DNA of 64,000 nt from an uncultured Opitutaceae bacterium (GTDB taxonomy: Bacteria; Verrucomicrobiota; Verrucomicrobiia; Opitutales; Opitutaceae), in NCBI GenBank assembly GCA_951813085.1, contig OX638348.1, positions 2,799,627-2,863,626 of the forward strand. Reading direction: 5' to 3'. This document shows positions 1 to 64,000 of this stretch, one piece after another. The position numbers were made by a program, and so were the translations under genes. The notes below the pieces were generated by a model. That model worked only from the letters and a program-made list of their open reading frames with translations. It made no database searches and was not told where the DNA came from. Positions within the stretch are counted from its first letter, which is position 1. Each line of letters starts with the position of its first letter.

Positions 1-554
1 TGATCTATAATTTCGGCTTTCCTATGGGACCTTTCGCTATGGGGGATTTGGCAGGCTTGGATATCGGCTGGGACGCTGAGAGCTCCCGGGGCGAAACGGA
101 AATTAGGCACAAGCTATGCGAGCTGGGACGCCGCGGACAAAAGACCGGTTCCGGCTTCTACAACTACGATCCCGAAACACGGGCCAAGACCCCGGAACCA
201 GAGGTTGAAAAACTCATCTCTGAAATTTCAGGGAACCTAGGCGCAACACGACGTGAGATAAGCAAAGAGGAGATTCTCGAACGCTGCCTTTACGCTATGA
301 TCAATGAAGGAGCGCGAATCTTGGAAGAAGGGATGAGCCAACGTCCCAGCGACATAGATGTCGTCTGGGTCAATGGCTATGGTTGGCCCGTTTACCGGGG
401 AGGTCCCATGTACTACGCCGATACGATCGGACTCGATCGCATCCTGGCGAAGATCAAGGAATTTCAAGCACAGGACAACGACGACTTCTGGCAACCCTCC
501 GCGTTGATCGAATCGCTCGTGTCCGAGGGTAAAGGATTCAAGGACATGGCTTAA
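1..554 (+). CDS. 3-hydroxyacyl-CoA dehydrogenase, C-terminal part (cut by window start)
   Basis: The open frame runs in from the window edge (codons from base 3), so the 5' part is missing. It reads IYNFGFPMGPFAMGDLAGLD, the typical opening of the C-terminal 3-hydroxyacyl-CoA dehydrogenase domain in FadB/FadJ-type proteins. It continues through the helical domain, with NEGARILEEG and the conserved GYGWPVYRGGPMYYAD block near the end. Known family role: NAD-dependent oxidation of L-3-hydroxyacyl-CoA in beta-oxidation. Whether an enoyl-CoA hydratase domain precedes it cannot be seen. The next gene starts 78 bases downstream on the same strand and encodes an acyl-CoA ligase, which fits fatty or other acyl-CoA catabolism. 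Confidence 0.9.
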   Translation, partial: IYNFGFPMGPFAMGDLAGLDIGWDAESSRGETEIRHKLCELGRRGQKTGSGFYNYDPETRAKTPEPEVEKLISEISGNLGATRREISKEEILERCLYAMINEGARILEEGMSQRPSDIDVVWVNGYGWPVYRGGPMYYADTIGLDRILAKIKEFQAQDNDDFWQPSALIESLVSEGKGFKDMA

Positions 555-632
555 GGCTGTTTCGCGCAAATTGCCCCATCCAGCGCTCCTTATCGAAGAA
601 CGCCTCATCAACCTGATCTATCTAATTGCTCC

Positions 633-2411
633 ATGGATACAGATATACCCGGCGCTATGGATAGAGAAACAGCGTTAGAGTTGATAACTTCTAGCGATTC
701 TCCGCTAGCCGTTTCGGTCGCGTCGATACAGAATATCGAATACAAAGTATTCACGCATGCCCCCGCCCACATGCGCGATGTGTTCGAATTTTCAAATACG
801 CATTTCTGCAACAACGAATTCCTCGTCTACGAAGACGAGCGACTCACCTATGGCGAGACGCATCTCAAATCGGTCGCCCTTTCCAAGTCACTCTTAAGGC
901 ACGGCATCCAGCCCGGAGATCGCGTCGCTATCTCCATGCGCAACTATCCAGAGTACGTATTCGCGATCGAAGCCATCCTAGCTATTGGCGCCGTTGCGGT
1001 TACGCTAAACGCATGGTGGCTGCCCGATGAAATCGAGTACGGGCTCAGGGACAGCGGCGCTCGATTCGCGTTCGTGGATCACGAACGATGGGATAGATTC
1101 ATACCTTCCAGACACTTGCTGGATAGTGGCGTCGCCATCGCTCGCCCAGAAGGCGAATTGCCTTCGGATGTTTTGTCCATGGAAAGCATGATGCAGCCAG
1201 GCGACGATGATGTTTTTCCAGAAATAGACATCCATCCGGATAGCGATGCCTTGATTATGTACACTTCCGGATCCACGGATCACCCGAAAGGCGTGGTCCT
1301 GACACACCGGGGCATCATTAGCGCGCTGCTTAATTTTTCCTGCATTGGACCTCTGCGCCTCCTCACCAGCGGAACTGAAGACGACCGAGCCATGACGATC
1401 CAATGGCTCAAGGGAGGCGCCGCTTCGATGGATGATCCTCTGGCAGCTCGATTTCCTCGAGAAAAGATGCTCGTCAATATTCCCTTCTTCCATGTGTCCG
1501 GTCTCCATACGATGCTTTTCCTTAGCTACTGGTCGGGTCGGACGATCGTTCTCATGCGCAAGTGGGAGGTCCAGAAAGCCTTGGAGCTGATCGAGGGAGA
1601 AGGGCTCACGCGCGTAGACGGCGTTCCGACATTAATTGGCGAAATTCTCAACTACGAGCGATTGAACGACTACGATCTCAGTAGCATAGACGCCATTGCC
1701 GGAGGAGGAGCTGCCAGACCCGCTGAGCACGTAAAGCTCCTTGAGGAACGACTCCCTCACGTATTGCCTGGTATCGGATACGGCATGACAGAAACCAACG
1801 CTGCCGGCGCGACCAATTGGGGCGAAGAATACCGAAATCGCCCCACATCCAGCGGGCGAGCCTCCGAGCCTCTCATTCAGATCGAGATACGCGATGGGTC
1901 CGGAAACGCCCTAAGACCGAATCAAGATGGTGAAATCTGCATGAAGTCAGCAGTGAACATGCGGTGCTACTGGAATAAGCCCAAGGAAACCGATGAAACG
2001 ATGCGTGATGGCTGGATCCATTCAGGCGACTTGGGCCACTTGGACGATGAGGGTTTTCTCTTTATCACTGGTCGCGCCAAGGACGTTATCATTCGAGGCG
2101 GCGAGAATATCACATGCGGAGAAATTGAAAACGCGCTTCACGATCACCCTGCCGTTAACGAAGCCGCCGTACATGGCACGCCGGATGAGCGCCTAGGCGA
2201 AATCGTATGCGCCACCGTCTATCTAAAAGAAGGATCCACCGCCACGAGCGAAGAAATTCAGGACCATGTCCATTCTCGGCTCGCCGCCTTCAAGATTCCT
2301 ACCCATGTTCATTTTTGCGACCAGCCGCTACCGCGAATCGCCTCCGGCAAGTTCGACAAGCTCGCTCTTAAGCAAGCTGCGATCGAACGACTGCAGAAAA
2401 CAATCGTTTAA
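633..2411 (+). CDS. AMP-dependent acyl-CoA synthetase/ligase
   Basis: This 592-residue protein is an ANL-superfamily adenylate-forming enzyme. Visible motifs in order are the phosphate loop [11 protein letters not shown] (about 210-220), GYGMTE (about 382), the GWIHSGDLG block (about 462) with hinge [14 protein letters not shown] (about 480), and the C-terminal [10 protein letters not shown] with the catalytic lysine (about 572). Family role: ATP-dependent activation of a carboxylic acid to its CoA thioester. Length and motif order suit a medium- or long-chain acyl-CoA ligase, but the substrate cannot be read from sequence. It lies between a hydroxyacyl-CoA dehydrogenase and a quinone oxidoreductase-like gene, all on the plus strand. 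No Shine-Dalgarno sequence precedes the start, so the start is provisional; a later methionine at residue 9 is possible. Confidence 0.92.
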
Positions 2412-2437
2412 GCTTAACCATTCGAATCCCAAAAACA

Positions 2438-3502
2438 ATGACCCAAATGATCAAAGCTGTTCGCTGCCACCGGTACGCCGCCTTCAACGCCGAGGGAGAG
2501 CTTCTCCCGACTCCCGATCCCCTGCGCGACGTTCTTTCGCTTGACGAGATACCTAAGCCAGAATGCGAGCCGGACCATGTATTGATCGAGGTCTACTACT
2601 CAGGTATCCAATACCCTGATGCGCTCCAAGCTCAAGGCCTCTACCAAATGCGACCCGACTTGCCCTATGTACCTGGCATGGACGTATCCGGAATTGTCGT
2701 GGAAACAGGAGCGGGTGCCGAGGGACTGAAATCTGGCGATCGGGTATTTGGGCGCGTTGACGTTGGCGGACTCGCCGAAATCGTTCAAGTCGACCAGCAG
2801 AATGTTTGGAAAGCGCCAGATGCGCTGCCTCTATCGCAGTGCGCAAATCTCGGACGCAACTACTTCGCGGCCTATCACTCCCTAAAGATTATTGGTGAAG
2901 TCGGCGATGGCGATCTGGTATTGGTTGACGGCGCATCGGGTGGCGTGGGAATGGCAGCTGTCAGCTTAGCGAAAGCGATGGGCGCTAAAGTAATCGCTGG
3001 CGTTAGCGTTCCAGAGAAAACCGGCTACCCTGCTCAAGCAGGAGCGGATCGCATACTCTGCTATGGAAGTGACCGAGAAAGCTACAAAGTCTTTAAGAAA
3101 GAAGTAAGAAAAGCAGCGAGTGAACTGGGACACCCCGATGGGGTAGATGTAGTTGTCGACATGGTACAAGGTGAACTCTTTGAAGGCGCCCTAGTTTCCT
3201 GCGTCCGTCCACTTGGCAAGATCTGTCTCGTTGGGTTCACTGCCGGACAAGAACCTATTCGACCAGGAATGCTCCTTATCAAGGAAGCCGCAGCCATCGG
3301 AAGCTTGTGGGGCCGTTGGGCGCAAGACAATCCAAAGGGACATCGAGAGAATGTAGCCGAAATCGTACAATTCCTCGAGTCGGGAGCCGCCCCACCTCGA
3401 GTCGATCGAATCTTCCCAATCAATGACTTCCTGCAAGCATTCGAGCTATTCGAGAACAACCAAGGCCGCGGCAATACGGTCGTAAGCTTCAAGGAAGAGT
3501 AG
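2438..3502 (+). CDS. NADPH:quinone oxidoreductase-like medium-chain dehydrogenase
   Basis: The 354-residue protein has the zinc-free quinone oxidoreductase (QOR) pattern of the medium-chain dehydrogenase superfamily. The GroES-like N-terminal part includes [11 protein letters not shown] and [12 protein letters not shown]. The Rossmann part carries [12 protein letters not shown] near residue 164, the NADPH-binding loop. No catalytic or structural zinc cysteines are seen, as expected for QOR or enoyl-reductase-like members. It starts 26 bases after the acyl-CoA ligase and is probably cotranscribed with it. A role in reducing an enoyl-CoA or quinone-type intermediate of the same pathway is inferred from that neighbourhood. 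Confidence 0.87.
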
Positions 3503-3584
3503 CACGCTCAAATATAGTTTGCAGAACAAAGAAAATATCCTATTCAATTGATCCTTCAAATCTCGGCGTACCTTCATTTAATTC

Positions 3585-3600
3585 TACCGTACGGTCGGTA
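3585..3600. promoter_or_regulatory. TetR-like operator candidate, copy 1
   Basis: This is an imperfect palindrome, TACCG-N6-CGGTA, reading TACCGTACGGTCGGTA. It sits 93 bases upstream of the haem protein/acyl-CoA dehydrogenase pair that starts at 3693. The same 16-mer with one change recurs at 21245-21260, and the match extends to 22 bases (TTCTACC..GGTAAAA flanks). The size and symmetry suit a TetR-family operator (inference); no TetR gene lies in the window. It shares a 190-base gap (3503-3692) with no other feature I can support. Confidence 0.55.
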
Positions 3601-3692
3601 AAATTGTTATCGTCCACATCAAGCATCACTCCATGGGAGAAACAACTTTTCAAAACTCAGGCAAAGCGACGCTGATACAGTCATAGTCTCGA

Positions 3693-5501
3693 ATGAACGT
3701 TCTCCCACGGATTAGCAGCCTTTTCATCCTCGCCCTCATTGTTGGGCTATCGCTAATAGATTCCGCGTCTGTCAATCTGTCTTCGAATTGGATTCCCTTT
3801 TTGGGCCATTTTCATCCCGTTCTGCTTCACTTGCCAATTGGCCTATTCATAGGAGTCGCGCTGCTTGAACTGTACGGGCTCGCGCGACCCGCATCGCGTG
3901 TTCCCGAGATCATCCGCATTCTTCTATCGGCGACTTTTTACTCAGCCGCGCTCTCAGCCCTCTTTGGAATCCTGCTATCCTGGGAAGGCGGCTACGAATC
4001 CGAGGCGATGAATTTCCATAAATGGGGAGGCGTTGCCACCGTTGCCACCGTTCTCGCGCTCGATTGGCTATTTAGCCGTCAGCCAGACCCATCACTCAAA
4101 GCCAGTCCGGCCTATCTATCAGGTCTGGTTGTGGCTATCGGTGTGATTACCGTCACGGGGCATCAAGGAGGAACGCTGACCCATGGATCCGGATTCCTTA
4201 CTCAGTACAATCCCTTCTCAAGCAAACCGACTTCACAAGAACCCGCAGAGAGTGCATCCGTATACGTTTCACACATACAGCCAATTTTTGAAGACTATTG
4301 CTATCAATGCCATAGCTCTGAGAAGATAAAAGGCGAGCTCCGACTCGATTCGCTCGAGGCCATGATTGCGGGAGGCCTCAATGGTCCGGCAATCGCGCTA
4401 GGAGACAGCGAGAACAGCAATTTAATACATGCGATTAAATCGCCCCTAGACGAGGAGGAACACATGCCTCCAAAAGGGAAGCCGCAGCCCAGCGATGAGA
4501 TTGTCCAGCTCTTGAGCTGGTGGATCGATCAAGGAGCCAGCGAAACAGCGCTATTGGAAGACTTGGAAGTCACACCCGCAGTAGCGATCCATTTTCTCGA
4601 TGTAGATGTTCTAGAACTGCAGTCGCTGGCTGAAGTGGAACTTCAGGTTGAGGCCTTGGAAAGTCGTCCCAATCTCAGCGTCAACTTCATCGCTCAGAAC
4701 GACAGCCGACTCAGCATTCGGGCCAAGAATGCGAATGACGACGACCTGCGAGCCTTGATTCCGGTTAAAGCGAATGTGGTCGAATTGAATTTAGGCGGCT
4801 CCGACGTCACCAACGATGGCTTGGAGATCGTTGGGCAAATGACAAACCTCACCCATCTCCACTTGAACAACACGACGACGACCGATGCGGGGGTCATCCA
4901 TCTGGCGGATCTCTATCAGCTTGAGTATCTCAATCTGTTCGGGACTGCGGTCACGGATGAATCATTGCTTGTTCTTAGACGCCTAAAGGGACTCAAAAAT
5001 ATATTCTTATGGGAGACGAACGTGACGGAGGAAGCCATCGCTTCGCTTCGCAAATCGCTCTTTCCCGCAGTCGAATCGGAGAAACTGCGAATGCAGATCC
5101 AGGAACTCACGAAGGAACGCGATAGCCTGGAAGTCGATATCGTCTCCGCCTTCGATGTAGACTTGAACCTGCCCTCTGAAGAGGAAGCGCAAGACGTTGC
5201 CGAGCCAGAAACGACGATTTCCGATGTGATGATAGATTTTCACAAGGGAAAGGACTCGATCGCCGCCCAGGCTCAGGAGGGAAATGTGGATACAGAGCGC
5301 CTTATGGAAATGCTGATTGGCTACCAAGCGATGGCAGGATTAGAGCCTCCCAAAGGATCCAACGACGATTGGAAACAGAAGACGACTGAACTGATCGACG
5401 CGACAAATTCCCTAATCCAATCGATCAATCCTGAGACGATCGAACGCTACAAGAACGCGGCAAGCTGCAAGGCCTGCCATACGGATCACCGCGACGACTA
5501 A
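3693..5501 (+). CDS. DUF2231 membrane / planctomycete-type cytochrome c / leucine-rich-repeat protein
   Basis: The 602-residue protein has three parts. Residues 1-160 hold several membrane helices with the DUF2231 signature HFHPVLLHLPIGLF. Residues about 190-285 form a planctomycete cytochrome-c-like domain with a haem motif CYQCH near 203 and an HMPPKGKP block. Residues about 365-455 are leucine-rich-repeat-like units (TNDGLEIVGQMTNLTHLHL type). A second haem motif, CKACH, sits eight residues before the C-terminus. Known for the family: membrane-anchored c-type cytochromes of PVC bacteria, function mostly unknown. It starts 93 bases after a TetR-like operator, and an acyl-CoA dehydrogenase follows 20 bases downstream. 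A role in passing electrons from that enzyme is possible but unproven. Confidence 0.85.
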   Translation: MNVLPRISSLFILALIVGLSLIDSASVNLSSNWIPFLGHFHPVLLHLPIGLFIGVALLELYGLARPASRVPEIIRILLSATFYSAALSALFGILLSWEGGYESEAMNFHKWGGVATVATVLALDWLFSRQPDPSLKASPAYLSGLVVAIGVITVTGHQGGTLTHGSGFLTQYNPFSSKPTSQEPAESASVYVSHIQPIFEDYCYQCHSSEKIKGELRLDSLEAMIAGGLNGPAIALGDSENSNLIHAIKSPLDEEEHMPPKGKPQPSDEIVQLLSWWIDQGASETALLEDLEVTPAVAIHFLDVDVLELQSLAEVELQVEALESRPNLSVNFIAQNDSRLSIRAKNANDDDLRALIPVKANVVELNLGGSDVTNDGLEIVGQMTNLTHLHLNNTTTTDAGVIHLADLYQLEYLNLFGTAVTDESLLVLRRLKGLKNIFLWETNVTEEAIASLRKSLFPAVESEKLRMQIQELTKERDSLEVDIVSAFDVDLNLPSEEEAQDVAEPETTISDVMIDFHKGKDSIAAQAQEGNVDTERLMEMLIGYQAMAGLEPPKGSNDDWKQKTTELIDATNSLIQSINPETIERYKNAASCKACHTDHRDD

Positions 5502-5521
5502 CCCGCACACTCAAAGCCATT

Positions 5522-6862
5522 ATGCCCGGTCTCGAAAATCACCCTGAACTATTCGACCTGCGAATGTCGGATGAAGCCAGACCTCTTCTGGAAAAAGTAG
5601 TCGCCTTCGTAAAGGAAGAGGTCGATCCCGTCACTCAAGAGTATCACAGGTTAGGCGAGGGACGAGCGGAGCGCTTTTCGTACGCGCCGGAGCAAAAGGA
5701 GATTCTTGAGCGACTGAAAAATAAGGCTAAATCGGACGGGCTTTGGAATTTCTTCTTGCCGGACGACGAGACAGGCCAGGGACTTAAGAACCTGGACTAC
5801 GCGTACATCGCGGCGGAGCTCGGGAAGAACCCCATCGCGGCGGAGTGCCTCAATTGCTCCGCGCCCGACACCGGCAATATGGAAGTGCTCGAACGCTTGG
5901 GGACGCCGGAGCAAAAGGAGACCTGGCTAAAGCCGCTGCTCGACGGAAAAATTCGCTCCGCCTATGCGATGACCGAACCTGACCTGGGATCGTCCGATGC
6001 AAAGAACATTTCCTGCAGCGCCGTACTCGAGGGCGACGAATGGGTGATCAATGGCGAGAAATACTATATATCCGGAGCGGGAGATCCCCGCTGCAAGATC
6101 ATGATCACCATGGTGCTCACGAACCCGGACGCAGAGCCCCACAAGCGCCAATCGCAAATCCTCGTTCCCATGGACAACCCGGGAGTCGAGGTCCTAGGGC
6201 CCATGCACGTATTTGGACAAGACGACGCTCCCCATGGCCACATGCATCTGCGCTTTCGCAATTGCCGCGTCCCGAAAGACAATATTCTCCTTGGTGAAGG
6301 GCGCGGATTCGAAATATCGCAAGTCCGTTTGGGCCCTGGCCGTATCCATCACTGCATGCGATCCATTGGAGCCGCGGAAAAAGCTCTTGAGCTAATGGTC
6401 AAGCGAGGGCTTACCCGCGAGGCGTTCGGCAAGCCGATTGCCAAGCTTGGGAAGAATGTCGAGGTGATCGCGAAATCAAGAATCGAAATCGAAGCGATGC
6501 GCATGATGGTCCTGAAAGCGGCCAAAGCCATGGACGTGCTCGGCAATTCCGATGCCCGCGTCTGGGTAAGCGCGATCAAGGCCATGGTGCCTGTTCGCGT
6601 CTGCCACATTATTGACGAAGCGATTCAAATACATGGGGCGACCGGCATTTCCCAATGGACCCCTCTCGCCAACATGTATTTGGCCCAGCGAACGTTGCGC
6701 TTAGCGGATGGCCCTGATGAAGTGCATTGGTTTGTAGTGGGTCGCGCCGAACTCAATCTGTGGAAAGATGAAGCCAGTGGATACGATCCGAAGGCGGACT
6801 ATCTATCGCAGCAAGCAGACGGCGCGAATTCGAATTCTGAAAGCGCTTTTGCAGGTCCTTGA
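5522..6862 (+). CDS. Acyl-CoA dehydrogenase family protein
   Basis: The 446-residue protein matches the acyl-CoA dehydrogenase fold. It shows an N-terminal helical domain, the flavin-binding stretch AYAMTEPDLGSSDAKN, the beta domain with EWVINGEKYYISGAGD, and the C-terminal helical bundle with QIHGATGISQWTPLANMY. It has the length and motifs of the ACAD10/11-like group rather than short-chain enzymes (inference). The reaction would be FAD-dependent alpha,beta-dehydrogenation of an acyl-CoA. It follows the cytochrome-like gene by 20 bases and is probably in the same transcript, under the operator at 3585. Its stop is 18 bases from the convergent Fe-alcohol dehydrogenase. Confidence 0.93.
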   Translation: MPGLENHPELFDLRMSDEARPLLEKVVAFVKEEVDPVTQEYHRLGEGRAERFSYAPEQKEILERLKNKAKSDGLWNFFLPDDETGQGLKNLDYAYIAAELGKNPIAAECLNCSAPDTGNMEVLERLGTPEQKETWLKPLLDGKIRSAYAMTEPDLGSSDAKNISCSAVLEGDEWVINGEKYYISGAGDPRCKIMITMVLTNPDAEPHKRQSQILVPMDNPGVEVLGPMHVFGQDDAPHGHMHLRFRNCRVPKDNILLGEGRGFEISQVRLGPGRIHHCMRSIGAAEKALELMVKRGLTREAFGKPIAKLGKNVEVIAKSRIEIEAMRMMVLKAAKAMDVLGNSDARVWVSAIKAMVPVRVCHIIDEAIQIHGATGISQWTPLANMYLAQRTLRLADGPDEVHWFVVGRAELNLWKDEASGYDPKADYLSQQADGANSNSESAFAGP

Positions 6863-6879
6863 TTTGACCTCGCCAGAAA

Positions 6880-8055
6880 CTACCAGGCTTCGTTGTAGAG
6901 GGTGACGATTTCCGCTGCGGTTGGGTCGCGTGGATTGTTAGCCGGGCTTCCCGATGCAATGGCGTCCGTCGCCATTTTCTCCACGCAATCGTCAAACACC
7001 TCGCGCGTGAAGCCGCGACATTGCGAAAGCCGAGGAAGCTCGAGGGTCGTATTCAGATCGTGGAGATAATCAATCAAGGATAAGCAAGCGCTCTCAGCGT
7101 CCGCTTCGGCGTTCGCGCAACCGAGCGTCCTTGCAATCGTTGCGTAGCGATCCGGCGCATGGTTCCAGGAGAATGCCGTTACGGCTGGAAGTAGAATCGC
7201 ATTGGACAGTCCATGAGGAATATGAAACACGGCCCCAATGGGACGGCTCATGCCGTGAACGAGGCAAACGCTGCTGTTCGAGAACGCCATACCGCCCTGG
7301 CAGGCTGCGAGCATCATGCCATCGCGCGCTTCAAGGTCATTCGGATCCGTCCAAGCGCGTTTCAAATACTTGCTGACAAGATCTATGCACGACAGCGCGA
7401 TGGGATCCGTCATCTTATTGTTTTTCCTCGAAACGTACGCCTCCATTCCGTGCGTAAGCGTGTCGACGCCCACCGCTGCCGTTAGGCCCTTCGGCATAGA
7501 GATTGACAATTCGTAGTCGACGATCGCGACTTGGGGGAGCAAGGGAGCGCTCAACATCATCATCTTCACGTCGCGCTCCGTATCCGTTATTACGGCAACT
7601 TTCGTCGCCTCGCTCCCCGTTCCAGCCGTAGTGGGGATCGCTATGAGCGGAATACCGGGCCGCTCAATCTTATGAAGTCCCATGTATTTGGCCAACGGCT
7701 GCGCATTCGCAGGTCGGACGGCGATCACCTTAGCGGTATCGATGGGAGAGCCGCCGCCAACGGCAACGACAAAGTCCGCTTGATGCGCGGCCAAGGCGGC
7801 CACGCCATCGGCTACATTCGCATCCGTCGGATCCGGCTGCACATCCTGAAAAACCGCCACGGCAAGCCCAGCGTCCACCAATATGCCCTCAATCTCCGCT
7901 ACCACGCCCAACGCCACAACTCCGGGATCGGTCACAATGAGAGCGCGAGTCGCTCCGATCTCGTTGGCTAACGAGCCCAGTTTCAGGCGGGAACCTTTCC
8001 CCGAGACGATGGCCCGGGGAACGTCAAATCGATTGGCAGCTACAGAATCAGTCAT
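6880..8055 (-). CDS. Iron-containing alcohol dehydrogenase
   Basis: This type III Fe-ADH has the NAD-binding GGGSPIDTAK, then IPTTAGTGSEAT. The metal ligands lie in GVDTLTHGMEAY (Asp, His) and in CLVHGMSRPIGAVFHIPHG (two His). I chose the start MTDSVAANRF, giving 391 residues, because it opens the usual N-terminal beta strand and leaves a 13-base gap to the HpcH gene upstream; the longer frame from 8106 would overlap it. Family members interconvert small alcohols and aldehydes such as lactaldehyde. As the third gene after a 2-hydroxyacid dehydrogenase and an aldolase, it probably handles the aldehyde released by that aldolase (inference). Confidence 0.92.
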   Translation of the reverse strand: MTDSVAANRFDVPRAIVSGKGSRLKLGSLANEIGATRALIVTDPGVVALGVVAEIEGILVDAGLAVAVFQDVQPDPTDANVADGVAALAAHQADFVVAVGGGSPIDTAKVIAVRPANAQPLAKYMGLHKIERPGIPLIAIPTTAGTGSEATKVAVITDTERDVKMMMLSAPLLPQVAIVDYELSISMPKGLTAAVGVDTLTHGMEAYVSRKNNKMTDPIALSCIDLVSKYLKRAWTDPNDLEARDGMMLAACQGGMAFSNSSVCLVHGMSRPIGAVFHIPHGLSNAILLPAVTAFSWNHAPDRYATIARTLGCANAEADAESACLSLIDYLHDLNTTLELPRLSQCRGFTREVFDDCVEKMATDAIASGSPANNPRDPTAAEIVTLYNEAW

Positions 8056-8068
8056 AGGAAAAACGTTC

Positions 8069-8863
8069 TCAATACTTGGCCATTGCTTGACCCGACCCAA
8101 GACCAAGCGACTTCGCTACTTCCCCCGCTTTCCCAAGCATCAATCCTGCATCGCTTGCGACCGCCACAAATTGAAATCCTTGCTCAATCCTTCGTTTCGC
8201 TGCCTCCGCATCCGGCACATGGATACCTGCAGCCACTCCATGCTTTTTGGCCATCTCTAGAATGTGGCTTACCGCATTGAGAAATTCAGGATGTTCGCTT
8301 TCGAATGCTGGGGGTAGTCCCATGGAATTATGCAAATCATTGGGACCAATGAAGACAACGTCAATTCCAGGGGTACTCAGTATTGCGTCCGCCTCCTTGA
8401 TAGCGTCGACATGCTCCGCCATCAATACCACGAGGATCTCATCATTGGCATTCTTGTAGTACTCTCCGGTCGTTGTATCGAATGTCGCCGCGTGCAGAAT
8501 TCCACCTACCGATCGATCTCCTAGAGGAGCGTACCGCGCTGCAGATACAACCGCCTCCGCCTCTGGTTTCGAATTGACCATTGGAACGATCACGCCCCAC
8601 GCTCCTGTGTCCAATGCGCGCTTGATGTTCTCTATCGAGTTCGAAGGAACGCGCAGCAGAGGCGCCATTCCATTTCCAGATAGGATGGCGAAATTCTGGG
8701 CAGCGGTCTCAAATGAAATGGGCGAATGCTCCATCTCAATGGTAAGCCAATCAAATCCTACTTTCGACATCAACTGGGCCGCGCTCGAGCTCGATAGATT
8801 TAACCAGCTTCCAACACTCGCCTCACCGGCCTTCAATTTAGCTCTTACGTTGTTGCGCTTCAT
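8069..8863 (-). CDS. HpcH/HpaI-family aldolase
   Basis: The 264-residue protein is a class II pyruvate aldolase of the HpcH/HpaI family. Visible motifs are FDWLTIEMEHSP (usual DxEH region), PLLRVPSNS with the substrate-binding arginine, APLGDRSVGG, and FIGPNDLHNSMG (metal site; usual GPxDLSxSMG). Family reaction: metal-dependent cleavage of a 2-keto-3-deoxy or 4-hydroxy-2-oxo acid into pyruvate and an aldehyde. The same family includes 2-keto-3-deoxy-L-rhamnonate aldolase, but the substrate is not decided here. It is the middle gene of a tight minus-strand operon with a hydroxyacid dehydrogenase and an Fe-alcohol dehydrogenase. Confidence 0.9.
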   Translation of the reverse strand: MKRNNVRAKLKAGEASVGSWLNLSSSSAAQLMSKVGFDWLTIEMEHSPISFETAAQNFAILSGNGMAPLLRVPSNSIENIKRALDTGAWGVIVPMVNSKPEAEAVVSAARYAPLGDRSVGGILHAATFDTTTGEYYKNANDEILVVLMAEHVDAIKEADAILSTPGIDVVFIGPNDLHNSMGLPPAFESEHPEFLNAVSHILEMAKKHGVAAGIHVPDAEAAKRRIEQGFQFVAVASDAGLMLGKAGEVAKSLGLGSGQAMAKY

Positions 8864-8893
8864 TTCTTTTTCCCGCTTGTAGTATCAAATTAA

Positions 8894-9886
8894 TTACGAC
8901 CTAAGATTCTGAGAGGAAAACATGTCCGTGTCGACGACGGATTGCGGTCTCCGTTTCTGCATAAGATCAACGATCGCCTGGGCGGATGCCAAGCTCACTT
9001 GATCCCCCGTCCCTCTATCCCGTGACGCCTGATGAGGCGAAAGCAAAAGGTTCGGCGTCGAATAGAACACATGGCCCTCGGGAAGGGGCTCTCGCGAATA
9101 GGCATCGATAGCGGCCCCGCTAATCCAATCGCTACGCAGCGCTTTATCCAAGGCTGTTTCATCAACGAGTTCACCACGTGCCGTATTGATCAAGAAAGCC
9201 GACGGTTTCATCAACCGCAGCTCGCGCTCGCCTATCAATCCTAAGTTATCTTCCGTCAAGGCAACGTGCAACGAAACGAAGTCGCTCTCTTCGAGGAGCT
9301 GATCCAACGGAACCAGCTTGATCCCTACTTCAGCGACATCTGGATGAGGAGCAATGTCGTAGCCGATCACGCGATGATCGAAGCCAGCGCCTCGGCGGGC
9401 CAGCGCTCGTCCGATGCGGCCGCAGCCGATAATGCCGATCGTTTGCCCATATACCTGAGCTCCCCAGCGTGGGGCCCAATTGCCTGCGGCCATTCCCAAA
9501 TGCCCTTCATGCACACCACGGGCTACCGACAGCAGGAGAGCGAAGGCATAGTCCGCCACCGAGTCGTTCAGCATGCCAGGGGTATAGGCGATAACCACCC
9601 CTTTCTCAGTCGCCGTCGCCACATCGATTTCATCATACCCCACTCCCCATCTTGAAATTATCTTCAACGATTCCGCCTCGCGAGATGCCAGAACGCTCGC
9701 GCTGAACCTGTCCGTTCCCGCAAGAACCGCATCAACGCCCGCAAGCTCCTCAAGCAAATGAGCTTCGTTCAAGGGCCTGGAATTTTTGGGGAAGACGACC
9801 TCGCAACCGGCCTTTACCAAGAGATCGATCGCCGCATCTCCCACCTCGTCCATGGATTTTGCGGTTATGAGAACTTTCCAGGCCAT
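8894..9886 (-). CDS. D-isomer-specific 2-hydroxyacid dehydrogenase
   Basis: The protein has the two-domain fold of the phosphoglycerate dehydrogenase/D-2-hydroxyacid dehydrogenase family. It shows the NAD loop GIIGCGRIGRALARR, the catalytic-arginine segment NTARGELVDE, and the histidine in LLSPHQAS. I chose the ATG at 9886 (MAWKVLITAKS, 330 residues), which starts the first beta strand; the longer frame would begin with TTG at 9925. An AGAGGTG sequence lies about 14 bases before the chosen start. First gene of the operon that continues into the aldolase (30-base gap) and the Fe-ADH. It is divergent from the ROK regulator, which probably controls it. Confidence 0.9.
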   Translation of the reverse strand: MAWKVLITAKSMDEVGDAAIDLLVKAGCEVVFPKNSRPLNEAHLLEELAGVDAVLAGTDRFSASVLASREAESLKIISRWGVGYDEIDVATATEKGVVIAYTPGMLNDSVADYAFALLLSVARGVHEGHLGMAAGNWAPRWGAQVYGQTIGIIGCGRIGRALARRGAGFDHRVIGYDIAPHPDVAEVGIKLVPLDQLLEESDFVSLHVALTEDNLGLIGERELRLMKPSAFLINTARGELVDETALDKALRSDWISGAAIDAYSREPLPEGHVFYSTPNLLLSPHQASRDRGTGDQVSLASAQAIVDLMQKRRPQSVVDTDMFSSQNLRS

Positions 9887-9939
9887 GAGAGCAGTATATT
9901 CACCTCTGGATCGCAGATCGGTCAAGTCCCTTTATTATG

Positions 9940-9961
9940 TTATTGGAATATATTGCCAGAA
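9940..9961. promoter_or_regulatory. Imperfect 22-bp palindrome between divergent operons (operator candidate)
   Basis: The sequence TTATTGG-AATATATT-GCCAGAA is symmetric at 16 of 22 positions around AATATATT. It lies between the hydroxyacid dehydrogenase start (9886) and the ROK regulator start (10100), about 54 bases upstream of the former. Many ROK repressors bind AT-rich inverted repeats in divergent promoters, so this is a plausible autoregulatory site. Inference only. Confidence 0.35.
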
Positions 9962-10057
9962 TAATGGCTGATCAAGCACTCTTACCGTAATCCTCGAGTT
10001 AGATTTTATTTCATCCGATAAATCCTTCAATTTCTTCGCTAACTGTCTACTTGGATC

Positions 10058-10087
10058 TTGACCCTATTAATTTTGTTTTCATATTAA
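10058..10087 (+). promoter_or_regulatory. Possible sigma-70-like promoter of the ROK gene
   Basis: TTGACC and TATTAA are separated by 18 bases. If used, transcription would start only a few bases before the ATG at 10100, giving an almost leaderless mRNA. The match to consensus is moderate and the region is AT-rich, so chance is possible. Confidence 0.22.
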
Positions 10088-10099
10088 AAGCTGTCAATT

Positions 10100-11350
10100 A
10101 TGCGTCCTCGACCCAGAGAAACCAAGTTAGCCCTCAAGAAGCACCGAATCCTCAACGAGGTTTTTCGGAGCAGCACTTGTTCCCGTTTCGAATTGGCGCG
10201 ACGGTTGAATATAAACGCCACTATGGTCAGCGACTATGTTGAAGCGCTCTTAGCAAAGGGACTTCTTGTCGAGGACGAGCCTACTTCCTCGGGACGAGGC
10301 AGATCACCCGTGCCGCTGCGACTCAATCCTCAGTATGGCAATTTTCTGGGAATCGACTTCGAAGCGCTCCGCGCTCGAGCCGTCCTAACCGACTTCTCGG
10401 GAACCGAATTGCGGCGAAACGAGATTTCATTTCCGCCCAATCTCAGCCGAGACGATATCCTGCAGTCGATCATCTCGCTGGCTCAAGACCTGGCGGCCCA
10501 GTCGGAAGCTCCACTTCTTTCAATCGGCGTGGCGGCTCCCGGACAAGTGGATACGCTGGAAGGAAAGATTATACACTACGACTTGCTGCCAGACTTCGAC
10601 GAGATCCCGCTTCAGTCTCTTTTCGAAGACCATTTCGAAGAAACGCCCATACTTGTCGAAGACAATATCCGAGCCCTAACCTATGCCGAGCTCCTGCGCG
10701 GGAGCGGGAGCGATTGCCGCAATTTTCTCTGCCTATCGATCCGCTCCGGCGTCGGCCTTGGCATCGTGATCGACGGCAAGCTGTACAGCGGCGTCAATTC
10801 GATGTCAGGAGAAGTCGGATACCTCGTTTCGCCAGAGTCTATTTCCAATGATCGGCGAACGCTCACGGACATCGTCTCAGCGACGGGATTCGTCACGGAA
10901 ACGCGACGAGCGCTCGATTCGCTCCAGCAGAATGTAACCCGACGTCAACTCCTAGAAAAAGGGGATGCGCTGTCCCTCGCCGATATCGTATCGGTCGCTG
11001 AAGCCGGAGACGAGTTTCTGCGGAAGCGCCTTGAAGAGCTAGGAACGAGTATCGGCGTCACCGCAGCCAACTTAGCCAATCTCTTCGCCCCCGAAAAGAT
11101 CTTGCTAGCGGGCGAGGTACCCAGCTGCTCGATGCTGGTCCGAAATCAAATCGAGCGCAACCTCCGCAAGTTCACCCTTCCTCAAATTGCTAGTAACGTC
11201 TATTTGGAAGAAGGCGCTCTTCGCGCGTTCGCAGGCGCCTTCGGAGCCGCCTGGATGGGGGTTTCTCGACGCTTTCCAGAGGACGAGGAAATATTGATAA
11301 ATCTCCTTAGCGAGCAATCCGAGTCCACCTCGGCGCTTCGAGCGAGTTAG
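10100..11350 (+). CDS. ROK-family transcriptional regulator
   Basis: The 416-residue protein starts with a winged helix-turn-helix (about 15-70: HRILNEVFRSSTCSRFELAR, then NINATMVSDYVEALLAKGLL). A sugar-kinase-like ROK domain follows, with GVAAPGQVD, LVEDNIRALTYAE and SGVGLGIVIDGKLYSG. The cysteine-rich zinc motif CxCGxxGCxE of many ROK proteins is absent; the equivalent stretch reads VSPESISNDRRT. The protein is thus a repressor-type ROK likely to sense a sugar or sugar acid, with no sign that it is a kinase. It heads the plus-strand arm of the divergent catabolic locus and is the only transcription factor recognised in the window. Confidence 0.9.
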   Translation: MRPRPRETKLALKKHRILNEVFRSSTCSRFELARRLNINATMVSDYVEALLAKGLLVEDEPTSSGRGRSPVPLRLNPQYGNFLGIDFEALRARAVLTDFSGTELRRNEISFPPNLSRDDILQSIISLAQDLAAQSEAPLLSIGVAAPGQVDTLEGKIIHYDLLPDFDEIPLQSLFEDHFEETPILVEDNIRALTYAELLRGSGSDCRNFLCLSIRSGVGLGIVIDGKLYSGVNSMSGEVGYLVSPESISNDRRTLTDIVSATGFVTETRRALDSLQQNVTRRQLLEKGDALSLADIVSVAEAGDEFLRKRLEELGTSIGVTAANLANLFAPEKILLAGEVPSCSMLVRNQIERNLRKFTLPQIASNVYLEEGALRAFAGAFGAAWMGVSRRFPEDEEILINLLSEQSESTSALRAS

Positions 11351-11396
11351 GCGAGAGAAACGTATCCAGGACATAGCTTCCAATCACGACCCATCC

Positions 11397-12749
11397 ATGA
11401 CCCCATCGACACACTCCCGCCGGCGCTTCATTAGATCCGCTGCATCCGCGGTCGCCGCGCCCATGATCCTACCTTCGGGCGTTCTGGGAGCGAGCCGAAC
11501 GGCTCCGGGAGACCGAATCACTCTAGGTATAATCGGTCTTGGGGAAATGGGTACGGGGCATCTCAAGGCTTTCCTCCAAAACGAAGCGGTTCAAGTGGTC
11601 GCCCTCTGCGATGTTCACAACAAGCACTATCGCGATAGGAAACCGGGAGAACGCGATCCCCTAGGGCTGGATCCTGCGCGCCAGCTCGTCGAGGACCACT
11701 ATGCGTCCGCGCTGGGAAAAGGCTCTTACGCCGGATGCGATGCCTACACAGATTTTCGCAAACTCTGCGCTCGCGACGACATCGATGCAATTATCGTTGC
11801 GACTCCAGACCACTGGCACGCGCTGTGCGTTTTGGAAGCCTTGAGAAATGGCAAGGACGTCTACTGCGAAAAACCTGTCACCCACCTTTTTGCGGAGGGA
11901 CAGGCGATCTATCGGGAAGTCGAAAAGCAAGGAGCCGTTTTCCAGACGGGCTCCCAGCAACGGTCCAGCATCCGCTTCCGCGTCGCCGTTGAGATCGTAC
12001 TCAATGGCTTAATCGGCAAGGTTCATTCCGTAGAGGTCGGACTCCCAACCGGCTTCTCCCAGCCGAGGACCGAGGGCTTCGAACCCGCGCCCCCACCGCC
12101 TGGCCTGGACTACGAACTATGGTGCGGACCGAGCGAAAAGCTCCCCTACATATTCGCGCGGCATCATCGGAACTGGCGATGCCACAGCGCCTGCGGAGGA
12201 GGACAGATCATGGACTTTATCGGCCACCACAACGACATCGCCCATTGGGGCCTTGGGGTGGACGCGAGTGGACCGGAGGAAGTGGAAGCAATCGGATGGA
12301 CATTCCCAGAAACGACGATCTACAACATGCCTGTCGACTACGAGATACGCAGCAGGTACGCGGGCGGAGTCCATGTATCCATTTCGAATCGGCATCCGAT
12401 GGGGACCAAGTGGATCGGCGAAGACGGATGGGTTTACGTAGATCGAGGCAAAATCGAGGCGTCGCATCAGGAATGGATCCAGGAGTCGTTCGACCGAGGA
12501 CCGATCAAACCCTACTTGTCGCTCAATCACCATACCAATTTCCTCGAGTGCATTCGCTCTCGCAAACCTTGTATCGCTCCTGCCGAGACGGGCCATCGAT
12601 CCGTCACGCCAGGACATCTGGGATTCATTTCGCAAGCAGTCGGAAGGCCCCTAAAATGGGACGCGAATACGGAAACTGTCATTGGTGACTCCGAAGCGGG
12701 CGCATTGCTTAAAACGGTCCACTACCGCGATCCTTGGAAATTTGAATAA
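11397..12749 (+). CDS. Gfo/Idh/MocA oxidoreductase with Tat signal
   Basis: The 450-residue protein starts with a twin-arginine signal, SRRRFIRSA, and a short hydrophobic stretch. The Rossmann motif GIIGLGEMGTGHLKAF follows, then IVATPDHWHA and VYCEKPVTH, where the EKP lysine is the conserved active-site residue. The C-terminal domain has GGGQIMDFIGHHNDIAHW. Family role: NAD(P)-dependent oxidoreduction of sugars or their derivatives, here probably folded with cofactor and exported. It begins 47 bases after the ROK gene on the same strand. The substrate is unknown. Confidence 0.9.
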   Translation: MTPSTHSRRRFIRSAASAVAAPMILPSGVLGASRTAPGDRITLGIIGLGEMGTGHLKAFLQNEAVQVVALCDVHNKHYRDRKPGERDPLGLDPARQLVEDHYASALGKGSYAGCDAYTDFRKLCARDDIDAIIVATPDHWHALCVLEALRNGKDVYCEKPVTHLFAEGQAIYREVEKQGAVFQTGSQQRSSIRFRVAVEIVLNGLIGKVHSVEVGLPTGFSQPRTEGFEPAPPPPGLDYELWCGPSEKLPYIFARHHRNWRCHSACGGGQIMDFIGHHNDIAHWGLGVDASGPEEVEAIGWTFPETTIYNMPVDYEIRSRYAGGVHVSISNRHPMGTKWIGEDGWVYVDRGKIEASHQEWIQESFDRGPIKPYLSLNHHTNFLECIRSRKPCIAPAETGHRSVTPGHLGFISQAVGRPLKWDANTETVIGDSEAGALLKTVHYRDPWKFE

Positions 12750-12817
12750 CGAGCCAGTTGTAGTTAAACATTCTATACAATTAGAACCCAGTACCCTATC
12801 TCTTACCGAATAAATTT

Positions 12818-14266
12818 ATGAGCACCTTAAATTCGAATTCACCGCTTGCTCTCTATCTGAATGGCGAATGGAAAAATCCGGGGCCTCCCCTGGAAGTAAC
12901 GAACCCGTCGACCGGCGAAGTAATTGGCTCCGTCAGCACGGTCGATCGGGCGGGCACCCGCCAAGCGATTGCTGATGCTGAATCCGCCTGGGAAGTCTGG
13001 AAAGGGCTAACGGGCAAGGAACGCGGCACCTACCTGCACGCGATAGCGGCCGGCATCGAAAAGCGTGGAGACGAAATCGCCCGCGCGATATCGCTCGAAA
13101 ACGGCAAGCCTTTGGCTCAAGCCAAAGGCGAGGTGGGCATGACGCTTGACCATTTCCAGTGGTTCGCCGAAGAGGCCAAGCGGTCGTATGGCCGTGTCGT
13201 ACCCAATCAACTCGATGGAAAACGGCACCTGGCGATACGCCAACCCATCGGCGTCGTGGGAGCAATCGCTCCCTGGAATTTTCCACTTGTACTCGCAGTT
13301 CGAAAAGTGGCCCCAGCGCTCGCTGCCGGTTGCCCCGTCCTCCTTAAGCCTGCAAGCGCCACACCTCTCTGCGCCGTTCTGCTCGCGGAAGCGATTCACG
13401 AGGCCAATTTGCCGAAAGGCGTCTTCCAGCTGCTTGTCGGGAGCGCTCGCGAAATCGGGCCGGAGCTGATGGAAAATCCGGCCTGCCGCAAGATCACGTT
13501 CACGGGCTCGACCGAAGTCGGTCGCGAACTTATTCGCCAAAGCGCCGACCAGGTGAAGGAACTTTCCATGGAACTGGGCGGCCATGCGCCGTTCATCATC
13601 TTCGACGATGCGGACTTGGACAAAGCGGTCGAAGGGGCGCTCATCACTAAGTTCCGCAATACGGGTCAATCGTGCATCGCCTCTAATCGCATCTATGCGC
13701 AACGCGGCATCTACGAGCGCTTCCTGGATGCATTCGTAGAAAAAGCTCAGGCCCTTAAAGTGGGCGATGGCATGGAAGATGGCGTCGATATCGGTCCGTT
13801 GATCGACGAAGCGGCGGCAGACACCGCGCGGCAGCACATCGACGCCGCGGTTCAATCAGGAGCCAGACTCCTCTGCGGCGGCAAGAGCCCGGAAGGCTGC
13901 GGTCCGAATTTCCTCGAGGCGACCGTACTGGCAGACGTTCCTGAAGACACGCTTTGCATGACAGAAGAGACCTTTGCGCCGGTAGCTCCCGTATCCGTGT
14001 TCGATGACGAGGACGAAGCGATCCGTCGAGCGAACGCCACCGAATACGGTCTGGCGGCTTATGTATTTACCGAAAACGTCAATCGAGCCTGGCGCGTCGC
14101 CGAGGCGCTGGAAGCCGGCACCATAGGAGTCAATGATTCTGTGCCCTCGACAAGCCAGTGCCCATTTGGCGGAATGAAACACAGCGGGCTAGGACGCGAG
14201 CTCGGGACCGAAGGCCTAGATGCCTTTCTCGAAACAAAGCACATCTCCTTCGCTCAAATCAGCTGA
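12818..14266 (+). CDS. NAD(P)-dependent aldehyde dehydrogenase (succinate-semialdehyde/lactaldehyde type)
   Basis: The 482-residue protein is a standard aldehyde dehydrogenase. It shows GVVGAIAPWNFPL, KPASATPL, the cofactor loop FTGSTEVGREL, the general-base glutamate in SMELGGHAP (near 251), the catalytic cysteine in NTGQSCIASNR (near 285), and a C-terminal GGMKHSGLGRE. It is closest in pattern to GabD-like enzymes, a group that also includes lactaldehyde and glycolaldehyde dehydrogenases. In this locus it probably oxidises the aldehyde made by the HpcH/HpaI aldolase, with the Fe-ADH as the reductive alternative (inference). No Shine-Dalgarno sequence precedes the ATG. Confidence 0.93.
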   Translation: MSTLNSNSPLALYLNGEWKNPGPPLEVTNPSTGEVIGSVSTVDRAGTRQAIADAESAWEVWKGLTGKERGTYLHAIAAGIEKRGDEIARAISLENGKPLAQAKGEVGMTLDHFQWFAEEAKRSYGRVVPNQLDGKRHLAIRQPIGVVGAIAPWNFPLVLAVRKVAPALAAGCPVLLKPASATPLCAVLLAEAIHEANLPKGVFQLLVGSAREIGPELMENPACRKITFTGSTEVGRELIRQSADQVKELSMELGGHAPFIIFDDADLDKAVEGALITKFRNTGQSCIASNRIYAQRGIYERFLDAFVEKAQALKVGDGMEDGVDIGPLIDEAAADTARQHIDAAVQSGARLLCGGKSPEGCGPNFLEATVLADVPEDTLCMTEETFAPVAPVSVFDDEDEAIRRANATEYGLAAYVFTENVNRAWRVAEALEAGTIGVNDSVPSTSQCPFGGMKHSGLGRELGTEGLDAFLETKHISFAQIS

Positions 14267-14308
14267 GCGATATTCAATTTAAATCAATCAACCCAAACAA
14301 TTAATACT

Positions 14309-14971
14309 ATGAAACTGTTCCTCGATAGCGCTATTACAGAAGAAATCGCTCATGCCCTGGAGGCCTGGGATATGGATGGACTAACGACCAATCCCCGCCA
14401 CGTGATGGTATCCGGAAAACCCTTTCGTACGGTGATTGCGGAGATTGCCGAAATGGTTAAAGGCACGGACAAGCCGGTCAGCGTGGAAGTCAATCCTCAC
14501 TTTACCGACTGCGCGCAAATCGTAGAGCAAGGCCGCGAGCTCGCGGCTTTGTCGCCCAATTTCGTTATCAAGGTAGGCGCTTGCGAGGGCGGCTTCTCGG
14601 CGATTCGCGAACTTTCTAAAGACGGGATCAAGACCAATGCCACCTTGATCATGTCAGTCGCTCAAGCTTGGCACGCCGCACGGGCAGGCGCATCCTACAT
14701 TAGCCCTTTCATCGGATGGAAGGACCAGTTTGGAGATTCTCCTGATACGTTCATGGGCGATGTTCGAGCAATGTTAGATAAATTTGGATACCCATCTGAA
14801 ATCATCGCTGCCGCGGTTCGCAATGCGAAACAGATTGGTGACGTAGCGATCGCCGGCGCCCATTGCATCACCGCCGGCGCAGCCGTATATGAAGAGAGTT
14901 TCCGCAATCCCTACACCACATTCGGTGAAGGCGTTTTCCAAAATGCCTGGGACCAGACCCCTGAAACGTGA
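14309..14971 (+). CDS. Transaldolase/fructose-6-phosphate aldolase-like protein
   Basis: The 220-residue protein has the small transaldolase fold. It starts MKLFLDSA, followed by GLTTNPRHV, VSVEVNP, NFVIKVGACEGGFSAI with the presumed Schiff-base lysine, IKTNATLIMSVAQA, and YISPFIGWKDQFG. The usual lysine motif VKIPxTxEG is altered to VIKVGACEG, so the substrate probably differs from fructose 6-phosphate or sedoheptulose 7-phosphate. It lies 42 bases after the aldehyde dehydrogenase and before a RidA gene. Sulfo-sugar transaldolases are small enzymes of the same type working with an aldehyde dehydrogenase, but nothing here proves such a role. Confidence 0.82.
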   Translation: MKLFLDSAITEEIAHALEAWDMDGLTTNPRHVMVSGKPFRTVIAEIAEMVKGTDKPVSVEVNPHFTDCAQIVEQGRELAALSPNFVIKVGACEGGFSAIRELSKDGIKTNATLIMSVAQAWHAARAGASYISPFIGWKDQFGDSPDTFMGDVRAMLDKFGYPSEIIAAAVRNAKQIGDVAIAGAHCITAGAAVYEESFRNPYTTFGEGVFQNAWDQTPET

Positions 14972-15019
14972 GCCCAACCGCACGTCCTGAAGTCATAATA
15001 ATTCAACGAAATCATCATC

Positions 15020-15481
15020 ATGTCTATCGAATCAAAATTAGCGGAGCTTGGCCTCAGTTTGCCGGAAGCTCCTAAACCTGTAGCCGCATACGTGCCCGCC
15101 GTCACCAGTCGAGGCCAAGTCATCGTTAGCGGCCAGCTACCGATGCTCAATGGCGAGCTCGTAAGTACTGGAAAAGTTCCCTCCCAAGTATCCATCGAGG
15201 ACGCGCAGTCCGCTGCCCGACAGTGCGTGCTTAACGGCCTAGCGGTACTCAAGGCCGAACTCGGCGGTTCCTTCGACCGATTGGTTCGCCTTGTTCGGAT
15301 TGGGGCTTTCGTTCAAAGCGATGACGACTTTTCCGCTCAGCCACAAGTCGCCAACGGCGCGAGCGAATTGCTGCTAGAGATTCTAGGCGAACAAGGTCGC
15401 CACGCCCGGGCAGCCGTAGGGGTAAACGCCCTACCTTTGAACGTTCCGGTGGAGATCGAATTTCTATTCGAAGTAGATTGA
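15020..15481 (+). CDS. RidA/YjgF/YER057c/UK114-family protein
   Basis: The 153-residue protein matches the longer YjgF-like subgroup. It shows GQVIVSGQLPM near residue 37, a central DAQSAARQCVLNGLAVLKAEL helix region, and a C-terminal HARAAVGVNALPLNVPVEIE with the conserved arginine of the active pocket. Archetypal RidA hydrolyses reactive enamine/imine intermediates; subgroup members may act on other small molecules. It sits in the catabolic operon between the transaldolase-like gene and the GlpD-like gene, 48 bases after the former. Its role is either intermediate clean-up or a pathway-specific deamination (inference). Confidence 0.88.
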   Translation: MSIESKLAELGLSLPEAPKPVAAYVPAVTSRGQVIVSGQLPMLNGELVSTGKVPSQVSIEDAQSAARQCVLNGLAVLKAELGGSFDRLVRLVRIGAFVQSDDDFSAQPQVANGASELLLEILGEQGRHARAAVGVNALPLNVPVEIEFLFEVD

Positions 15482-15505
15482 AGTTAAATTGATAGCCCTA
15501 AGTCC

Positions 15506-17065
15506 ATGAATCGAGCTGACGGTATCGACCGCTTAAAAAGTGAAGACAGCCCGTGGGACGTCGTCGTCATCGGAGGCGGAGCGACCGGATTAGGTTGCGC
15601 CTTAGACGCCGTATCTCGGGGCTACCGTACGGCGCTCATCGAAGCGGCCGATTTCGCCAACGCGACCTCCAGCCGAAGCACAAAGCTGATGCACGGTGGC
15701 GTGCGCTACTTGCGCCAAGGCAATATATCGCTCGTGCGCGAATCGCTCCACGAACGTGAGTGGCTGCTGAGCCATGTTCCCCAACAAGTGCGTCCTCAAC
15801 CCTTTCTCATTCCAACCTACTCCTGGTGGGAGACCTGGTACTACCGGATCGGACTTTGGTTCTACGACCGCTTAGCGGGGAAACTGGGAATTCGTTCGAC
15901 TCAGCGCTTCAGCAAGCAGGCCGTCCTGGAGCGCGTTCCCACGATGAATGAAAACAAGCTTGCGGGAGGCGTCATGTATTGGGACGGACAGTTCGATGAC
16001 GCTCGCCTGTGCGTGCAAGCCGCTCAAACAATCTGGGATCACGGAGGACTCGCCCTTAACTACTTGAAAGTAACGGATCTCATTAAGACGGATGGACGGC
16101 TGTCCTCCGTCAACGTAGTGGATGCCCAAACTGGCGAGACCTTCTCGGTACGTAGCAATAGCTTCATACTAGCCACCGGTATTTTCTCTGATGCGCTGCG
16201 CCAGCAAGACGCATCCGGTATCCCTCCAATCATTACAACAAGCCGCGGAAGCCATGTCGTGGTCGATGAGTCGTTCCTTCCCGGTGGTACGGCGCTAATG
16301 ATGCCGAAAACAAGCGATGGACGCCTGTTGTTTATGGTTCCTTGGCTGAACAAGATCATAATTGGCACTACGGACATTCCAGACGACAACATTTGCCTGG
16401 AGCCGCAAATTTCCTCGGAAGAGATCGATTTCATCTTGGAGACCGCGGCCCCCTACCTGAGCAAACCGATCCAGCGATCGGATATTCTGAGCGTATATTC
16501 CGGTCTACGACCGCTGGTTCGCCCAGCCGGGAAAAGCGGCAGCACCTCCGCGATTTCCCGGGACCACTACATTGACGTGAGCGAATCGGGCTTGATAACG
16601 ATCGCCGGTGGCAAGTGGACCACCTTTCGAAAAATGGGTGAAGACGCTATCGAAAAAGCGATTCAGATCGGGGGACTCGAGCAGAGGCCGTCCCAATCCA
16701 AGCAAATGCAATTCCACGGCTTCCAAGAATCGGATTCGGATAGCCCATTCAAGGCCTACGGATCGGATGCTTCCGAAATTGAAGCCTTGATCCGCGATCG
16801 ACCTGAACTCGGAGAACGTATCCACCCACGACTATCATATACCTGGGCAGAAATAATTTGGAGCATTCGCGAAGAACTCGCCGAGTCGGTTGAAGATATC
16901 CTCGCGCGTCGCACACGGGCGCTGTTTCTAGATGCAAAGGCGGCTATTGAAGCTGCGCCCGAGGTCGCTCAATTCATAGCGAACGAGCGAACGTTCGACG
17001 ACCAATGGGTGAACGATTCAGTAGAGTCCTTTTTGGCTGTGGCTAAGAATTACTGCTTGGACTAG
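15506..17065 (+). CDS. glpD: FAD-dependent glycerol-3-phosphate dehydrogenase
   Basis: The 519-residue protein begins with a dinucleotide-binding motif, VVVIGGGATGLGCALDA. The GlpD signature SSRSTKLMHGGVRYL follows, then LIPTYSWWETWYYRIGLWFY, MMPKTSDGRLLFMVPW and TIAGGKWTTFRKMGEDA, ending in the C-terminal helical domain. Family reaction: oxidation of sn-glycerol 3-phosphate to dihydroxyacetone phosphate at the membrane, with electrons passed to quinone. Length and motifs agree with GlpD. It is the last gene of the plus-strand arm, 24 bases after RidA. Given its neighbours, it may act on a related polyol phosphate. Confidence 0.88.
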   Translation: MNRADGIDRLKSEDSPWDVVVIGGGATGLGCALDAVSRGYRTALIEAADFANATSSRSTKLMHGGVRYLRQGNISLVRESLHEREWLLSHVPQQVRPQPFLIPTYSWWETWYYRIGLWFYDRLAGKLGIRSTQRFSKQAVLERVPTMNENKLAGGVMYWDGQFDDARLCVQAAQTIWDHGGLALNYLKVTDLIKTDGRLSSVNVVDAQTGETFSVRSNSFILATGIFSDALRQQDASGIPPIITTSRGSHVVVDESFLPGGTALMMPKTSDGRLLFMVPWLNKIIIGTTDIPDDNICLEPQISSEEIDFILETAAPYLSKPIQRSDILSVYSGLRPLVRPAGKSGSTSAISRDHYIDVSESGLITIAGGKWTTFRKMGEDAIEKAIQIGGLEQRPSQSKQMQFHGFQESDSDSPFKAYGSDASEIEALIRDRPELGERIHPRLSYTWAEIIWSIREELAESVEDILARRTRALFLDAKAAIEAAPEVAQFIANERTFDDQWVNDSVESFLAVAKNYCLD

Positions 17066-17072
17066 AAGTTTA

Positions 17073-17277
17073 GTCATCGGCCTGCGGCCTAGGAGTCTTG
17101 CTTCGCAAGACAATAAGGATCTGGCTTCGCCAGAAATTAGGCCTCGAAAGTAATCACCGAATCGATACAATTTCAATTTGGCTTCGAAGTCGGACTACTA
17201 TCGCCAAAACATTATTTCCAGCGCCGATGGAACCTAATGGCTCGCGAAGCTAGCCTCCTAGGCCGTAGGCCTGTGAC
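17073..17277. repeat. MITE-like 205-bp element with 23-bp terminal inverted repeats
   Basis: The left end (17073-17095) and right end (17255-17277) are inverted copies matching at 20 of 23 positions, each containing CGGCCTAGGAG or its complement. Inside lie perfect three-base-loop hairpins: GTCTTGC-TTC-GCAAGAC at 17095-17111 and TCTGGC-TTC-GCCAGA at 17120-17134. Both ends can themselves fold (GGCC-TGC-GGCC, AGGCC-GTA-GGCCT). It fills the gap between the convergent glpD and Gfo/Idh genes and has no coding capacity. It could be a non-autonomous mobile element or a bidirectional terminator. Confidence 0.6.
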
Positions 17278-17296
17278 AATTTAAATCTTAAGCCAC

Positions 17297-18499
17297 CTAT
17301 GATGTCTCGCTAAGTAGATCTTTGATCATCACAGGCTGCCCGGTCTTGATCGAGCGCTGCGACGCAGCCGCAACGATCACCGCCCACAGGCCCTGCTCGG
17401 CAGTGGCGCAACGGACTTCTTTTCCATCCAGCTGATCCATAAAAGCGATGTGCTCATAGAAAGTGGATCCATGATGACCACTCTCCTCAATCAATTTTGG
17501 GTACGTAACCACGGACGACTTGGAAGGGCCCTCTTCCCCAAGCTCGATATCGATCGTGCCCGTAGACGGTTTTTGCTGATGATAGTAGAACTTCTCTCGG
17601 GCAATCAAACGTCCTTTATCGCCGACTACAATCATCTCTTCTTCGAATTCCGGGCAAAACATGTTCAAGGTGAAGTTAGCCTTTACGCCATTCTTGTATT
17701 CAACGATTGCGAACGCGTGATCTTCCACATCGGACGCCTTGCCATCTTTTTCGAAATCTGTGAAAGTGATCGCCTGCCCACCGCTGGCAAAGACTCGGAC
17801 GGGTTCCGATTCGGCCATCAAATTGATCAGGTCGAAGTAGTGACACGACTTTTCAACCAACGTGCCCCCAGAGAATTCCTTGAACTTATTCCATTGCCCG
17901 ACCTTATCTAAAAACGGAGGCCGATGCTCGCTCATGCTAATCGTCTTAATTTCGCCCAACGACCTGCGCTCGAGCGCTTCGTGGAACGCCTCGACATATT
18001 GTCTCTTGTAGCGGTACTGCAATCCGATCTGTATAAAGGAGCTGTACGAATTGACCATCTCCACCATTTTAGCGGCGTCCGCAACTGTGGTCGCCATCGG
18101 CTTCTCGACGAAAATGGGCTTCCCCGTCTTAATCACCGTACACAGAACTTCGTAGTGCGTGTAGTTGGGAGTACAAATAAAGTAGGCGTCTACATCCGTA
18201 TCGGCGCAGGCGGCGTCTAGGTCTGGGTAGCGAACAAGCGCGTCCGATGAGATCTTGGCGAATTCGACCTCGGCGACATCCAGGCTCCTTTTCTCAGGAT
18301 CATAGATCCCGTGAATCCGGGCGCGACCCAAGAGCGTCGCGACGCGCATGTGCTCCTTGCCAATCGTCCCTACGCCGATAATCGCGAATCGATGCGTAGG
18401 CGACACTTGATTGTAGAGGTACTGATCCACCTCCGCAACATGCTGCTGACTGCCCTTTCTTTCGAAGTGGCGCAATCTTGGTTTATAGCTTTTACTCAT
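17297..18499 (-). CDS. Gfo/Idh/MocA-family oxidoreductase (cytoplasmic)
   Basis: The 400-residue protein has a roughly 36-residue leader without a signal peptide. The Rossmann motif FAIIGVGTIGKEHMR follows, then FICTPNYTHYE and IFVEKPMATTVADA. The C-terminal half contains GGTLVEKSCHYFDLI with the catalytic-type histidine region. Family role: NAD(P)-dependent sugar, inositol or sugar-acid dehydrogenase. The sodium:solute symporter gene ends 9 bases upstream on the same strand, so transporter and enzyme are almost certainly cotranscribed and share a substrate. Confidence 0.9.
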   Translation of the reverse strand: MSKSYKPRLRHFERKGSQQHVAEVDQYLYNQVSPTHRFAIIGVGTIGKEHMRVATLLGRARIHGIYDPEKRSLDVAEVEFAKISSDALVRYPDLDAACADTDVDAYFICTPNYTHYEVLCTVIKTGKPIFVEKPMATTVADAAKMVEMVNSYSSFIQIGLQYRYKRQYVEAFHEALERRSLGEIKTISMSEHRPPFLDKVGQWNKFKEFSGGTLVEKSCHYFDLINLMAESEPVRVFASGGQAITFTDFEKDGKASDVEDHAFAIVEYKNGVKANFTLNMFCPEFEEEMIVVGDKGRLIAREKFYYHQQKPSTGTIDIELGEEGPSKSSVVTYPKLIEESGHHGSTFYEHIAFMDQLDGKEVRCATAEQGLWAVIVAAASQRSIKTGQPVMIKDLLSETS

Positions 18500-18508
18500 A
18501 TTATAATT

Positions 18509-20053
18509 CTAGTGGAGAATGACGTGCAGGGCAGCCAGTGACAAAAGCATGGCGATTCCCATTTTACCGATGAATGGCGTGTCGGGTTCATAGTAGATCT
18601 TGTCTCTTGCGAATCCTCCTTTGGATCCAATGTAAATCGCGGCAAATCCGAATAAAATCACCCACATGGGCCTGACGAAATAATTCATGTCGGGAAAGAC
18701 CGTCTTGAGCGCAATTTGCAGCGGCGCGGTCGCCAAGAATACAACCAATGTAAGCCGATGCTTGGGAGCCACCAGAAACGCTGCAGCGCAAATCAAGATC
18801 ACTATGCCCGTATTAATATAATACCGTAGCTCATTCAGCGTATGCGTAAACGCCGCTCCCGAATCGTTGAGCTTAATATAGAGCAGCACGATCCCCATAA
18901 GGCCACCCGTGATGAAAGAAACCAGAATAGCGTTTTTACCAGATTGAACGACCTGCTTGTCGGTCGCGTTCTTATTGATATAGGGTTTATAAATATCGAT
19001 CGACCACAGGGTCGCTAGCGAATTGAACGTCGAGTCAACCGTACTCATCAACGAGGCGAACAAAGCGCAGAGAATAAGTCCTTTCAATCCCACGGGTAGA
19101 TACGTATTCACCAAATATGGAAATGCCGTATCGGGATCTTGCAGGGCATTCTCGCCCAATATTCCGACCAAGGCAATTCCGGGGATGATCACGATGGCGG
19201 CCATGAAATACTTCATGACACCTCCAACCATCAGACCGATCTGCACGTCCTTCATGCTTTGCGCAGCCAGGGAACGCTGCACCACAAGCTGATTGGCGCA
19301 CCAGTAATTGATATTCAGCAAGAAAGCTCCCGCTAAATGAATCCAAGGAAGCTTCTCGTGATCGGTGGGCAAGTGCAAATGCATCTTGTATCCCGTTTTT
19401 TCATAAAGCTGGCTCCATCCTCCAAGATGATGTATCGTAATCATCATGACAACGATTCCACCTGACAGCAAGATAACGAATTGGATGATATCCGTTCGAA
19501 CTACCGCCCCAAGACCTCCCATGTACGTGTAGATGGCGGAGAACATGCCCAGAGCGACAATCAATATAGAAACGCGAATAAACCGATCGCTATGAATAAA
19601 GCCCAGGTATTCCTCAAAAACGATATCCGCTGCATAGGCTCCCCAAAACAAACCCGCTCCTAGCGCAAGCGTTGCGAACAAGATGATATTCGAAATCGAA
19701 TAGATGAGAGCTACCGTCTTACCGAGTCGGGTTTTGATAAACTGGGTTATCGTGACGACGCGCTCCCGAAAGTACATGGGTACGAAAATGAAGGCCGCCA
19801 GAAAAAGCCCTTGGATCGCGTTGATTTCAAAATTCGCTTGCGCGAGTCCGTATAAATAGGCCGATCCGACGTACCCTAAAAATTGATACCCGTGTACGTT
19901 TGTAGCAATCGTTGAAAACGCGATCGAGTACCAGCGCAGTTTCCTCGAGTTCAGGAAATACTCCTCGGCAGTAGCGTCCTCTGAGGTCCTTCCAGAAATT
20001 GCCGCAGAAAAAACGGCTAGGAAGTAGACCAACACTATGAGCAAATCAACCAT
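18509..20053 (-). CDS. Sodium:solute symporter (SSS family)
   Basis: The membrane protein of about 514 residues has 13 or more hydrophobic helices and SSS-family features: EEYFLNSRKLRWYSIAFSTIATNVHGYQF near the N-terminus and a Na+-site-like LMSTVDSTFNSLATLWSIDIY segment. I chose the start MVDLLIVLVY at 20053, because the longer frame adds a polar segment not typical of the family. It is the first gene of a two-gene operon with a Gfo/Idh oxidoreductase, so the transported solute is probably a sugar, inositol or sugar acid (inference). Confidence 0.9.
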   Translation of the reverse strand: MVDLLIVLVYFLAVFSAAISGRTSEDATAEEYFLNSRKLRWYSIAFSTIATNVHGYQFLGYVGSAYLYGLAQANFEINAIQGLFLAAFIFVPMYFRERVVTITQFIKTRLGKTVALIYSISNIILFATLALGAGLFWGAYAADIVFEEYLGFIHSDRFIRVSILIVALGMFSAIYTYMGGLGAVVRTDIIQFVILLSGGIVVMMITIHHLGGWSQLYEKTGYKMHLHLPTDHEKLPWIHLAGAFLLNINYWCANQLVVQRSLAAQSMKDVQIGLMVGGVMKYFMAAIVIIPGIALVGILGENALQDPDTAFPYLVNTYLPVGLKGLILCALFASLMSTVDSTFNSLATLWSIDIYKPYINKNATDKQVVQSGKNAILVSFITGGLMGIVLLYIKLNDSGAAFTHTLNELRYYINTGIVILICAAAFLVAPKHRLTLVVFLATAPLQIALKTVFPDMNYFVRPMWVILFGFAAIYIGSKGGFARDKIYYEPDTPFIGKMGIAMLLSLAALHVILH

Positions 20054-20260
20054 GGAGCAATCTTGGGGATATTCTATACTTATGAGGCAGAGATCACGTA
20101 TCAATGGGTAAATCAATCCAGCATGCGACGATGCCTGGATTCGAATTCAATCCGGGATAATTCGTGCGAACGATCCGCCAATAAGAGGTATCAAGCGAAC
20201 CTACTCCTAGGTCAAGCGCCAATTATCCATAAATGGACATTAAGTCGCCCCTCAATCCCT

Positions 20261-21118
20261 TCACACCTCGTCCTTGATGACGGGCAGATCTACATACTTT
20301 CCCGGACGCTTCTCCTTATTCGCCCGCTGCGACTCCAGCATCTCTTCGGGTTTCAGCATGCTCATATTCCACACAGCGACATAGTCCAAGCCATCCGCGG
20401 TTGAATGATCACGAGCGTAATTAATCATCCGCTTGCAGCCATATACGGCTAGAGGCGCGTTCGCCGCAATTTCCTGAGCGATCTCCATCACACCGTTCAA
20501 CATCGATTCCTGATCGGAAAAGACCTGATTCACAAACCCCAATCGAAGCGCTTCTTCTGCCCCCATTCGCCTACCCGTATACGCAAGTTCCCGGACGACC
20601 CCCTCAGGGAGCAGTTTCACGATCCTGGGAAATGTCCCAACATCCGCCGTCATCGCAATCTTGACTTCGAAGATCGTAAAGAAGGCCCCGTCGCAAGCAT
20701 ACCGCACATCGCAGGCAGTCGCCAAGTCCACGCCTCCACCGATGCACCCTCCTTGTATCGCCGCCAATACGGGAATGCGGCATTTCTCCAGCGCCGAAAA
20801 ACTATCCTGCATCAAGGATACATGACTGAAAAAATCAGCGGCGGCCTGAGTGTCCTTTACGTCCGCTTCTCCCAGATTCAGGCCTTCGGCCACGCCAAAT
20901 TCCTGCAAGTCCAAACCTGCGGTGAAATGAAGGCCCGTCGACGAAATGACGATCACGCGCGCTTTCGAATTCCGATCGAGATCCCTCACAATCGCCGGAA
21001 GATCGTTCCAGAACGCTCGAGACATGCAGTTCCGTTTTTCAGGACGACTCAACTGAATGTGGGCAATCCGATTTTCAATGGTGACTTCAAAACAAGGGTA
21101 GCTCGCGGTTTCGCACAT
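20261..21118 (-). CDS. Enoyl-CoA hydratase/isomerase, dienoyl-CoA isomerase-like
   Basis: The 285-residue crotonase-family protein starts at MCETASYPCF (21118); the longer frame to 21184 adds no conserved sequence. It shows HFTAGLDLQEF for the first oxyanion loop and GGCIGGGVDLATACDVRYA for the second. The segment TIFEVKIAMTADVGTFPRI matches the delta3,5-delta2,4-dienoyl-CoA isomerase (ECH1) pattern, with acidic residues in EVKI and TADVGT. The enzyme would shift double bonds during breakdown of unsaturated acyl-CoAs. A TetR-like operator lies 127 bases upstream, nearly identical to the one before the acyl-CoA dehydrogenase unit. Confidence 0.88.
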   Translation of the reverse strand: MCETASYPCFEVTIENRIAHIQLSRPEKRNCMSRAFWNDLPAIVRDLDRNSKARVIVISSTGLHFTAGLDLQEFGVAEGLNLGEADVKDTQAAADFFSHVSLMQDSFSALEKCRIPVLAAIQGGCIGGGVDLATACDVRYACDGAFFTIFEVKIAMTADVGTFPRIVKLLPEGVVRELAYTGRRMGAEEALRLGFVNQVFSDQESMLNGVMEIAQEIAANAPLAVYGCKRMINYARDHSTADGLDYVAVWNMSMLKPEEMLESQRANKEKRPGKYVDLPVIKDEV

Positions 21119-21244
21119 TGTGATCGATTTTCTTTTGGAATATATAGACTTAACCCAATTGCAACCGAGGATGTAGTGTGCCATCTAGTCATTTGGCACT
21201 CTACATTGCAAATACAACCAACCGAGCCGATCTAGCCTTTTTTC

Positions 21245-21260
21245 TACCATACGGTCGGTA
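21245..21260. promoter_or_regulatory. TetR-like operator candidate, copy 2
   Basis: TACCATACGGTCGGTA matches the site at 3585-3600 in 15 of 16 bases, with identical TTC and AAA flanks. It lies upstream of the dienoyl-CoA isomerase-like gene on the minus strand, in a 240-base gap. Recurrence before two separate acyl-CoA-related units makes a shared regulator plausible. Confidence 0.55.
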
Positions 21261-21306
21261 AAAACATAGAGACAAAAACGTCACCTATCCGCAATAGAGC
21301 TATGAA

Positions 21307-21364
21307 ATGAACGACGAGTTCAGGCAGCGGTGCTTGTCGCCGTTGCCTGAAACGACTTGTTATC
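21307..21364 (-). other. attC-like recombination site
   Basis: On the minus strand the site runs GATAACAAG...TTTCAGGCA, a 17-base spacer, TGCCTGAA...CGTTCAT. The inner arms TTCAGGCA/TGCCTGAA pair perfectly. Outer AAC and GTT boxes are offset by unpaired bases, as in integron attC sites. The stop codon of the DUF4375 gene (TAA, 21362-21360) overlaps the left box, the usual cassette arrangement. The right box GTTCATT departs from GTTRRRY. No integrase is in the window. Confidence 0.55.
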
Positions 21365-21839
21365 TGGATTCTTCATAGTGCTTAAGTGCTAAGCCGCTCA
21401 CGTCTTCCTCATATGCTAGAAAACGCTGATCATGTGACTCAAAACGATCTGAATCTGGTGATACTTCTTTAAGTTGATTTTGTCTCTTTGTTTGGTCTTT
21501 TGAAGGTTCACCGTCGGGGAAGAGGAACATAGCATCAGCCAAAATTTCAGCGGTTTTCTGTGCTCCAATCCTTATTAGGGATTCTTTGGTTTCAAGACAA
21601 TGGTCGCCTGAACTGTTAAAGAAGTACTGGTCAAATCCCCCGTTGTTTATCTCCGCCTCCAGTTCCCAAACACGTAAGAATGCTCTTTCAGCTTCATCTA
21701 GATCATCAAATCCGTTCTTTTTCTCTTTTTCAGAAATGGTGCTGTAAGCCTTCCAAAGAGAAGACTCCTCAGCACCGTGAGAGGTAGCGGCGGTCGTCAT
21801 CCCAAGCAGGCTCAACATTCCTAGTATCCATTTTTTCAT
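21360..21839 (-). CDS. DUF4375/DMP19-like protein with signal peptide, probable gene-cassette product
   Basis: The start at 21839 gives a signal peptide, MKKWILGMLSLLGMTTAATS, followed by a domain with VWELEAEINNGGFDQYFFNS. That motif is typical of the DMP19/DUF4375 family, whose function is not known to me. The 159-residue length suits the family plus a signal peptide. The stop codon falls inside the attC-like site, and the sequence just before the start ends in GGCGTTATC, which could be the right box of a preceding, degenerate site. Together these suggest a mobile gene cassette. Its base composition is more AT-rich than the neighbouring metabolic genes. Confidence 0.7.
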   Translation of the reverse strand: MKKWILGMLSLLGMTTAATSHGAEESSLWKAYSTISEKEKKNGFDDLDEAERAFLRVWELEAEINNGGFDQYFFNSSGDHCLETKESLIRIGAQKTAEILADAMFLFPDGEPSKDQTKRQNQLKEVSPDSDRFESHDQRFLAYEEDVSGLALKHYEESR

Positions 21840-21931
21840 TTTTGAGATAACGCCAAGGTGGCACGCGGCGAGAATCGCCATTGTGACGACCGCCTTTTCC
21901 GAATATTTTAATTTTGGATACATTTTTAAAT

Positions 21932-22297
21932 CTATTTTTGTGTATTTGGTTGAGCTTCTTTTTGCTGTTGTTGTTTCGTCCGTTGTAGCAGCTCTAGTCG
22001 CTCTTTTTCTTTTTCATTTTGATAGGTCTTAACCTTCGCTGTGACGTAAGCCGCAACTGCTGCCGTAACAGCTACTGCGATCAATAATTTTATGAATCCA
22101 CCGATTTTAGCATGCGGTCTGTAAGCGATGAGCGCCAACCACGCTCTAGTGGCTTTGGATCTAAACCCTTTCCCGAAATTACCAGGGTTGTCGGTCCATC
22201 CTTTCTTGTACCGTCGTTCTGATTCCGAAGCTGTAACCACTTCACCCTTTGGGGCTTTGAACTCGTGATATACGTAGGTGTTGGGTTCCTCTTCCAT
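21932..22297 (-). CDS. Hypothetical single-span membrane protein
   Basis: I do not recognise this protein. From the start MEEEPNTYVY it has 121 residues. The N-terminal segment YHEFKAPKGEVVTASESERR-YKKGWTDNPGNFG resembles a small domain (...GEVVxxxxxExxxxxGWxDxPxxF) seen in assorted phage and chromosomal proteins. One membrane helix (KLLIAVAVTAAVAAYVTA) and a charged, glutamine-rich tail (RTKQQQQKEAQ) follow. The open frame extends to 22552, but the upstream part is basic and low in complexity, so a start at 22297 (or 22342) is likelier. It lies just upstream of the cassette-like DUF4375 gene, in the same orientation. Confidence 0.5.
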   Translation of the reverse strand: MEEEPNTYVYHEFKAPKGEVVTASESERRYKKGWTDNPGNFGKGFRSKATRAWLALIAYRPHAKIGGFIKLLIAVAVTAAVAAYVTAKVKTYQNEKEKERLELLQRTKQQQQKEAQPNTQK

Positions 22298-22696
22298 CTT
22301 TTTTTCTGCCAACAGTGTTAATAAATCACAGCTTTTGTGCATATGACATACCAAAATCTGATTAGAATGCTGGATCCAAATTTGTAAAAAAGCGCGCTTT
22401 TTCGTCAAATCCGTCCCTCTATTTCCGGTTTTTGAAATTAGACGAATTCCTCCAATTCTCACTCTTTTTAGCCGATTTTCCTGACTTTTGTACGAAAATC
22501 GGCGCATTTTCGCATATTTTGGCCGAAATACATTTTCCGCTTTTTGGATCAACCGTCATGTTATACGCTCGCGTCGAAAGAAGAATCGAATGGATGAAGA
22601 AGCGCGCTTCCGGGACCTGCAGGTTCGAGTCCCCCACTCGACTTCAGCTAACTTTCCTCGGTTTTATACGATCGAATCCGAAATAAGCGAACTACT
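22298..22696. other. Intergenic stretch with tRNA-3'-end-like fragment
   Basis: AT-rich sequence between the small membrane protein and the second Fe-ADH. At 22622-22632 the plus strand carries GGTTCGAGTCC, like a tRNA T-arm, followed by ACTCGAC. No D-arm or anticodon arm can be folded upstream and the T-stem does not pair well. It may be a decayed tRNA or old attachment-site remnant; no functional RNA is claimed. Confidence 0.3.
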
Positions 22697-23845
22697 CTAG
22701 TAGGCCGACTCGTAGATCTCGATCATGTCCTGCTCAGAAAGGACTCTCGGATTGTTCTTTAGAAGCCGATCGATCTGGATCGCATCCGCCGCCATCTCCG
22801 GAATGACGGATCGAGGGATATCTAGAAAACGAATCCCTTTGGGGATTTCCACTTTTCGGCAAAGGACTTCCATCTGACTTACGGCTTCTTGAGCCGCTTG
22901 CTCATTCGACATCCCTTGAACCTCCATCCCCATAGCGTTCGCTATCTCATAAAACCGGTCCAAGCAACTCTCCTTGTTCCACTCCATTACATACGGAAGC
23001 AGCAGTGCATTGCTGACGCCATGGGCGATATTGAAGCGGCCTCCGAGTGGATAGGCCAGCGCATGCACGGCCCCGACTCCTGCATTTCCGAATGCCATCC
23101 CCGCCATCAGGCTAGCGGTGGCCATGGAGTTCCGGGCAACCAAGTTCTCCGGTTCATCATACGCGGTGGGCAGGCTGCTCGCAATCATCTTGATCGCGCC
23201 CAGTGCCAGGGAATCCGTAATGGGCCACGCGTTCACGGAAATGTAGGCTTCGATCGCATGGACCAGGGCGTCCACCCCGCTGGCTGCAGTTACCGGCCTG
23301 GGCATGGTCACCGTCATCTCCGGCGCTACGATGGCAACATCAGGCAAGATATGATCGCTCACGATGCCCTTCTTGAGCTGAGCGGACTTGTCCGAGAGGA
23401 TGGAGATATTCGTTACCTCGGATCCCGTACCCGCTGTGGTGGGAATGGCGATTACCGGAGGGCCTCGTCGAGGAACCAGATCGACCCCAAACAAATCCTC
23501 TATCGGTCCGTCATGACCGGAGGCAGCGGAAACGGCTTTGGCGATATCCATGGCGCTGCCACCCCCTACAGCGATTAGACCGTCGCAGTCGTCGTCCAAA
23601 TATTGCCGCTTGCATTCATCGACCAGATACACTTCCGGTTCCGGAAGAACACGGTTGTACACGCAATACGAAATTCCTTGAAGCGCGTCTTCTGCGATCT
23701 TTGCCGTACCTACGGACTGCAGAATCGTATCCGTTACAATCAACGGTGTCTTCATCCCAAGGCGAACGACCTCGTCCTTCAAGCAAGCCACCGATCCGGA
23801 GCCGGTAATCAATTTGCGAGCCACCTTGAAATTCGAAACTTTCAT
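22697..23845 (-). CDS. Iron-containing alcohol dehydrogenase (second copy)
   Basis: This type III Fe-ADH of 382 residues starts at MKVSNFKVARKLITGSGS; the frame can extend four residues upstream to 23857. It shows AVGGGSAMDIAKAVSAA, IPTTAGTGSEVTN, and metal-ligand regions GVDALVHAIEAYIS and GAVHALAYPLGGRFNIAHG. It is not a near-duplicate of the copy at 6880, differing across the whole length. No operon partner is visible: the gene is flanked by the cassette-like region downstream and by repeat elements upstream. Substrate undetermined; lactaldehyde-, propanediol- or butanol-type alcohols are possible. Confidence 0.92.
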   Translation of the reverse strand: MKVSNFKVARKLITGSGSVACLKDEVVRLGMKTPLIVTDTILQSVGTAKIAEDALQGISYCVYNRVLPEPEVYLVDECKRQYLDDDCDGLIAVGGGSAMDIAKAVSAASGHDGPIEDLFGVDLVPRRGPPVIAIPTTAGTGSEVTNISILSDKSAQLKKGIVSDHILPDVAIVAPEMTVTMPRPVTAASGVDALVHAIEAYISVNAWPITDSLALGAIKMIASSLPTAYDEPENLVARNSMATASLMAGMAFGNAGVGAVHALAYPLGGRFNIAHGVSNALLLPYVMEWNKESCLDRFYEIANAMGMEVQGMSNEQAAQEAVSQMEVLCRKVEIPKGIRFLDIPRSVIPEMAADAIQIDRLLKNNPRVLSEQDMIEIYESAY

Positions 23846-23994
23846 GAATTGACCCATCTAGAAGGAAGACATCCGAAACGCCACGAAAAAATACAGGTCT
23901 AGCGTTGAAAGAAGTAACATTCGTAACAACGTAACAACTACGCGTTATTTATCGCATATCGATGAATTCGTTTGGGAGCATTTGCACGATGGTT

Positions 23995-24157
23995 TTTAGA
24001 TATACGGCCGCTACCAGACCCATTGTCTTGACCCGTCGGCGGTTCGACCGGAGTAGACGAAAACGTTGCTATTCTATTTTCTGACATCGCTCACTTTGAT
24101 CGCTAGTTCCCTCCTCCGTCGGGAAATAGGTTTCAGCGAAGCTGAAAATAGGTTCGA
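23995..24157. repeat. Partial copy of the internal module of the TTAACAGGAT repeat family
   Basis: This stretch repeats, with changes, the module seen inside the full elements at 24167 and 31915: TTTAGATATA..., a GTCGGCGG segment, ACATCGCTCAC...GATCGCTAGTTCCCT, and TTTCAGCGAAGCTGAAAATAGG. The last forms a short hairpin (TTTCAGC/GCTGAAA). It directly precedes the full copy at 24167. Bases 23846-23994 hold nothing I can support. Confidence 0.6.
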
Positions 24158-24166
24158 GATTGTCTT

Positions 24167-24634
24167 TTAACAGGGATCCCGCCAAGGCGGGAGCAGGATG
24201 TCCCGTCTTTCGCCGGGCCAGCAAGTTCGATCGAGCGGGACTTTTACGAACATCGAATTTGTTGAAGACCCAGATGGGTGATTCGTCCAGAAGTTGATCT
24301 TGCGCTATTCGTAATTAAATCTGCTCTCGCTTCAGCGGGATCCCAGTTAATTAACTTCTTTAGATATATTGTCGCTACCAAACCCATTGTCTCGACCTGT
24401 CAGTGCCATAGCAAAAGTGGCGTTCCTGTATTTTCCAACATCGCTCACTGCGATCGCTAGTTCCCTCCTCCGTCGAGAAATGGGTTTCAGCGAAGCTGAA
24501 AATAGGTTCGAACTATGTGGCCTACAACAATCCAGATCTCATCATGTAGCCCTGAAAGGGCATCATGCGAGCGAGGCACGAGCGCCTTGTCTCGGCGTAT
24601 CCCGTTTTAGCGGGAGTAGACGGAATCCTGTTAA
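24167..24634. repeat. TTAACAGGAT element, copy A (468 bp)
   Basis: The left end is TTAACAGGGAT (one extra G) and the right end CGGAATCCTGTTAA, inverted copies of each other. Inside lie hairpin modules: GGATCCCGCC/GGCGGGA, CGCTTCAGCG, ACATCGCTCACTGCGATCGC, TTTCAGCGAAGCTGAAA, and a CATCATGTAGCCCTGAAAGGGCATCATGCGAGCG-type segment. It has no coding capacity and fills the gap between the Fe-ADH and the first sulfatase. Related copies lie at 31915, 38611, 43622 and 46518. Confidence 0.75.
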
Positions 24635-24648
24635 TTCATCAACAAATC

Positions 24649-26187
24649 TCAGTTCCGATTGCTCAATCGAGGAGCCGAGTACCCTTGGGTACGGATTTTA
24701 TCCAGCTTCTTGAGCAGACTTGAGACGACTTCTGGATGTTCTCCAGCGACATTCGATCGCTGCTCCAAATCCGTATCCAAATTGTATAGCTCAATTGGCT
24801 GATCGTCATCAGGTGCATAGCCGCGACTCGATTCCCATTCCGCTACAGCATCTCGTCTCGTTTCGTATCCGGTATCCACATTCAAAAGCAGCCAAGCGCC
24901 ATCCCGAATCGCATACCGGTCCTCAAACGTGTTATGAATATGGCTCGACCGAATCGATGCTACGTCTCCTTTCAATAGAGGTAGCAGGTTGTGGGAATCC
25001 TCCGCTTGATCGTCAGGCAGCTCGAACCCAATCGCAGCCGCAATCGTAGCGAAGATATCGATCTGCGACACGAGGGCTTTCGAGACCATGTCCGGCTTGG
25101 TTATTCCGGGCCATCGTACGATGAAAGGCACACGGTGGCCCCCTTCATAGATATCGCGTTTCAAGCCACGCAGGGGCTCGGACGACCAATGTCCGTATTT
25201 CTCAGCCCGCGTATAGGCGTAGTGCTCGGGTCCGTTATCCGCCGAGAAAACAACAAGCGTATTATCCGCCTGACCTGATTCTTCCAAGGCCGCGAGCAGT
25301 TGGCCGCAGGCATCATCGGTTTCGTTGACGAAGTCACCGTAGGGACCGGCCTCCGACGAACCATCGAAGGCATCATTAGGAATGATGGGCGCATGCGGCG
25401 AGGGAAAGGCGAAATAGAGGAAGAAGGGCTTATTAGTCGACGCCTGCTCCCGAATGTACGCAACCCCCCTGCGCGTCGTTTCCGGAATATTTTCGTAGGG
25501 ATCCCAGCTTGAAGCCATGGGTCCCGGCCTGCATTCCCAATTCCCCTCCTTGATCGGTTTCCAAAGGGACGTATCCATCAAGGTATCGGGCGCATCAACT
25601 ACCCGGTCGTCCTCGATCCAGCAATACGGAGGGAAATTGATAACCGTGTCCCCGAAATAGTGATCGAATCCGTGCGCGAGCGGTCCATCCGGTATCCGTC
25701 TTCCCCAATCAAAGGCCTCCGGAGGCCACGCCGCTCGCCGTCCCTCTCCCACTTTTTCCGCATGCGGCTTTCTGATCGCTTCCCAGTCCCAACCCAAATG
25801 CCACTTCCCGATCGCTGCGGTGGCATAGCCCTGTTCTTTGAGCATTTCCGGAAGCGTCAGACGCTCCGACGAAAAGGCGGACAATCCGAACGCATTGACG
25901 ATCCCATAGAATTTCCGCCAGTGATGCCGCCCCGTAAGCAAGGCATAGCGACTCGGCGTACAGATTCCCGAAGAGGAGTGGCCATCCGTAAAGCGTAGAC
26001 CGCTTCTCGCTAGCGCGTCCAAATGAGGCGTCGGGATTTTTGATTTCGGGTTGTAGCGGCCTAGGTCGCCATATCCTAAATCATCCGCATATATGATCAA
26101 GATATTGGGGAGTGGATCCAATTCATCGGAATAGGACAGAGCCGTCGCCAACCCCCATGCCACTAGAGTCAATATCGTGTTTCGCAT
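24649..26187 (-). CDS. Arylsulfatase-type S1 sulfatase (exported) 1
   Basis: The start at 26187 gives a signal peptide (MRNTILTLVAWGLATALS) and 512 residues. The alkaline-phosphatase-fold sulfatase signature is complete: ILIIYADDLGYGDLG for metal binding, the formylglycine motif CTPSR with Cys76, GKWHLGWD, and SADNGPEHYA. The catalytic cysteine needs conversion to formylglycine by a maturase not encoded in the window. Family role: hydrolysis of sulfate esters, typically on polysaccharides in marine PVC bacteria. It lies 113 bases downstream of the haem-protein operon on the same strand and could be its last gene. Confidence 0.93.
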   Translation of the reverse strand: MRNTILTLVAWGLATALSYSDELDPLPNILIIYADDLGYGDLGRYNPKSKIPTPHLDALARSGLRFTDGHSSSGICTPSRYALLTGRHHWRKFYGIVNAFGLSAFSSERLTLPEMLKEQGYATAAIGKWHLGWDWEAIRKPHAEKVGEGRRAAWPPEAFDWGRRIPDGPLAHGFDHYFGDTVINFPPYCWIEDDRVVDAPDTLMDTSLWKPIKEGNWECRPGPMASSWDPYENIPETTRRGVAYIREQASTNKPFFLYFAFPSPHAPIIPNDAFDGSSEAGPYGDFVNETDDACGQLLAALEESGQADNTLVVFSADNGPEHYAYTRAEKYGHWSSEPLRGLKRDIYEGGHRVPFIVRWPGITKPDMVSKALVSQIDIFATIAAAIGFELPDDQAEDSHNLLPLLKGDVASIRSSHIHNTFEDRYAIRDGAWLLLNVDTGYETRRDAVAEWESSRGYAPDDDQPIELYNLDTDLEQRSNVAGEHPEVVSSLLKKLDKIRTQGYSAPRLSNRN

Positions 26188-26300
26188 AAAAATGATAGAG
26201 TCGCTGCTATCCACTCAACTTCAAGCATACGAATCAACCGCGAGCGGCGCCAATAGCAATGCCTTCAATCCACCCGAAATCAACTGGGCGATCGCATTCA

Positions 26301-29300
26301 TCAAATACCGCCGACTGGCTTGAACTTAGCAGACGAACCCGAGGGTGCCGCAATTTCGACGCTCACGCCCAATTCGCCGCGCTTCGCCGGGTCGATTAAC
26401 AGGACCAACTCCCGGCGACCTTTTGAGAAATCGATCGAACCCGCGGGATCGGCTACGCGCTCGCCATCGAGCCAAAGCTCAACGCCTTTCCAAGAATTCG
26501 CTTTCAATACTACGGTTCCCGCTACTTGCGTCTCCACAATCCCACGCGCCAGAACGGGCCCGCCTAAATCCAAGTCGGCGAAGGGCAATTCGCCGCTTAC
26601 GAGGCTGTACGCAGTCGTCCAGGGAGCATCATCTCCTAATTGAATGCCTCCCTCAGCGCTAAGAATCCCCCATTTCCGAATGACCGGACGCTCATCGTTG
26701 GCGTATGGCCCCGGTTGCCCAAGGACCGACAAGAACTTGGAGAGATCGAGAAACTCCTGCCGGCTGTTCAGCTGGTCCGCCAGTCCCGCCGGCATCAGCG
26801 ACGGCATCTCTCTCTTAGAGCGAATCTTAGCGACAGGCAGCGACACTTCCTGGGCGGTGACCGAGTCGAGGATAATCACTTCCTTCTCGTCTTGGTAAGT
26901 GATGACGCCCATCCGCATGGTGTCGTCCGACAAAGTGAAAAGCTGATTCTCAAAGTGCTCCGCAATCGAAGCATTGGGCTCGAGAATAGACTCCACCACG
27001 TAGCCGGTTCCCGCAGCCGTGCCTACTGCCACTAGGTTCGGACCTGTCGTCGGACCGACCGAGCCGATCCCATGACAGCTTATACAGGCCAGAGCGCTGC
27101 GCCGAAAAATCGTTTCCCCTCGAGAAGGATCGCCCAAGCGCTCCACGTCGGAGACCAGCGCCGCCCGATCCTCTTCCATCAGAGCGATGCTGAGCGAATC
27201 CGAATGACTGTCGCTAAAAAGCGTTCGCAAACTCTTCGGAAGTTGTCCGGTCTGTCTGTGATAACTGGATACGCTTCGTTTCACCTCAGGATGAATGGCG
27301 ACATTATTCAGCGCCGTCGCCAAGGCCGCATCGCCTCGCCTCATCCGCGTAAATTCCGTAACCAAGCCCACTGGATCGGCATTGAGCGGAGCCTCCGTCA
27401 GGACGGAAGCGACACTCGACTTAGCCGCTTCAACATCTCCGGCCACCAGCCCCGAAACCGCATGGTAGCGAGTTTCGATATCGCCGATTTTCGCCAGGGA
27501 TTTGAGGGCATTCACGTATTCCGTCTTTCGGAGCTTTCCTAACGCAATCGCCGCTGCTCTCCTCACCTCCGGAGCGCGGTCCTCATTGCGCAGAATACCC
27601 AGTAAATCGGGCCCTGCTGGAACGAATTCCCAGGCTCCAAAACTAGCTGCCACACTCGAGGCTACTCGATCACTCGGATTCGATAGGGCGGGAATAAGCG
27701 TAGCGAAACTGCGCGGAGTCTCCTGGTTCGAGCGTTCGCCCACCTGCCTCAGGCCATCGAGCAATCCCACTGCCGTCGACTCAGACTGTACTGCGTTCTT
27801 CCCTACAGCGTTGACGACCAAGCGAATGAGCTTAGCGCTCGGCGTCGCCACAAACTGCTTTCTAACCGCGTCGATTTCCCTCGCTTCCGGGCTCGTCTCG
27901 CCAATCAGAGCGGTCATTCGCTTATCCACGCCAATTCCAGCGAAGCTTTCCGCAAAGTCGCGATGGCTCGGGTCTGCGAACTGCAAGCTACCCTTCTCCA
28001 ATTTCGGTACCCAACGCGCTTCGAGCGCCTTCAATGTAGAGGGAATCGTAGCGTTAATGTACCGGTCTTTCTCATGATCCAGAACCTGAAGGGCCGCCGG
28101 AATCGCTTCCGCCTTCGGAATGTAGCCTGCAGACAGTACCGCCTCCATGCGAGTTCTTGGGAAAGGATCGTTTGCAAGAGAAGCAATCATCCCGACCGGA
28201 TCCGATAGTTCATCCTGCCAATAGCGAACGATGCGGGCGCCCGCCGAACGAGCGTGGCCGTTTTCCGATGCCAGCACCCGCTCGAGGATCGTCTCGCTCA
28301 CGCGCTCTACATTCTGGCACGCCCACATGGCCTCGACCAAATTCGCTTCATACGTTTCGGCGCTTGTATCCAAATTTTTCACCCAAGACTCGACCGCCTT
28401 GAGCACAGCATCGGGATCGCGCTCGCTCAGCTCTTTGCGCGCCTGGTGACGCGTCCACGTCTCAGGGCTGCTCAAATGGTCTACGAGCTCGGGTATTGAA
28501 ATTCCCACCAAGGTCGGCTTCTCCGCCAAAGGTCGGTCCTTGTAGACGATCCGCCAGATTCGGCCATGATCATGATCCCGGCGCGGATCGCGAAAATCGT
28601 GTTGGGCGTGATTGATAATCGAGTTGTACCAATCCGCAACGTAGACTGCCCCGTCCGGTCCGATCTTGACATCAACTGGGCGGAAATTCGGATGCTTCGA
28701 TTGGATGAGCGGTTCAAGAACATTGGCGCTGAACCCGGCTCCATCATCGATGAACTCGTAGCGCACCACCGCCCGGCTCTTAAACCGGCCCGTCAAGAGC
28801 TGGCCTTGGAGTTCGTCAGGCAGGTGCGTACCGGTGACGATGTCTCCCCCACACTGCTTTTCCGTGGAGATCAGTGGCGGAATACGGGAAGGTTCCATGG
28901 AAGCTCCAGTACCGGGTGTCAGGTACATGATTCGCGGGTTATTCACCATGAATGACTGTCCCCATTGATCGAATACGTGTCCCCAGGGATTGCCGCCCGT
29001 TCCGCGGCAGAACATTCTCAGCTCCTGCGTGCGCGGATTAAATTGGTATACGCCACCGTTGAAATTGCGCACCATACCGTATTGAGTCTCGACTTGGGTG
29101 TGGAGGAAAATCCCTTCCTGAAAGTAGATCCAGCCGCCCGGTCCGCGCCGCCAAGCGCTGATCGAATGGTGATTGTCCTCAATGCCGAATCCGGTCAAAG
29201 CCAGTTGCTTGACGTCCGCCACGTCGTCGCCGTCCGTGTCCTTGAGAAACAAGACATCCGGCGATTGGGCAACATAGCACCCGCCATTGGCCAGTTCAAT

Positions 29301-29690
29301 ACCGGTCGGCAAGTAGAGCCCATCGGCAAAAATAGTCGACTTGTCGGCGACCCCGTCGTTGTCCGTATCCTCGAGAATGGTGATCTTATCGTTAGCTACA
29401 TCCCCCGGCTTGATTTGGGGATAGGCCCAGGAGCAGGCGACCCAAAGGCGACCGCGGGAATCCCAGACCATATGGATCGGGTTGGCCAGCATCGGGTTCG
29501 ACGCAAAGAGGTTCGCCTCGTAGCCTGGCAGCAACTCGAAGTTCTCCAACTGGGAGGCCGGATCGTGATTGCTCATCAAGTCGAGATCGGCCCCTTTGAG
29601 ATTGGCAACCTTGATCCCATCCGCCTGCTGAGCCAGGACGGCGTTCGATATGAACGCGAGAAACGATAACAATATAAGAAATGTTTTCAT
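26301..29690 (-). CDS. PVC-type haem-binding CxxCH protein (membrane-bound dehydrogenase-like)
   Basis: The 1,129-residue exported protein starts with a signal peptide (MKTFLILLSFLAFISNAVLA). The N-terminal half is a beta-propeller of the putative membrane-bound dehydrogenase type, with FELLPGYEANLFASNPML, VYVADWYNSIINHAQHD and DPRRDHDHGRIWRI. The middle is HEAT-like (SNPSDRVASSVAASFG, RAAAIALGKLRK). A cytochrome-c-like domain of the Pirellula/Verrucomicrobium type has haem motif CISCH near residues 868-872. A beta-sandwich tail follows (WKGVELWLDGERV). The family is abundant in Planctomycetota and Verrucomicrobiota and thought to link carbohydrate oxidation to electron transfer. It is the third gene of the operon ThuA - SGNH - haem protein (4-base gap). 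Confidence 0.9.
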   Translation of the reverse strand: MKTFLILLSFLAFISNAVLAQQADGIKVANLKGADLDLMSNHDPASQLENFELLPGYEANLFASNPMLANPIHMVWDSRGRLWVACSWAYPQIKPGDVANDKITILEDTDNDGVADKSTIFADGLYLPTGIELANGGCYVAQSPDVLFLKDTDGDDVADVKQLALTGFGIEDNHHSISAWRRGPGGWIYFQEGIFLHTQVETQYGMVRNFNGGVYQFNPRTQELRMFCRGTGGNPWGHVFDQWGQSFMVNNPRIMYLTPGTGASMEPSRIPPLISTEKQCGGDIVTGTHLPDELQGQLLTGRFKSRAVVRYEFIDDGAGFSANVLEPLIQSKHPNFRPVDVKIGPDGAVYVADWYNSIINHAQHDFRDPRRDHDHGRIWRIVYKDRPLAEKPTLVGISIPELVDHLSSPETWTRHQARKELSERDPDAVLKAVESWVKNLDTSAETYEANLVEAMWACQNVERVSETILERVLASENGHARSAGARIVRYWQDELSDPVGMIASLANDPFPRTRMEAVLSAGYIPKAEAIPAALQVLDHEKDRYINATIPSTLKALEARWVPKLEKGSLQFADPSHRDFAESFAGIGVDKRMTALIGETSPEAREIDAVRKQFVATPSAKLIRLVVNAVGKNAVQSESTAVGLLDGLRQVGERSNQETPRSFATLIPALSNPSDRVASSVAASFGAWEFVPAGPDLLGILRNEDRAPEVRRAAAIALGKLRKTEYVNALKSLAKIGDIETRYHAVSGLVAGDVEAAKSSVASVLTEAPLNADPVGLVTEFTRMRRGDAALATALNNVAIHPEVKRSVSSYHRQTGQLPKSLRTLFSDSHSDSLSIALMEEDRAALVSDVERLGDPSRGETIFRRSALACISCHGIGSVGPTTGPNLVAVGTAAGTGYVVESILEPNASIAEHFENQLFTLSDDTMRMGVITYQDEKEVIILDSVTAQEVSLPVAKIRSKREMPSLMPAGLADQLNSRQEFLDLSKFLSVLGQPGPYANDERPVIRKWGILSAEGGIQLGDDAPWTTAYSLVSGELPFADLDLGGPVLARGIVETQVAGTVVLKANSWKGVELWLDGERVADPAGSIDFSKGRRELVLLIDPAKRGELGVSVEIAAPSGSSAKFKPVGGI

Positions 29691-29694
29691 GAAA

Positions 29695-30948
29695 TTAGTT
29701 CGTATCCAGAATTAAACGCCATTCTCGGGACTTAGGATGAGCGCCGCGATCGAGCGCCGCTTCCTTTTGTTCGGAAATTTCTTTGAATTCGATGATTTCC
29801 GCCGGCAAGGCGCGACCGCTGGGCGAATGCCTCCGTTCTCCGACAATGTGCACTTGATTGAGCGCCTTCCAGCTGTAGATAAACTGCAAGTTCTTGTCGT
29901 TGACCGCCGCTCGAAACGCCTCCGCCTCGCGATGAGCCGGGGTCCGATCGATTGCCACACCTCGGGCCCATTCCTCGTGGGTCGCGGAAACTACTTTCTC
30001 TCCGTCTATTACCAGCGAATAGCTGCCGCGATCGAGATTTGTCACCTTCATCGTGTCGCGCAGCTCGGACAAGCGGTTGGAAGCATTCGTATCCACCGGA
30101 GCCGGTAAAGAAGGAAGAGTCGTCTCCAACACAGTGAAATTCAGTTCACCTCGAGTTGACGCGATCGGCGAGATTTCCAGTCCATTCGCCTTCGTTTTTC
30201 CGGATTTCGCATCGACCGCGAATTCCCAGGAGCGATTGAGGAAGGCGTTCTCGTTTCCGACCAAACGATCGTAGAGGATGTGGGCCACGGCCCAATAACC
30301 GTATTCATTAAGATGGATACCGTTAGTTGTCAGTGGAATTCCTTGCCGATCTTTTGATAGGGCGAGCGTTGGCGTGAAGAGATCGATAAAAGGCAGGTGT
30401 TCTTCCGCAGCCACCGATTCCATCGCTCGCATGTAGGACCGCAGGTCCCTATTTCGTGTGGGAGCGTTCGGCGTATGCTCCCCGAGTTGTTCATAGGCTA
30501 TGGGGGAGACAAGAATCAGCCTGGCATCCGACGCTCCGTTGTACGACATGCCACGATGGGAGGCGATGAAGGCTTTCAAGTCGGTCTTGAAATCCGCGAT
30601 TCCCGCTTTCCCTTCGAACGATTCGCCCATACCGAAGCAGGCGATGATGACATCGGCCCGGTAGTCTCTCAATGTCGACTCCTCGGTGGGGAAATTCGTC
30701 GGCCGATCTCGGATTGAAAGGGTGTCGCCCGCCCAGCCGAGATTCCGCATCGAAACGGGCATTTCCGGCCAGTGCTGCAAAAGGAGCGTTTCCAAATAGC
30801 CATTGGTCCGCAACTGATCCGCAAAAGTATTGCCCACAACCGCGATCCGGTCACCCGATTCGATCATCGGCCCATGACCATCGTGGGCCTCAGCCCCGAG
30901 GCTGCAGGCCACCGCGAGCGATAGCGTGCATATAGTTCGTGTATCCAT
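29695..30948 (-). CDS. SGNH/GDSL-like exported protein lacking the canonical serine
   Basis: The 417-residue protein has a signal peptide and an SGNH-like fold: IAVVGNTFADQL in block I, MRNLGWAGDTL in block II, ACFGMGESFEG in block III, and TTNGIHLNEYGY in block V. In block I the catalytic serine position of GDS reads asparagine (GNT), and in block V the usual Asp before xxHL is asparagine. To my knowledge this variant is typical of the planctomycete/verrucomicrobial subfamily beside PVC haem proteins, so it is not fresh decay. Activity as an esterase is doubtful. It starts 6 bases after the ThuA gene and ends 4 bases before the haem protein. Confidence 0.78.
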   Translation of the reverse strand: MDTRTICTLSLAVACSLGAEAHDGHGPMIESGDRIAVVGNTFADQLRTNGYLETLLLQHWPEMPVSMRNLGWAGDTLSIRDRPTNFPTEESTLRDYRADVIIACFGMGESFEGKAGIADFKTDLKAFIASHRGMSYNGASDARLILVSPIAYEQLGEHTPNAPTRNRDLRSYMRAMESVAAEEHLPFIDLFTPTLALSKDRQGIPLTTNGIHLNEYGYWAVAHILYDRLVGNENAFLNRSWEFAVDAKSGKTKANGLEISPIASTRGELNFTVLETTLPSLPAPVDTNASNRLSELRDTMKVTNLDRGSYSLVIDGEKVVSATHEEWARGVAIDRTPAHREAEAFRAAVNDKNLQFIYSWKALNQVHIVGERRHSPSGRALPAEIIEFKEISEQKEAALDRGAHPKSREWRLILDTN

Positions 30949-30954
30949 AGTTTC

Positions 30955-31821
30955 CTACTTGTCCGCTCGCTTTATATTCCAAGTGCTAATTTTATCATCA
31001 GCGCTCGGCAGCAGTTTCTCCACTGCCCAGCACACGCCGTTCACCAGCATACGGGTGAAGGATTCCTCCCCGAAATCGCCCGGGTGCCCAAGAGTTGAGC
31101 CAAGGATTTTGCCGCCCCATTCGTTTTCCCACTCCCAAAGGACGATGTCCGCTTCGCTCTCGTTCACCAAGGTCGTGCCGAAGGTCCGTTGCAGCAGACG
31201 CATTTTGCCATTGCCCGTACCCGTGACGAGGGCGACGCAGCCGGGCTCCAAGCGCGTGAGATAGAGGGTGCCCAGCGAAACCCAATCAGCTGAATCCACA
31301 TGGGTCATGACCGGATGCTTCATCCGCTGCGGCACCACGCTGATCTGGGTGACTCCCTGCTGGTGCACAATATAGGGCGTACCCAGAACGCGGCGACCGA
31401 ATCCTTCGTTCCATTCGTAGCGAGGGTGGTCCTTCGGGTATTTGAACGAGTGATTCGCGGTCCTCAGACCGATCACCGGCTTCCCCGCTTTTATATAGCG
31501 CTCGATCGGAGCCCATTCTTCATCGGGCAGCTTGAGGAAACGCATAAAGAAAATGGCGACATCCGCGTCATCCAAGGCCTCGATGCCGGGCAGGACATTC
31601 TCGGTTTTCTTTTCCGGATCGCCCTCGCCCATGACCACCGTCGTTCGGAGGCCGAATCGCTCCAGCTCTTTGGCGAACACCGGCAGAGTCAGTTCAGGTG
31701 AATAGTGAAGGGTCCCCGCGACAAGAACCACATGCGGCGCTTCATCATCCGCGAATGCTCGATGCCCCATGGAAAACACAAGGCTGACAAGGAATAGAAA
31801 GAGGGGTAAGCGTGTTTTCAT
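30955..31821 (-). CDS. ThuA-domain protein (exported)
   Basis: The start at 31821 gives a signal peptide (MKTRLPLFLFLVSLVFS) and 288 residues. The ThuA/glutamine-amidotransferase-like fold shows HVVLVAGTLHYSPE, DVAIFFMRFLKLPDEEW, KPVIGLRTANHSFKYP and VHQQGVTQISVVP. ThuA-like proteins are linked to trehalose/trehalulose use in rhizobia and are common beside oxidoreductases in PVC bacteria; the exact reaction is not settled. It is the first gene of a tight three-gene operon with the SGNH protein and the PVC haem protein. The repeat element at 31915 lies just upstream, near its promoter region. Confidence 0.87.
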   Translation of the reverse strand: MKTRLPLFLFLVSLVFSMGHRAFADDEAPHVVLVAGTLHYSPELTLPVFAKELERFGLRTTVVMGEGDPEKKTENVLPGIEALDDADVAIFFMRFLKLPDEEWAPIERYIKAGKPVIGLRTANHSFKYPKDHPRYEWNEGFGRRVLGTPYIVHQQGVTQISVVPQRMKHPVMTHVDSADWVSLGTLYLTRLEPGCVALVTGTGNGKMRLLQRTFGTTLVNESEADIVLWEWENEWGGKILGSTLGHPGDFGEESFTRMLVNGVCWAVEKLLPSADDKISTWNIKRADK

Positions 31822-31914
31822 ATTGGGGAATTTTAAGTTGGGGAGACTGTTGGAAAGATTACTAAAAGCCAAGAACGCTTGGACAGAAATTGACCGCCTA
31901 GGCAGTAGATTTTA

Positions 31915-32339
31915 TTAACAGGATACGGCCAAGGCGGGAGCAGGATGGCCTCGCTTTCGCGGGGCCAGCAGGATTGATCGAACGAGACTGTTAAGAACAT
32001 TGTATTTGTTGGAGACTCAGATGGGTGAATTATCCAGAAATTGATATTGCCTTATTCGTAATTAAACCTGCTCCCGCTTCAGCGGGATCCCTGTTAATTA
32101 ATTTCTTTAGATATATGGTCGCTAACTGAATCATTGTTTCGATCAGTCGGCGGCTGGGCAGGATTAGACGGAAGCATTGTTTTTAGGTTTTCAAACATCG
32201 CTCACTGCGATCGCTAGTTCCCTCTCCCGACAAGCGGGTTCAGGAAATGGGTTTCAGCGAAGCTGAAAATAGGTTCGAACTACGGATCTCATCAGGTAGC
32301 CCTGCAAGGGCATCATGCGAGCGCAGCGAATCCTGTTAA
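31915..32339. repeat. TTAACAGGAT element, copy B (425 bp)
   Basis: It is bounded by exact inverted ends, TTAACAGGAT (31915-31924) and ATCCTGTTAA (32330-32339). Internal modules match copy A in the same order: GGCGGGAGCAGGATG, GAACATTGTATTTGTTGGAG, CTGCTCCCGCTTCAGCGGGA, ACATCGCTCACTGCGATCGC, TTTCAGCGAAGCTGAAA, and GTAGCCCTGCAAGGGCATCATGCGAGCG. It fills most of the gap between the ThuA gene start and the second sulfatase stop, and has no coding capacity. Confidence 0.8.
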
Positions 32340-32361
32340 AAATATTCTTCGTCGTGGTTTC

Positions 32362-33753
32362 CTACTCTTCGCGCAGGGAGGAAAACACGTCCCCGGTGGG
32401 CTTGGCGGGGAGCGTCGCTTTCCAATCCTCAAGAAGTTTCTGCAGCTGCGCGACAACTTCAGGCCTTTCTTTTCGATAATCCGTTTCCTCGTAAGGATCC
32501 GCTGCGATGTCATACAATTCAAGATGGCTGGAATCCTCGTTGGAAACGAGCTTCCAGTTCTCGTGAACGACCGCGTAGGCGACCCAGTGGTCCGGCCGGG
32601 CGTTTGCTGGTGGCCAGGAAGCGCCCATCTTCCAGAAAAGCGGCTTGTTTCGCTGCGGGTAGGGTTTTCCTTTCAAGGTGGCGAATTGGCTCAGCCCATC
32701 AGGCGTGTATCCCTTTGGCAATGACACACCCGCGATTTCGCAAAACGTCGGCAGCAGATCGACCGCGGACATCAAGGATTGGCTGTCCACTTTTCCTGCG
32801 GCGATTTCCCCTGGCCAGCGAGCGATGAACGGGACGCCGATGCCTCCTTCAAATAGTGCCGCCTTGTATCCTTTTCGGCCACCAGTAACGCCTTTCGCGG
32901 CGGCGATATTATATCCCGCTCCGGTTGCCGTATCATGCATAAGGCCGAGATCCGTATTCCGGGAGTCTCTCGCAGGGCCATTGTCAGAGCTGAATATGAC
33001 CAACGTATTCTCGCTGATCTCCAAGCGATCCAAGGCATCCAGTATCTCGCCTATGCGATCATCGGCATGCGACAACACAGAGGCGTAGATATTGTCTTCT
33101 TCGGGCAAGTCTCGAAAGCGCCAGCGGTATTTCGGAACCGTATGGAACGGCGTATGCGGCTCATGAAGCCATACGTTAAGGAAGAACGGCTTATCCGCTT
33201 TATGGCTCTTCTCGATAAATGCCACCGCAAGCTCCGAATCCTCGTGAACGGGCATCTGTTCCCCGGCGCAATTAAAGGCTCCGTATTCGTCGTACCCATA
33301 CTCGCTAGGCAATGGCGAATCCGGGATCATGTTGTTGGCAAGGTGCCATTTTCCGAAATGGGCAGTCGCGTAGCCGCCCTTTTGCAGCATTCGCGGCAAA
33401 AGCGGCGCATCCCGGCTGAGCCAGTCCGGCATATTGCGCTTCGCATTGCTGGGGACCCAAGCGAAGTGGCCATCGATATTGTATCGAGCGGGAAAATGCC
33501 CGGTCATCACCGCGGTACGACTGGGTGAGCACACGCCGCTCGCCACCGTGAACCGATGGAAGTCTGTTCCCTCCGTCGCCAGCCGATCGACATGCGGCGT
33601 TTTCACATACGGGTGACCATGGCAGCTGAGGTCCCCCCAGCCCCAGTCATCCGCGAAGATGAAGACAATGTTGGGTCGGTCAGCGCCGTGGAGCGAAGAA
33701 ACAACGCAAAGGAAGACAGCTATGGCGAAAATTCTTGGGGAAAACTTCTTCAT
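32362..33753 (-). CDS. S1 sulfatase (exported) 2
   Basis: The start at 33753 gives the signal peptide MKKFSPRIFAIAVFLCVVSS and 463 residues. Visible motifs are NIVFIFADDWGWGDLSCHG, the formylglycine motif CSPSR with Cys75, AHFGKWHLANN, WLHEPHTPFH, and FSSDNGPARDSRN. The protein is a complete type I sulfatase; subfamily and substrate cannot be read. The sulfatase at 34000 lies upstream on the same strand with a 246-base gap in which I see nothing else. A TTAACAGGAT element ends 22 bases after its stop. Confidence 0.93.
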   Translation of the reverse strand: MKKFSPRIFAIAVFLCVVSSLHGADRPNIVFIFADDWGWGDLSCHGHPYVKTPHVDRLATEGTDFHRFTVASGVCSPSRTAVMTGHFPARYNIDGHFAWVPSNAKRNMPDWLSRDAPLLPRMLQKGGYATAHFGKWHLANNMIPDSPLPSEYGYDEYGAFNCAGEQMPVHEDSELAVAFIEKSHKADKPFFLNVWLHEPHTPFHTVPKYRWRFRDLPEEDNIYASVLSHADDRIGEILDALDRLEISENTLVIFSSDNGPARDSRNTDLGLMHDTATGAGYNIAAAKGVTGGRKGYKAALFEGGIGVPFIARWPGEIAAGKVDSQSLMSAVDLLPTFCEIAGVSLPKGYTPDGLSQFATLKGKPYPQRNKPLFWKMGASWPPANARPDHWVAYAVVHENWKLVSNEDSSHLELYDIAADPYEETDYRKERPEVVAQLQKLLEDWKATLPAKPTGDVFSSLREE

Positions 33754-33999
33754 GAGCAATTTCTCGTAATTCGCTAGCATACATCTTTCTCGCGATTAGC
33801 AAATCCCTTAAATACAGGATGCTCAAGCCGAGCGGATTCAGCTTCATCGCTGCAATTCGTTCGCCTATTCTCTTCTCGTCATCGTTTTCTGCAGATCCCG
33901 ATCGGGCAAGACTTGGTTCGAGCCACTGCCTTCGCTCCCACAGCCAATGTACATCTGTACGGCATTTGCTATCATTAATATTTGCCGACGTAATTTCGA

Positions 34000-35472
34000 T
34001 TACGGCCTCCAAGGCTCAGGACCGCCCTCTTTTTGCTGGAGGAACTTTGCGTCTACGTCTTTGTACCATGCGTGGAGGCGGGCCCGCATCTCCGTCACTT
34101 TCCTAGGATACTGCGCGGCAAGATCGTTTTGCTCGCTGATGTCGTCTTTTAAATTGTACAGATGGACCCGGCCATCCTCGTAGCGCTCGATCAACTTGAA
34201 GTCGCCTTCCCGGACCGCGCCTCCTGGAATCCCTCCTTGATTGCTGTAGTGAGGATAATGCCAATACAAAGACTCGCGATCCAGGGCATCCCCTTCCAAG
34301 ACGGTCCGCAAATCCAACCCATCAATCTCGTGATCGATCGCGGCGTCCGCAGCAGCCGCTAGCGTAGGATAAAGGTCGATCGAGCAAATCGGCGCATCGC
34401 TGACGCTCCCCGGTTGGGTGACTCCCGGATAGCGGACGAGCCAGGGTTCACGGATGCCGCCTTCATACAACCAGCCTTTGCCGCCGCGCAGCGGCAAGTT
34501 GCTGGTGGGGAGTCCTTCCGAAGTGGAAAGCCCGCCGTTGTCCGAGGTAAAGACGATGATCGTGTTGTCCGCGACTCCCGAGTCCTCAAGCTGCTGCAGC
34601 ACCTTGCCGACCGCTTCGTCCATGGCTTCTACCATGGCGGCGTAGACAGCGTGCTTTTGCAGGACGCGAACGCGACGTTCCTTGTCCCCGAAAATTTGCT
34701 CTTCAGTCGCGAATTCCGCGCCTAAAATCTCGGCTGCCCTTGCTTCGTATTTGGCGACCAAATCCGGGCGGCCCATGAGCGGCGTGTGCACTGAGTAGAA
34801 GGAGAGGTAGGCAAAGAATGGGCCGTCTTTGTTCTCGTCAATGAACTGAGCGGTGTCTCGGGCGAGCCGGTCCGGCAGGTGGTCGCCCTCCGGGCTTTCC
34901 ACTTCCATTTGCGGGTTCTCGAAGGGCGAAAAGTATTTGTTTCCTGTATACGGGCCACCGCGCGTGTGGCCGCCAATATTGATATCGAAGCCGCGGTTTT
35001 GCGGGTAGTACTCCTCGGATTCGCCGAGGTGCCACTTACCTGCGAAGAAAGTACTGTATCCCTCCGCCTTCAATAGCTGGGCGACGGTCACTTCGTCCAA
35101 AGGCATATTATCGGCGAGCGGAGCGGGATCGAACGTTCCGCTGCGCTTGCCAGAAAAGAAATTGGTAGCGTCTACACGGGTTGGATACTTACCGGTCATG
35201 AGGGCGTACCGCGTCGGCGAGCAAACCGGATTGGCGGCGTAACCGTCAGTGAAGCGCATACCCGAATTCGCCAGCCCATCGATGTGAGGCGTTTCATAGA
35301 AGGAGTCTGGGTTGTTGGCCCCGATGTCCATGTAACCCAAATCATCGACGAGAAAGACGAGAATGTTGGGTCGTTTCGTTTCAGCGGGGGAGCAGCCGAC
35401 TTGAAATCCGACCACGGCCAGCAAGCTGACCAGGACCGCCCAATGAGTGATTTTCTTTTTTAGTGAACGCAC
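34000..35472 (-). CDS. S1 sulfatase, predicted lipoprotein 3
   Basis: The 490-residue protein has a lipoprotein-type signal with Cys27 (LLAVVGFQVGC), so it is probably membrane-anchored. Sulfatase motifs are ILVFLVDDLGYMDIGANN, the formylglycine motif CSPTR with Cys84, FAGKWHLGES, LSFYSVHTPLMGRPD, and FTSDNGGLSTSEG. The tail LYNLKDDISEQNDLAAQYP is typical of the family. The upstream gap (35473-35676) contains only a solitary repeat end. The gene probably belongs with the sulfatase at 32362 and the PQQ protein at 35677. Confidence 0.93.
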   Translation of the reverse strand: MRSLKKKITHWAVLVSLLAVVGFQVGCSPAETKRPNILVFLVDDLGYMDIGANNPDSFYETPHIDGLANSGMRFTDGYAANPVCSPTRYALMTGKYPTRVDATNFFSGKRSGTFDPAPLADNMPLDEVTVAQLLKAEGYSTFFAGKWHLGESEEYYPQNRGFDINIGGHTRGGPYTGNKYFSPFENPQMEVESPEGDHLPDRLARDTAQFIDENKDGPFFAYLSFYSVHTPLMGRPDLVAKYEARAAEILGAEFATEEQIFGDKERRVRVLQKHAVYAAMVEAMDEAVGKVLQQLEDSGVADNTIIVFTSDNGGLSTSEGLPTSNLPLRGGKGWLYEGGIREPWLVRYPGVTQPGSVSDAPICSIDLYPTLAAAADAAIDHEIDGLDLRTVLEGDALDRESLYWHYPHYSNQGGIPGGAVREGDFKLIERYEDGRVHLYNLKDDISEQNDLAAQYPRKVTEMRARLHAWYKDVDAKFLQQKEGGPEPWRP

Positions 35473-35596
35473 CTTGAGAATCTCACTTCAATCGCCCGAT
35501 TTTCCAAGGAGAATCCAGCAAGGTCTCTCGATTTATAGGAATACCAGACCGTTTATAAGCGACAACCGACATTCCGTTAATTACTGGCTGCCGCGC

Positions 35597-35606
35597 ATCC
35601 TGTTAA
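35597..35606. repeat. Solitary right end of a TTAACAGGAT element
   Basis: ATCCTGTTAA preceded by GCCGCGC matches the right terminus of the full elements (CGCAGCGAATCCTGTTAA in copy B). No left end lies near. It could be a remnant of an excised or decayed copy, or chance. Confidence 0.3.
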
Positions 35607-35676
35607 ACAGTATCTTCAGGATTGATCGCTTGAATTCTTGTCAGAATACAATCTCTACTGGTCAACGATTATCGTT

Positions 35677-38472
35677 TCATCGAGATCTTGGGAGCGGGCG
35701 AATACGGATATTGCGCCAGCCCATCTCATAGGTGCGGTCGTCATTCATTCCGTGGACCTGGAGCGCGATGAAACCATGGGGATGCGTTTCATAGGCTTCC
35801 TCGTCGGTCACATCATCAATCAGCTGCCCATTCACCCAAGTACGCAATCGTGGGCCTTCAGCCACTATCCTGAGCTTGTTCCAAGATTTGTCGACATAAT
35901 GATGGTGCCCTTTGGGATAGATATCCCCTGAAAGATATCCTCTACCCATCGCTTCACCGTAAATGAAACCCGTAGTGGGTTTATCCATACCCTGAAACTG
36001 TCGAATCTCGAGCTGTGGGCCCCAGACGCGTCCAGCCATTTCCGTATTGCGGCGACCCGTGGTCTGGGTTTTGACACGCGATCGGAACTGAACGCCCTGA
36101 TTCGTAGTATCGTCGACAATCACCTCAACTTCGAGTTCAAAATTGTCGAACTGACGTTGCGTACACAGGAAAGAGTTCACGCTCCAAGGATACGTGCGGC
36201 CGATAATTGTCCCCTCCTCCACTGAATACTGATGGGAACCATTCATATGGACCCAACCATCGAGCGATTCACCATCGAAGAGTTCAATCCACTCAGCCTC
36301 TTCGCTATCCGTCGAGACAAGATCAAGCGATTCATGCTCGTCCTGTAGCGCGAAAGCGACGATCGAATCGCCCGACTTAGTGCCGTTCTTTCCACCGCCT
36401 CCAGCCACGATGGCAACATACTGCTTTCCATCCACTTCGTAGACGCTTGGGGTCGCATATCCGCCCGCCGGCAATGAATGCTCCCAAAGAATATCGCCAC
36501 GACTCTTCCCGAAGGCTCGAATTTTTTCATCAGCAGTCGCTGCGATGAAGACAACCCCTCCAGACGTCGCAACGGCTCCCCCGTAGTTCAACGTACCTGT
36601 ATTTCGGATACCCTTTTCAACCAAATGAGGATACTCCCCCAAGGGCACACGCCACACGATCTCGCCCCGCAACAGATCGATCGCGTTCAAAGTTCCCCAT
36701 GGCGGTTTTATTAATGGGGTCTTTTCCTCATCACGAAACGTATGATAGCCCACCGCAAGAAACAGTCTCTCGACCTCCGCCTCATCAATGTCCGCAAGGG
36801 ATTCGTTTTCGCTCATAACATAGGCCACGAGGGCGTCGATTTGGCTATCCGAAAAGTGGCCGTATGCGGGCATCAGTCCTTTCCCATCATGTATCGCCGT
36901 CCAAATCTCTTTAGCGGGTTTGCCTAGATCTTTCAATGGCGGGAAAATAGGCGGTATGCCGTTTCGGTCGACTCCATGGCAAGCCGTGCAGTTCTTCTGA
37001 TAGATGAGCTTCCCCTTTTGGGCAGGCGAAACGGATACGCCCTCCCTAGGCTGGAGTACTTCGCTTATCTGGTTTATTCCCGGAATTTCGTGCGAATTGA
37101 CGAAAAGCATATTCGTCAAGGGGTCGAAGGACGCCCCTTGCCATTCCGTTCCTCCAAGGGTACCTGGCATTGAGAGCGTTCCTTGCTTGCTTGGGGGCGT
37201 GTACAAATAGCCGGACCTCAATTTTCGAAACGCATCCAAGGCCTTCTGCTTGTATTCGGGCGTTACATCTAGCAGATCCGACTCCGTAATTTCCAATCGA
37301 TTCAATGGAGGCGGCCGCAGTGGGAAAGGTTGAGTCGGATAGGCAACCTCACCCGGGATATCCGAGGCGGGTACTGGCAATTCTACTACTGGAAAGACGG
37401 GCTCTCCAGAGTCACGGTCTAAAACGAAGGTCAGCCCCATTTTAGTGAATTGAACCACCACATCCTTCTTCGTTCCCTTGTCATTGACCGTAGCCAATAC
37501 TGGAGCGGAGGGATTATCGTAGTCCCAAATATCGTGATGCACGGTCTGGTAGTGCCATATGCGCTCTCCGGTCGTGGCGTCCAGCGCCAAGACGCAGTTC
37601 CCGAAAAGATTGGCTCCGATACGGTACCCACCCCAAAAGTCATATGACGGAGAACCGGTGGCGCAAAACACCCACCCGCGTTCCTCATCAAGAGAGAATC
37701 CACCCCAAGGATTGGCTCCCCCATAGCTCACGCCATCTACCCATTTCCAAGTATCGTATCCAAATTCCCCTTTCTTAGGAATCGTGTGGAATATCCATTT
37801 GAACTCGCCCGTAACCGTATCGAACGCCCGTATATCACCCGGCGTTGAATCGTAGCCCTCGGGCACTCGCGATCCAACGATAAGGAAGTTCTTGTATACG
37901 ATTCCAGGACTCGTCACTTCAATCGAGGCTTTGGTATAGTCGATTCGAAGATTCTTTCTGAGATCTATAAACCCTCCCTCGCCAAAGGATTCTATGGGTC
38001 TCCCGGTTTTGGCATTAAGCGCATAAACACGATTCTTAACGAAATGAAATATACGCTTATCATCTCCATTTTCCCAATACACAACGCCCCGGGTTCGTCC
38101 CTTGAGCTCGCGATTCCCTTCATTGCGCTCGGATGACTTGAAAACCCAGACTTCTTCACCGGTCGCAGCATCCAAGGCTATGGCGTTCATGCTAAACGTC
38201 GAAAGATAGAGCAATCCATCGATCATGATTGGGTTAACCTGCATGGAGGAGCGGTCGGTTGCATCTCCTGTATTGTACTCCCACGCCTTTTTCAAGTGAT
38301 GCACATTCCCCGCATGCACTTGAGCGAGGTTCGAGTATTGATTGGCTTTGCTATCCCCTCGATAAACGCGCCATTCCGCATCCGATTTCTCGATGTCTTG
38401 ACCGCAGACCACAATCGCTGATTGCAATACGCAAATGGAAATAAACGTGTATAGGGGTTGGCGCAATTTCAT
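35677..38472 (-). CDS. PQQ-dependent dehydrogenase fused to cytochrome c and DUF1080 domains
   Basis: The 931-residue exported protein has a signal peptide (about 1-24). An eight-bladed quinoprotein propeller runs through about residue 485 and resumes after the cytochrome, with tryptophan-docking repeats such as NAIALDAATGEEVW and VLALDATTGERIW. A cytochrome c domain carries CTACH at 495-499. A C-terminal DUF1080 (3-keto-disaccharide hydrolase-like, concanavalin-type) domain starts near 735: WIELFDGESLDGWVHM, then RTWVNGQLIDDV. Known parts: membrane-glucose-dehydrogenase-like PQQ enzymes oxidise sugars or alcohols in the periplasm, and DUF1080 domains bind or cleave oxidised disaccharides. 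The fusion suggests oxidation and recognition of one carbohydrate substrate. Confidence 0.88.
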   Translation of the reverse strand: MKLRQPLYTFISICVLQSAIVVCGQDIEKSDAEWRVYRGDSKANQYSNLAQVHAGNVHHLKKAWEYNTGDATDRSSMQVNPIMIDGLLYLSTFSMNAIALDAATGEEVWVFKSSERNEGNRELKGRTRGVVYWENGDDKRIFHFVKNRVYALNAKTGRPIESFGEGGFIDLRKNLRIDYTKASIEVTSPGIVYKNFLIVGSRVPEGYDSTPGDIRAFDTVTGEFKWIFHTIPKKGEFGYDTWKWVDGVSYGGANPWGGFSLDEERGWVFCATGSPSYDFWGGYRIGANLFGNCVLALDATTGERIWHYQTVHHDIWDYDNPSAPVLATVNDKGTKKDVVVQFTKMGLTFVLDRDSGEPVFPVVELPVPASDIPGEVAYPTQPFPLRPPPLNRLEITESDLLDVTPEYKQKALDAFRKLRSGYLYTPPSKQGTLSMPGTLGGTEWQGASFDPLTNMLFVNSHEIPGINQISEVLQPREGVSVSPAQKGKLIYQKNCTACHGVDRNGIPPIFPPLKDLGKPAKEIWTAIHDGKGLMPAYGHFSDSQIDALVAYVMSENESLADIDEAEVERLFLAVGYHTFRDEEKTPLIKPPWGTLNAIDLLRGEIVWRVPLGEYPHLVEKGIRNTGTLNYGGAVATSGGVVFIAATADEKIRAFGKSRGDILWEHSLPAGGYATPSVYEVDGKQYVAIVAGGGGKNGTKSGDSIVAFALQDEHESLDLVSTDSEEAEWIELFDGESLDGWVHMNGSHQYSVEEGTIIGRTYPWSVNSFLCTQRQFDNFELEVEVIVDDTTNQGVQFRSRVKTQTTGRRNTEMAGRVWGPQLEIRQFQGMDKPTTGFIYGEAMGRGYLSGDIYPKGHHHYVDKSWNKLRIVAEGPRLRTWVNGQLIDDVTDEEAYETHPHGFIALQVHGMNDDRTYEMGWRNIRIRPLPRSR

Positions 38473-38610
38473 AGGAGTACTTTTGACCTTTTGTAGTACA
38501 TAATCCCTAGTCCATCAATCACATTGGACAACCAGCTCTATAACAATAATCTGCCAATGACTTCGACTATTGGTTGAATTCGGGATCGCGAATTAGGAGT
38601 AGAAGATATA

Positions 38611-38804
38611 TAAACAGGATACGGCCCGTTAAACGGGCCTACATGATCCCGCGTCGCGGTAACATGATGAGATATTTCCTATTCTCATCATGCAGCCCTG
38701 CAAGGGCATCATGCGAGCGAGGCACGAGCGCCTTGTCTCGGCGTATCCCGTCTAAGACCCCGACCTGTCGGCGGCTTTAGCGGGAGTAGACGGAATCCTG
38801 TTAA
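38611..38804. repeat. TTAACAGGAT element, copy C (194 bp)
   Basis: Left end TAAACAGGAT (one mismatch), right end ATCCTGTTAA. The left hairpins are CGGCCCG/CGGGCC and ATGATCCCGC/GCGG. The middle part has CATCATGCAGCCCTGCAAGG and GCATCATGCGAGCGAGGCA, then CGGGAGTAGACGGAATCC before the end. It sits between the PQQ gene start and the agarase-like gene stop. A degenerate GCGGAGCTGAAAATA module follows to about 38900; the rest of 38473-38982 holds nothing I can support. Confidence 0.75.
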
Positions 38805-38982
38805 ACTCTAACTCCGTCACCGCTCTCTGCGAGAGCTAGGATCCCTCTCCCGCCAAAGCGGGATCGGGAATGAGGTTTCAGCGGAGCTGAAAATAAGGAT
38901 TGTCTAACAATTGAAATTTTCCGCGCCTCCTGCAGCAAAGCTCATCGAAGGTAACGGCGGATCTCGCGTCCACGCCCTTTTA

Positions 38983-40410
38983 CTATGCGCCTTGGGCGAT
39001 TTGGTATAGGTCGTTGGCGCAGGACTTCAGCGCCTTTTCAAGAGCGGGGTATGGCTTTCCGTATCCGTCCAAGAGTCCGGAATGCTGACGATTCCACTTT
39101 CGCGGGACAAGCAGCGACGCATCTATCAAGCCGCAGTAGTGCCAACCGACTACCTCAGGACGCGCGAAGGCATTCCTAAAGAACTCCTCCGTCCATTCGG
39201 CCCGTTGGGCTAAGTTGTCGGCGATGGGACCATAGGGGCGCGGCATCACCTCCGTTGTCATAGTGAATGCGGAGTCGCCATTGATGAACGGCTTGTCCAC
39301 TTGCTGCGACCAACGATCCAACCCCGGTTTTTGGACCTCGTAGCGCGCATACATTTGATGAAAAACGATGTCCGTGTATTGGCTCGTAATAGGAAGTACG
39401 GTATCGAGCGAATCGGTATTGGCGTGAAGCTTGTCGCCTACGAACATGTGATTCGGGTCGTAGCGCCGGATTGCGTTACGCGTCGTTTCATAGTACTTGC
39501 CTACTGCTCGCTGAAGGAACGTTACGTTGTCGCGCGTTTCCTCCGCATTGAAAAGCTCAGCTTCAGGCCGCCAGTTTTCAGCAGAAGCCAACGCATCGAA
39601 TGACCGAAACTTTGTACCATAAGTTGTATTGAAATCACGGATTCGACCCCGATAGATATCTTTCAAAGTATCGACGTAGGCCTGCTTTCCTGACGCTTCG
39701 CTGCCCATATTTCGGAGGCGGCGCGGCCAACCGATTCGCGCCTCTCTCCGGGCGCCGCCGATCGTATCGGGTCGTTCCCATAGGTCTTCCTCGGTGAAAC
39801 GCGGACAGTCGGTCATCGAGTAACCCAGCAGATAGGGATCATCCTTGACGGGCTCTGCGATCTCTTTCGCCATGCGATCGCAGTGGCGCTCGAAGTCAGG
39901 AGAGAACACGTCTTGAAAGGCGCTTTCCGGCACCTCGGGCTTCCAATGGGGAATATCCACGAAATGAATGGGCTGCATATAGGCCATTCTCGGCTTGGGG
40001 CGGTTCAAGACGCTCAGCTGATTGTGTACGCCGACCGTATTGAAACCAAACCGTTCGCTCACTTCCTTGAACCAAGTCCTGATGGCGGAATTGAATTTCG
40101 GGCCGTTGAGATCCTCGATTCCCAGTATCTTCTGCCAAGCGGAGCGATTGTAATCTTGCTTCCACAAATCCGTATAGAAGTGATTGATTCCCCAGCTTAA
40201 GAATGCGTTACCCTCCGGCGTTACCAGCCACCAACGCTTGTCTTTCTCGACCCGGAAGAAACCGGTCGCATGAAATCGCTTTCCTGTCCACCCGCCATAT
40301 TGATCGAAACTCGAGCCGTGGTGCGCGCCGAACGCGGCGTTCCCATTCAAAAGTCCCGGAGCCAACGAAACCGCAATACTCGTTTTTAGAAAATCACGTC
40401 GCTTCATCAT
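38983..40410 (-). CDS. Agarase-like clan GH-A glycoside hydrolase homologue with altered active-site motifs
   Basis: The 475-residue protein begins with a Tat-like signal (MKRRDFLKTS). The opening FRVEKDKRWWLVTPEGNAFL resembles the start of GH50/agarase-type beta/alpha barrels, and GFNTVGVHNQ and HMFVGDKLH fit barrel strands. The expected acid/base motif after strand 4 (usually NE) reads GYSMTDCP at 197-203, and the strand-7 nucleophile region reads KPFINGDS near 372-382, with Asp instead of Glu. It may be an inactive relative, a subfamily with different catalytic residues, or a binding protein. It lies among sulfatases, which suits a sulfated-galactan locus (inference). Confidence 0.65.
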   Translation of the reverse strand: MMKRRDFLKTSIAVSLAPGLLNGNAAFGAHHGSSFDQYGGWTGKRFHATGFFRVEKDKRWWLVTPEGNAFLSWGINHFYTDLWKQDYNRSAWQKILGIEDLNGPKFNSAIRTWFKEVSERFGFNTVGVHNQLSVLNRPKPRMAYMQPIHFVDIPHWKPEVPESAFQDVFSPDFERHCDRMAKEIAEPVKDDPYLLGYSMTDCPRFTEEDLWERPDTIGGARREARIGWPRRLRNMGSEASGKQAYVDTLKDIYRGRIRDFNTTYGTKFRSFDALASAENWRPEAELFNAEETRDNVTFLQRAVGKYYETTRNAIRRYDPNHMFVGDKLHANTDSLDTVLPITSQYTDIVFHQMYARYEVQKPGLDRWSQQVDKPFINGDSAFTMTTEVMPRPYGPIADNLAQRAEWTEEFFRNAFARPEVVGWHYCGLIDASLLVPRKWNRQHSGLLDGYGKPYPALEKALKSCANDLYQIAQGA

Positions 40411-40459
40411 GCATCATTTTGAATGGGTTTCAATCTTCAGGCATTGAGTAAGATATCCT

Positions 40460-41908
40460 CTAGTTCAAGGGATCCGCCATTCGGCCCTTGAACCAAGTGA
40501 AAGCGGATTTCAATTCAGCCAGCGTGCCTGCATGGCTCGGTTTCTTCGCCAGGTCATCCATCTCCATTGGATCTGTATCCAAATTATAAAGTCGATAGGT
40601 ATCGATCTTGGGATAATAGATCAATTTATGATCTCCACTAATGAATGCCCGTTGGCTATCCGGCTCGTATGCGCCATAAATGTAGTCGTACTGCTTTTCG
40701 CGCTTCCCCTCGATTAGCGGTAGCAGGCTCTTGAACTCAACGTACTCAGGCTGCGGTAGGCTGGCCAATTCGAGCGATGTCGCCATAACATCCTGCAGGT
40801 ACACAGGCGTGTCTATCTTCTTGCCTTTGGGAATGCTCGGACCTGTAACGAGCAACGGCGGGCGCAAGCTGTGTTCGTACATATTTTGCTTGCCGATGAA
40901 TCCATGGTGGCCGACTGCCAATCCATGATCCGCGGTAAAGAAGATGTAGGTGTTGTCCGCTTTGCCGCTCTCCTCGAGCGCGTCGAGGATTCGACCGATC
41001 TGATCGTCCATGTGGGTGACAATGGCATAGTATTCACGGCGGTGCACCTTGACCGCGTACTCCGTTCGGGGCAATGGCGCGAGGACTTCGTCACGAATTT
41101 CTGCTGCGCCGGTACCTTCCATATATGGATACCTGGGAGCGAAGGTTTCCGGAACTTCAATTCGGTCTAGCGGGTAGCGATCTAGGTACTCTTGCGGCGC
41201 TTGGCGTGGATCGTGAGGCGCGTTAAATGCCAGGTACATGAAGAAGGGCTTATCCGACTCGGAGGTCAGCCCCATGAAGTTTTCTGCATTGTCGGCGACC
41301 ACCTCGCTCCAGTGCCGGCCCCCAGCCCAGAATCCCGCGAACTTTGGATCCGTAGCCGACCACGGATCTGGCTTTCCTTCCACAGGCCGTCCATAGGCTT
41401 CCGGGTAGTAGATCGGCCCAGGCATGCCCGGGCGCACGTGCGATACGTGATCGAAAATGGCGCCCGTATCCGCTTTTACATGCCATTTTCCAGTAAAGAA
41501 GGTCTCATATCCCGCATTGCGCATCAGCTGGGACCACATGCGCTCATTGTTGATTTCCTGAGCGAGCTTGGGCTCCAGATCTCGGGCTCGCCATAGGAAG
41601 CGTCCCGTATTGATCATGGTACGGCTCGCAACGCAGATCGCCCCATGCCAGCCTCCCATATTGTATGTGTGAGTGAAGACGGTTCCTTGATTCGCTAGTC
41701 GATCCAGATTCGGAGTATCGATATCGGTAAGGCCCAGAGCGCCGATCGTCTCGTAGCATTGGTCGTCCGCGAAAATGAAAAGGATGTTCGGCTTCTCCGC
41801 AGCGGAAGCCGAGAGAGTCAGAAGATTTAGCGCTATAAAGAAGGGTAGCATTCTGCGTCGACGCGCAAAGAAAGCGTTTTTAAGCAAATATAGGGAATTA
41901 GGGCGCAT
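40460..41908 (-). CDS. S1 sulfatase (choline-sulfatase-like) 4, CxAxR type
   Basis: Motifs are ILFIFADDQCYETIGALG, the formylglycine motif CVASR (Cys92 from the chosen start), FTGKWHVKADTG, LAFNAPHDPRQAP, and TADHGLAVGHHGFIGKQ. The signature uses Ala where most sulfatases have Pro (CxAxR), a known permitted variant. Start uncertain: 41908 (MRPNSLYLLK, with RRRR before the hydrophobic stretch) or 41851 (MLPFFIALNLL); the open frame reaches 42100. Its stop is 49 bases from the upstream end of the agarase-like gene on the same strand, so they may be cotranscribed. Confidence 0.9.
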   Translation of the reverse strand: MRPNSLYLLKNAFFARRRRMLPFFIALNLLTLSASAAEKPNILFIFADDQCYETIGALGLTDIDTPNLDRLANQGTVFTHTYNMGGWHGAICVASRTMINTGRFLWRARDLEPKLAQEINNERMWSQLMRNAGYETFFTGKWHVKADTGAIFDHVSHVRPGMPGPIYYPEAYGRPVEGKPDPWSATDPKFAGFWAGGRHWSEVVADNAENFMGLTSESDKPFFMYLAFNAPHDPRQAPQEYLDRYPLDRIEVPETFAPRYPYMEGTGAAEIRDEVLAPLPRTEYAVKVHRREYYAIVTHMDDQIGRILDALEESGKADNTYIFFTADHGLAVGHHGFIGKQNMYEHSLRPPLLVTGPSIPKGKKIDTPVYLQDVMATSLELASLPQPEYVEFKSLLPLIEGKREKQYDYIYGAYEPDSQRAFISGDHKLIYYPKIDTYRLYNLDTDPMEMDDLAKKPSHAGTLAELKSAFTWFKGRMADPLN

Positions 41909-42020
41909 ATGTCTGGTATGAAGGTTGATGTGGGGGCAGCGAAAATCTACGCTCGAAAAGGGAAATGTAGGTGTAGAGCGTATAACTAGCTTGTGAAAGT
42001 ACAAATTCGTTTTAATTCCA

Positions 42021-42061
42021 TGGGTTAAGACCCACGAAATAGGCGATTTCCGCCCTATTTC
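42021..42061. promoter_or_regulatory. Two adjacent inverted repeats in a divergent promoter region
   Basis: TGGGT-TAAG-ACCCA (42021-42034) is a perfect 5-bp palindrome arm pair. GAAATAGGCG (42036-42045) is mirrored by CGCCCTATTTC (42051-42061), with one extra base. They lie between the divergent sulfatase (start 41908) and Gfo/Idh gene (start 42175). They could be operators or RNA hairpins. Confidence 0.3.
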
Positions 42062-42174
42062 ATTAATAAGAGGTGTTCGTAGCTGGACGCCAGAGAACAA
42101 ATTACCATTATTCGCAAGTCTACCCGCTATGGGACGCCTCAGTTCCCGTTCGGTACCCTAAAATCTCTATTCGT

Positions 42175-43581
42175 ATGACGTTACCACGCAGAAACTTCGT
42201 AAAAACAGCTGCTACTGCTGCGGCCGCAATTTCTTTTCCAACGATCATCCCTCGACATGTTCTTGGCGGCGCAAACTTTGTCGCTCCCAGCGATAAAGTG
42301 AACGTGGGCGTCGTAGGAGTCGGCGGCCAAGGCCGACACAATATCCTCCAGCTCCTGCCCCTCGAAGACGTGCAGGTCACCGCCATCGCCGATCCTGCAG
42401 AGTACTGGGACCTGAACAAATTCTACTACAAGGCCATTGCAGGTCGCGGCCCTGTCAAGGATATCGTCGAAGAGCACTACCAGGAAAAGACACCGAATTT
42501 CAAGATCGGCGAGTACATCGACTTTCGGGAGATGCTCGAGAAGGAGTCCTCCTTGGACGCTATACTTTGCGCGACTCCGGACCACACGCACGCATTTGTC
42601 GCGGCCAATTCCATGCGGGCAGGAAAGCATGTCTACGTTGAAAAGCCCATGGCTCACAATCTGTGGGAGAACCGCAAGCTAGCGGAAATCGCTAAGGAAA
42701 CAGGCGTCGCCACGCAAATGGGCAACATGGGCCATAGCTCGGAAGGAATCCGCCAAACGGTCGAGCTACTGAAAGCAGGAGCTATCGGCAAGGTGACCGA
42801 GTCGCATTCCTGGTGCCATGCAACGCGCTGGACCACCGGACTCAGCGGACTGCCATTGGGCACAACCACGCCCCCGGTTGACTTCGACTGGGACTTGTGG
42901 CTCGGGCCTCAGGAAGAAATTCCGTATCACAAAGAGTACACACCCGTTACTTGGCGGGATTTTTGGCGATTCGGCTGCGGTGCCATCGGCGACTTTGCCT
43001 GCCATGACATCGACGCGACTGTCTGGGCCTACGATCTGGAAACGCCCGAGTCCGTGCAAATTTATCCAATTGGCCTGAGCAATGAAGAAATCGCCCCGCA
43101 TGGGGAGATTGGATACTTTCACTTTAAGAAAAAAGGAAAGCAGAAAGAGATGAAGATCAATTGGTACGCCGGTTCCGCGCGTCCCGATCATCACGAATCG
43201 TTTCCAGAAAGTTTCCAGCTATCCAAGCGCGGTCTTCTCTTCGAAGGTACAAAGGGCGTCATCCAATGCGATGGAGCAGGCGGCAGCCCACGAGTTTTCC
43301 CACAGGAGTTTCGCAAATCGCTCAAGCGTCCCGCAAAGACGATTCGTCGCGTAGGTGGCCATCATCGCGACTGGATCGATGCGATCAAGGGCGGGCCCGC
43401 TGCAAGTTCAAATTTTGAATACGCGTCTCGATTGACTGAAATCGCGCTCCTCGGAGTCCTTTCCGTCCGCATGGGCGGGGCCAAGATTGAATGGGATTCC
43501 AAGAATATGAAAGCTAAGGGACTTCCCGAGGCAGATGCCTATATTCGCGAACCCGTTAGGCCCGGTTGGGAAATCGCGTAG
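42175..43581 (+). CDS. Gfo/Idh/MocA oxidoreductase with Tat signal
   Basis: I chose the ATG at 42175, giving 468 residues with the Tat signal LPRRNFVKTAATAAAAISF; the frame is open back to 42073 but that extension is not signal-like. The Rossmann motif VGVVGVGGQGRHN, CATPDHTHAF and VYVEKPMAHN identify the family. The C-terminal domain has GCGAIGDFACHDIDATVW. Probable NAD(P)-dependent sugar oxidoreductase acting outside the cytoplasm. It is divergent from the sulfatase at 40460. After the stop, AAGGC-AGCGCA-GCCTT (43585-43600) may form a hairpin without a T-run. Confidence 0.9.
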   Translation: MTLPRRNFVKTAATAAAAISFPTIIPRHVLGGANFVAPSDKVNVGVVGVGGQGRHNILQLLPLEDVQVTAIADPAEYWDLNKFYYKAIAGRGPVKDIVEEHYQEKTPNFKIGEYIDFREMLEKESSLDAILCATPDHTHAFVAANSMRAGKHVYVEKPMAHNLWENRKLAEIAKETGVATQMGNMGHSSEGIRQTVELLKAGAIGKVTESHSWCHATRWTTGLSGLPLGTTTPPVDFDWDLWLGPQEEIPYHKEYTPVTWRDFWRFGCGAIGDFACHDIDATVWAYDLETPESVQIYPIGLSNEEIAPHGEIGYFHFKKKGKQKEMKINWYAGSARPDHHESFPESFQLSKRGLLFEGTKGVIQCDGAGGSPRVFPQEFRKSLKRPAKTIRRVGGHHRDWIDAIKGGPAASSNFEYASRLTEIALLGVLSVRMGGAKIEWDSKNMKAKGLPEADAYIREPVRPGWEIA

Positions 43582-43621
43582 CTGAAGGCAGCGCAGCCTT
43601 AGGATACTAGGTATAGTTGTC

Positions 43622-43963
43622 TTAACAGGATACGGCCCGTATGCGGGCCTACATGATCCCGCCATGCGGGAACACGATGATCTATATTCTCAAAAAGCGA
43701 GAACCTGTATCCGCGAATGTGCAACCGTGCAATGGATACGTTGCTAGTATTTTTTCTAACATCGCTCACTGCCATCGCTAGTTTCACTCCTCCGTCGGGA
43801 AATGGGTTTCAGCGAAGCTGTAAATAGGTTCGATCTACCCGATGCCTGATGCAGCATAGCCCATCCTAGGTAGCGGCGAATCTCCGAACCGCCACAATAC
43901 CCAGATCTCATCATGTAGCCCTGCGAGGGCATCATGCCAGCGAGGCACGAGCGAATCCTGTAA
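43622..43963. repeat. TTAACAGGAT element, copy D (342 bp)
   Basis: It starts TTAACAGGATACGGCCCG and ends AATCCTGTAA (one base missing from the right end). The left hairpins CGGCCCG/CGGGCC and GATCCCGC/GCGGGAA match copies C and E. The middle ACATCGCTCACTGCCATCGC and TTTCAGCGAAGCTGTAAATA module matches A and B. The right CATCATGTAGCCCTGCGAGG module is present. It lies between two convergent genes (Gfo/Idh and zinc ADH). No coding capacity. Confidence 0.78.
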
Positions 43964-43998
43964 ACTATATAACAACGCTCCCCCGCCTTGCGCATAGG

Positions 43999-44128
43999 CG
44001 TCAACTTAACCGGATACGAATGGGATTTAGCCACAAAAAGGCGCGAAAAGTCACAAAGATCACAGCTTTCAGTATCTATTATCGTGATCTTTTGCGCCTT
44101 TTCGTGGCCATCATTAGTTAAGTTGACG
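43999..44128. repeat. 130-bp palindromic element with 12-bp inverted ends
   Basis: CGTCAACTTAAC (43999-44010) and GTTAAGTTGACG (44117-44128) are exact inverted repeats. The interior continues to pair imperfectly: GCCACAAAAAGGCGC and AAAGATCAC on the left against GTGATCTTTTGCGCC and TTCGTGGCC on the right, so the unit can fold into one long hairpin. It lies between convergent genes, so it could serve as a terminator as well as being a small mobile element. It differs from the TTAACAGGAT family just upstream. Confidence 0.65.
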
Positions 44129-44171
44129 TGTATCCACCTTTCGGGATCGCTAGTTTCTTTGAGTCTTGATC

Positions 44172-45275
44172 CTAATCGAAGACGATGACGCCTTTTGCAT
44201 TGCGTCCCGCCATCATGTCGTCGAACGCGTCCTTCAGGTTGTCCAGTGAATAAGTACGGATTACCAACTCGTCTAGCATGAGCGCACCACGATTGTGGAG
44301 ATCCAGTATTTTCGGAAAATCGCGGGCCGGCGACGCCTTTCCATAGAGTGGATTGATGTATGTCTTGTCCCACTCGAACAGGTTCATGTCGATTTCGATC
44401 GTTTGTTCGATGCCAGAGACCTGAATAGCGGTCCCCGCATTGCGAACCATTGCAAGTGGAGCTGCTCCAAGCGCGGGAATTCCGGTGCACTCGAACGCAA
44501 AGTCCGCTCCGCGTCCATCGCAAATCGACTTCACTTCATTCGCCACCTCAAGGAGCCCCGCGTCTTCCTGCTTTGCGAGTACCGTGTGCGTCGCTCCGAA
44601 TTGGCGCGCCATTTCGAGACGATTTGAATTTACGTCAATCGCGATAATTTTGGCGGCACCCGATATACGGGCACCCTGTATTACATTCAGGCCTACGCCA
44701 CCTGTTCCGATTACCGCGACGCTGCACTTTCGTCCCACATTGGTGGCATTTACTAAAGATCCAAAACCCGTCATCACTCCGCAACCAACGATGCACGCGG
44801 AGGAATAGGGGATATCGACCGAAATCGGAACGACCGCTTCCTTTCGAACGACTGTAAAGTCGCTAAGCGTACCGATATTGAACGAACGCTTGAGCGGTTC
44901 CCCATTCAATGTAGTCGCGTCTGCGTGGGCAGCCCCTCCATCAGGATCCTCTCCGGTAACAGGGGAATTTTGTTCGCAGATGTTTTCGTTTCCGCTCGAG
45001 CATTGAAAGCACGAACCACAAGGAATCGCCCAGTTGAGAAGGACTCTGTCGCCGACTGAAACGTGGTCGACGCCCTCGCCAACCTTGTCCACGATTCCCG
45101 CGCCCTCATGCCCAAGTACGAATGGATATCCCCAACTCAAAGAATCGAAGTCCGTATGACAAAGTCCGGACGCCTTAATGGCTACGCTAACTTCATCCTT
45201 TCCCGGTTCGTTTACCTCGATAGTTCTGACAGCAAACGAACCCTTTCCATCGGCAACTGCGGCGTTCGCTTGCGT
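44172..45275 (-). CDS. Zinc-dependent alcohol/aldehyde dehydrogenase (class III-like); no canonical start
   Basis: The conserved sequence spans the whole frame to 45275, immediately after the P450 stop. From ACG at 45275 the protein has 367 residues, opening TQANAAVADGKGSFAVRTIE, with the zinc ligand in GLCHTD (Cys39), GHEGAGIV, structural-zinc cysteines CGSCFQCSSGNENIC, and VIGTGGVGLNVIQ. The first ATG/GTG/TTG in frame is TTG at 45140, but starting there would lose Cys39 and the first strands. Initiation at ACG, an ATG-to-ACG change, or read-through of the P450 TAG must be considered. It may oxidise the aldehyde or formaldehyde adduct released by the P450 (inference). Confidence 0.8.
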   Translation of the reverse strand, partial: TQANAAVADGKGSFAVRTIEVNEPGKDEVSVAIKASGLCHTDFDSLSWGYPFVLGHEGAGIVDKVGEGVDHVSVGDRVLLNWAIPCGSCFQCSSGNENICEQNSPVTGEDPDGGAAHADATTLNGEPLKRSFNIGTLSDFTVVRKEAVVPISVDIPYSSACIVGCGVMTGFGSLVNATNVGRKCSVAVIGTGGVGLNVIQGARISGAAKIIAIDVNSNRLEMARQFGATHTVLAKQEDAGLLEVANEVKSICDGRGADFAFECTGIPALGAAPLAMVRNAGTAIQVSGIEQTIEIDMNLFEWDKTYINPLYGKASPARDFPKILDLHNRGALMLDELVIRTYSLDNLKDAFDDMMAGRNAKGVIVFD

Positions 45276-46424
45276 CTACCCTATCGGAACAAAGTTAACA
45301 TGCAACTCGTGGAACGCGTTCGGTCGTTCGTAATCAGACTCCTTCTCCACTTTTCGATGTAGATCGAGGAGGTCTATCGACGAGGTGTGAGCGCATATCG
45401 ATTTCAGCAGGGATCGTATGACGGCGCGGGCATGGGGAGCGCCAAGGCAAATGTGGGCTCCACTACCGAAAGCGATATGAGGATTGGGTTTACGGTCGAG
45501 CTTAACGTCTTCCGGGTCTTTGAAGACCGTTTCGTCGAAATTCGCCGCTGCCCAATTTAGCGAAACGATTTTGCCTGCTTCAACCTTAACTCCGTGAACA
45601 TCCGTATCGACAGGACACATACGACCCAAATGAGTGACGGGTGAAGCATAGCGAAATAGTTCCTCCGTCGCAGAGATAACGCGCTTAGGATTGTCCCGCA
45701 GGTCACCGAAAGCCTCTGGGTGCTCCGCCAGGTAGGCAATCGCCATAGAAATTGAATTGATCACCGTATCCCGTCCTCCTGCGAATGCGATATTCGCATA
45801 GCCTTGCATCTCTTCTCGGGTCAGCTTCCGCCCTTGGATTTCCGCTTGAGTAAGCGCGGAAAAGAAATCGTCGCCCGGATTCTCCTCCGCCTTGTCGAAG
45901 AGCGAATTCGTATAGGCTTCCATCTCGTGGCCTTTGGAAACGCCGCTCTCGTCTCGGAACACGTGCGTTCCCCATTGTATCCATATTTCCGCTTCCGATT
46001 CAGGCATATTCAATAGAAGAGCAAGGGCGCGGGATTGAAGCGGGATTGCGAACTCGCATACGACTTCGGTGGATTCGCGCGAAACTGCATCCTTGACCAG
46101 CGCGTCGATCAGTCGATCCATCTCTTCAACGTACTCCGGCTTGTTCGCGCGACGAAAAAAGGGCTCGACGATTTTGCGATAGTCCGTGTGCTCAGGCGGA
46201 TCTACTTCAAGCGGATACTGGCGCACTGTGCGGACATCTTCCTCGCGAGGAATCGGCACGCGAAAGGGAGCGTCCGAGCTATAGGTTTCGTGATCACGGG
46301 CCGCCTTGCGAACAGCGTCAAATCCTATAAGCATTGCGACAGGTTCGCCGTCGAATTCAGTTGCAACCACCGGCGATTCTCGACGCGCCTCTTTAAAGGG
46401 ATCGTGATATGGGCATTTAGACAT
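45276..46424 (-). CDS. Cytochrome P450
   Basis: The 382-residue soluble bacterial P450 shows the I-helix motif AGGRDT (near 216), the K-helix ExxR in EELFR, and the haem loop FGSGAHICLGAPHAR (cysteine near 325). It has no membrane anchor and no fused reductase, so it needs a ferredoxin and reductase, neither in the window. The TAG stop is followed directly, in the same frame, by the zinc alcohol dehydrogenase. Marine polysaccharide degraders use a P450 with ferredoxin, reductase and often an ADH to demethylate 6-O-methyl-galactose. The nearby sulfatases and agarase-like protein fit that, but the substrate is unproven. Confidence 0.93.
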   Translation of the reverse strand: MSKCPYHDPFKEARRESPVVATEFDGEPVAMLIGFDAVRKAARDHETYSSDAPFRVPIPREEDVRTVRQYPLEVDPPEHTDYRKIVEPFFRRANKPEYVEEMDRLIDALVKDAVSRESTEVVCEFAIPLQSRALALLLNMPESEAEIWIQWGTHVFRDESGVSKGHEMEAYTNSLFDKAEENPGDDFFSALTQAEIQGRKLTREEMQGYANIAFAGGRDTVINSISMAIAYLAEHPEAFGDLRDNPKRVISATEELFRYASPVTHLGRMCPVDTDVHGVKVEAGKIVSLNWAAANFDETVFKDPEDVKLDRKPNPHIAFGSGAHICLGAPHARAVIRSLLKSICAHTSSIDLLDLHRKVEKESDYERPNAFHELHVNFVPIG

Positions 46425-46517
46425 GATTTTTGGCCAACAAAATCAATAGTCTGTATCGAGGGCGAATCAAAATTGAGATCACGACAACGTTGGCGTTAGC
46501 AAACGGGATAATAAGTT

Positions 46518-46693
46518 TTAACAGGATACGGCCCGAAAAATCGGGCCTACATGATCCCGCGATGCGGGAACAAGATGAAACCCTATCTCTATTTTCATCA
46601 TATAACCCTGCAAGGGCATCATGCGAGCGCAGCCCATCCTGTTAAAGACCCCGACTTGCGGGCTGCTCGGCGGGAGCAGACGGAATCCTGTTA
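46518..46693. repeat. TTAACAGGAT element, copy E (128 or 176 bp)
   Basis: The left end TTAACAGGATACGGCCCG is exact. A right end ATCCTGTTAA occurs at 46636-46645, and a second, ATCCTGTTAT, at 46684-46693, so one short unit is followed by a tail carrying another terminus. Hairpins CGGCCCG/CGGGCC, GATCCCGC/GCGGGAA and GCCCTGCAAGGGC match copies C and D. It fills the gap between the P450 start and the kbl stop. Confidence 0.75.
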
Positions 46694-46715
46694 TATCAAA
46701 ATCCAAACGCGTTAT

Positions 46716-47897
46716 CTAGAGGAACTCGTTCTTGATTTCCACGAAGCTATCGATCGCTTTTTGAATATCTGCGTCGCTATGCAAGGCAGACAGCTGCGTC
46801 CGAATTCGGGCCTTTCCCATCGGAACTACCGGATAAGAGAACCCTATCACGTACACACCCTTCTCGAGCAATGCATCCGCCGCGTTAGAGGCTTTCGACG
46901 CGTCGCCGATCATTACCGACGCGATGGGATGGGTGCCCGGAACAATGTCGAATCCCAGCCCTGTCATCTCCGCTCGAAATCGCTTTGTATTAGCTTCTAG
47001 CTTATCCCTTAGCGCGGTTGATTCGCTAAGCATAGAAAGGACCTTGAGTGTCCCTCCTGCGATCGCAGGAGCGAGTGTATTCGAAAACAAATACGGACGC
47101 GAGCGTTGTCTCAAGAGCTCAATGATCGATATTCGACCGCTGGTATATCCTCCACTAGCTCCCCCAAGAGCCTTTCCTAGCGTTCCCGTGAGAATATCTA
47201 CGCGATCCATGACATCGCAATACTCATGCGTCCCGCGACCCGTCTTGCCCACGAAACCGACCGCATGGGAATCGTCCACCATCACCTGAGCGCCATACTT
47301 GTCCGCCAAATCGCAGATATCCTTCAATCGAGCGATATGTCCATCCATGGAGAAGACGCCATCGGTAGCGATCAATTTGTGACGACATTGGGACGCCGCC
47401 TTTAGTTGCGTCTCTAGATCCTCCATATCGCTGTTTCGGTAGCGAAACCGTTGGGCTTTGCACAGGCGAATCCCGTCGATGATGGAGGCGTGATTCAGCT
47501 CATCGCTTATGACCGCGTCCTCCTTGCCGAGCAAGGTTTCAAACAAGCCTCCGTTCGCGTCAAAGCATGACGAATAAAGTATCGTGTCATCGGTGCCTAG
47601 AAAAGCGCCCAGCGCTGACTCGAGTTCCTTGTGCAAGGCCTGTGTCCCGCAAATAAATCGAACGCTTGCCAATCCATACCCCCATCGATCAATGGCTTCC
47701 TTGGCCGCCTCGACAACGTCCGGGTGCTCCGCGAGTCCCAGATAGTTGTTAGCGCAGAAATTTAGGACAGGGGCTCCGTCGGCTACGCGGATCGCGGCTC
47801 CCTGAGGCGTTGCGATTACACGTTCACTCTTAAATGTACCCGCTTTATGGATACTAATTAATTCGTTCTTTAAAAACGCTTCGAAAGAATCAGTCAT
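46716..47897 (-). CDS. kbl: Glycine C-acetyltransferase (2-amino-3-ketobutyrate CoA ligase)
   Basis: The 393-residue protein is a PLP-dependent alpha-oxoamine synthase. It shows [48 protein letters not shown], the PLP-aspartate segment [13 protein letters not shown], and the Schiff-base lysine in [13 protein letters not shown]. All match Kbl closely. It converts 2-amino-3-ketobutyrate plus CoA to glycine and acetyl-CoA. It lies 43 bases downstream of tdh in one operon, completing the threonine-to-glycine route. Confidence 0.95.
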
Positions 47898-47940
47898 TTC
47901 AGTAGGTATGATTAAAGCAATTCTAGATACTTACACCCCA

Positions 47941-48966
47941 CTAGCTCCAGTCCAGCACCACTTTCCCCGAATCTCCCGAGTTCATTGCGGCGAAGCCTTT
48001 TTCGAATTCCGTGTAGTGAAAGCGATGCGTAATAACGGGCTCGATATTCAGTCCACTCTGCAACATCACGGTCATCTTGTACCAAGTCTCGTACATCTCC
48101 CTTCCATAAATGCCTTTTATGGTGAGCATATTGAATACAACCGTATTCCAATCGATCTCGAATGATTGACTCGGGATGCCCAGCAAAGCGATCTTTCCGC
48201 CGTGGCACATGTTGGCGATCATATCTTGAAAGGCATTCGCGTTTCCAGACATTTCCAAACCCACGTCGAACCCTTCGCTCATCCCTAATTCCTCTTGAAC
48301 TGCATTGAGGCTCTGCTTGGTGGGGTTGACCGCTTTCGTGACGCCCATTTTTCGAGCGAGATCCAATCGGTACTCGTTGAGGTCCGTAATGACGACGAAT
48401 CGGGCGCCCGCATGCTTCACAATCGCCGCAGCCATTATGCCGATGGGGCCCGCTCCCGTAATCAGTACATCTTCACCGAGTACGGGAAACGACAATGCCG
48501 TGTGAGCCGCGTTTCCAAACGGATCGAATATGGAGGCGAGATCCAGACCGATCCCATCGCTATGGTGCCAAACATTCGTCATCGGCAAGGAAATATACTC
48601 GGCGAATGCTCCTGGGCGGTTCACGCCAATTCCTTCTGTCTCGGCACAGAGGTGCCGACGTCCCGCAAGGCAGTTGCGACACCTGCCGCACACAACATGC
48701 CCTTCCCCGCTAACGATGTCTCCGATCCTGAAATCCGTCACGTTCGCGCCTGTCTCAACCACTTCACCGACAAATTCATGACCCACGATCATGGGAACCG
48801 GAATCGTTTTCTGAGCCCATGCGTCCCAGTTGTAGATATGCAGGTCCGTTCCACATATCCCCGTTTTCAATACCTTGATAAGGATGTCGTTAATGCCAAC
48901 TTCAGGCGCCACGGCCTCTACGAGCTCAAGACCAACTCCGGATTCCTTTTTTATAATCGCCTTCAT
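47941..48966 (-). CDS. tdh: L-threonine 3-dehydrogenase
   Basis: The 341-residue zinc medium-chain dehydrogenase has the Tdh signature: [16 protein letters not shown] with catalytic-zinc Cys, GHEFVGEV, structural-zinc [46 protein letters not shown], and [14 protein letters not shown]. It oxidises L-threonine to 2-amino-3-ketobutyrate with NAD+. Gene order tdh-kbl is the classical arrangement. The gap to the divergent FAD oxidoreductase (48967-49187) holds the promoters of both units, but I cannot identify specific sites. Confidence 0.96.
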
Positions 48967-49187
48967 AGTTTCCTAGATCAACTAGATATGTACAAGCAAT
49001 GGAAGGGTATTCGAACTAATATACTGTCATAATGGGCAATGAGGCTAGAACAATGAACCAAGCCCATTGCTGCGTTGAATTGGCTCAAGTCGACGATTGA
49101 ATAGAAAACAACTGGCAATCCTTCAATATAGAGCTAAGTCTGCACGAGCGTAGTCAAACGTTTCTCAATCCCGCATTCTCGACATAT

Positions 49188-51557
49188 ATGGAGTATAAGA
49201 ACAAGAACTACGACGTCGTTGTTTGCGGAGGAGGCATTCCAGGAGTATGCGCCGCAATAACGGCCGCTCGTAACGACGTTCAAGTCGCCCTTACCGAGCA
49301 GCGCCCAGTTTTAGGTGGCAATTCAAGTAGCCTGGCCCTAGTCCCACCTCATGGGGCCGCTGCGATGTGGCACAGTCGAGAAGCCCGGGAAGGCGGGCTC
49401 CTCGAAGAGCTCCTCCAAGAATACGCCTATCGTTCCCCCCTCGCCGACAATCGCTGCATTTGGGATCTAATACTCAAGGAATGGTGCGAACGTGAGCCTC
49501 ACCTCGATCTCTACTTGAACGCTCGATTGGCCAGCGCCGTCGCCAACGACAATCGTATCCGATCAGTTACGATAACTCAAATGTCCACCGAGACTGAATT
49601 CACTTTCGAGGCGCCTCTATTCATTGATGCAACGGGTGACGCCTTTCTCGCGGACGCAGTCGGAGCTGAACTAAGGATCGGCCGCGAGGGCAGATCCGAG
49701 TTCGGCGAGCGGCTCGCCCCTGAACAAGGCGACGATAAGACCTTGCCTAGCGCGCTTTATATGATCGCCCACCGTCGCAGCCAACCGGCGCCGTTCAATC
49801 CCCCGCCATGGGTGCCCAGGCACAAAAGTTGCGAGCTCTTTCCCCACCGCCCCCATGTAATCGACAAATTCGCTAAAGGAAAGGCGATCACTGAAGATGC
49901 ATCGATCATACAGCTTTTCTGGTGGTGCTCTTTGGGCGGAGAACGCGACACAATCAAGGACAACGAAGCCATTTACCAAGACCTGGTCAAGGAGGCCATG
50001 GGCATATGGGATCATCTCAAGAACCATTGTACACCGGAAACGCGGGAAGCTCTCAAGTACTATGAAGCTGCGTGGTGGTCACCCTTTCCCTTGCGACGCG
50101 AATCGCGCCGCGTCATGGGCGACCACATACTCATCGAGAGCGACATATTCGAGCCTCAACTATTCAAGGATCGCGTATCCTACGGTGGCTGGCCGGTCGA
50201 TGTTCATCCCCCGGAAGGTATCTACAGCAAGGAACCCCCATGCGACCAGACCTTTGTCAATGAGCTCTACAGTATACCTTTTGGCACGATGTATTCGCGC
50301 AACGTTTCGAATCTCATGCTCGCAGGCCGCTGCATCAGCACGAGTCACGTCGCCATGGGTTCGATACGCGTCATGAACACCCTAGGCGCTGCAGCCCAAG
50401 CGATCGGCATGGCATCCGCGATTTGCATCGAAAACAAAGTCGACCCAAGACAAGTGAAAACGGACTTCATTGAGCAACTCCAGCAGCGACTTCTTAAAGC
50501 GGACTTGCACATCATCGCCCTCCCAAACTTGGATCCGGATGACCTCGCATTGAAAGCCAGCGTTACCGCCAGCAGTTCGCTTGAACTCAAGGCGGACCGC
50601 TGCGATGGCTACTTAGAGCTCACCTATGACCTGGCTCAGCAATTGCCAGTATCTAACGACCGAGTCGACACGATCTCTCTCCCTCTCAAGTCAACTCGCG
50701 AGGACGACTGCACTATTGAAGTTACAGCGTACCTCAGCAATACCCTAGGCCGATTCGACAACAAGACACCTGCATTCAAAGGGGAATTGTCGATCAAGGC
50801 AGGCGAAGAAAAATGGTTCGAGCTTGATGTGAATCTAAATCTAGAAACGGAATCGCTGCTCTGGATTTGCCTGGGAGAACAGAAGGGAGTGTATTGGGCA
50901 TATTCAGATTTCGAGGCAATTGGTACCCGCTTCGCCGCACGTTTCAATGGAGACCTGACCGCTCCACCTTCTCATGGAAAAGCGCGAGTCGCTCCGGTGA
51001 CAGACGATTGGTTTCCCATTAACCACAACGGACGCCTGCCGCAAGAGCTCCACGAATGGACCAGCAATACCGTAGGCATGAAGTATGATCGCAAAGTCCG
51101 CGCTACTCTAAGCCACAGAATAACGCCCCCTTCCTCACCCTACTCGCCCGCCAATGCAACGAATGGCATCTCGCGTTCTGAGACCTGGCCCAACAAGTGG
51201 ATCTCCGATTCATCACAGAGCTTGCCTCAACACATTTCTCTGAAGTGGGATGCCCCACAGCGCATTAATACAATACACTTAACATTCGACACCGATCTAG
51301 ATGCCCCCGATCGCTGTTATGGCTGGCCGCGCGAAGAACACCGATTCGTTTTTCCCGTTCCAGAGTGCATTCGAGACTATCGTATTCTTTCTAAGGACAA
51401 CGACGCTTGGACTGAAATCCTAAAGGTGGAAGGAAACTACAACCGCAAACGTATCCATATTTTAGATTCTTATATCGTGACCAAAGAAATAAGCATCGAA
51501 GCCCTAGCGACCAACGGCACAAATACCGCACGGATCTACGAGATCAGAGCGTACTAG
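49188..51557 (+). CDS. FAD-dependent oxidoreductase with C-terminal beta-sandwich region
   Basis: The 789-residue protein starts with YDVVVCGGGIPGVCAAITAA, a dinucleotide-binding fold, then LTEQRPVLGGNSSSLALVPP and APLFIDATGDAFLADAVGAEL. It ends the catalytic part with LMLAGRCISTSHVAMGSIRV, all typical of the FAD_oxidored (PF12831-like) family common in Verrucomicrobiota. The last 250 residues look like beta-sandwich domains: INTIHLTFDTDLD resembles a discoidin-like fold. No signal peptide is seen. Substrate unknown; relatives lie in polysaccharide loci. The downstream epoxide-hydrolase-like gene starts 13 bases after its stop and is probably cotranscribed. Confidence 0.85.
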   Translation: MEYKNKNYDVVVCGGGIPGVCAAITAARNDVQVALTEQRPVLGGNSSSLALVPPHGAAAMWHSREAREGGLLEELLQEYAYRSPLADNRCIWDLILKEWCEREPHLDLYLNARLASAVANDNRIRSVTITQMSTETEFTFEAPLFIDATGDAFLADAVGAELRIGREGRSEFGERLAPEQGDDKTLPSALYMIAHRRSQPAPFNPPPWVPRHKSCELFPHRPHVIDKFAKGKAITEDASIIQLFWWCSLGGERDTIKDNEAIYQDLVKEAMGIWDHLKNHCTPETREALKYYEAAWWSPFPLRRESRRVMGDHILIESDIFEPQLFKDRVSYGGWPVDVHPPEGIYSKEPPCDQTFVNELYSIPFGTMYSRNVSNLMLAGRCISTSHVAMGSIRVMNTLGAAAQAIGMASAICIENKVDPRQVKTDFIEQLQQRLLKADLHIIALPNLDPDDLALKASVTASSSLELKADRCDGYLELTYDLAQQLPVSNDRVDTISLPLKSTREDDCTIEVTAYLSNTLGRFDNKTPAFKGELSIKAGEEKWFELDVNLNLETESLLWICLGEQKGVYWAYSDFEAIGTRFAARFNGDLTAPPSHGKARVAPVTDDWFPINHNGRLPQELHEWTSNTVGMKYDRKVRATLSHRITPPSSPYSPANATNGISRSETWPNKWISDSSQSLPQHISLKWDAPQRINTIHLTFDTDLDAPDRCYGWPREEHRFVFPVPECIRDYRILSKDNDAWTEILKVEGNYNRKRIHILDSYIVTKEISIEALATNGTNTARIYEIRAY

Positions 51558-51570
51558 CTGCATTTGCTCT

Positions 51571-52710
51571 ATGAGCCATCCGGAACCCTATCAAGAAACG
51601 TGGCTTCCCAACGGGATTCGTTCACGATACCTTTCGAACGGAAACGGATTGATGATGCACTTTCTGGAGACGGGTTATGAATCGGGCAAACGACACACGG
51701 TCATTCTCCTCCACGGATTCCCGGAGCTCGCCTATTGCTGGCGTGCGATCATGATCCCGCTTGCGGAGAGTGGCTATCATGTAATCGCGCCCGACCAACG
51801 CGGGTACGGTCGTACCATCGGCGGGGATTGCAGCTATGATTGCAACCTTTCCTCATTTCATCCTCACAATCTAGCTCAAGATATTCGTGGTCTTGCGAAC
51901 GCGCTTGGCTGCGTCCGAATTTCTGTCGTTGGCCACGACTTCGGATCTCCAGTCGCTGCCTTTTGCGCCTTGAAGTATCCAGATTTCGTATCCGCTGTCG
52001 CTTTGATGAGCGCTCCGTTCTCAGGCCTCAATTCTAGCTCCCAAGACTCCGATTCGAGGGAGCAAATCGCCACCCAACTCGCCCGCCTACCGCGTCCGCG
52101 AAAGCACTACCAGGACTATTACTGCTCTCGGGAGGCGAATGAAAATATGTGTCGCCCTCCTCAAGGATTAGGACAATTTCAACGTGCATACTACCACTTC
52201 AAGAGCGCGGACTGGAAAGGGAACGTTCCCCTACCTCTCCAATCATCCTCCGCCGACGAGCTATCGCGCATGCCCGAATACTACATCATGGATCTTGATC
52301 AGGGCATGGCGGAAACAGTTGACGCGCATAGACCCAGTGAATCCGAAATTGAATCCAACCAATGGATGCCGAAGCAGGCATTGAACGTTTTTACACACGA
52401 ATATGAACGAACGGGATATCAAGGTGGTTTGAATTGGTATCGAGCCATAAGCCAAGCGTCACCTTTGGCGGATGCGGCGCTGAGTAAAGTCATAAACCAA
52501 CCGTCGATTTTCATTTCTGGAGCCAGCGATTGGGGCAGCTATCAGAAGCCAGGAGCTATGGATCGAATGCGGTTGGAAGCGTGTTCTCGAATGGAATCAG
52601 TCCATTTGATAGACGGTGGGGGGCCATTGGGTCCAGCAAGAGAAAGCGGAAGCAACATCGCGCTTGATTGTAGATTTCCTGAATCGCAACGCTCTCGGAT
52701 AGCCCCTTAG
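51571..52710 (+). CDS. Alpha/beta hydrolase, epoxide-hydrolase/haloalkane-dehalogenase-like
   Basis: The 379-residue protein has HGFPELAYCWR with the oxyanion HGxP motif, DQRGYGRT, and VVGHDFGSPVAA, where the nucleophile elbow carries Asp (GHDFG), as in epoxide hydrolases and dehalogenases rather than esterases. A long cap domain follows. The closing region has FISGASDWGSYQ and HLIDGGGPLGPAR, where the usual catalytic His motif (GxGHW) appears as GGGPLG, so the catalytic base is not obvious. It may be inactive or divergent. Second gene after the FAD oxidoreductase. Confidence 0.8.
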   Translation: MSHPEPYQETWLPNGIRSRYLSNGNGLMMHFLETGYESGKRHTVILLHGFPELAYCWRAIMIPLAESGYHVIAPDQRGYGRTIGGDCSYDCNLSSFHPHNLAQDIRGLANALGCVRISVVGHDFGSPVAAFCALKYPDFVSAVALMSAPFSGLNSSSQDSDSREQIATQLARLPRPRKHYQDYYCSREANENMCRPPQGLGQFQRAYYHFKSADWKGNVPLPLQSSSADELSRMPEYYIMDLDQGMAETVDAHRPSESEIESNQWMPKQALNVFTHEYERTGYQGGLNWYRAISQASPLADAALSKVINQPSIFISGASDWGSYQKPGAMDRMRLEACSRMESVHLIDGGGPLGPARESGSNIALDCRFPESQRSRIAP

Positions 52711-52722
52711 CGCCCTCTACTC

Positions 52723-53700
52723 TTAGCCTTTGATACAAGAGGCGATACGGTCTGACAGTTCATCGAGCAAAGGCTGGCAAACTTCAGACCCTCCAAAAAC
52801 GGGCGCGGCTCCAAACTGCCTTATCGACTCCTTGACTGTCGGATCCTCCATAACGATTCGGACTGCTTCATGGATCGTATTCAACGCTGCCTGCGGCGTG
52901 CCTTTGGGCGCCACCCATACACGCACTTCACCTAAACTGAAGTCGGTTCCCACTTCCTTGCTTGTTGGAATATGGGGCAAGAGCGGGTCTCGCTTTTCCG
53001 AGAAGGTAACGAGGGGCTTCAATCCAGCCTCTTTGAAAAGAAGAAATGCAGTATTCGCAAACAGTGTCACATCCGTATGCCTCCCCAATATGGAAGTAAG
53101 ACGCTGGGATCCTCCACCTGTTTGAATAAAGCTGAATTCAATACCCATTTGTTCGGCAAACAGCAGAGGTATGAAATGTGTCGGCAATCCTATGTTAGTG
53201 GAAAACTTCACCTCTCGCGGGTTCGCCTTGGCATAGGAGACAAGGGTTTCGATGGTATCGAACTTGGAATCCCTATGAACGCCGAGGCCTAGCTCCGCAT
53301 AGCCCGACATGCAAATCAACTCGAAGTCCGTATGATCGTAATCAACGATTCCCATCGCTCTCGACGCCACAAATCCGGATGACCAGAATCCAAGCGTATA
53401 TCCGTCTGGCTTGGATTGCTTAATGCGTCGCGTTCCCAACGTTCCTCCTGCTCCTGGGATATTTAGGATCACGAGCTTTTCTGCCAAAAGATCGCGTTCC
53501 TCGATCTCTCGCTTCAGCAAACGGGCTAAGCCATCAATTTCGCCTCCTGCGTTTGTGGGTACAACCAGTTTAATCGGCTTCTCCGGGTACTCCGCCAAAA
53601 CCGATCCTCCACCGCATACTATCGAAGCCAATGCGCATAGGCCCAATGCGCGACAGATTATAAGCGTCGCTTTAGCCTTCGAATAGCCCGTTCGACTCAT
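52723..53700 (-). CDS. Bug-family (TctC-like) extracytoplasmic binding protein
   Basis: The 325-residue exported protein has the tripartite tricarboxylate transporter receptor pattern: YPEKPIKLVVPTNAGGEIDGLAR, NIPGAGGTLGTRRIKQSKPDGYTLGF, and DVTLFANTAFLLFKEAGLKPLV. The N-terminus is a signal peptide (LCALASIVCGGGSVLA). Such proteins bind carboxylates, often aromatic or dicarboxylic acids, and normally deliver them to TctAB membrane proteins. No TctA or TctB gene is in the window. It lies 18 bases upstream of the DUF1080 gene on the same strand, an unusual pairing. The permease may be elsewhere, or the protein may act as a sensor. Confidence 0.88.
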   Translation of the reverse strand: MSRTGYSKAKATLIICRALGLCALASIVCGGGSVLAEYPEKPIKLVVPTNAGGEIDGLARLLKREIEERDLLAEKLVILNIPGAGGTLGTRRIKQSKPDGYTLGFWSSGFVASRAMGIVDYDHTDFELICMSGYAELGLGVHRDSKFDTIETLVSYAKANPREVKFSTNIGLPTHFIPLLFAEQMGIEFSFIQTGGGSQRLTSILGRHTDVTLFANTAFLLFKEAGLKPLVTFSEKRDPLLPHIPTSKEVGTDFSLGEVRVWVAPKGTPQAALNTIHEAVRIVMEDPTVKESIRQFGAAPVFGGSEVCQPLLDELSDRIASCIKG

Positions 53701-53718
53701 AGTAGTTTAAAACACTAA

Positions 53719-54747
53719 CTACTTAACCACCGGCGCTAGATAGATGTTCTTGTACTTTACCGAAGTGTGGTCCCCTTGAAGATGAATGGGACCCGACATT
53801 GTCGGATCTGTGTGGATGGCGCCCCCCGTGGGTCCCTCGACAGGCTGGTTGTCGATTACCTTGACGCCATTGAGTACGACGGTCACGTGTCGATCGACTA
53901 AAGTAATATCATAGGTCTGCCACTCTCCCGGTTTCTTTCCAGCATTAACCGAAGGCGCGATCCTACTGAAAATAGCGCCGACTCCCTGGAGGCCTTGCAT
54001 GCGGCTGTCGCGGTCGACCACTTGGGCCTCATACATGCCCCGCAAATAGACCCCGCTGTTGCGATCGCCTTCGATCAGGAACTCGATGTGCAGCCAGAAA
54101 TCATCGAATAGGGCTTCGGTTTGCAAATTCCCATACGATCCTGTGGAACCGAAATCGGTCTTCGGCGTATCATTCACCAAAAGGCCATCCTCAACCCGCC
54201 AGCCATTTTTCTTCTTTGGATTGTACAAGCGCCATCCGGTCAGATCCTTGCCATTGAAAAGCGAAATCGGGTGGCCGAACGTGACCTTCGAAAGATCCGG
54301 TCGCTTGGGCATCGGAGGGAATTTCTTTCCCGTAAAGGTGATTCGATCGTAAGGCGCTTCCAACGCTTCGTTCACTATCAGGCCATCCAGCTTTCCATTC
54401 TTCATCCCGACGTTTACCGTGTTCGTCGTTACCTGCGGCGCGTCCTTTCCTTCTCGCTTGATCTTGATCGGGAAAGTCAATCGCTTGTCCTTGAACTCGG
54501 AAATCTTGTGCGGTCCCGCGGATTGAACGTGTACACGCATGTGAACCACAGGCTCCCCCTCTTTCTCCTCGACTTTGAGCCATGCGGGCTCGTTCGTAGA
54601 AAGCGTTAAGCTCCAGTCGCCTATGAGACTTCTTGGAACCGACTCTGCGTGAGTGAATTGGCAAATTAAAATGCTGGCTAGAAGGCAACAAGGAGCGGAG
54701 CGAAGCGCGCGTTTGCCAAGGTAATGAAGGAAGTTCGATAGGCTCAT
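53719..54747 (-). CDS. DUF1080 (3-keto-disaccharide hydrolase-like) exported protein
   Basis: The start at 54747 gives a signal region (MSLSNFLHYLGKR... ending ILICQFTHA) and 342 residues. An N-terminal lipocalin-like part (LIGDWSLTLSTNEPAWLKVE) is followed by the DUF1080 domain: GHPISLFNGKDLTGWRLYNP, NSGVYLRGMYEAQVVDRD, and GPIHLQGDHTSVKYKNIYL. DUF1080 proteins have a concanavalin-like fold and act on or bind glycosides, including 3-keto-disaccharides. The gap 54748-54997 before the next gene holds nothing I can support. Confidence 0.9.
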   Translation of the reverse strand: MSLSNFLHYLGKRALRSAPCCLLASILICQFTHAESVPRSLIGDWSLTLSTNEPAWLKVEEKEGEPVVHMRVHVQSAGPHKISEFKDKRLTFPIKIKREGKDAPQVTTNTVNVGMKNGKLDGLIVNEALEAPYDRITFTGKKFPPMPKRPDLSKVTFGHPISLFNGKDLTGWRLYNPKKKNGWRVEDGLLVNDTPKTDFGSTGSYGNLQTEALFDDFWLHIEFLIEGDRNSGVYLRGMYEAQVVDRDSRMQGLQGVGAIFSRIAPSVNAGKKPGEWQTYDITLVDRHVTVVLNGVKVIDNQPVEGPTGGAIHTDPTMSGPIHLQGDHTSVKYKNIYLAPVVK

Positions 54748-54997
54748 AGTTCCAAAAATTGAAGTCATCTGTTCAAGGCTAAACCCTTTCGGCATCGACG
54801 ATGGATGGGGCTCTTCGAACTATATCAGCGCGAAAAAATCTGGAATGCCATCCTAAATCGATCGGCCACGTCAACCGATATCATTTCGAAAACTAGATCT
54901 TCCTCCGAAAGCGAATAATCAGTCTTGAGGCTGCAATTCATACTAAGCTCGCTCATCGCGGCTATCGGACCAATGTATTCTATTTTATGCGACACAC

Positions 54998-56554
54998 CTA
55001 TTTGAAACCGAGACGAAGGCCGGGGCTCTCTTTCATGGACTCTAGCATCGACCTCAATCGGGCAGCGGTCTCGGGGTGGCTTTCAATCAGATTGGTTTTC
55101 TCCTGGGGGTCTTGACTCAAATCGAAAAGCGACTCGGGCAATGGAATCCACTTGCCTGAGTCCGACTTTACACGAGTGGACTCAACATACTTCCAATTTT
55201 TGTACCGTAACGCTAGATTCAAGCTCTCCTCGATCAGGTAAGCTACGCCCCTTGTATCTTCACCCAGAAAAGCCTCTAAGGTATCTCGACTATCAGGCGC
55301 CTCATCATCCTTTAGATCGACCCCAAGCAACGCGGCAAACGACGCCAATAAGTCAACTTGGCTAACCAGAGCATTCGAGACTCCCGGTTCAATTCGAGCC
55401 GGCCAGCGCACGATAAGAGGCACCCGTGTCCCCCCTTCCCAAATCTGACCCTTTCCACCTCGCCAAATTCCGGAGGCGTCATGGCCTCGATCTACTTCGC
55501 GGGATGACGATACCACGGTTGTCCCATCGAGATAGCCATCGTCATACGTAGGACCATTATCGCTGGAGAAGACAACAATCGTTTCGTCCTCAAGCCCATG
55601 GGCCTCCAATGTATCCAATATCTCCCCTACTGCCCAATCGAACTGGACCATTGCATCTCCACGATAGCCCAGCGCGGTTTGGCCTTGAAAACGCGGATGC
55701 GGCGTACGCGGGACATGGATGTCAGGCGAGGAGAAATACAGAAAGAAAGGACTCGCTTTATGGTCGTCTATAAAACGTTTTGCTTCCTCAACTAAGATAT
55801 CGGAAATCGTCTCGTCATCCCAAAGGGCGGATCGCCCGCCCGCCATATATCCGATACGACCGATACCGTTTATAACGCTTTCGTTGTGCCAATTTGAATT
55901 TCGGTAGTAGGTCATCGCTTCCGGATGAGTGACCCCATTCGGATACTGAAAACTACCTGTTTTTGCCCGGACTTCCTCAAGGGTTCGACCAACGAACAAA
56001 GGATCGGATGGGTCGAGATTCACGACGTGATGGCCTTTTAAATGCACGCACGGCACACGGTCGTTAGTAGAGGGAACGAGGAACGAATAGTCGAAATCGA
56101 GTTCCAGCGGACCCGGCTTCACGTCTCCATTCCAATTCGTTGGCTTACCTCTTTCTCCCAAGCCAAGATGCCACTTTCCGATAACCCCAGTCGTGTAGTC
56201 CGCTCGCTTGCACACGCTCCCTAGCGTCATTTTCCCTACGGGGATAATCAACGGCGCGTCAGGAGGCAGGATTCGAGCATTGTAGCGAAAGGCATGGATC
56301 CCAGTCATCAATGAAAACCGTGAGGGAGTACACGTCGCAGCCGTGCAATGACCATCTGTAAAATTCAAGCCACCCGCCGCTAATCGATCGATATTGGGGG
56401 TAGGAATCAATTCGGATCCATTGACGCCTATATCGGCAAATCCAACGTCGTCACCGTAAATGATAACGATGTTAGGTCGATCTGACGCGCGACTGTCTAG
56501 ACCTGAAGATCCCCAAAAAGGATCGCGAGAAGGAACAGGTACGCGATGGGGCAA
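54998..56554 (-). CDS. S1 sulfatase 5, signal peptide apparently lost by frameshift
   Basis: The mature sulfatase is complete over 518 codons: IVIIYGDDVGFADIGVNG, the formylglycine motif CTPSR with Cys75, GVIGKWHLGLG, YFSSPDIHVPRTPHPR, and FSSDNGPTYDDG. The in-frame start gives MPHRVPVPSRDPFWG, which is not a signal peptide. In another frame just upstream (56598 downward), MKRLPATRCNWFAQ leads into PCPIAYLFLLAILFG, a good signal-peptide core. That frame meets this one at the run CCCCAAAAA (56511-56519 on the plus strand). A one-base indel there would join both. As sequenced, export is doubtful. Confidence 0.85.
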   Translation of the reverse strand: MPHRVPVPSRDPFWGSSGLDSRASDRPNIVIIYGDDVGFADIGVNGSELIPTPNIDRLAAGGLNFTDGHCTAATCTPSRFSLMTGIHAFRYNARILPPDAPLIIPVGKMTLGSVCKRADYTTGVIGKWHLGLGERGKPTNWNGDVKPGPLELDFDYSFLVPSTNDRVPCVHLKGHHVVNLDPSDPLFVGRTLEEVRAKTGSFQYPNGVTHPEAMTYYRNSNWHNESVINGIGRIGYMAGGRSALWDDETISDILVEEAKRFIDDHKASPFFLYFSSPDIHVPRTPHPRFQGQTALGYRGDAMVQFDWAVGEILDTLEAHGLEDETIVVFSSDNGPTYDDGYLDGTTVVSSSREVDRGHDASGIWRGGKGQIWEGGTRVPLIVRWPARIEPGVSNALVSQVDLLASFAALLGVDLKDDEAPDSRDTLEAFLGEDTRGVAYLIEESLNLALRYKNWKYVESTRVKSDSGKWIPLPESLFDLSQDPQEKTNLIESHPETAARLRSMLESMKESPGLRLGFK

Positions 56555-56644
56555 GGCATTTGCGCAAACCAGTTACAGCGAGTTGCGGGCAGTCTTTTCA
56601 TTGCAGTTCCTATCACCTTGAGTCCATTTCGAGCGAGACCGCAC

Positions 56645-58162
56645 CTATTGCGATGGTCGAATCGGTCTTTGCTCGATGCCATTGATTCGCGGATACAGAG
56701 CGCCCATATCCTGCAGATCTTCGACCATAGAATCAAAGAGCTGCCCGACACGACCCGGGCGCGCTCTCGAAAGATCGTTCGATTCCGATGGATCACTTTT
56801 CAGGTTAAAAAGCGCATAGCGCTCGCTCTCATCCTCCCCATTGAGCAGGTAGCGATAGATTAGCTTCCAATCCCCCTCCCGGTAGGAAGTGAAGTAGCTA
56901 TTCGTGTGGGGATGCGGAAAGTGAGATAGGAAAACCTCCTTCCGAGAACGGTCGCTCTTTCCGGCGAGGAGCGCTTTCAAGCTCCTTCCGTCGACAACAT
57001 GATTCGCTGGCGCCTTGGCTCCCGCTAACTCAAGCAACGTTGGAAATACATCATAGCAAATGCCCATACGATTTTGAATCCCACCTCTCTGGATAGCCAA
57101 TTTGCCTTGAACGGGATGATTCGCCTGCGGCGCTCCCCAAGAAGCAATAAAAGGCACGCGGGTTCCTCCTTCCCAGCGCGTCGCTTTCTTGCCGCGCAAG
57201 GGAGCCGACGAGCGAATCTCGTCGCCTTTACCAAACGGAGACGCCGATCCATTGTCTCCCATGAACAGTATCAGTGTATTCTCGGCAACCTCGCGATCTT
57301 CAATGTGATCTATCAAATCTCCCAAAGACTTATCGACTCCCGCTACCAGAGTCGCAAACGCTTCGCCATTCTTTCCTTTTTCTGGATCCTTGAATGCAGA
57401 CGCGAATCGGGGATCAGACTGGAAAGGCGAATGAACCGCATAGTGAGACATGTATAGGAAAAAAGGTTCGTTGCGCTCAATTGCTGTATCAATCTCCGCT
57501 TTCGCCTCAAGCGTTAGCGCTTCCGTAAGAAACGTATCCGTTCTGTGATACTTTTCCAATCCAGGAACCGCACGGTTTGTTCGCCTGGGATTGAGGTTTC
57601 CGTAGCCATCAGATCCAAAGTAGCTGCCCGGCTGCCCATAGGAGCACCCAGCGACATTGACATCAAAGCCTAGCTTGGACGGATCCTCGCCCACATACCC
57701 CACTGGAGCGAAGTGAGCTTTCCCGACATGGATCGTTTGGTAGCCCGCCCCTTTGAGCAGATGGGGAAGCGTTACGCTGCTCGGAACCAGACCTTCCCAA
57801 TTCCAATCTTCGGGACCGAATTCACCCGTATTCCTTCTATCTGGACTAATAAATTGAGTCGTTCGGTGGCGGGCTGCGTTTTGTCCCGTCATTATGGATA
57901 TGCGCGTAGGCGAACAGACCGTGTGCGCATAGAAGGCGCTAAATCGGATTCCGTTCTCCGCAAGCCGCTCAATATTGGGCGTGCGGTACCATTCATTGAG
58001 TGGATGCCGCTTCAGTTCTCCTTCGCTATCGACAATCATGGGCACCGACGTATCCATTATTCCCATATCATCCACTAGGAATAAAATAATATTGGGGCTC
58101 TTATTTGACGCCCCAATGGTCAATCCAGAAACGAAGAACAATAGGCAAATTACGCACCTCAT
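56645..58162 (-). CDS. S1 sulfatase (exported) 6
   Basis: The start at 58162 gives the signal peptide MRCVICLLFFVSGLTIGAS and 505 residues. Motifs are NIILFLVDDMGIMDTSVP, the formylglycine motif CSPTR with Cys83, IHVGKAHFAPVG, YMSHYAVHSPFQSDPRF, and FMGDNGSASPFGKGDE. It lies upstream of sulfatase 5 on the same strand; the possible original start of that gene (56598) is only 46 bases after this stop, so the two form a tandem pair. Divergent from the damaged hydrolase at 58320. Confidence 0.93.
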   Translation of the reverse strand: MRCVICLLFFVSGLTIGASNKSPNIILFLVDDMGIMDTSVPMIVDSEGELKRHPLNEWYRTPNIERLAENGIRFSAFYAHTVCSPTRISIMTGQNAARHRTTQFISPDRRNTGEFGPEDWNWEGLVPSSVTLPHLLKGAGYQTIHVGKAHFAPVGYVGEDPSKLGFDVNVAGCSYGQPGSYFGSDGYGNLNPRRTNRAVPGLEKYHRTDTFLTEALTLEAKAEIDTAIERNEPFFLYMSHYAVHSPFQSDPRFASAFKDPEKGKNGEAFATLVAGVDKSLGDLIDHIEDREVAENTLILFMGDNGSASPFGKGDEIRSSAPLRGKKATRWEGGTRVPFIASWGAPQANHPVQGKLAIQRGGIQNRMGICYDVFPTLLELAGAKAPANHVVDGRSLKALLAGKSDRSRKEVFLSHFPHPHTNSYFTSYREGDWKLIYRYLLNGEDESERYALFNLKSDPSESNDLSRARPGRVGQLFDSMVEDLQDMGALYPRINGIEQRPIRPSQ

Positions 58163-58319
58163 GCATCCATCTTGGGACATAAGATCCAAGAACGGAAGCT
58201 CTCATTTTGAAGTTGCCGCCAATTATCGGGAACGCTTAGCTTTTATACGCCCGATGCGTCCACCAACGTAAATTGAAACGGAATCCCTAGACTCTATGAT
58301 TCCAAATAGTTCACTACCT

Positions 58320-59090
58320 ATGAAAAAACTGTCACTCTCCATCGTATTCGCGCTGTTCTCCCTCCAACTGCTAGACGCCGAGGTAACCCGCGAGCGAGAC
58401 ATTGTGTATCAGCGATCCGAAGGCGTCGCCCTCACGATGGACGTTTTCAGGCCTGAAAACCCCAACGGCATCGGCATTATCAAGATCGTTAGCGGCGGCT
58501 GGAAATCGAGACACGATAGAGTCGGCGACGACTATTCAAGTCCCTATACCGACGAAGGCTACACCGTATTTGCCGTTTTCCATGGCTCCCAACCGCGATA
58601 TAAGGTGCGCGACATCATGGGTTTCATGCATCGGGCAGTACGCTTCATTCGAACGCATGCAAACCGATGGGACATCGATCCGGTCGATAGAGCGAGCAGC
58701 GCCGTACAAGCAGTAGGCGTCTTCTATCCACCTACAGACTACCTGAATTGGGCGGAGCCTGGCGACGAAGCCGTAGGCATCGGCAAGCAAGCGCGCTGGC
58801 AACCCGCATTCGGTCCCGAGTCTGAAACGGCAGAAGGACGCCAAACGCTCGGACGCGCCATGTCGTCTCTCTATCATATCAGCGAAAAGACGCCCCCGAT
58901 CACCATCATGCACGGGGACTCCGACAAAATCGTTCCGCTCTTCCAATCTGAAAGCTTCAAGAAGATCGCCGATACTCACGGAGTGCCCGTCGAACTCGTC
59001 GTCAAGAAGGACGGCGGTCACGGCTGGCCCAATCGCATCGCAGATGAGGTTCAATTCCTGAACTGGTTTAATGAACGCCTGCTAGACTAA
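58320..59090 (+). CDS. Alpha/beta hydrolase missing the nucleophile elbow (probable inactive remnant)
   Basis: From the ATG at 58320 there are 256 residues with a signal peptide (MKKLSLSIVFALFSLQLL). The family pattern is clear: DVFRPENPNGIGIIKIVSGGW, the oxyanion region, FHGSQPRYKVRDI, and MHRAVRFIRTHANRWDIDP. In relatives this last segment leads into DRIGITGGSAGGHLS with the catalytic serine. Here it jumps directly to PVDRASSAVQAVGVFYPPTD, losing about 28 residues. The acid (MHGDSDKIVPL) and histidine (KDGGHGWPN) regions remain. An in-frame deletion has thus removed the nucleophile. The next gene starts 18 bases downstream. Confidence 0.75.
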   Translation: MKKLSLSIVFALFSLQLLDAEVTRERDIVYQRSEGVALTMDVFRPENPNGIGIIKIVSGGWKSRHDRVGDDYSSPYTDEGYTVFAVFHGSQPRYKVRDIMGFMHRAVRFIRTHANRWDIDPVDRASSAVQAVGVFYPPTDYLNWAEPGDEAVGIGKQARWQPAFGPESETAEGRQTLGRAMSSLYHISEKTPPITIMHGDSDKIVPLFQSESFKKIADTHGVPVELVVKKDGGHGWPNRIADEVQFLNWFNERLLD

Positions 59091-59107
59091 GAATCTCCAC
59101 AAAAAAG

Positions 59108-60868
59108 ATGACTCGATACCTCCTAAAACCCCCGTTGCTACTCCTTCTCGTAATATCGTTTGCTAACGTCAGTCAATCCGCTCCTAAGCTGGCAGTAATG
59201 GAAACCGCTTTCGGGGACCGCGTGAAAGTGGAACACGTCGAGCTCGCCAAAAAAGCAGGGTACGATGGTATCCAAATTATCACGGGCGACCTCGATGAGC
59301 GTGGGCTGCTCCCGCTCTCCTACCCCTCCAATATCAAAGCATTCAAAGAAGCTAGCAAGACTCACGGAATCGAGATCGTCAGCCTATGCGCCGCTGCCTT
59401 GAACAAATTGCCCTGCTGGGAAGAGGAAACGAAAGAAAAGGCGATTAGCGTTGGCATCCAGTCTATCCAAGCCTGCCACGCTCTCGATGTACCCATACTC
59501 TTGGTACCATTTTTTAATCGGGCAGGCTTTGGCAACGATCCCAACGATCCAAAATTCAAGGCAGCGACCCGCCTGCTACGCAGGCTCTCCGCTGAAGCGG
59601 AGGCCTACCAAGTCACGCTAGGGATCGAGTCCAGAACTCTTCAACCCGCGCTGGACTATATCCTCAGCGATATCGGCAGCACGTATCTTAAAATTTACTA
59701 CGACACAGGTAACATGCTTTCGGAAGGCGAAAACGCCTACCAAGCGATCGAGCACTGGGGACCCGATGGAATTTGCCAGATGCACTTGAAATCATTCGAC
59801 TCGGATCGAGGAGTCTTCGGCGATGGAAAAACCGATCTCAGGCGCCTAGCGGCTTCGATCCAAAATTCGAAATACGACAAATGGCTCGTTTTCGAATCCG
59901 GTCCTGGCAAGAACCGCGAGCTTGGCTTCGACTATGCCAAAGAAAACCGAGTGAACATCCAGAAGATGTTCGATCAAATTTCCTCTGTAATGCCTGAACA
60001 GTCAACAAGAGGCTCTGTTCTGTTAAAGCGCATGCTCGAGGACCAGGCGCCCCCTGTCGCTCCCCCTGCCGCGGCCCCCGCAGAGCCTCCGCAAGCAGGA
60101 GGGGGCAATTATTGGAACGAGCCCGGTTTTGAAGGGGAAGCTCATTTTGACCGGGCGCTTGAGCCGCTCCTGCGGGAGAGGAACGATCTAAGGGCCCCTT
60201 CTCTTATGGGCGCTGCCGAGGGGCTTGGGTTGGCGTACGGCGGCCCCTCGGCGGAGCATCAAGCCCGGATTGACGAGCTTTCAAGCGAGATAGCCCAGAT
60301 AGGGCGCGATAGGAAGCTTTGGGAAACCGAGAATCGCTATAGGGAGCAATACGAGTCCCTGCCAAAAGCTGGAGAAGAGGATTTTTGGAATGCGCCAGAT
60401 TTCGCTGGGAACGAGTATTTTAAGGCGGAAAAGGACCGGCTCTTGCAGGAGAGGAACGTTTCCAGGGGCCTTAACACTGGTTTTATAGGTCAGGGCGGCG
60501 GCATGTACGCGCCGCCGAGGTTCAGCCCAAGCAAGCAAGGCAGCGTTGACGAGATTTCGGAAAAGCTGAAAAATCTAGATTTCCAGGAGAAGCTTTGGAA
60601 GCATGGCGTATCGGGGGATCTTTACAATCTGCCGGAGATTGGGCCGGAGCTCGGTCAAGGCGCGAAAAGGTTTTCCGGCGCGCTCCTCGATGCGCTTTTG
60701 GTGTCCGAACCGAAAGATCGCTTGGAAATCATGAAGCGGTTCGGATGGAAGGTAGACCATGAGCAAGGTACAGCAAGTAAGCAGACGCGCTCCAACGAAT
60801 CAAATCGTCCAACCGCCATCGACAACGAGCGTATGCCCCGTTATCATCGAGGCTGCCTGCGATGCTAA
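59108..60868 (+). CDS. Sugar isomerase/epimerase fused to a foreign repeat-containing C-terminal extension
   Basis: Residues 1-24 are a signal peptide. Residues about 26-292 form a xylose-isomerase-like TIM barrel: LGIESRTLQP with a metal-ligand Glu, IYYDTGNMLSE, CQMHLKSFDSD, LVFESG. The usual family protein ends near there. Instead the frame runs on for about 290 residues. A proline/alanine linker (APPVAPPAAAPAEPP) precedes two repeats of about 75 residues (NYWNEPGFEG...RERNDLRAP and DFWNAPDFAG...QERNVSRGL). The end runs antisense into the SDR gene's 3' end. The extension uses AGG arginine codons often, unlike the barrel. The original stop was presumably lost by insertion of foreign DNA. Confidence 0.75.
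   Translation: MTRYLLKPPLLLLLVISFANVSQSAPKLAVMETAFGDRVKVEHVELAKKAGYDGIQIITGDLDERGLLPLSYPSNIKAFKEASKTHGIEIVSLCAAALNKLPCWEEETKEKAISVGIQSIQACHALDVPILLVPFFNRAGFGNDPNDPKFKAATRLLRRLSAEAEAYQVTLGIESRTLQPALDYILSDIGSTYLKIYYDTGNMLSEGENAYQAIEHWGPDGICQMHLKSFDSDRGVFGDGKTDLRRLAASIQNSKYDKWLVFESGPGKNRELGFDYAKENRVNIQKMFDQISSVMPEQSTRGSVLLKRMLEDQAPPVAPPAAAPAEPPQAGGGNYWNEPGFEGEAHFDRALEPLLRERNDLRAPSLMGAAEGLGLAYGGPSAEHQARIDELSSEIAQIGRDRKLWETENRYREQYESLPKAGEEDFWNAPDFAGNEYFKAEKDRLLQERNVSRGLNTGFIGQGGGMYAPPRFSPSKQGSVDEISEKLKNLDFQEKLWKHGVSGDLYNLPEIGPELGQGAKRFSGALLDALLVSEPKDRLEIMKRFGWKVDHEQGTASKQTRSNESNRPTAIDNERMPRYHRGCLRC
59995..60790. other. Probable foreign DNA insertion (phage-like coding fragment)
   Basis: Between the isomerase barrel and the SDR 3' end lies about 0.8 kb with GC-rich, AGG-rich codon use and tandem protein repeats unlike the neighbours. 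Near its right end an overlapping frame opens (ATGAGCAAGGTACAG at 60759: MSKVQQVSRRAP) and is soon cut off by the SDR region. Overlapping short genes and a repeat-rich polypeptide resemble phage or gene-transfer-agent structural regions (inference). Exact borders and any target duplication were not found by eye. Confidence 0.55.
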
Positions 60869-61573
60869 GAAAATGACCGGAGCAGAAATCTCTTCTGGTT
60901 CCGCCAAGCCTCGCCTCAACAGGTTTCGCTCCTGGATGGTCTTCGCGAAGGCGTCGCTGTCCTTCATCGCCTTTTCCGCCAAGGGAGTACGGGTTACCGT
61001 CGGCGCGACAACATTTACGCGAATTCCATGCTTGGGCCATTCGGCCGCCATCGTCTTGTTCATATTGTTTACGCCCGCCTTGGCCCCACTGTAGGGCCCT
61101 CGTTCCGGCGCTGCGATCACACCCGCTTGGGATGATATGTTAATGATCGACCCTCCCGTTACTTGAGCGATCATTTGTTTCGCTGCAATCTGGCTTCCAA
61201 AGAAAACGCTCTTCAAATTCGCATCGACTATCAGGTCGTACTCCGCTTCGTCGTAGTCGAGAAAACCGGCTAACTTATTGTATCCCGCGTTATTAACGAG
61301 CGTGTCGATTCGCCCATAGCGATCCACAACGGACTCCACGAACCCCCGAATCGAGTCAACGCTTAGAATATCGAGCTCGCGATGGTAGCACTCCCCTCCC
61401 GCATTCTCAATTTCCTGCGTCAATGACTTGAGTTCCGTGAGAGTGCGGCTTCCTATCGCTAGCCTCGCCCCCGACCGGAATGCATCCAAGGCGATCGCGC
61501 GACCGATTCCACGCCCAGCGCCGGTAACCACAACTACCTGATCTTCCAACGAAAACCTTGATAAGCTACTCAT
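60800..61573 (-). CDS. Short-chain dehydrogenase/reductase
   Basis: The 257-residue SDR has the cofactor motif VVVTGAGRGIGRA, NNAG (VNNAGYN), the catalytic serine in IINISSQAG, YSGAK (YxxxK), and the closing TGHTLVVDGGW. It is a classical SDR of the 3-oxoacyl reductase/gluconate 5-dehydrogenase/2-keto-3-deoxy-fuconate dehydrogenase type; the substrate cannot be told. The C-terminus is intact although foreign DNA abuts its 3' side. It is divergent from the TRAP transporter operon, with a 114-base gap. Confidence 0.92.
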   Translation of the reverse strand: MSSLSRFSLEDQVVVVTGAGRGIGRAIALDAFRSGARLAIGSRTLTELKSLTQEIENAGGECYHRELDILSVDSIRGFVESVVDRYGRIDTLVNNAGYNKLAGFLDYDEAEYDLIVDANLKSVFFGSQIAAKQMIAQVTGGSIINISSQAGVIAAPERGPYSGAKAGVNNMNKTMAAEWPKHGIRVNVVAPTVTRTPLAEKAMKDSDAFAKTIQERNLLRRGLAEPEEISAPVIFLASQAASMITGHTLVVDGGWTI

Positions 61574-61687
61574 ATAGTTCTATACCTCGAATTTAAACAC
61601 TGATCGTGCCTATTTTCAGATCGTGTTCAATAAATTAATACAGCTACCTCCGTTTTCCCCATACTATACCAAAATAGCCAATTGCTC

Positions 61688-62695
61688 ATGAAGAACCGCT
61701 ATCGATTCTCCGCCATAAGCGCCGCCGTCGCTCTATTGTTCGCATGCTTTTTTACCGCCTGCTATCCCTCCGATCAAACGATAGTCCTCCGGGGCGCTTC
61801 GCAATTTGACGACGATCATCCCTTCACGAAGGCCATGCTCAAATTTCAAGAGCTCGTCGAAACGCACTATGGAAAACCGATCGAGTTTGAAATCTACAAG
61901 AACAGCGAGCTTGGTTTAGAGAAAGACTATTTCACTTACATGAGCCAAGGATTATCGGTCGACTTCTCCATTGTATCCCCCGCTCATATGTCGACGTTCT
62001 CCAAAGCCGCTCCCTTGATCGACATGCCTTTTCTTTTCACCGATCTCGATCATTGGAATCGAGTCCTCGACGAGGATGCCCTAGAGCCGATCACATCTGA
62101 AGTTAGCGATAAAGCTGATGTCATGATTATTGGATACGCAGGAGGAGGTACGCGCCATCTCATCGTCAACAAGCCTGTTCGCAACCTCGCCGAACTAAAG
62201 GGCCTCAACATGCGCGTAATGGGAGCTCCCATACAGACGCGAATCTTTCAAGCAATCACCGCGGCTCCCACCGTAATCGCCTACAACGAAATTTACAACG
62301 CCATCCAAACGGGCGTCATCGAAGCTGCCGAGAACGAAGCAACTGGAATCGAGCAAATGAAATTTTACGAAGTCGGGCCCGAAATCGCCCTGACGGCTCA
62401 TGCAATCACCGTTCGTCCACTGTGCTTCAGCGGCAAGACGTTCCGCCGCTTGCCGGAAGATCTGCAGGCAGCCATCGTAAAGGCAGGCAAGGAAGCGGGC
62501 GCCTATGCTCGCAAGATCGAGTCCGAGCAGGACGCTGCCCTGCTTGCTCAAATGGAGGCTGAAGGAAAGCTGAAGACCCATGAATTCGTAGATCGGGACA
62601 AATTGCTGGAGCTCGCTCAGCCCATTCAGGAAGCGTATGCTGCTGAGGTCGGCGCCTCGGATGTATTCGCCCGCGTGAATGCTTTGAAACAATAA
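61688..62695 (+). CDS. TRAP transporter substrate-binding protein (DctP-type lipoprotein)
   Basis: The start at 61688 gives a lipoprotein signal (LLFACFFTAC) and 335 residues. DctP-family features are GASQFDDDHPFTKAMLKFQELVE, YKNSELGLEKDYFTYMSQG, FLFTDLDHW, and the arginine-containing LNMRVMGAPIQTRIF that contacts substrate carboxylates. It binds a carboxylated compound such as a sugar acid outside the membrane and delivers it to the DctQM permease. First gene of the TRAP operon. The SDR divergent from it may act on the imported compound (inference). Confidence 0.92.
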   Translation: MKNRYRFSAISAAVALLFACFFTACYPSDQTIVLRGASQFDDDHPFTKAMLKFQELVETHYGKPIEFEIYKNSELGLEKDYFTYMSQGLSVDFSIVSPAHMSTFSKAAPLIDMPFLFTDLDHWNRVLDEDALEPITSEVSDKADVMIIGYAGGGTRHLIVNKPVRNLAELKGLNMRVMGAPIQTRIFQAITAAPTVIAYNEIYNAIQTGVIEAAENEATGIEQMKFYEVGPEIALTAHAITVRPLCFSGKTFRRLPEDLQAAIVKAGKEAGAYARKIESEQDAALLAQMEAEGKLKTHEFVDRDKLLELAQPIQEAYAAEVGASDVFARVNALKQ

Positions 62696-62731
62696 ATTGA
62701 TTCGCGCAACGAAGCTCTCACACAACTAGCG

Positions 62732-63226
62732 ATGCAGTCATTTGCTAATGGATACTACCGATTCCTGCAATGGGTTCTAACCGCCTTGATGGGATTCATA
62801 ATCCTACCCGTATCCCTGCAAATCATTTCCCGCTATACGGGCCTCATTCCTCGATACATTTGGACCGAGGAGATAGCCCGGTTCTGCTTTGTATGGATCG
62901 TCATGATCGGGGCGATGATCGCAGTACGCGATGACTCCCACTTCGACGTAGACATCCTACCGCAGCCTAAGTCGAAACGCGCTCAAGGCATTCGAAATCT
63001 GATTGTGCATGTATTTATCGCCATCATGGCCTTGTTCTTCTCATTCTACGGATTCCAGTTCGCCCAGTTCGGATTCGCGCAGTCCTCAGAAATGAGCGGT
63101 ATCAATATGGCGAGCATCTACGTCTCCTTTCCGCTCGCAGGACTTACTTGGGGGCTCTTTCTGGTCGAGAAAGTCACTGCAGACATCAAGCTGATTAGAA
63201 GCGTTAGGGCGGAGGGCGAGCCATGA
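62732..63226 (+). CDS. TRAP transporter small permease (DctQ)
   Basis: The 164-residue membrane protein has four predicted helices and the DctQ pattern: FIILPVSLQIISRYTG, IWTEEIARFCFVWIVMIGAMIAVRDDSHF. It pairs with DctM and the DctP binding protein. It starts 36 bases after the DctP gene, and its TGA overlaps the ATG of the DctM gene (ATGA). Confidence 0.92.
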   Translation: MQSFANGYYRFLQWVLTALMGFIILPVSLQIISRYTGLIPRYIWTEEIARFCFVWIVMIGAMIAVRDDSHFDVDILPQPKSKRAQGIRNLIVHVFIAIMALFFSFYGFQFAQFGFAQSSEMSGINMASIYVSFPLAGLTWGLFLVEKVTADIKLIRSVRAEGEP

Positions 63227-64000
63227 GCGCGGGCGAGGTTTCCTTGCTCCTCTTTGGCGCGTTCGCGACGCTTATCATACTGAGGGTACCGGTTTCGTTC
63301 GCCCTCGGGCTGGCCTGCATTCCCGTCTTTATCATCGACCCGCGCATGACCCCGTTCGTCCTGCTCCAGGAGATGTGGAAATCCTACAACGCGTTTATTC
63401 TGCTCGCGGTGCCTTTCTTCCTCCTCGCGGCGAACTTGATGAACGCCTCGGGCATCACCAAGCGCTTGGTAAATCTCGCTCGCGCTTCCGTGGGCCACTT
63501 GCCCGGTGGACTCGGGCATATCAACGTAATGGTCAGCATGCTGTTCGCAGGGATTTCCGGATCTTCCACCGCTGATGCTGCAGGGATAGGATCGCTCATG
63601 ATCCCGGCGATGAAAAAACAAGGCTACGACACCAGCTTTTCCGTCGCCATTACCGCCTGCTCATCCGTAATGGGAGTTATAATACCGCCAAGCATCCTGA
63701 TGATCGTCTGGGGCGGGCTCATGTCGGTCTCGATTGGCGGCTTGTTCCTAGCTGGCGTGATACCGGGCATCCTAATGGCGTTGATCATGATGGGCACAGT
63801 ACTCATCTACGCGAAAATTCGAAACTACCCTATCTACAAGCGCGCTTCGTTAAAGGAATTCCTGCAAGCCTTAGGCCAAGCGATCTTCGCCCTTGTCACT
63901 CCAGCTATCATCGTGGGCGGTATCATCCTGGGCTTCTTCACCCCCACCGAGGCGTCCGTGGTTGCGGTTGTGTACTCAGCGATTCTCGGTGGCCTCATCT
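63223..64000 (+). CDS. TRAP transporter large permease (DctM), cut by window end
   Basis: The frame opens at ATG 63223, overlapping the DctQ stop, and is still open at the window end after 259 codons. A GGAGGGCGAG sequence lies just upstream, one of few clear Shine-Dalgarno-like sites here. The translation shows LLLFGAFATLIILRVPVSFAL, MLFAGISGSSTADAAGIGSL and GVIIPPSILMIVWGG, all typical of DctM. It forms the main sodium-driven channel of the TRAP system. Confidence 0.93.
   Translation, partial: MSAGEVSLLLFGAFATLIILRVPVSFALGLACIPVFIIDPRMTPFVLLQEMWKSYNAFILLAVPFFLLAANLMNASGITKRLVNLARASVGHLPGGLGHINVMVSMLFAGISGSSTADAAGIGSLMIPAMKKQGYDTSFSVAITACSSVMGVIIPPSILMIVWGGLMSVSIGGLFLAGVIPGILMALIMMGTVLIYAKIRNYPIYKRASLKEFLQALGQAIFALVTPAIIVGGIILGFFTPTEASVVAVVYSAILGGLI

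Follow-up and report, generated by a model that had tools for sequence, protein, structure and literature searches.

A P450–alcohol dehydrogenase gene pair with no usual start codon for the dehydrogenase in an uncultured Opitutaceae bacterium

In the window (the whole 64,000-nucleotide stretch analyzed, from contig OX638348.1 of an uncultured Opitutaceae bacterium), a cytochrome P450 gene is followed by a zinc alcohol dehydrogenase (ADH) frame with only a TAG codon marking the boundary, which raises the question of where, and whether, translation of the ADH begins. The answer we reach is mostly an ordinary one, namely a known enzyme pair in which the start of the second gene has been damaged or misread. 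Feature coordinates are collected in Table 1.

The gene pair and its junction

The 3′ end of the P450 gene reads GTT CCG ATA GGG TAG, and the ACG at 45275 comes directly next, leaving zero spacing between the two genes. From this ACG, 367 sense codons continue in the frame of the P450 to the end of the ADH at 44172 with no intervening stop. ADH codons 1–45 include no ATG, GTG or TTG, and the first usual start, the TTG at 45140, lies past Cys39; the complete set of codons before this TTG that are a single base away from ATG is ACG1, AAG11, ATC19, AAG26, ATT33, AAG34, and ACG41. The initial annotation had described this arrangement correctly in all respects (the shared frame, the TAG at 45278-45276, the ACG at 45275-45273, the 45 codons free of ATG, GTG and TTG, and the TTG at 45140). 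The shared frame is itself unremarkable, because around one in three neighboring genes share a frame by chance; at least 40 in-frame open codons followed the stop in 55 of 245 sampled genes (22%).

Table 1. Positions in the window of the gene pair, its junction codons and the adjacent repeats.
Feature	Position	Strand	Basis or remark
Cytochrome P450, 382 aa, intact, stop TAG	45276..46424	-	Pfam p450, best PDB match 6g5o
TAG, ordinary P450 stop	45276..45278	-	Homologous junctions, genome stop usage
ACG, site of ATG in homologous ADHs	45273..45275	-	Homologue comparison
Zinc ADH frame without usual start (367 codons and a stop), zinc ligands kept	44172..45275	-	
TTG, first usual start codon of the ADH frame	45138..45140	-	Codon 46
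Palindromic repeat, 139 bases, 37 bases beyond the ADH stop, outside the gene pair	43996..44134	+	
Intergenic repeat upstream of the P450	46515..46629	+	Related copies at 43619-43680 and 43908-43942, across the pair

Seven homologous loci in which a P450 immediately precedes a co-oriented ADH were used to judge the junction. None of the seven is fused or encoded in a single frame, and the gap from P450 stop to ADH ATG ranges from −11 to 121 bases. In one of them (L028), the P450 stop (TGA) and the ADH ATG share 4 bases, as in translationally coupled stop/start-overlap pairs, so that tight P450–ADH spacing is normal; the window pair differs from such pairs in having zero spacing and no ATG. The junction in G377, a genome from the same order and family as the window, is identical to that of Pelagicoccus mobilis (L025), from which we infer a Verrucomicrobiota origin for the window. 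The C-terminus of the window P450 is of usual length among its homologues (tails HELHVNFVPIG, HELKVQLISK, and HTLNVKMAPATP), and of the stops in the genome sample TAG is the most frequent, closing 116 of 245 genes, which argues against its reassignment. The TAG between the two genes is thus an ordinary gene end and not a novel type of fusion. Readthrough of the TAG to give a P450–ADH fusion, one of three options offered by the initial annotation, draws on the shared frame and the lack of any other stop between the genes; set against the unfused homologous tandems, the normal P450 tail and the genome's stop usage, it is hardly credible, and a readthrough fusion was rejected on the homologous junctions and stop usage; a designed fusion is likewise unsupported.

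Enzyme families and the published module

Among PDB sequences, the ADH matched FoADH and ZoADH (8H2A/8H2B) at 524 and 490 bits, with the next sequence at 193; the similarity is full-length and well above that to other zinc ADHs. All of the zinc ligands of this family are present, both catalytic (Cys39, His56, and Cys165) and structural (Cys86, Cys89, Cys92, and Cys100), and the window ADH differs from FoADH and ZoADH in having no usual start codon. The closest solved relative of the P450 over its full length is 6g5o/6g5q (357 bits for 6g5o, 157 for the next entry). The PDB table lists 6g5o only as Cytochrome P450, and we take it to be a 6-O-methyl-D-galactose demethylase. Judged by these similarities, the window P450 and ADH are predicted to be the pair belonging to the known module for oxidative demethylation of 6-O-methyl-D-galactose.

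Both FoADH and ZoADH originate in a gene cluster that oxidatively demethylates 6-O-methyl-D-galactose, a red-algal sugar derived from porphyran; in Zobellia galactanivorans and Formosa agariphila this module comprises a P450, its redox partners, an ADH, and an esterase (PMC10033563). Good growth of Z. galactanivorans on 6-O-methyl-D-galactose requires the ADH gene, and the preferred substrates of its ADH are aromatic aldehydes; neither FoADH nor ZoADH acted on formaldehyde, whether or not thiol cofactors were present (PMC10033563). The earlier suggestion that the ADH clears the aldehyde product of the P450 conflicts with these assays and is therefore unsupported by published biochemistry. The window pair shares its P450 and ADH families with the Z. 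galactanivorans and F. agariphila module, but differs in having no adjoining ferredoxin, reductase, esterase, or AraC gene. Fuller versions of the module occur in Rubritalea profundi (L024; ferredoxin, P450, ADH, and esterase) and on the Microscilla sp. PRE1 plasmid pSD15 (L022). On the Emticicia plasmid pEMTOL04 (L021, 5186-7095), the gene preceding the ADH homologue belongs to the phytanoyl-CoA dioxygenase family and is not a P450, which suggests that this ADH also pairs with other oxygenases.

Start codons of homologous ADHs

We sought ADH homologues in plasmids, in a set with one genome per species, and among 373 genomes from the same order, and compared start codons across 92 loci with more than 55% identity, including a few duplicates of one genome (for example L025 and L107). 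Every one of the 92 has an in-frame ATG between 0 and 7 codons upstream of the position corresponding to the ACG: at the ACG codon itself in 23, one codon upstream in 13, two upstream in 49, and three to seven upstream in the remaining seven. None uses ACG as the ADH start. Identity over the first 45 ADH residues was similar to that over the rest of the protein (80% vs. 71% for L024, 70% vs. 71% for L107), suggesting that this segment was under selection until recently. Since the segment is conserved and contains the catalytic Cys39, the true N-terminus of the ADH would lie at the ACG or immediately upstream of it; because the TAG occupies the preceding codon, an in-frame start following the P450 could fall only at the ACG codon or later.

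A later start, at the TTG at 45140 or at a near-cognate codon (ATC19 or ATT33), with the truncated protein being functional, is very unlikely. A crude gene caller does assign TTG to 32 of 263 starts in the genome sample, yet no homologue begins there, and the TTG start would drop Cys39, which binds zinc in the solved structures and was kept in all four of the proteins first aligned. As the initial annotation had recognized, such a start costs the protein a zinc ligand: Cys39 aligns with the catalytic Cys41 of FoADH and ZoADH. Orthologues that start at the downstream TTG and lack the GLCHTD motif were sought and did not occur, and the TTG was rejected as the ADH start on the loss of Cys39 and its absence among homologues.

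The ACG might alternatively be a working coupled start for ribosomes that have just terminated at the adjacent TAG, which would set a low ratio of ADH to P450. The otherwise intact ADH with its conserved N-terminus and the direct abutment of the ACG on the TAG are consistent with such a start, and initiation at ACG was detectable in an E. coli reporter study; it was weak, however, at 0.1–1.5% of ATG expression in that one study (PMC6925171). Weighed together with the lack of ACG starts among the homologues, this makes a functional ACG start improbable. No signal marks the site either, with only an AGG close upstream, but the missing site says little, given that sampling of the genome's genes showed no excess of Shine-Dalgarno motifs over shuffled sequence (9.1% vs. 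8.5%). If ACG initiation were true, it would represent a rare natural case in bacteria, and among the readings considered it alone would lead to anything out of the ordinary.

Of the three options in the initial annotation, mutation of an ATG to ACG is the best supported, in view of the homologous ADH loci, all 92 of which have an ATG within seven codons (exactly at the ACG in 23). Our preferred reading, held tentatively and at close to an even chance, is that the ADH has lost its start codon and that the pair is a stripped copy of the known module in early decay. The TAG would be the normal P450 terminator, and the ADH would ordinarily have been translated from its own ATG beside it. A T to C substitution giving ACG would be the simplest route; a small deletion removing the ATG while sparing the stop of the P450 would fit the sequence equally well. 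We infer that the base change is genuine in the organism and that it ran in this direction, with loss of ADH expression; full-length ADH would then probably be made poorly or not at all.

Partner genes, broken genes and genomic surroundings

In three relatives that carry a P450–ADH tandem (G377, G379, and G065), the ADH is preceded by a ferredoxin gene at a distance of 1.2–1.4 kb and followed by an esterase gene at most 1.6 kb away; all seven relatives tested have an esterase gene no more than 1.6 kb from the ADH. The same ferredoxin queries gave no homologue in the window genome. No esterase occurs near the window pair, and the only match in the genome has 26% identity and is 2.3 Mb away. A search for the reductase-ferredoxin fusion, which in G269 and G074 adjoins the ADH, likewise found nothing in the window genome, and one for an FAD ferredoxin reductase yielded only partial matches of 29–31%, located elsewhere in it. 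The lack of neighboring ferredoxin, esterase, and regulator genes makes the window pair a probable stripped copy at an early stage of decay. Counting against this reading, G127 and G076, among the seven relatives, also gave no strong ferredoxin or fusion match, though no P450 was seen in the 4-kb loci around their ADH.

Several observations count against decay. Apart from its start, the ADH is free of lesions across its 367 codons, as is the P450 throughout; any decay must therefore be recent. P450s are also able to work with ferredoxins other than their own, and the window genome encodes four further Fer2 proteins that could in principle serve this one as redox partners. On the side of decay, no close copy of the ADH was found in ten genus-mates (best identity 32%), and the pair is thus patchily distributed. 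If the lesion is real, an algal methyl-sugar module would be seen being lost stepwise in one lineage, and gene callers would predict a shortened ADH that lacks its zinc ligand.

A codon-usage scan of a 464-kb sample, which flags coding-like sequence before the first possible usual start, placed the missing ADH start in a wider context. The scan flagged 10 of 314 genes in the window genome vs. 1 of 249 in the genus-mate G010, so a missing start such as that of the ADH is unusual; since 19 of 236 genes were flagged in G014 (63% GC), the count depends on GC content and is a rough guide only. At least two of the other nine flagged genes are plainly broken, and the flags we examined were frameshifted, broken by nonsense codons, unclassified, or had a plausible start close by. 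A frameshift within a run of A disrupts a sulfatase gene (L168, 4171-5654; genome 2874171-2875654), which is either a pseudogene or a long-read error, and a long receptor-like gene (L160, 3-2999; genome 980003-982999) has an in-frame TAG at 2061-2063. The SufD gene (L166) was discarded as a start-less candidate, its homologue matches beginning 3–18 residues in and a usual start being present at codon 18. No second convincing gene with an ACG start was seen among the flags of the 464-kb scan, and a lineage-wide habit of non-canonical starts was rejected on that ground.

Broken genes in the genome or its assembly fit real decay and errors alike, and they bear on the further reading that the ACG is a sequencing or assembly error, with the organism carrying a normal ATG and the ADH being an ordinary coupled gene. 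One base call would account for everything, position 0 carries ATG in 23 homologues, and the ADH frame is intact apart from its start. At least one A run of the assembly also carries a frameshift, as is typical of long-read errors, although this frameshift could be a genuine pseudogene and the change needed at the ACG is a substitution rather than an error in homopolymer length. A miscalled base would also leave the absence of the partner genes unexplained, and on balance we consider an error a realistic explanation but a rather unlikely one.

The genes that flank the pair are housekeeping-like: upstream lie those for a protein of the class I/II aminotransferase family and for a further zinc dehydrogenase, and downstream one for a Gfo/Idh oxidoreductase. 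The 139-base palindromic element at 43996-44134 has terminal inverted repeats (GTCAACTTAAC / GTTAAGTTGAC) and looks like a MITE; the genome contains three further near-full copies (91% identity) and some partial ones. The intergenic repeat family that brackets the P450–ADH pair has 43 matches in the genome, many of them in clusters near 1.25, 2.75–2.91, and 3.13–3.18 Mb. Elsewhere in the window, three minus-strand sulfatases lie within 10 kb of each other (32362-33780, 34000-35472, and 40460-42100); close to them is a PQQ/cytochrome c protein (35677-38472) that includes a 3-keto-disaccharide hydrolase domain.
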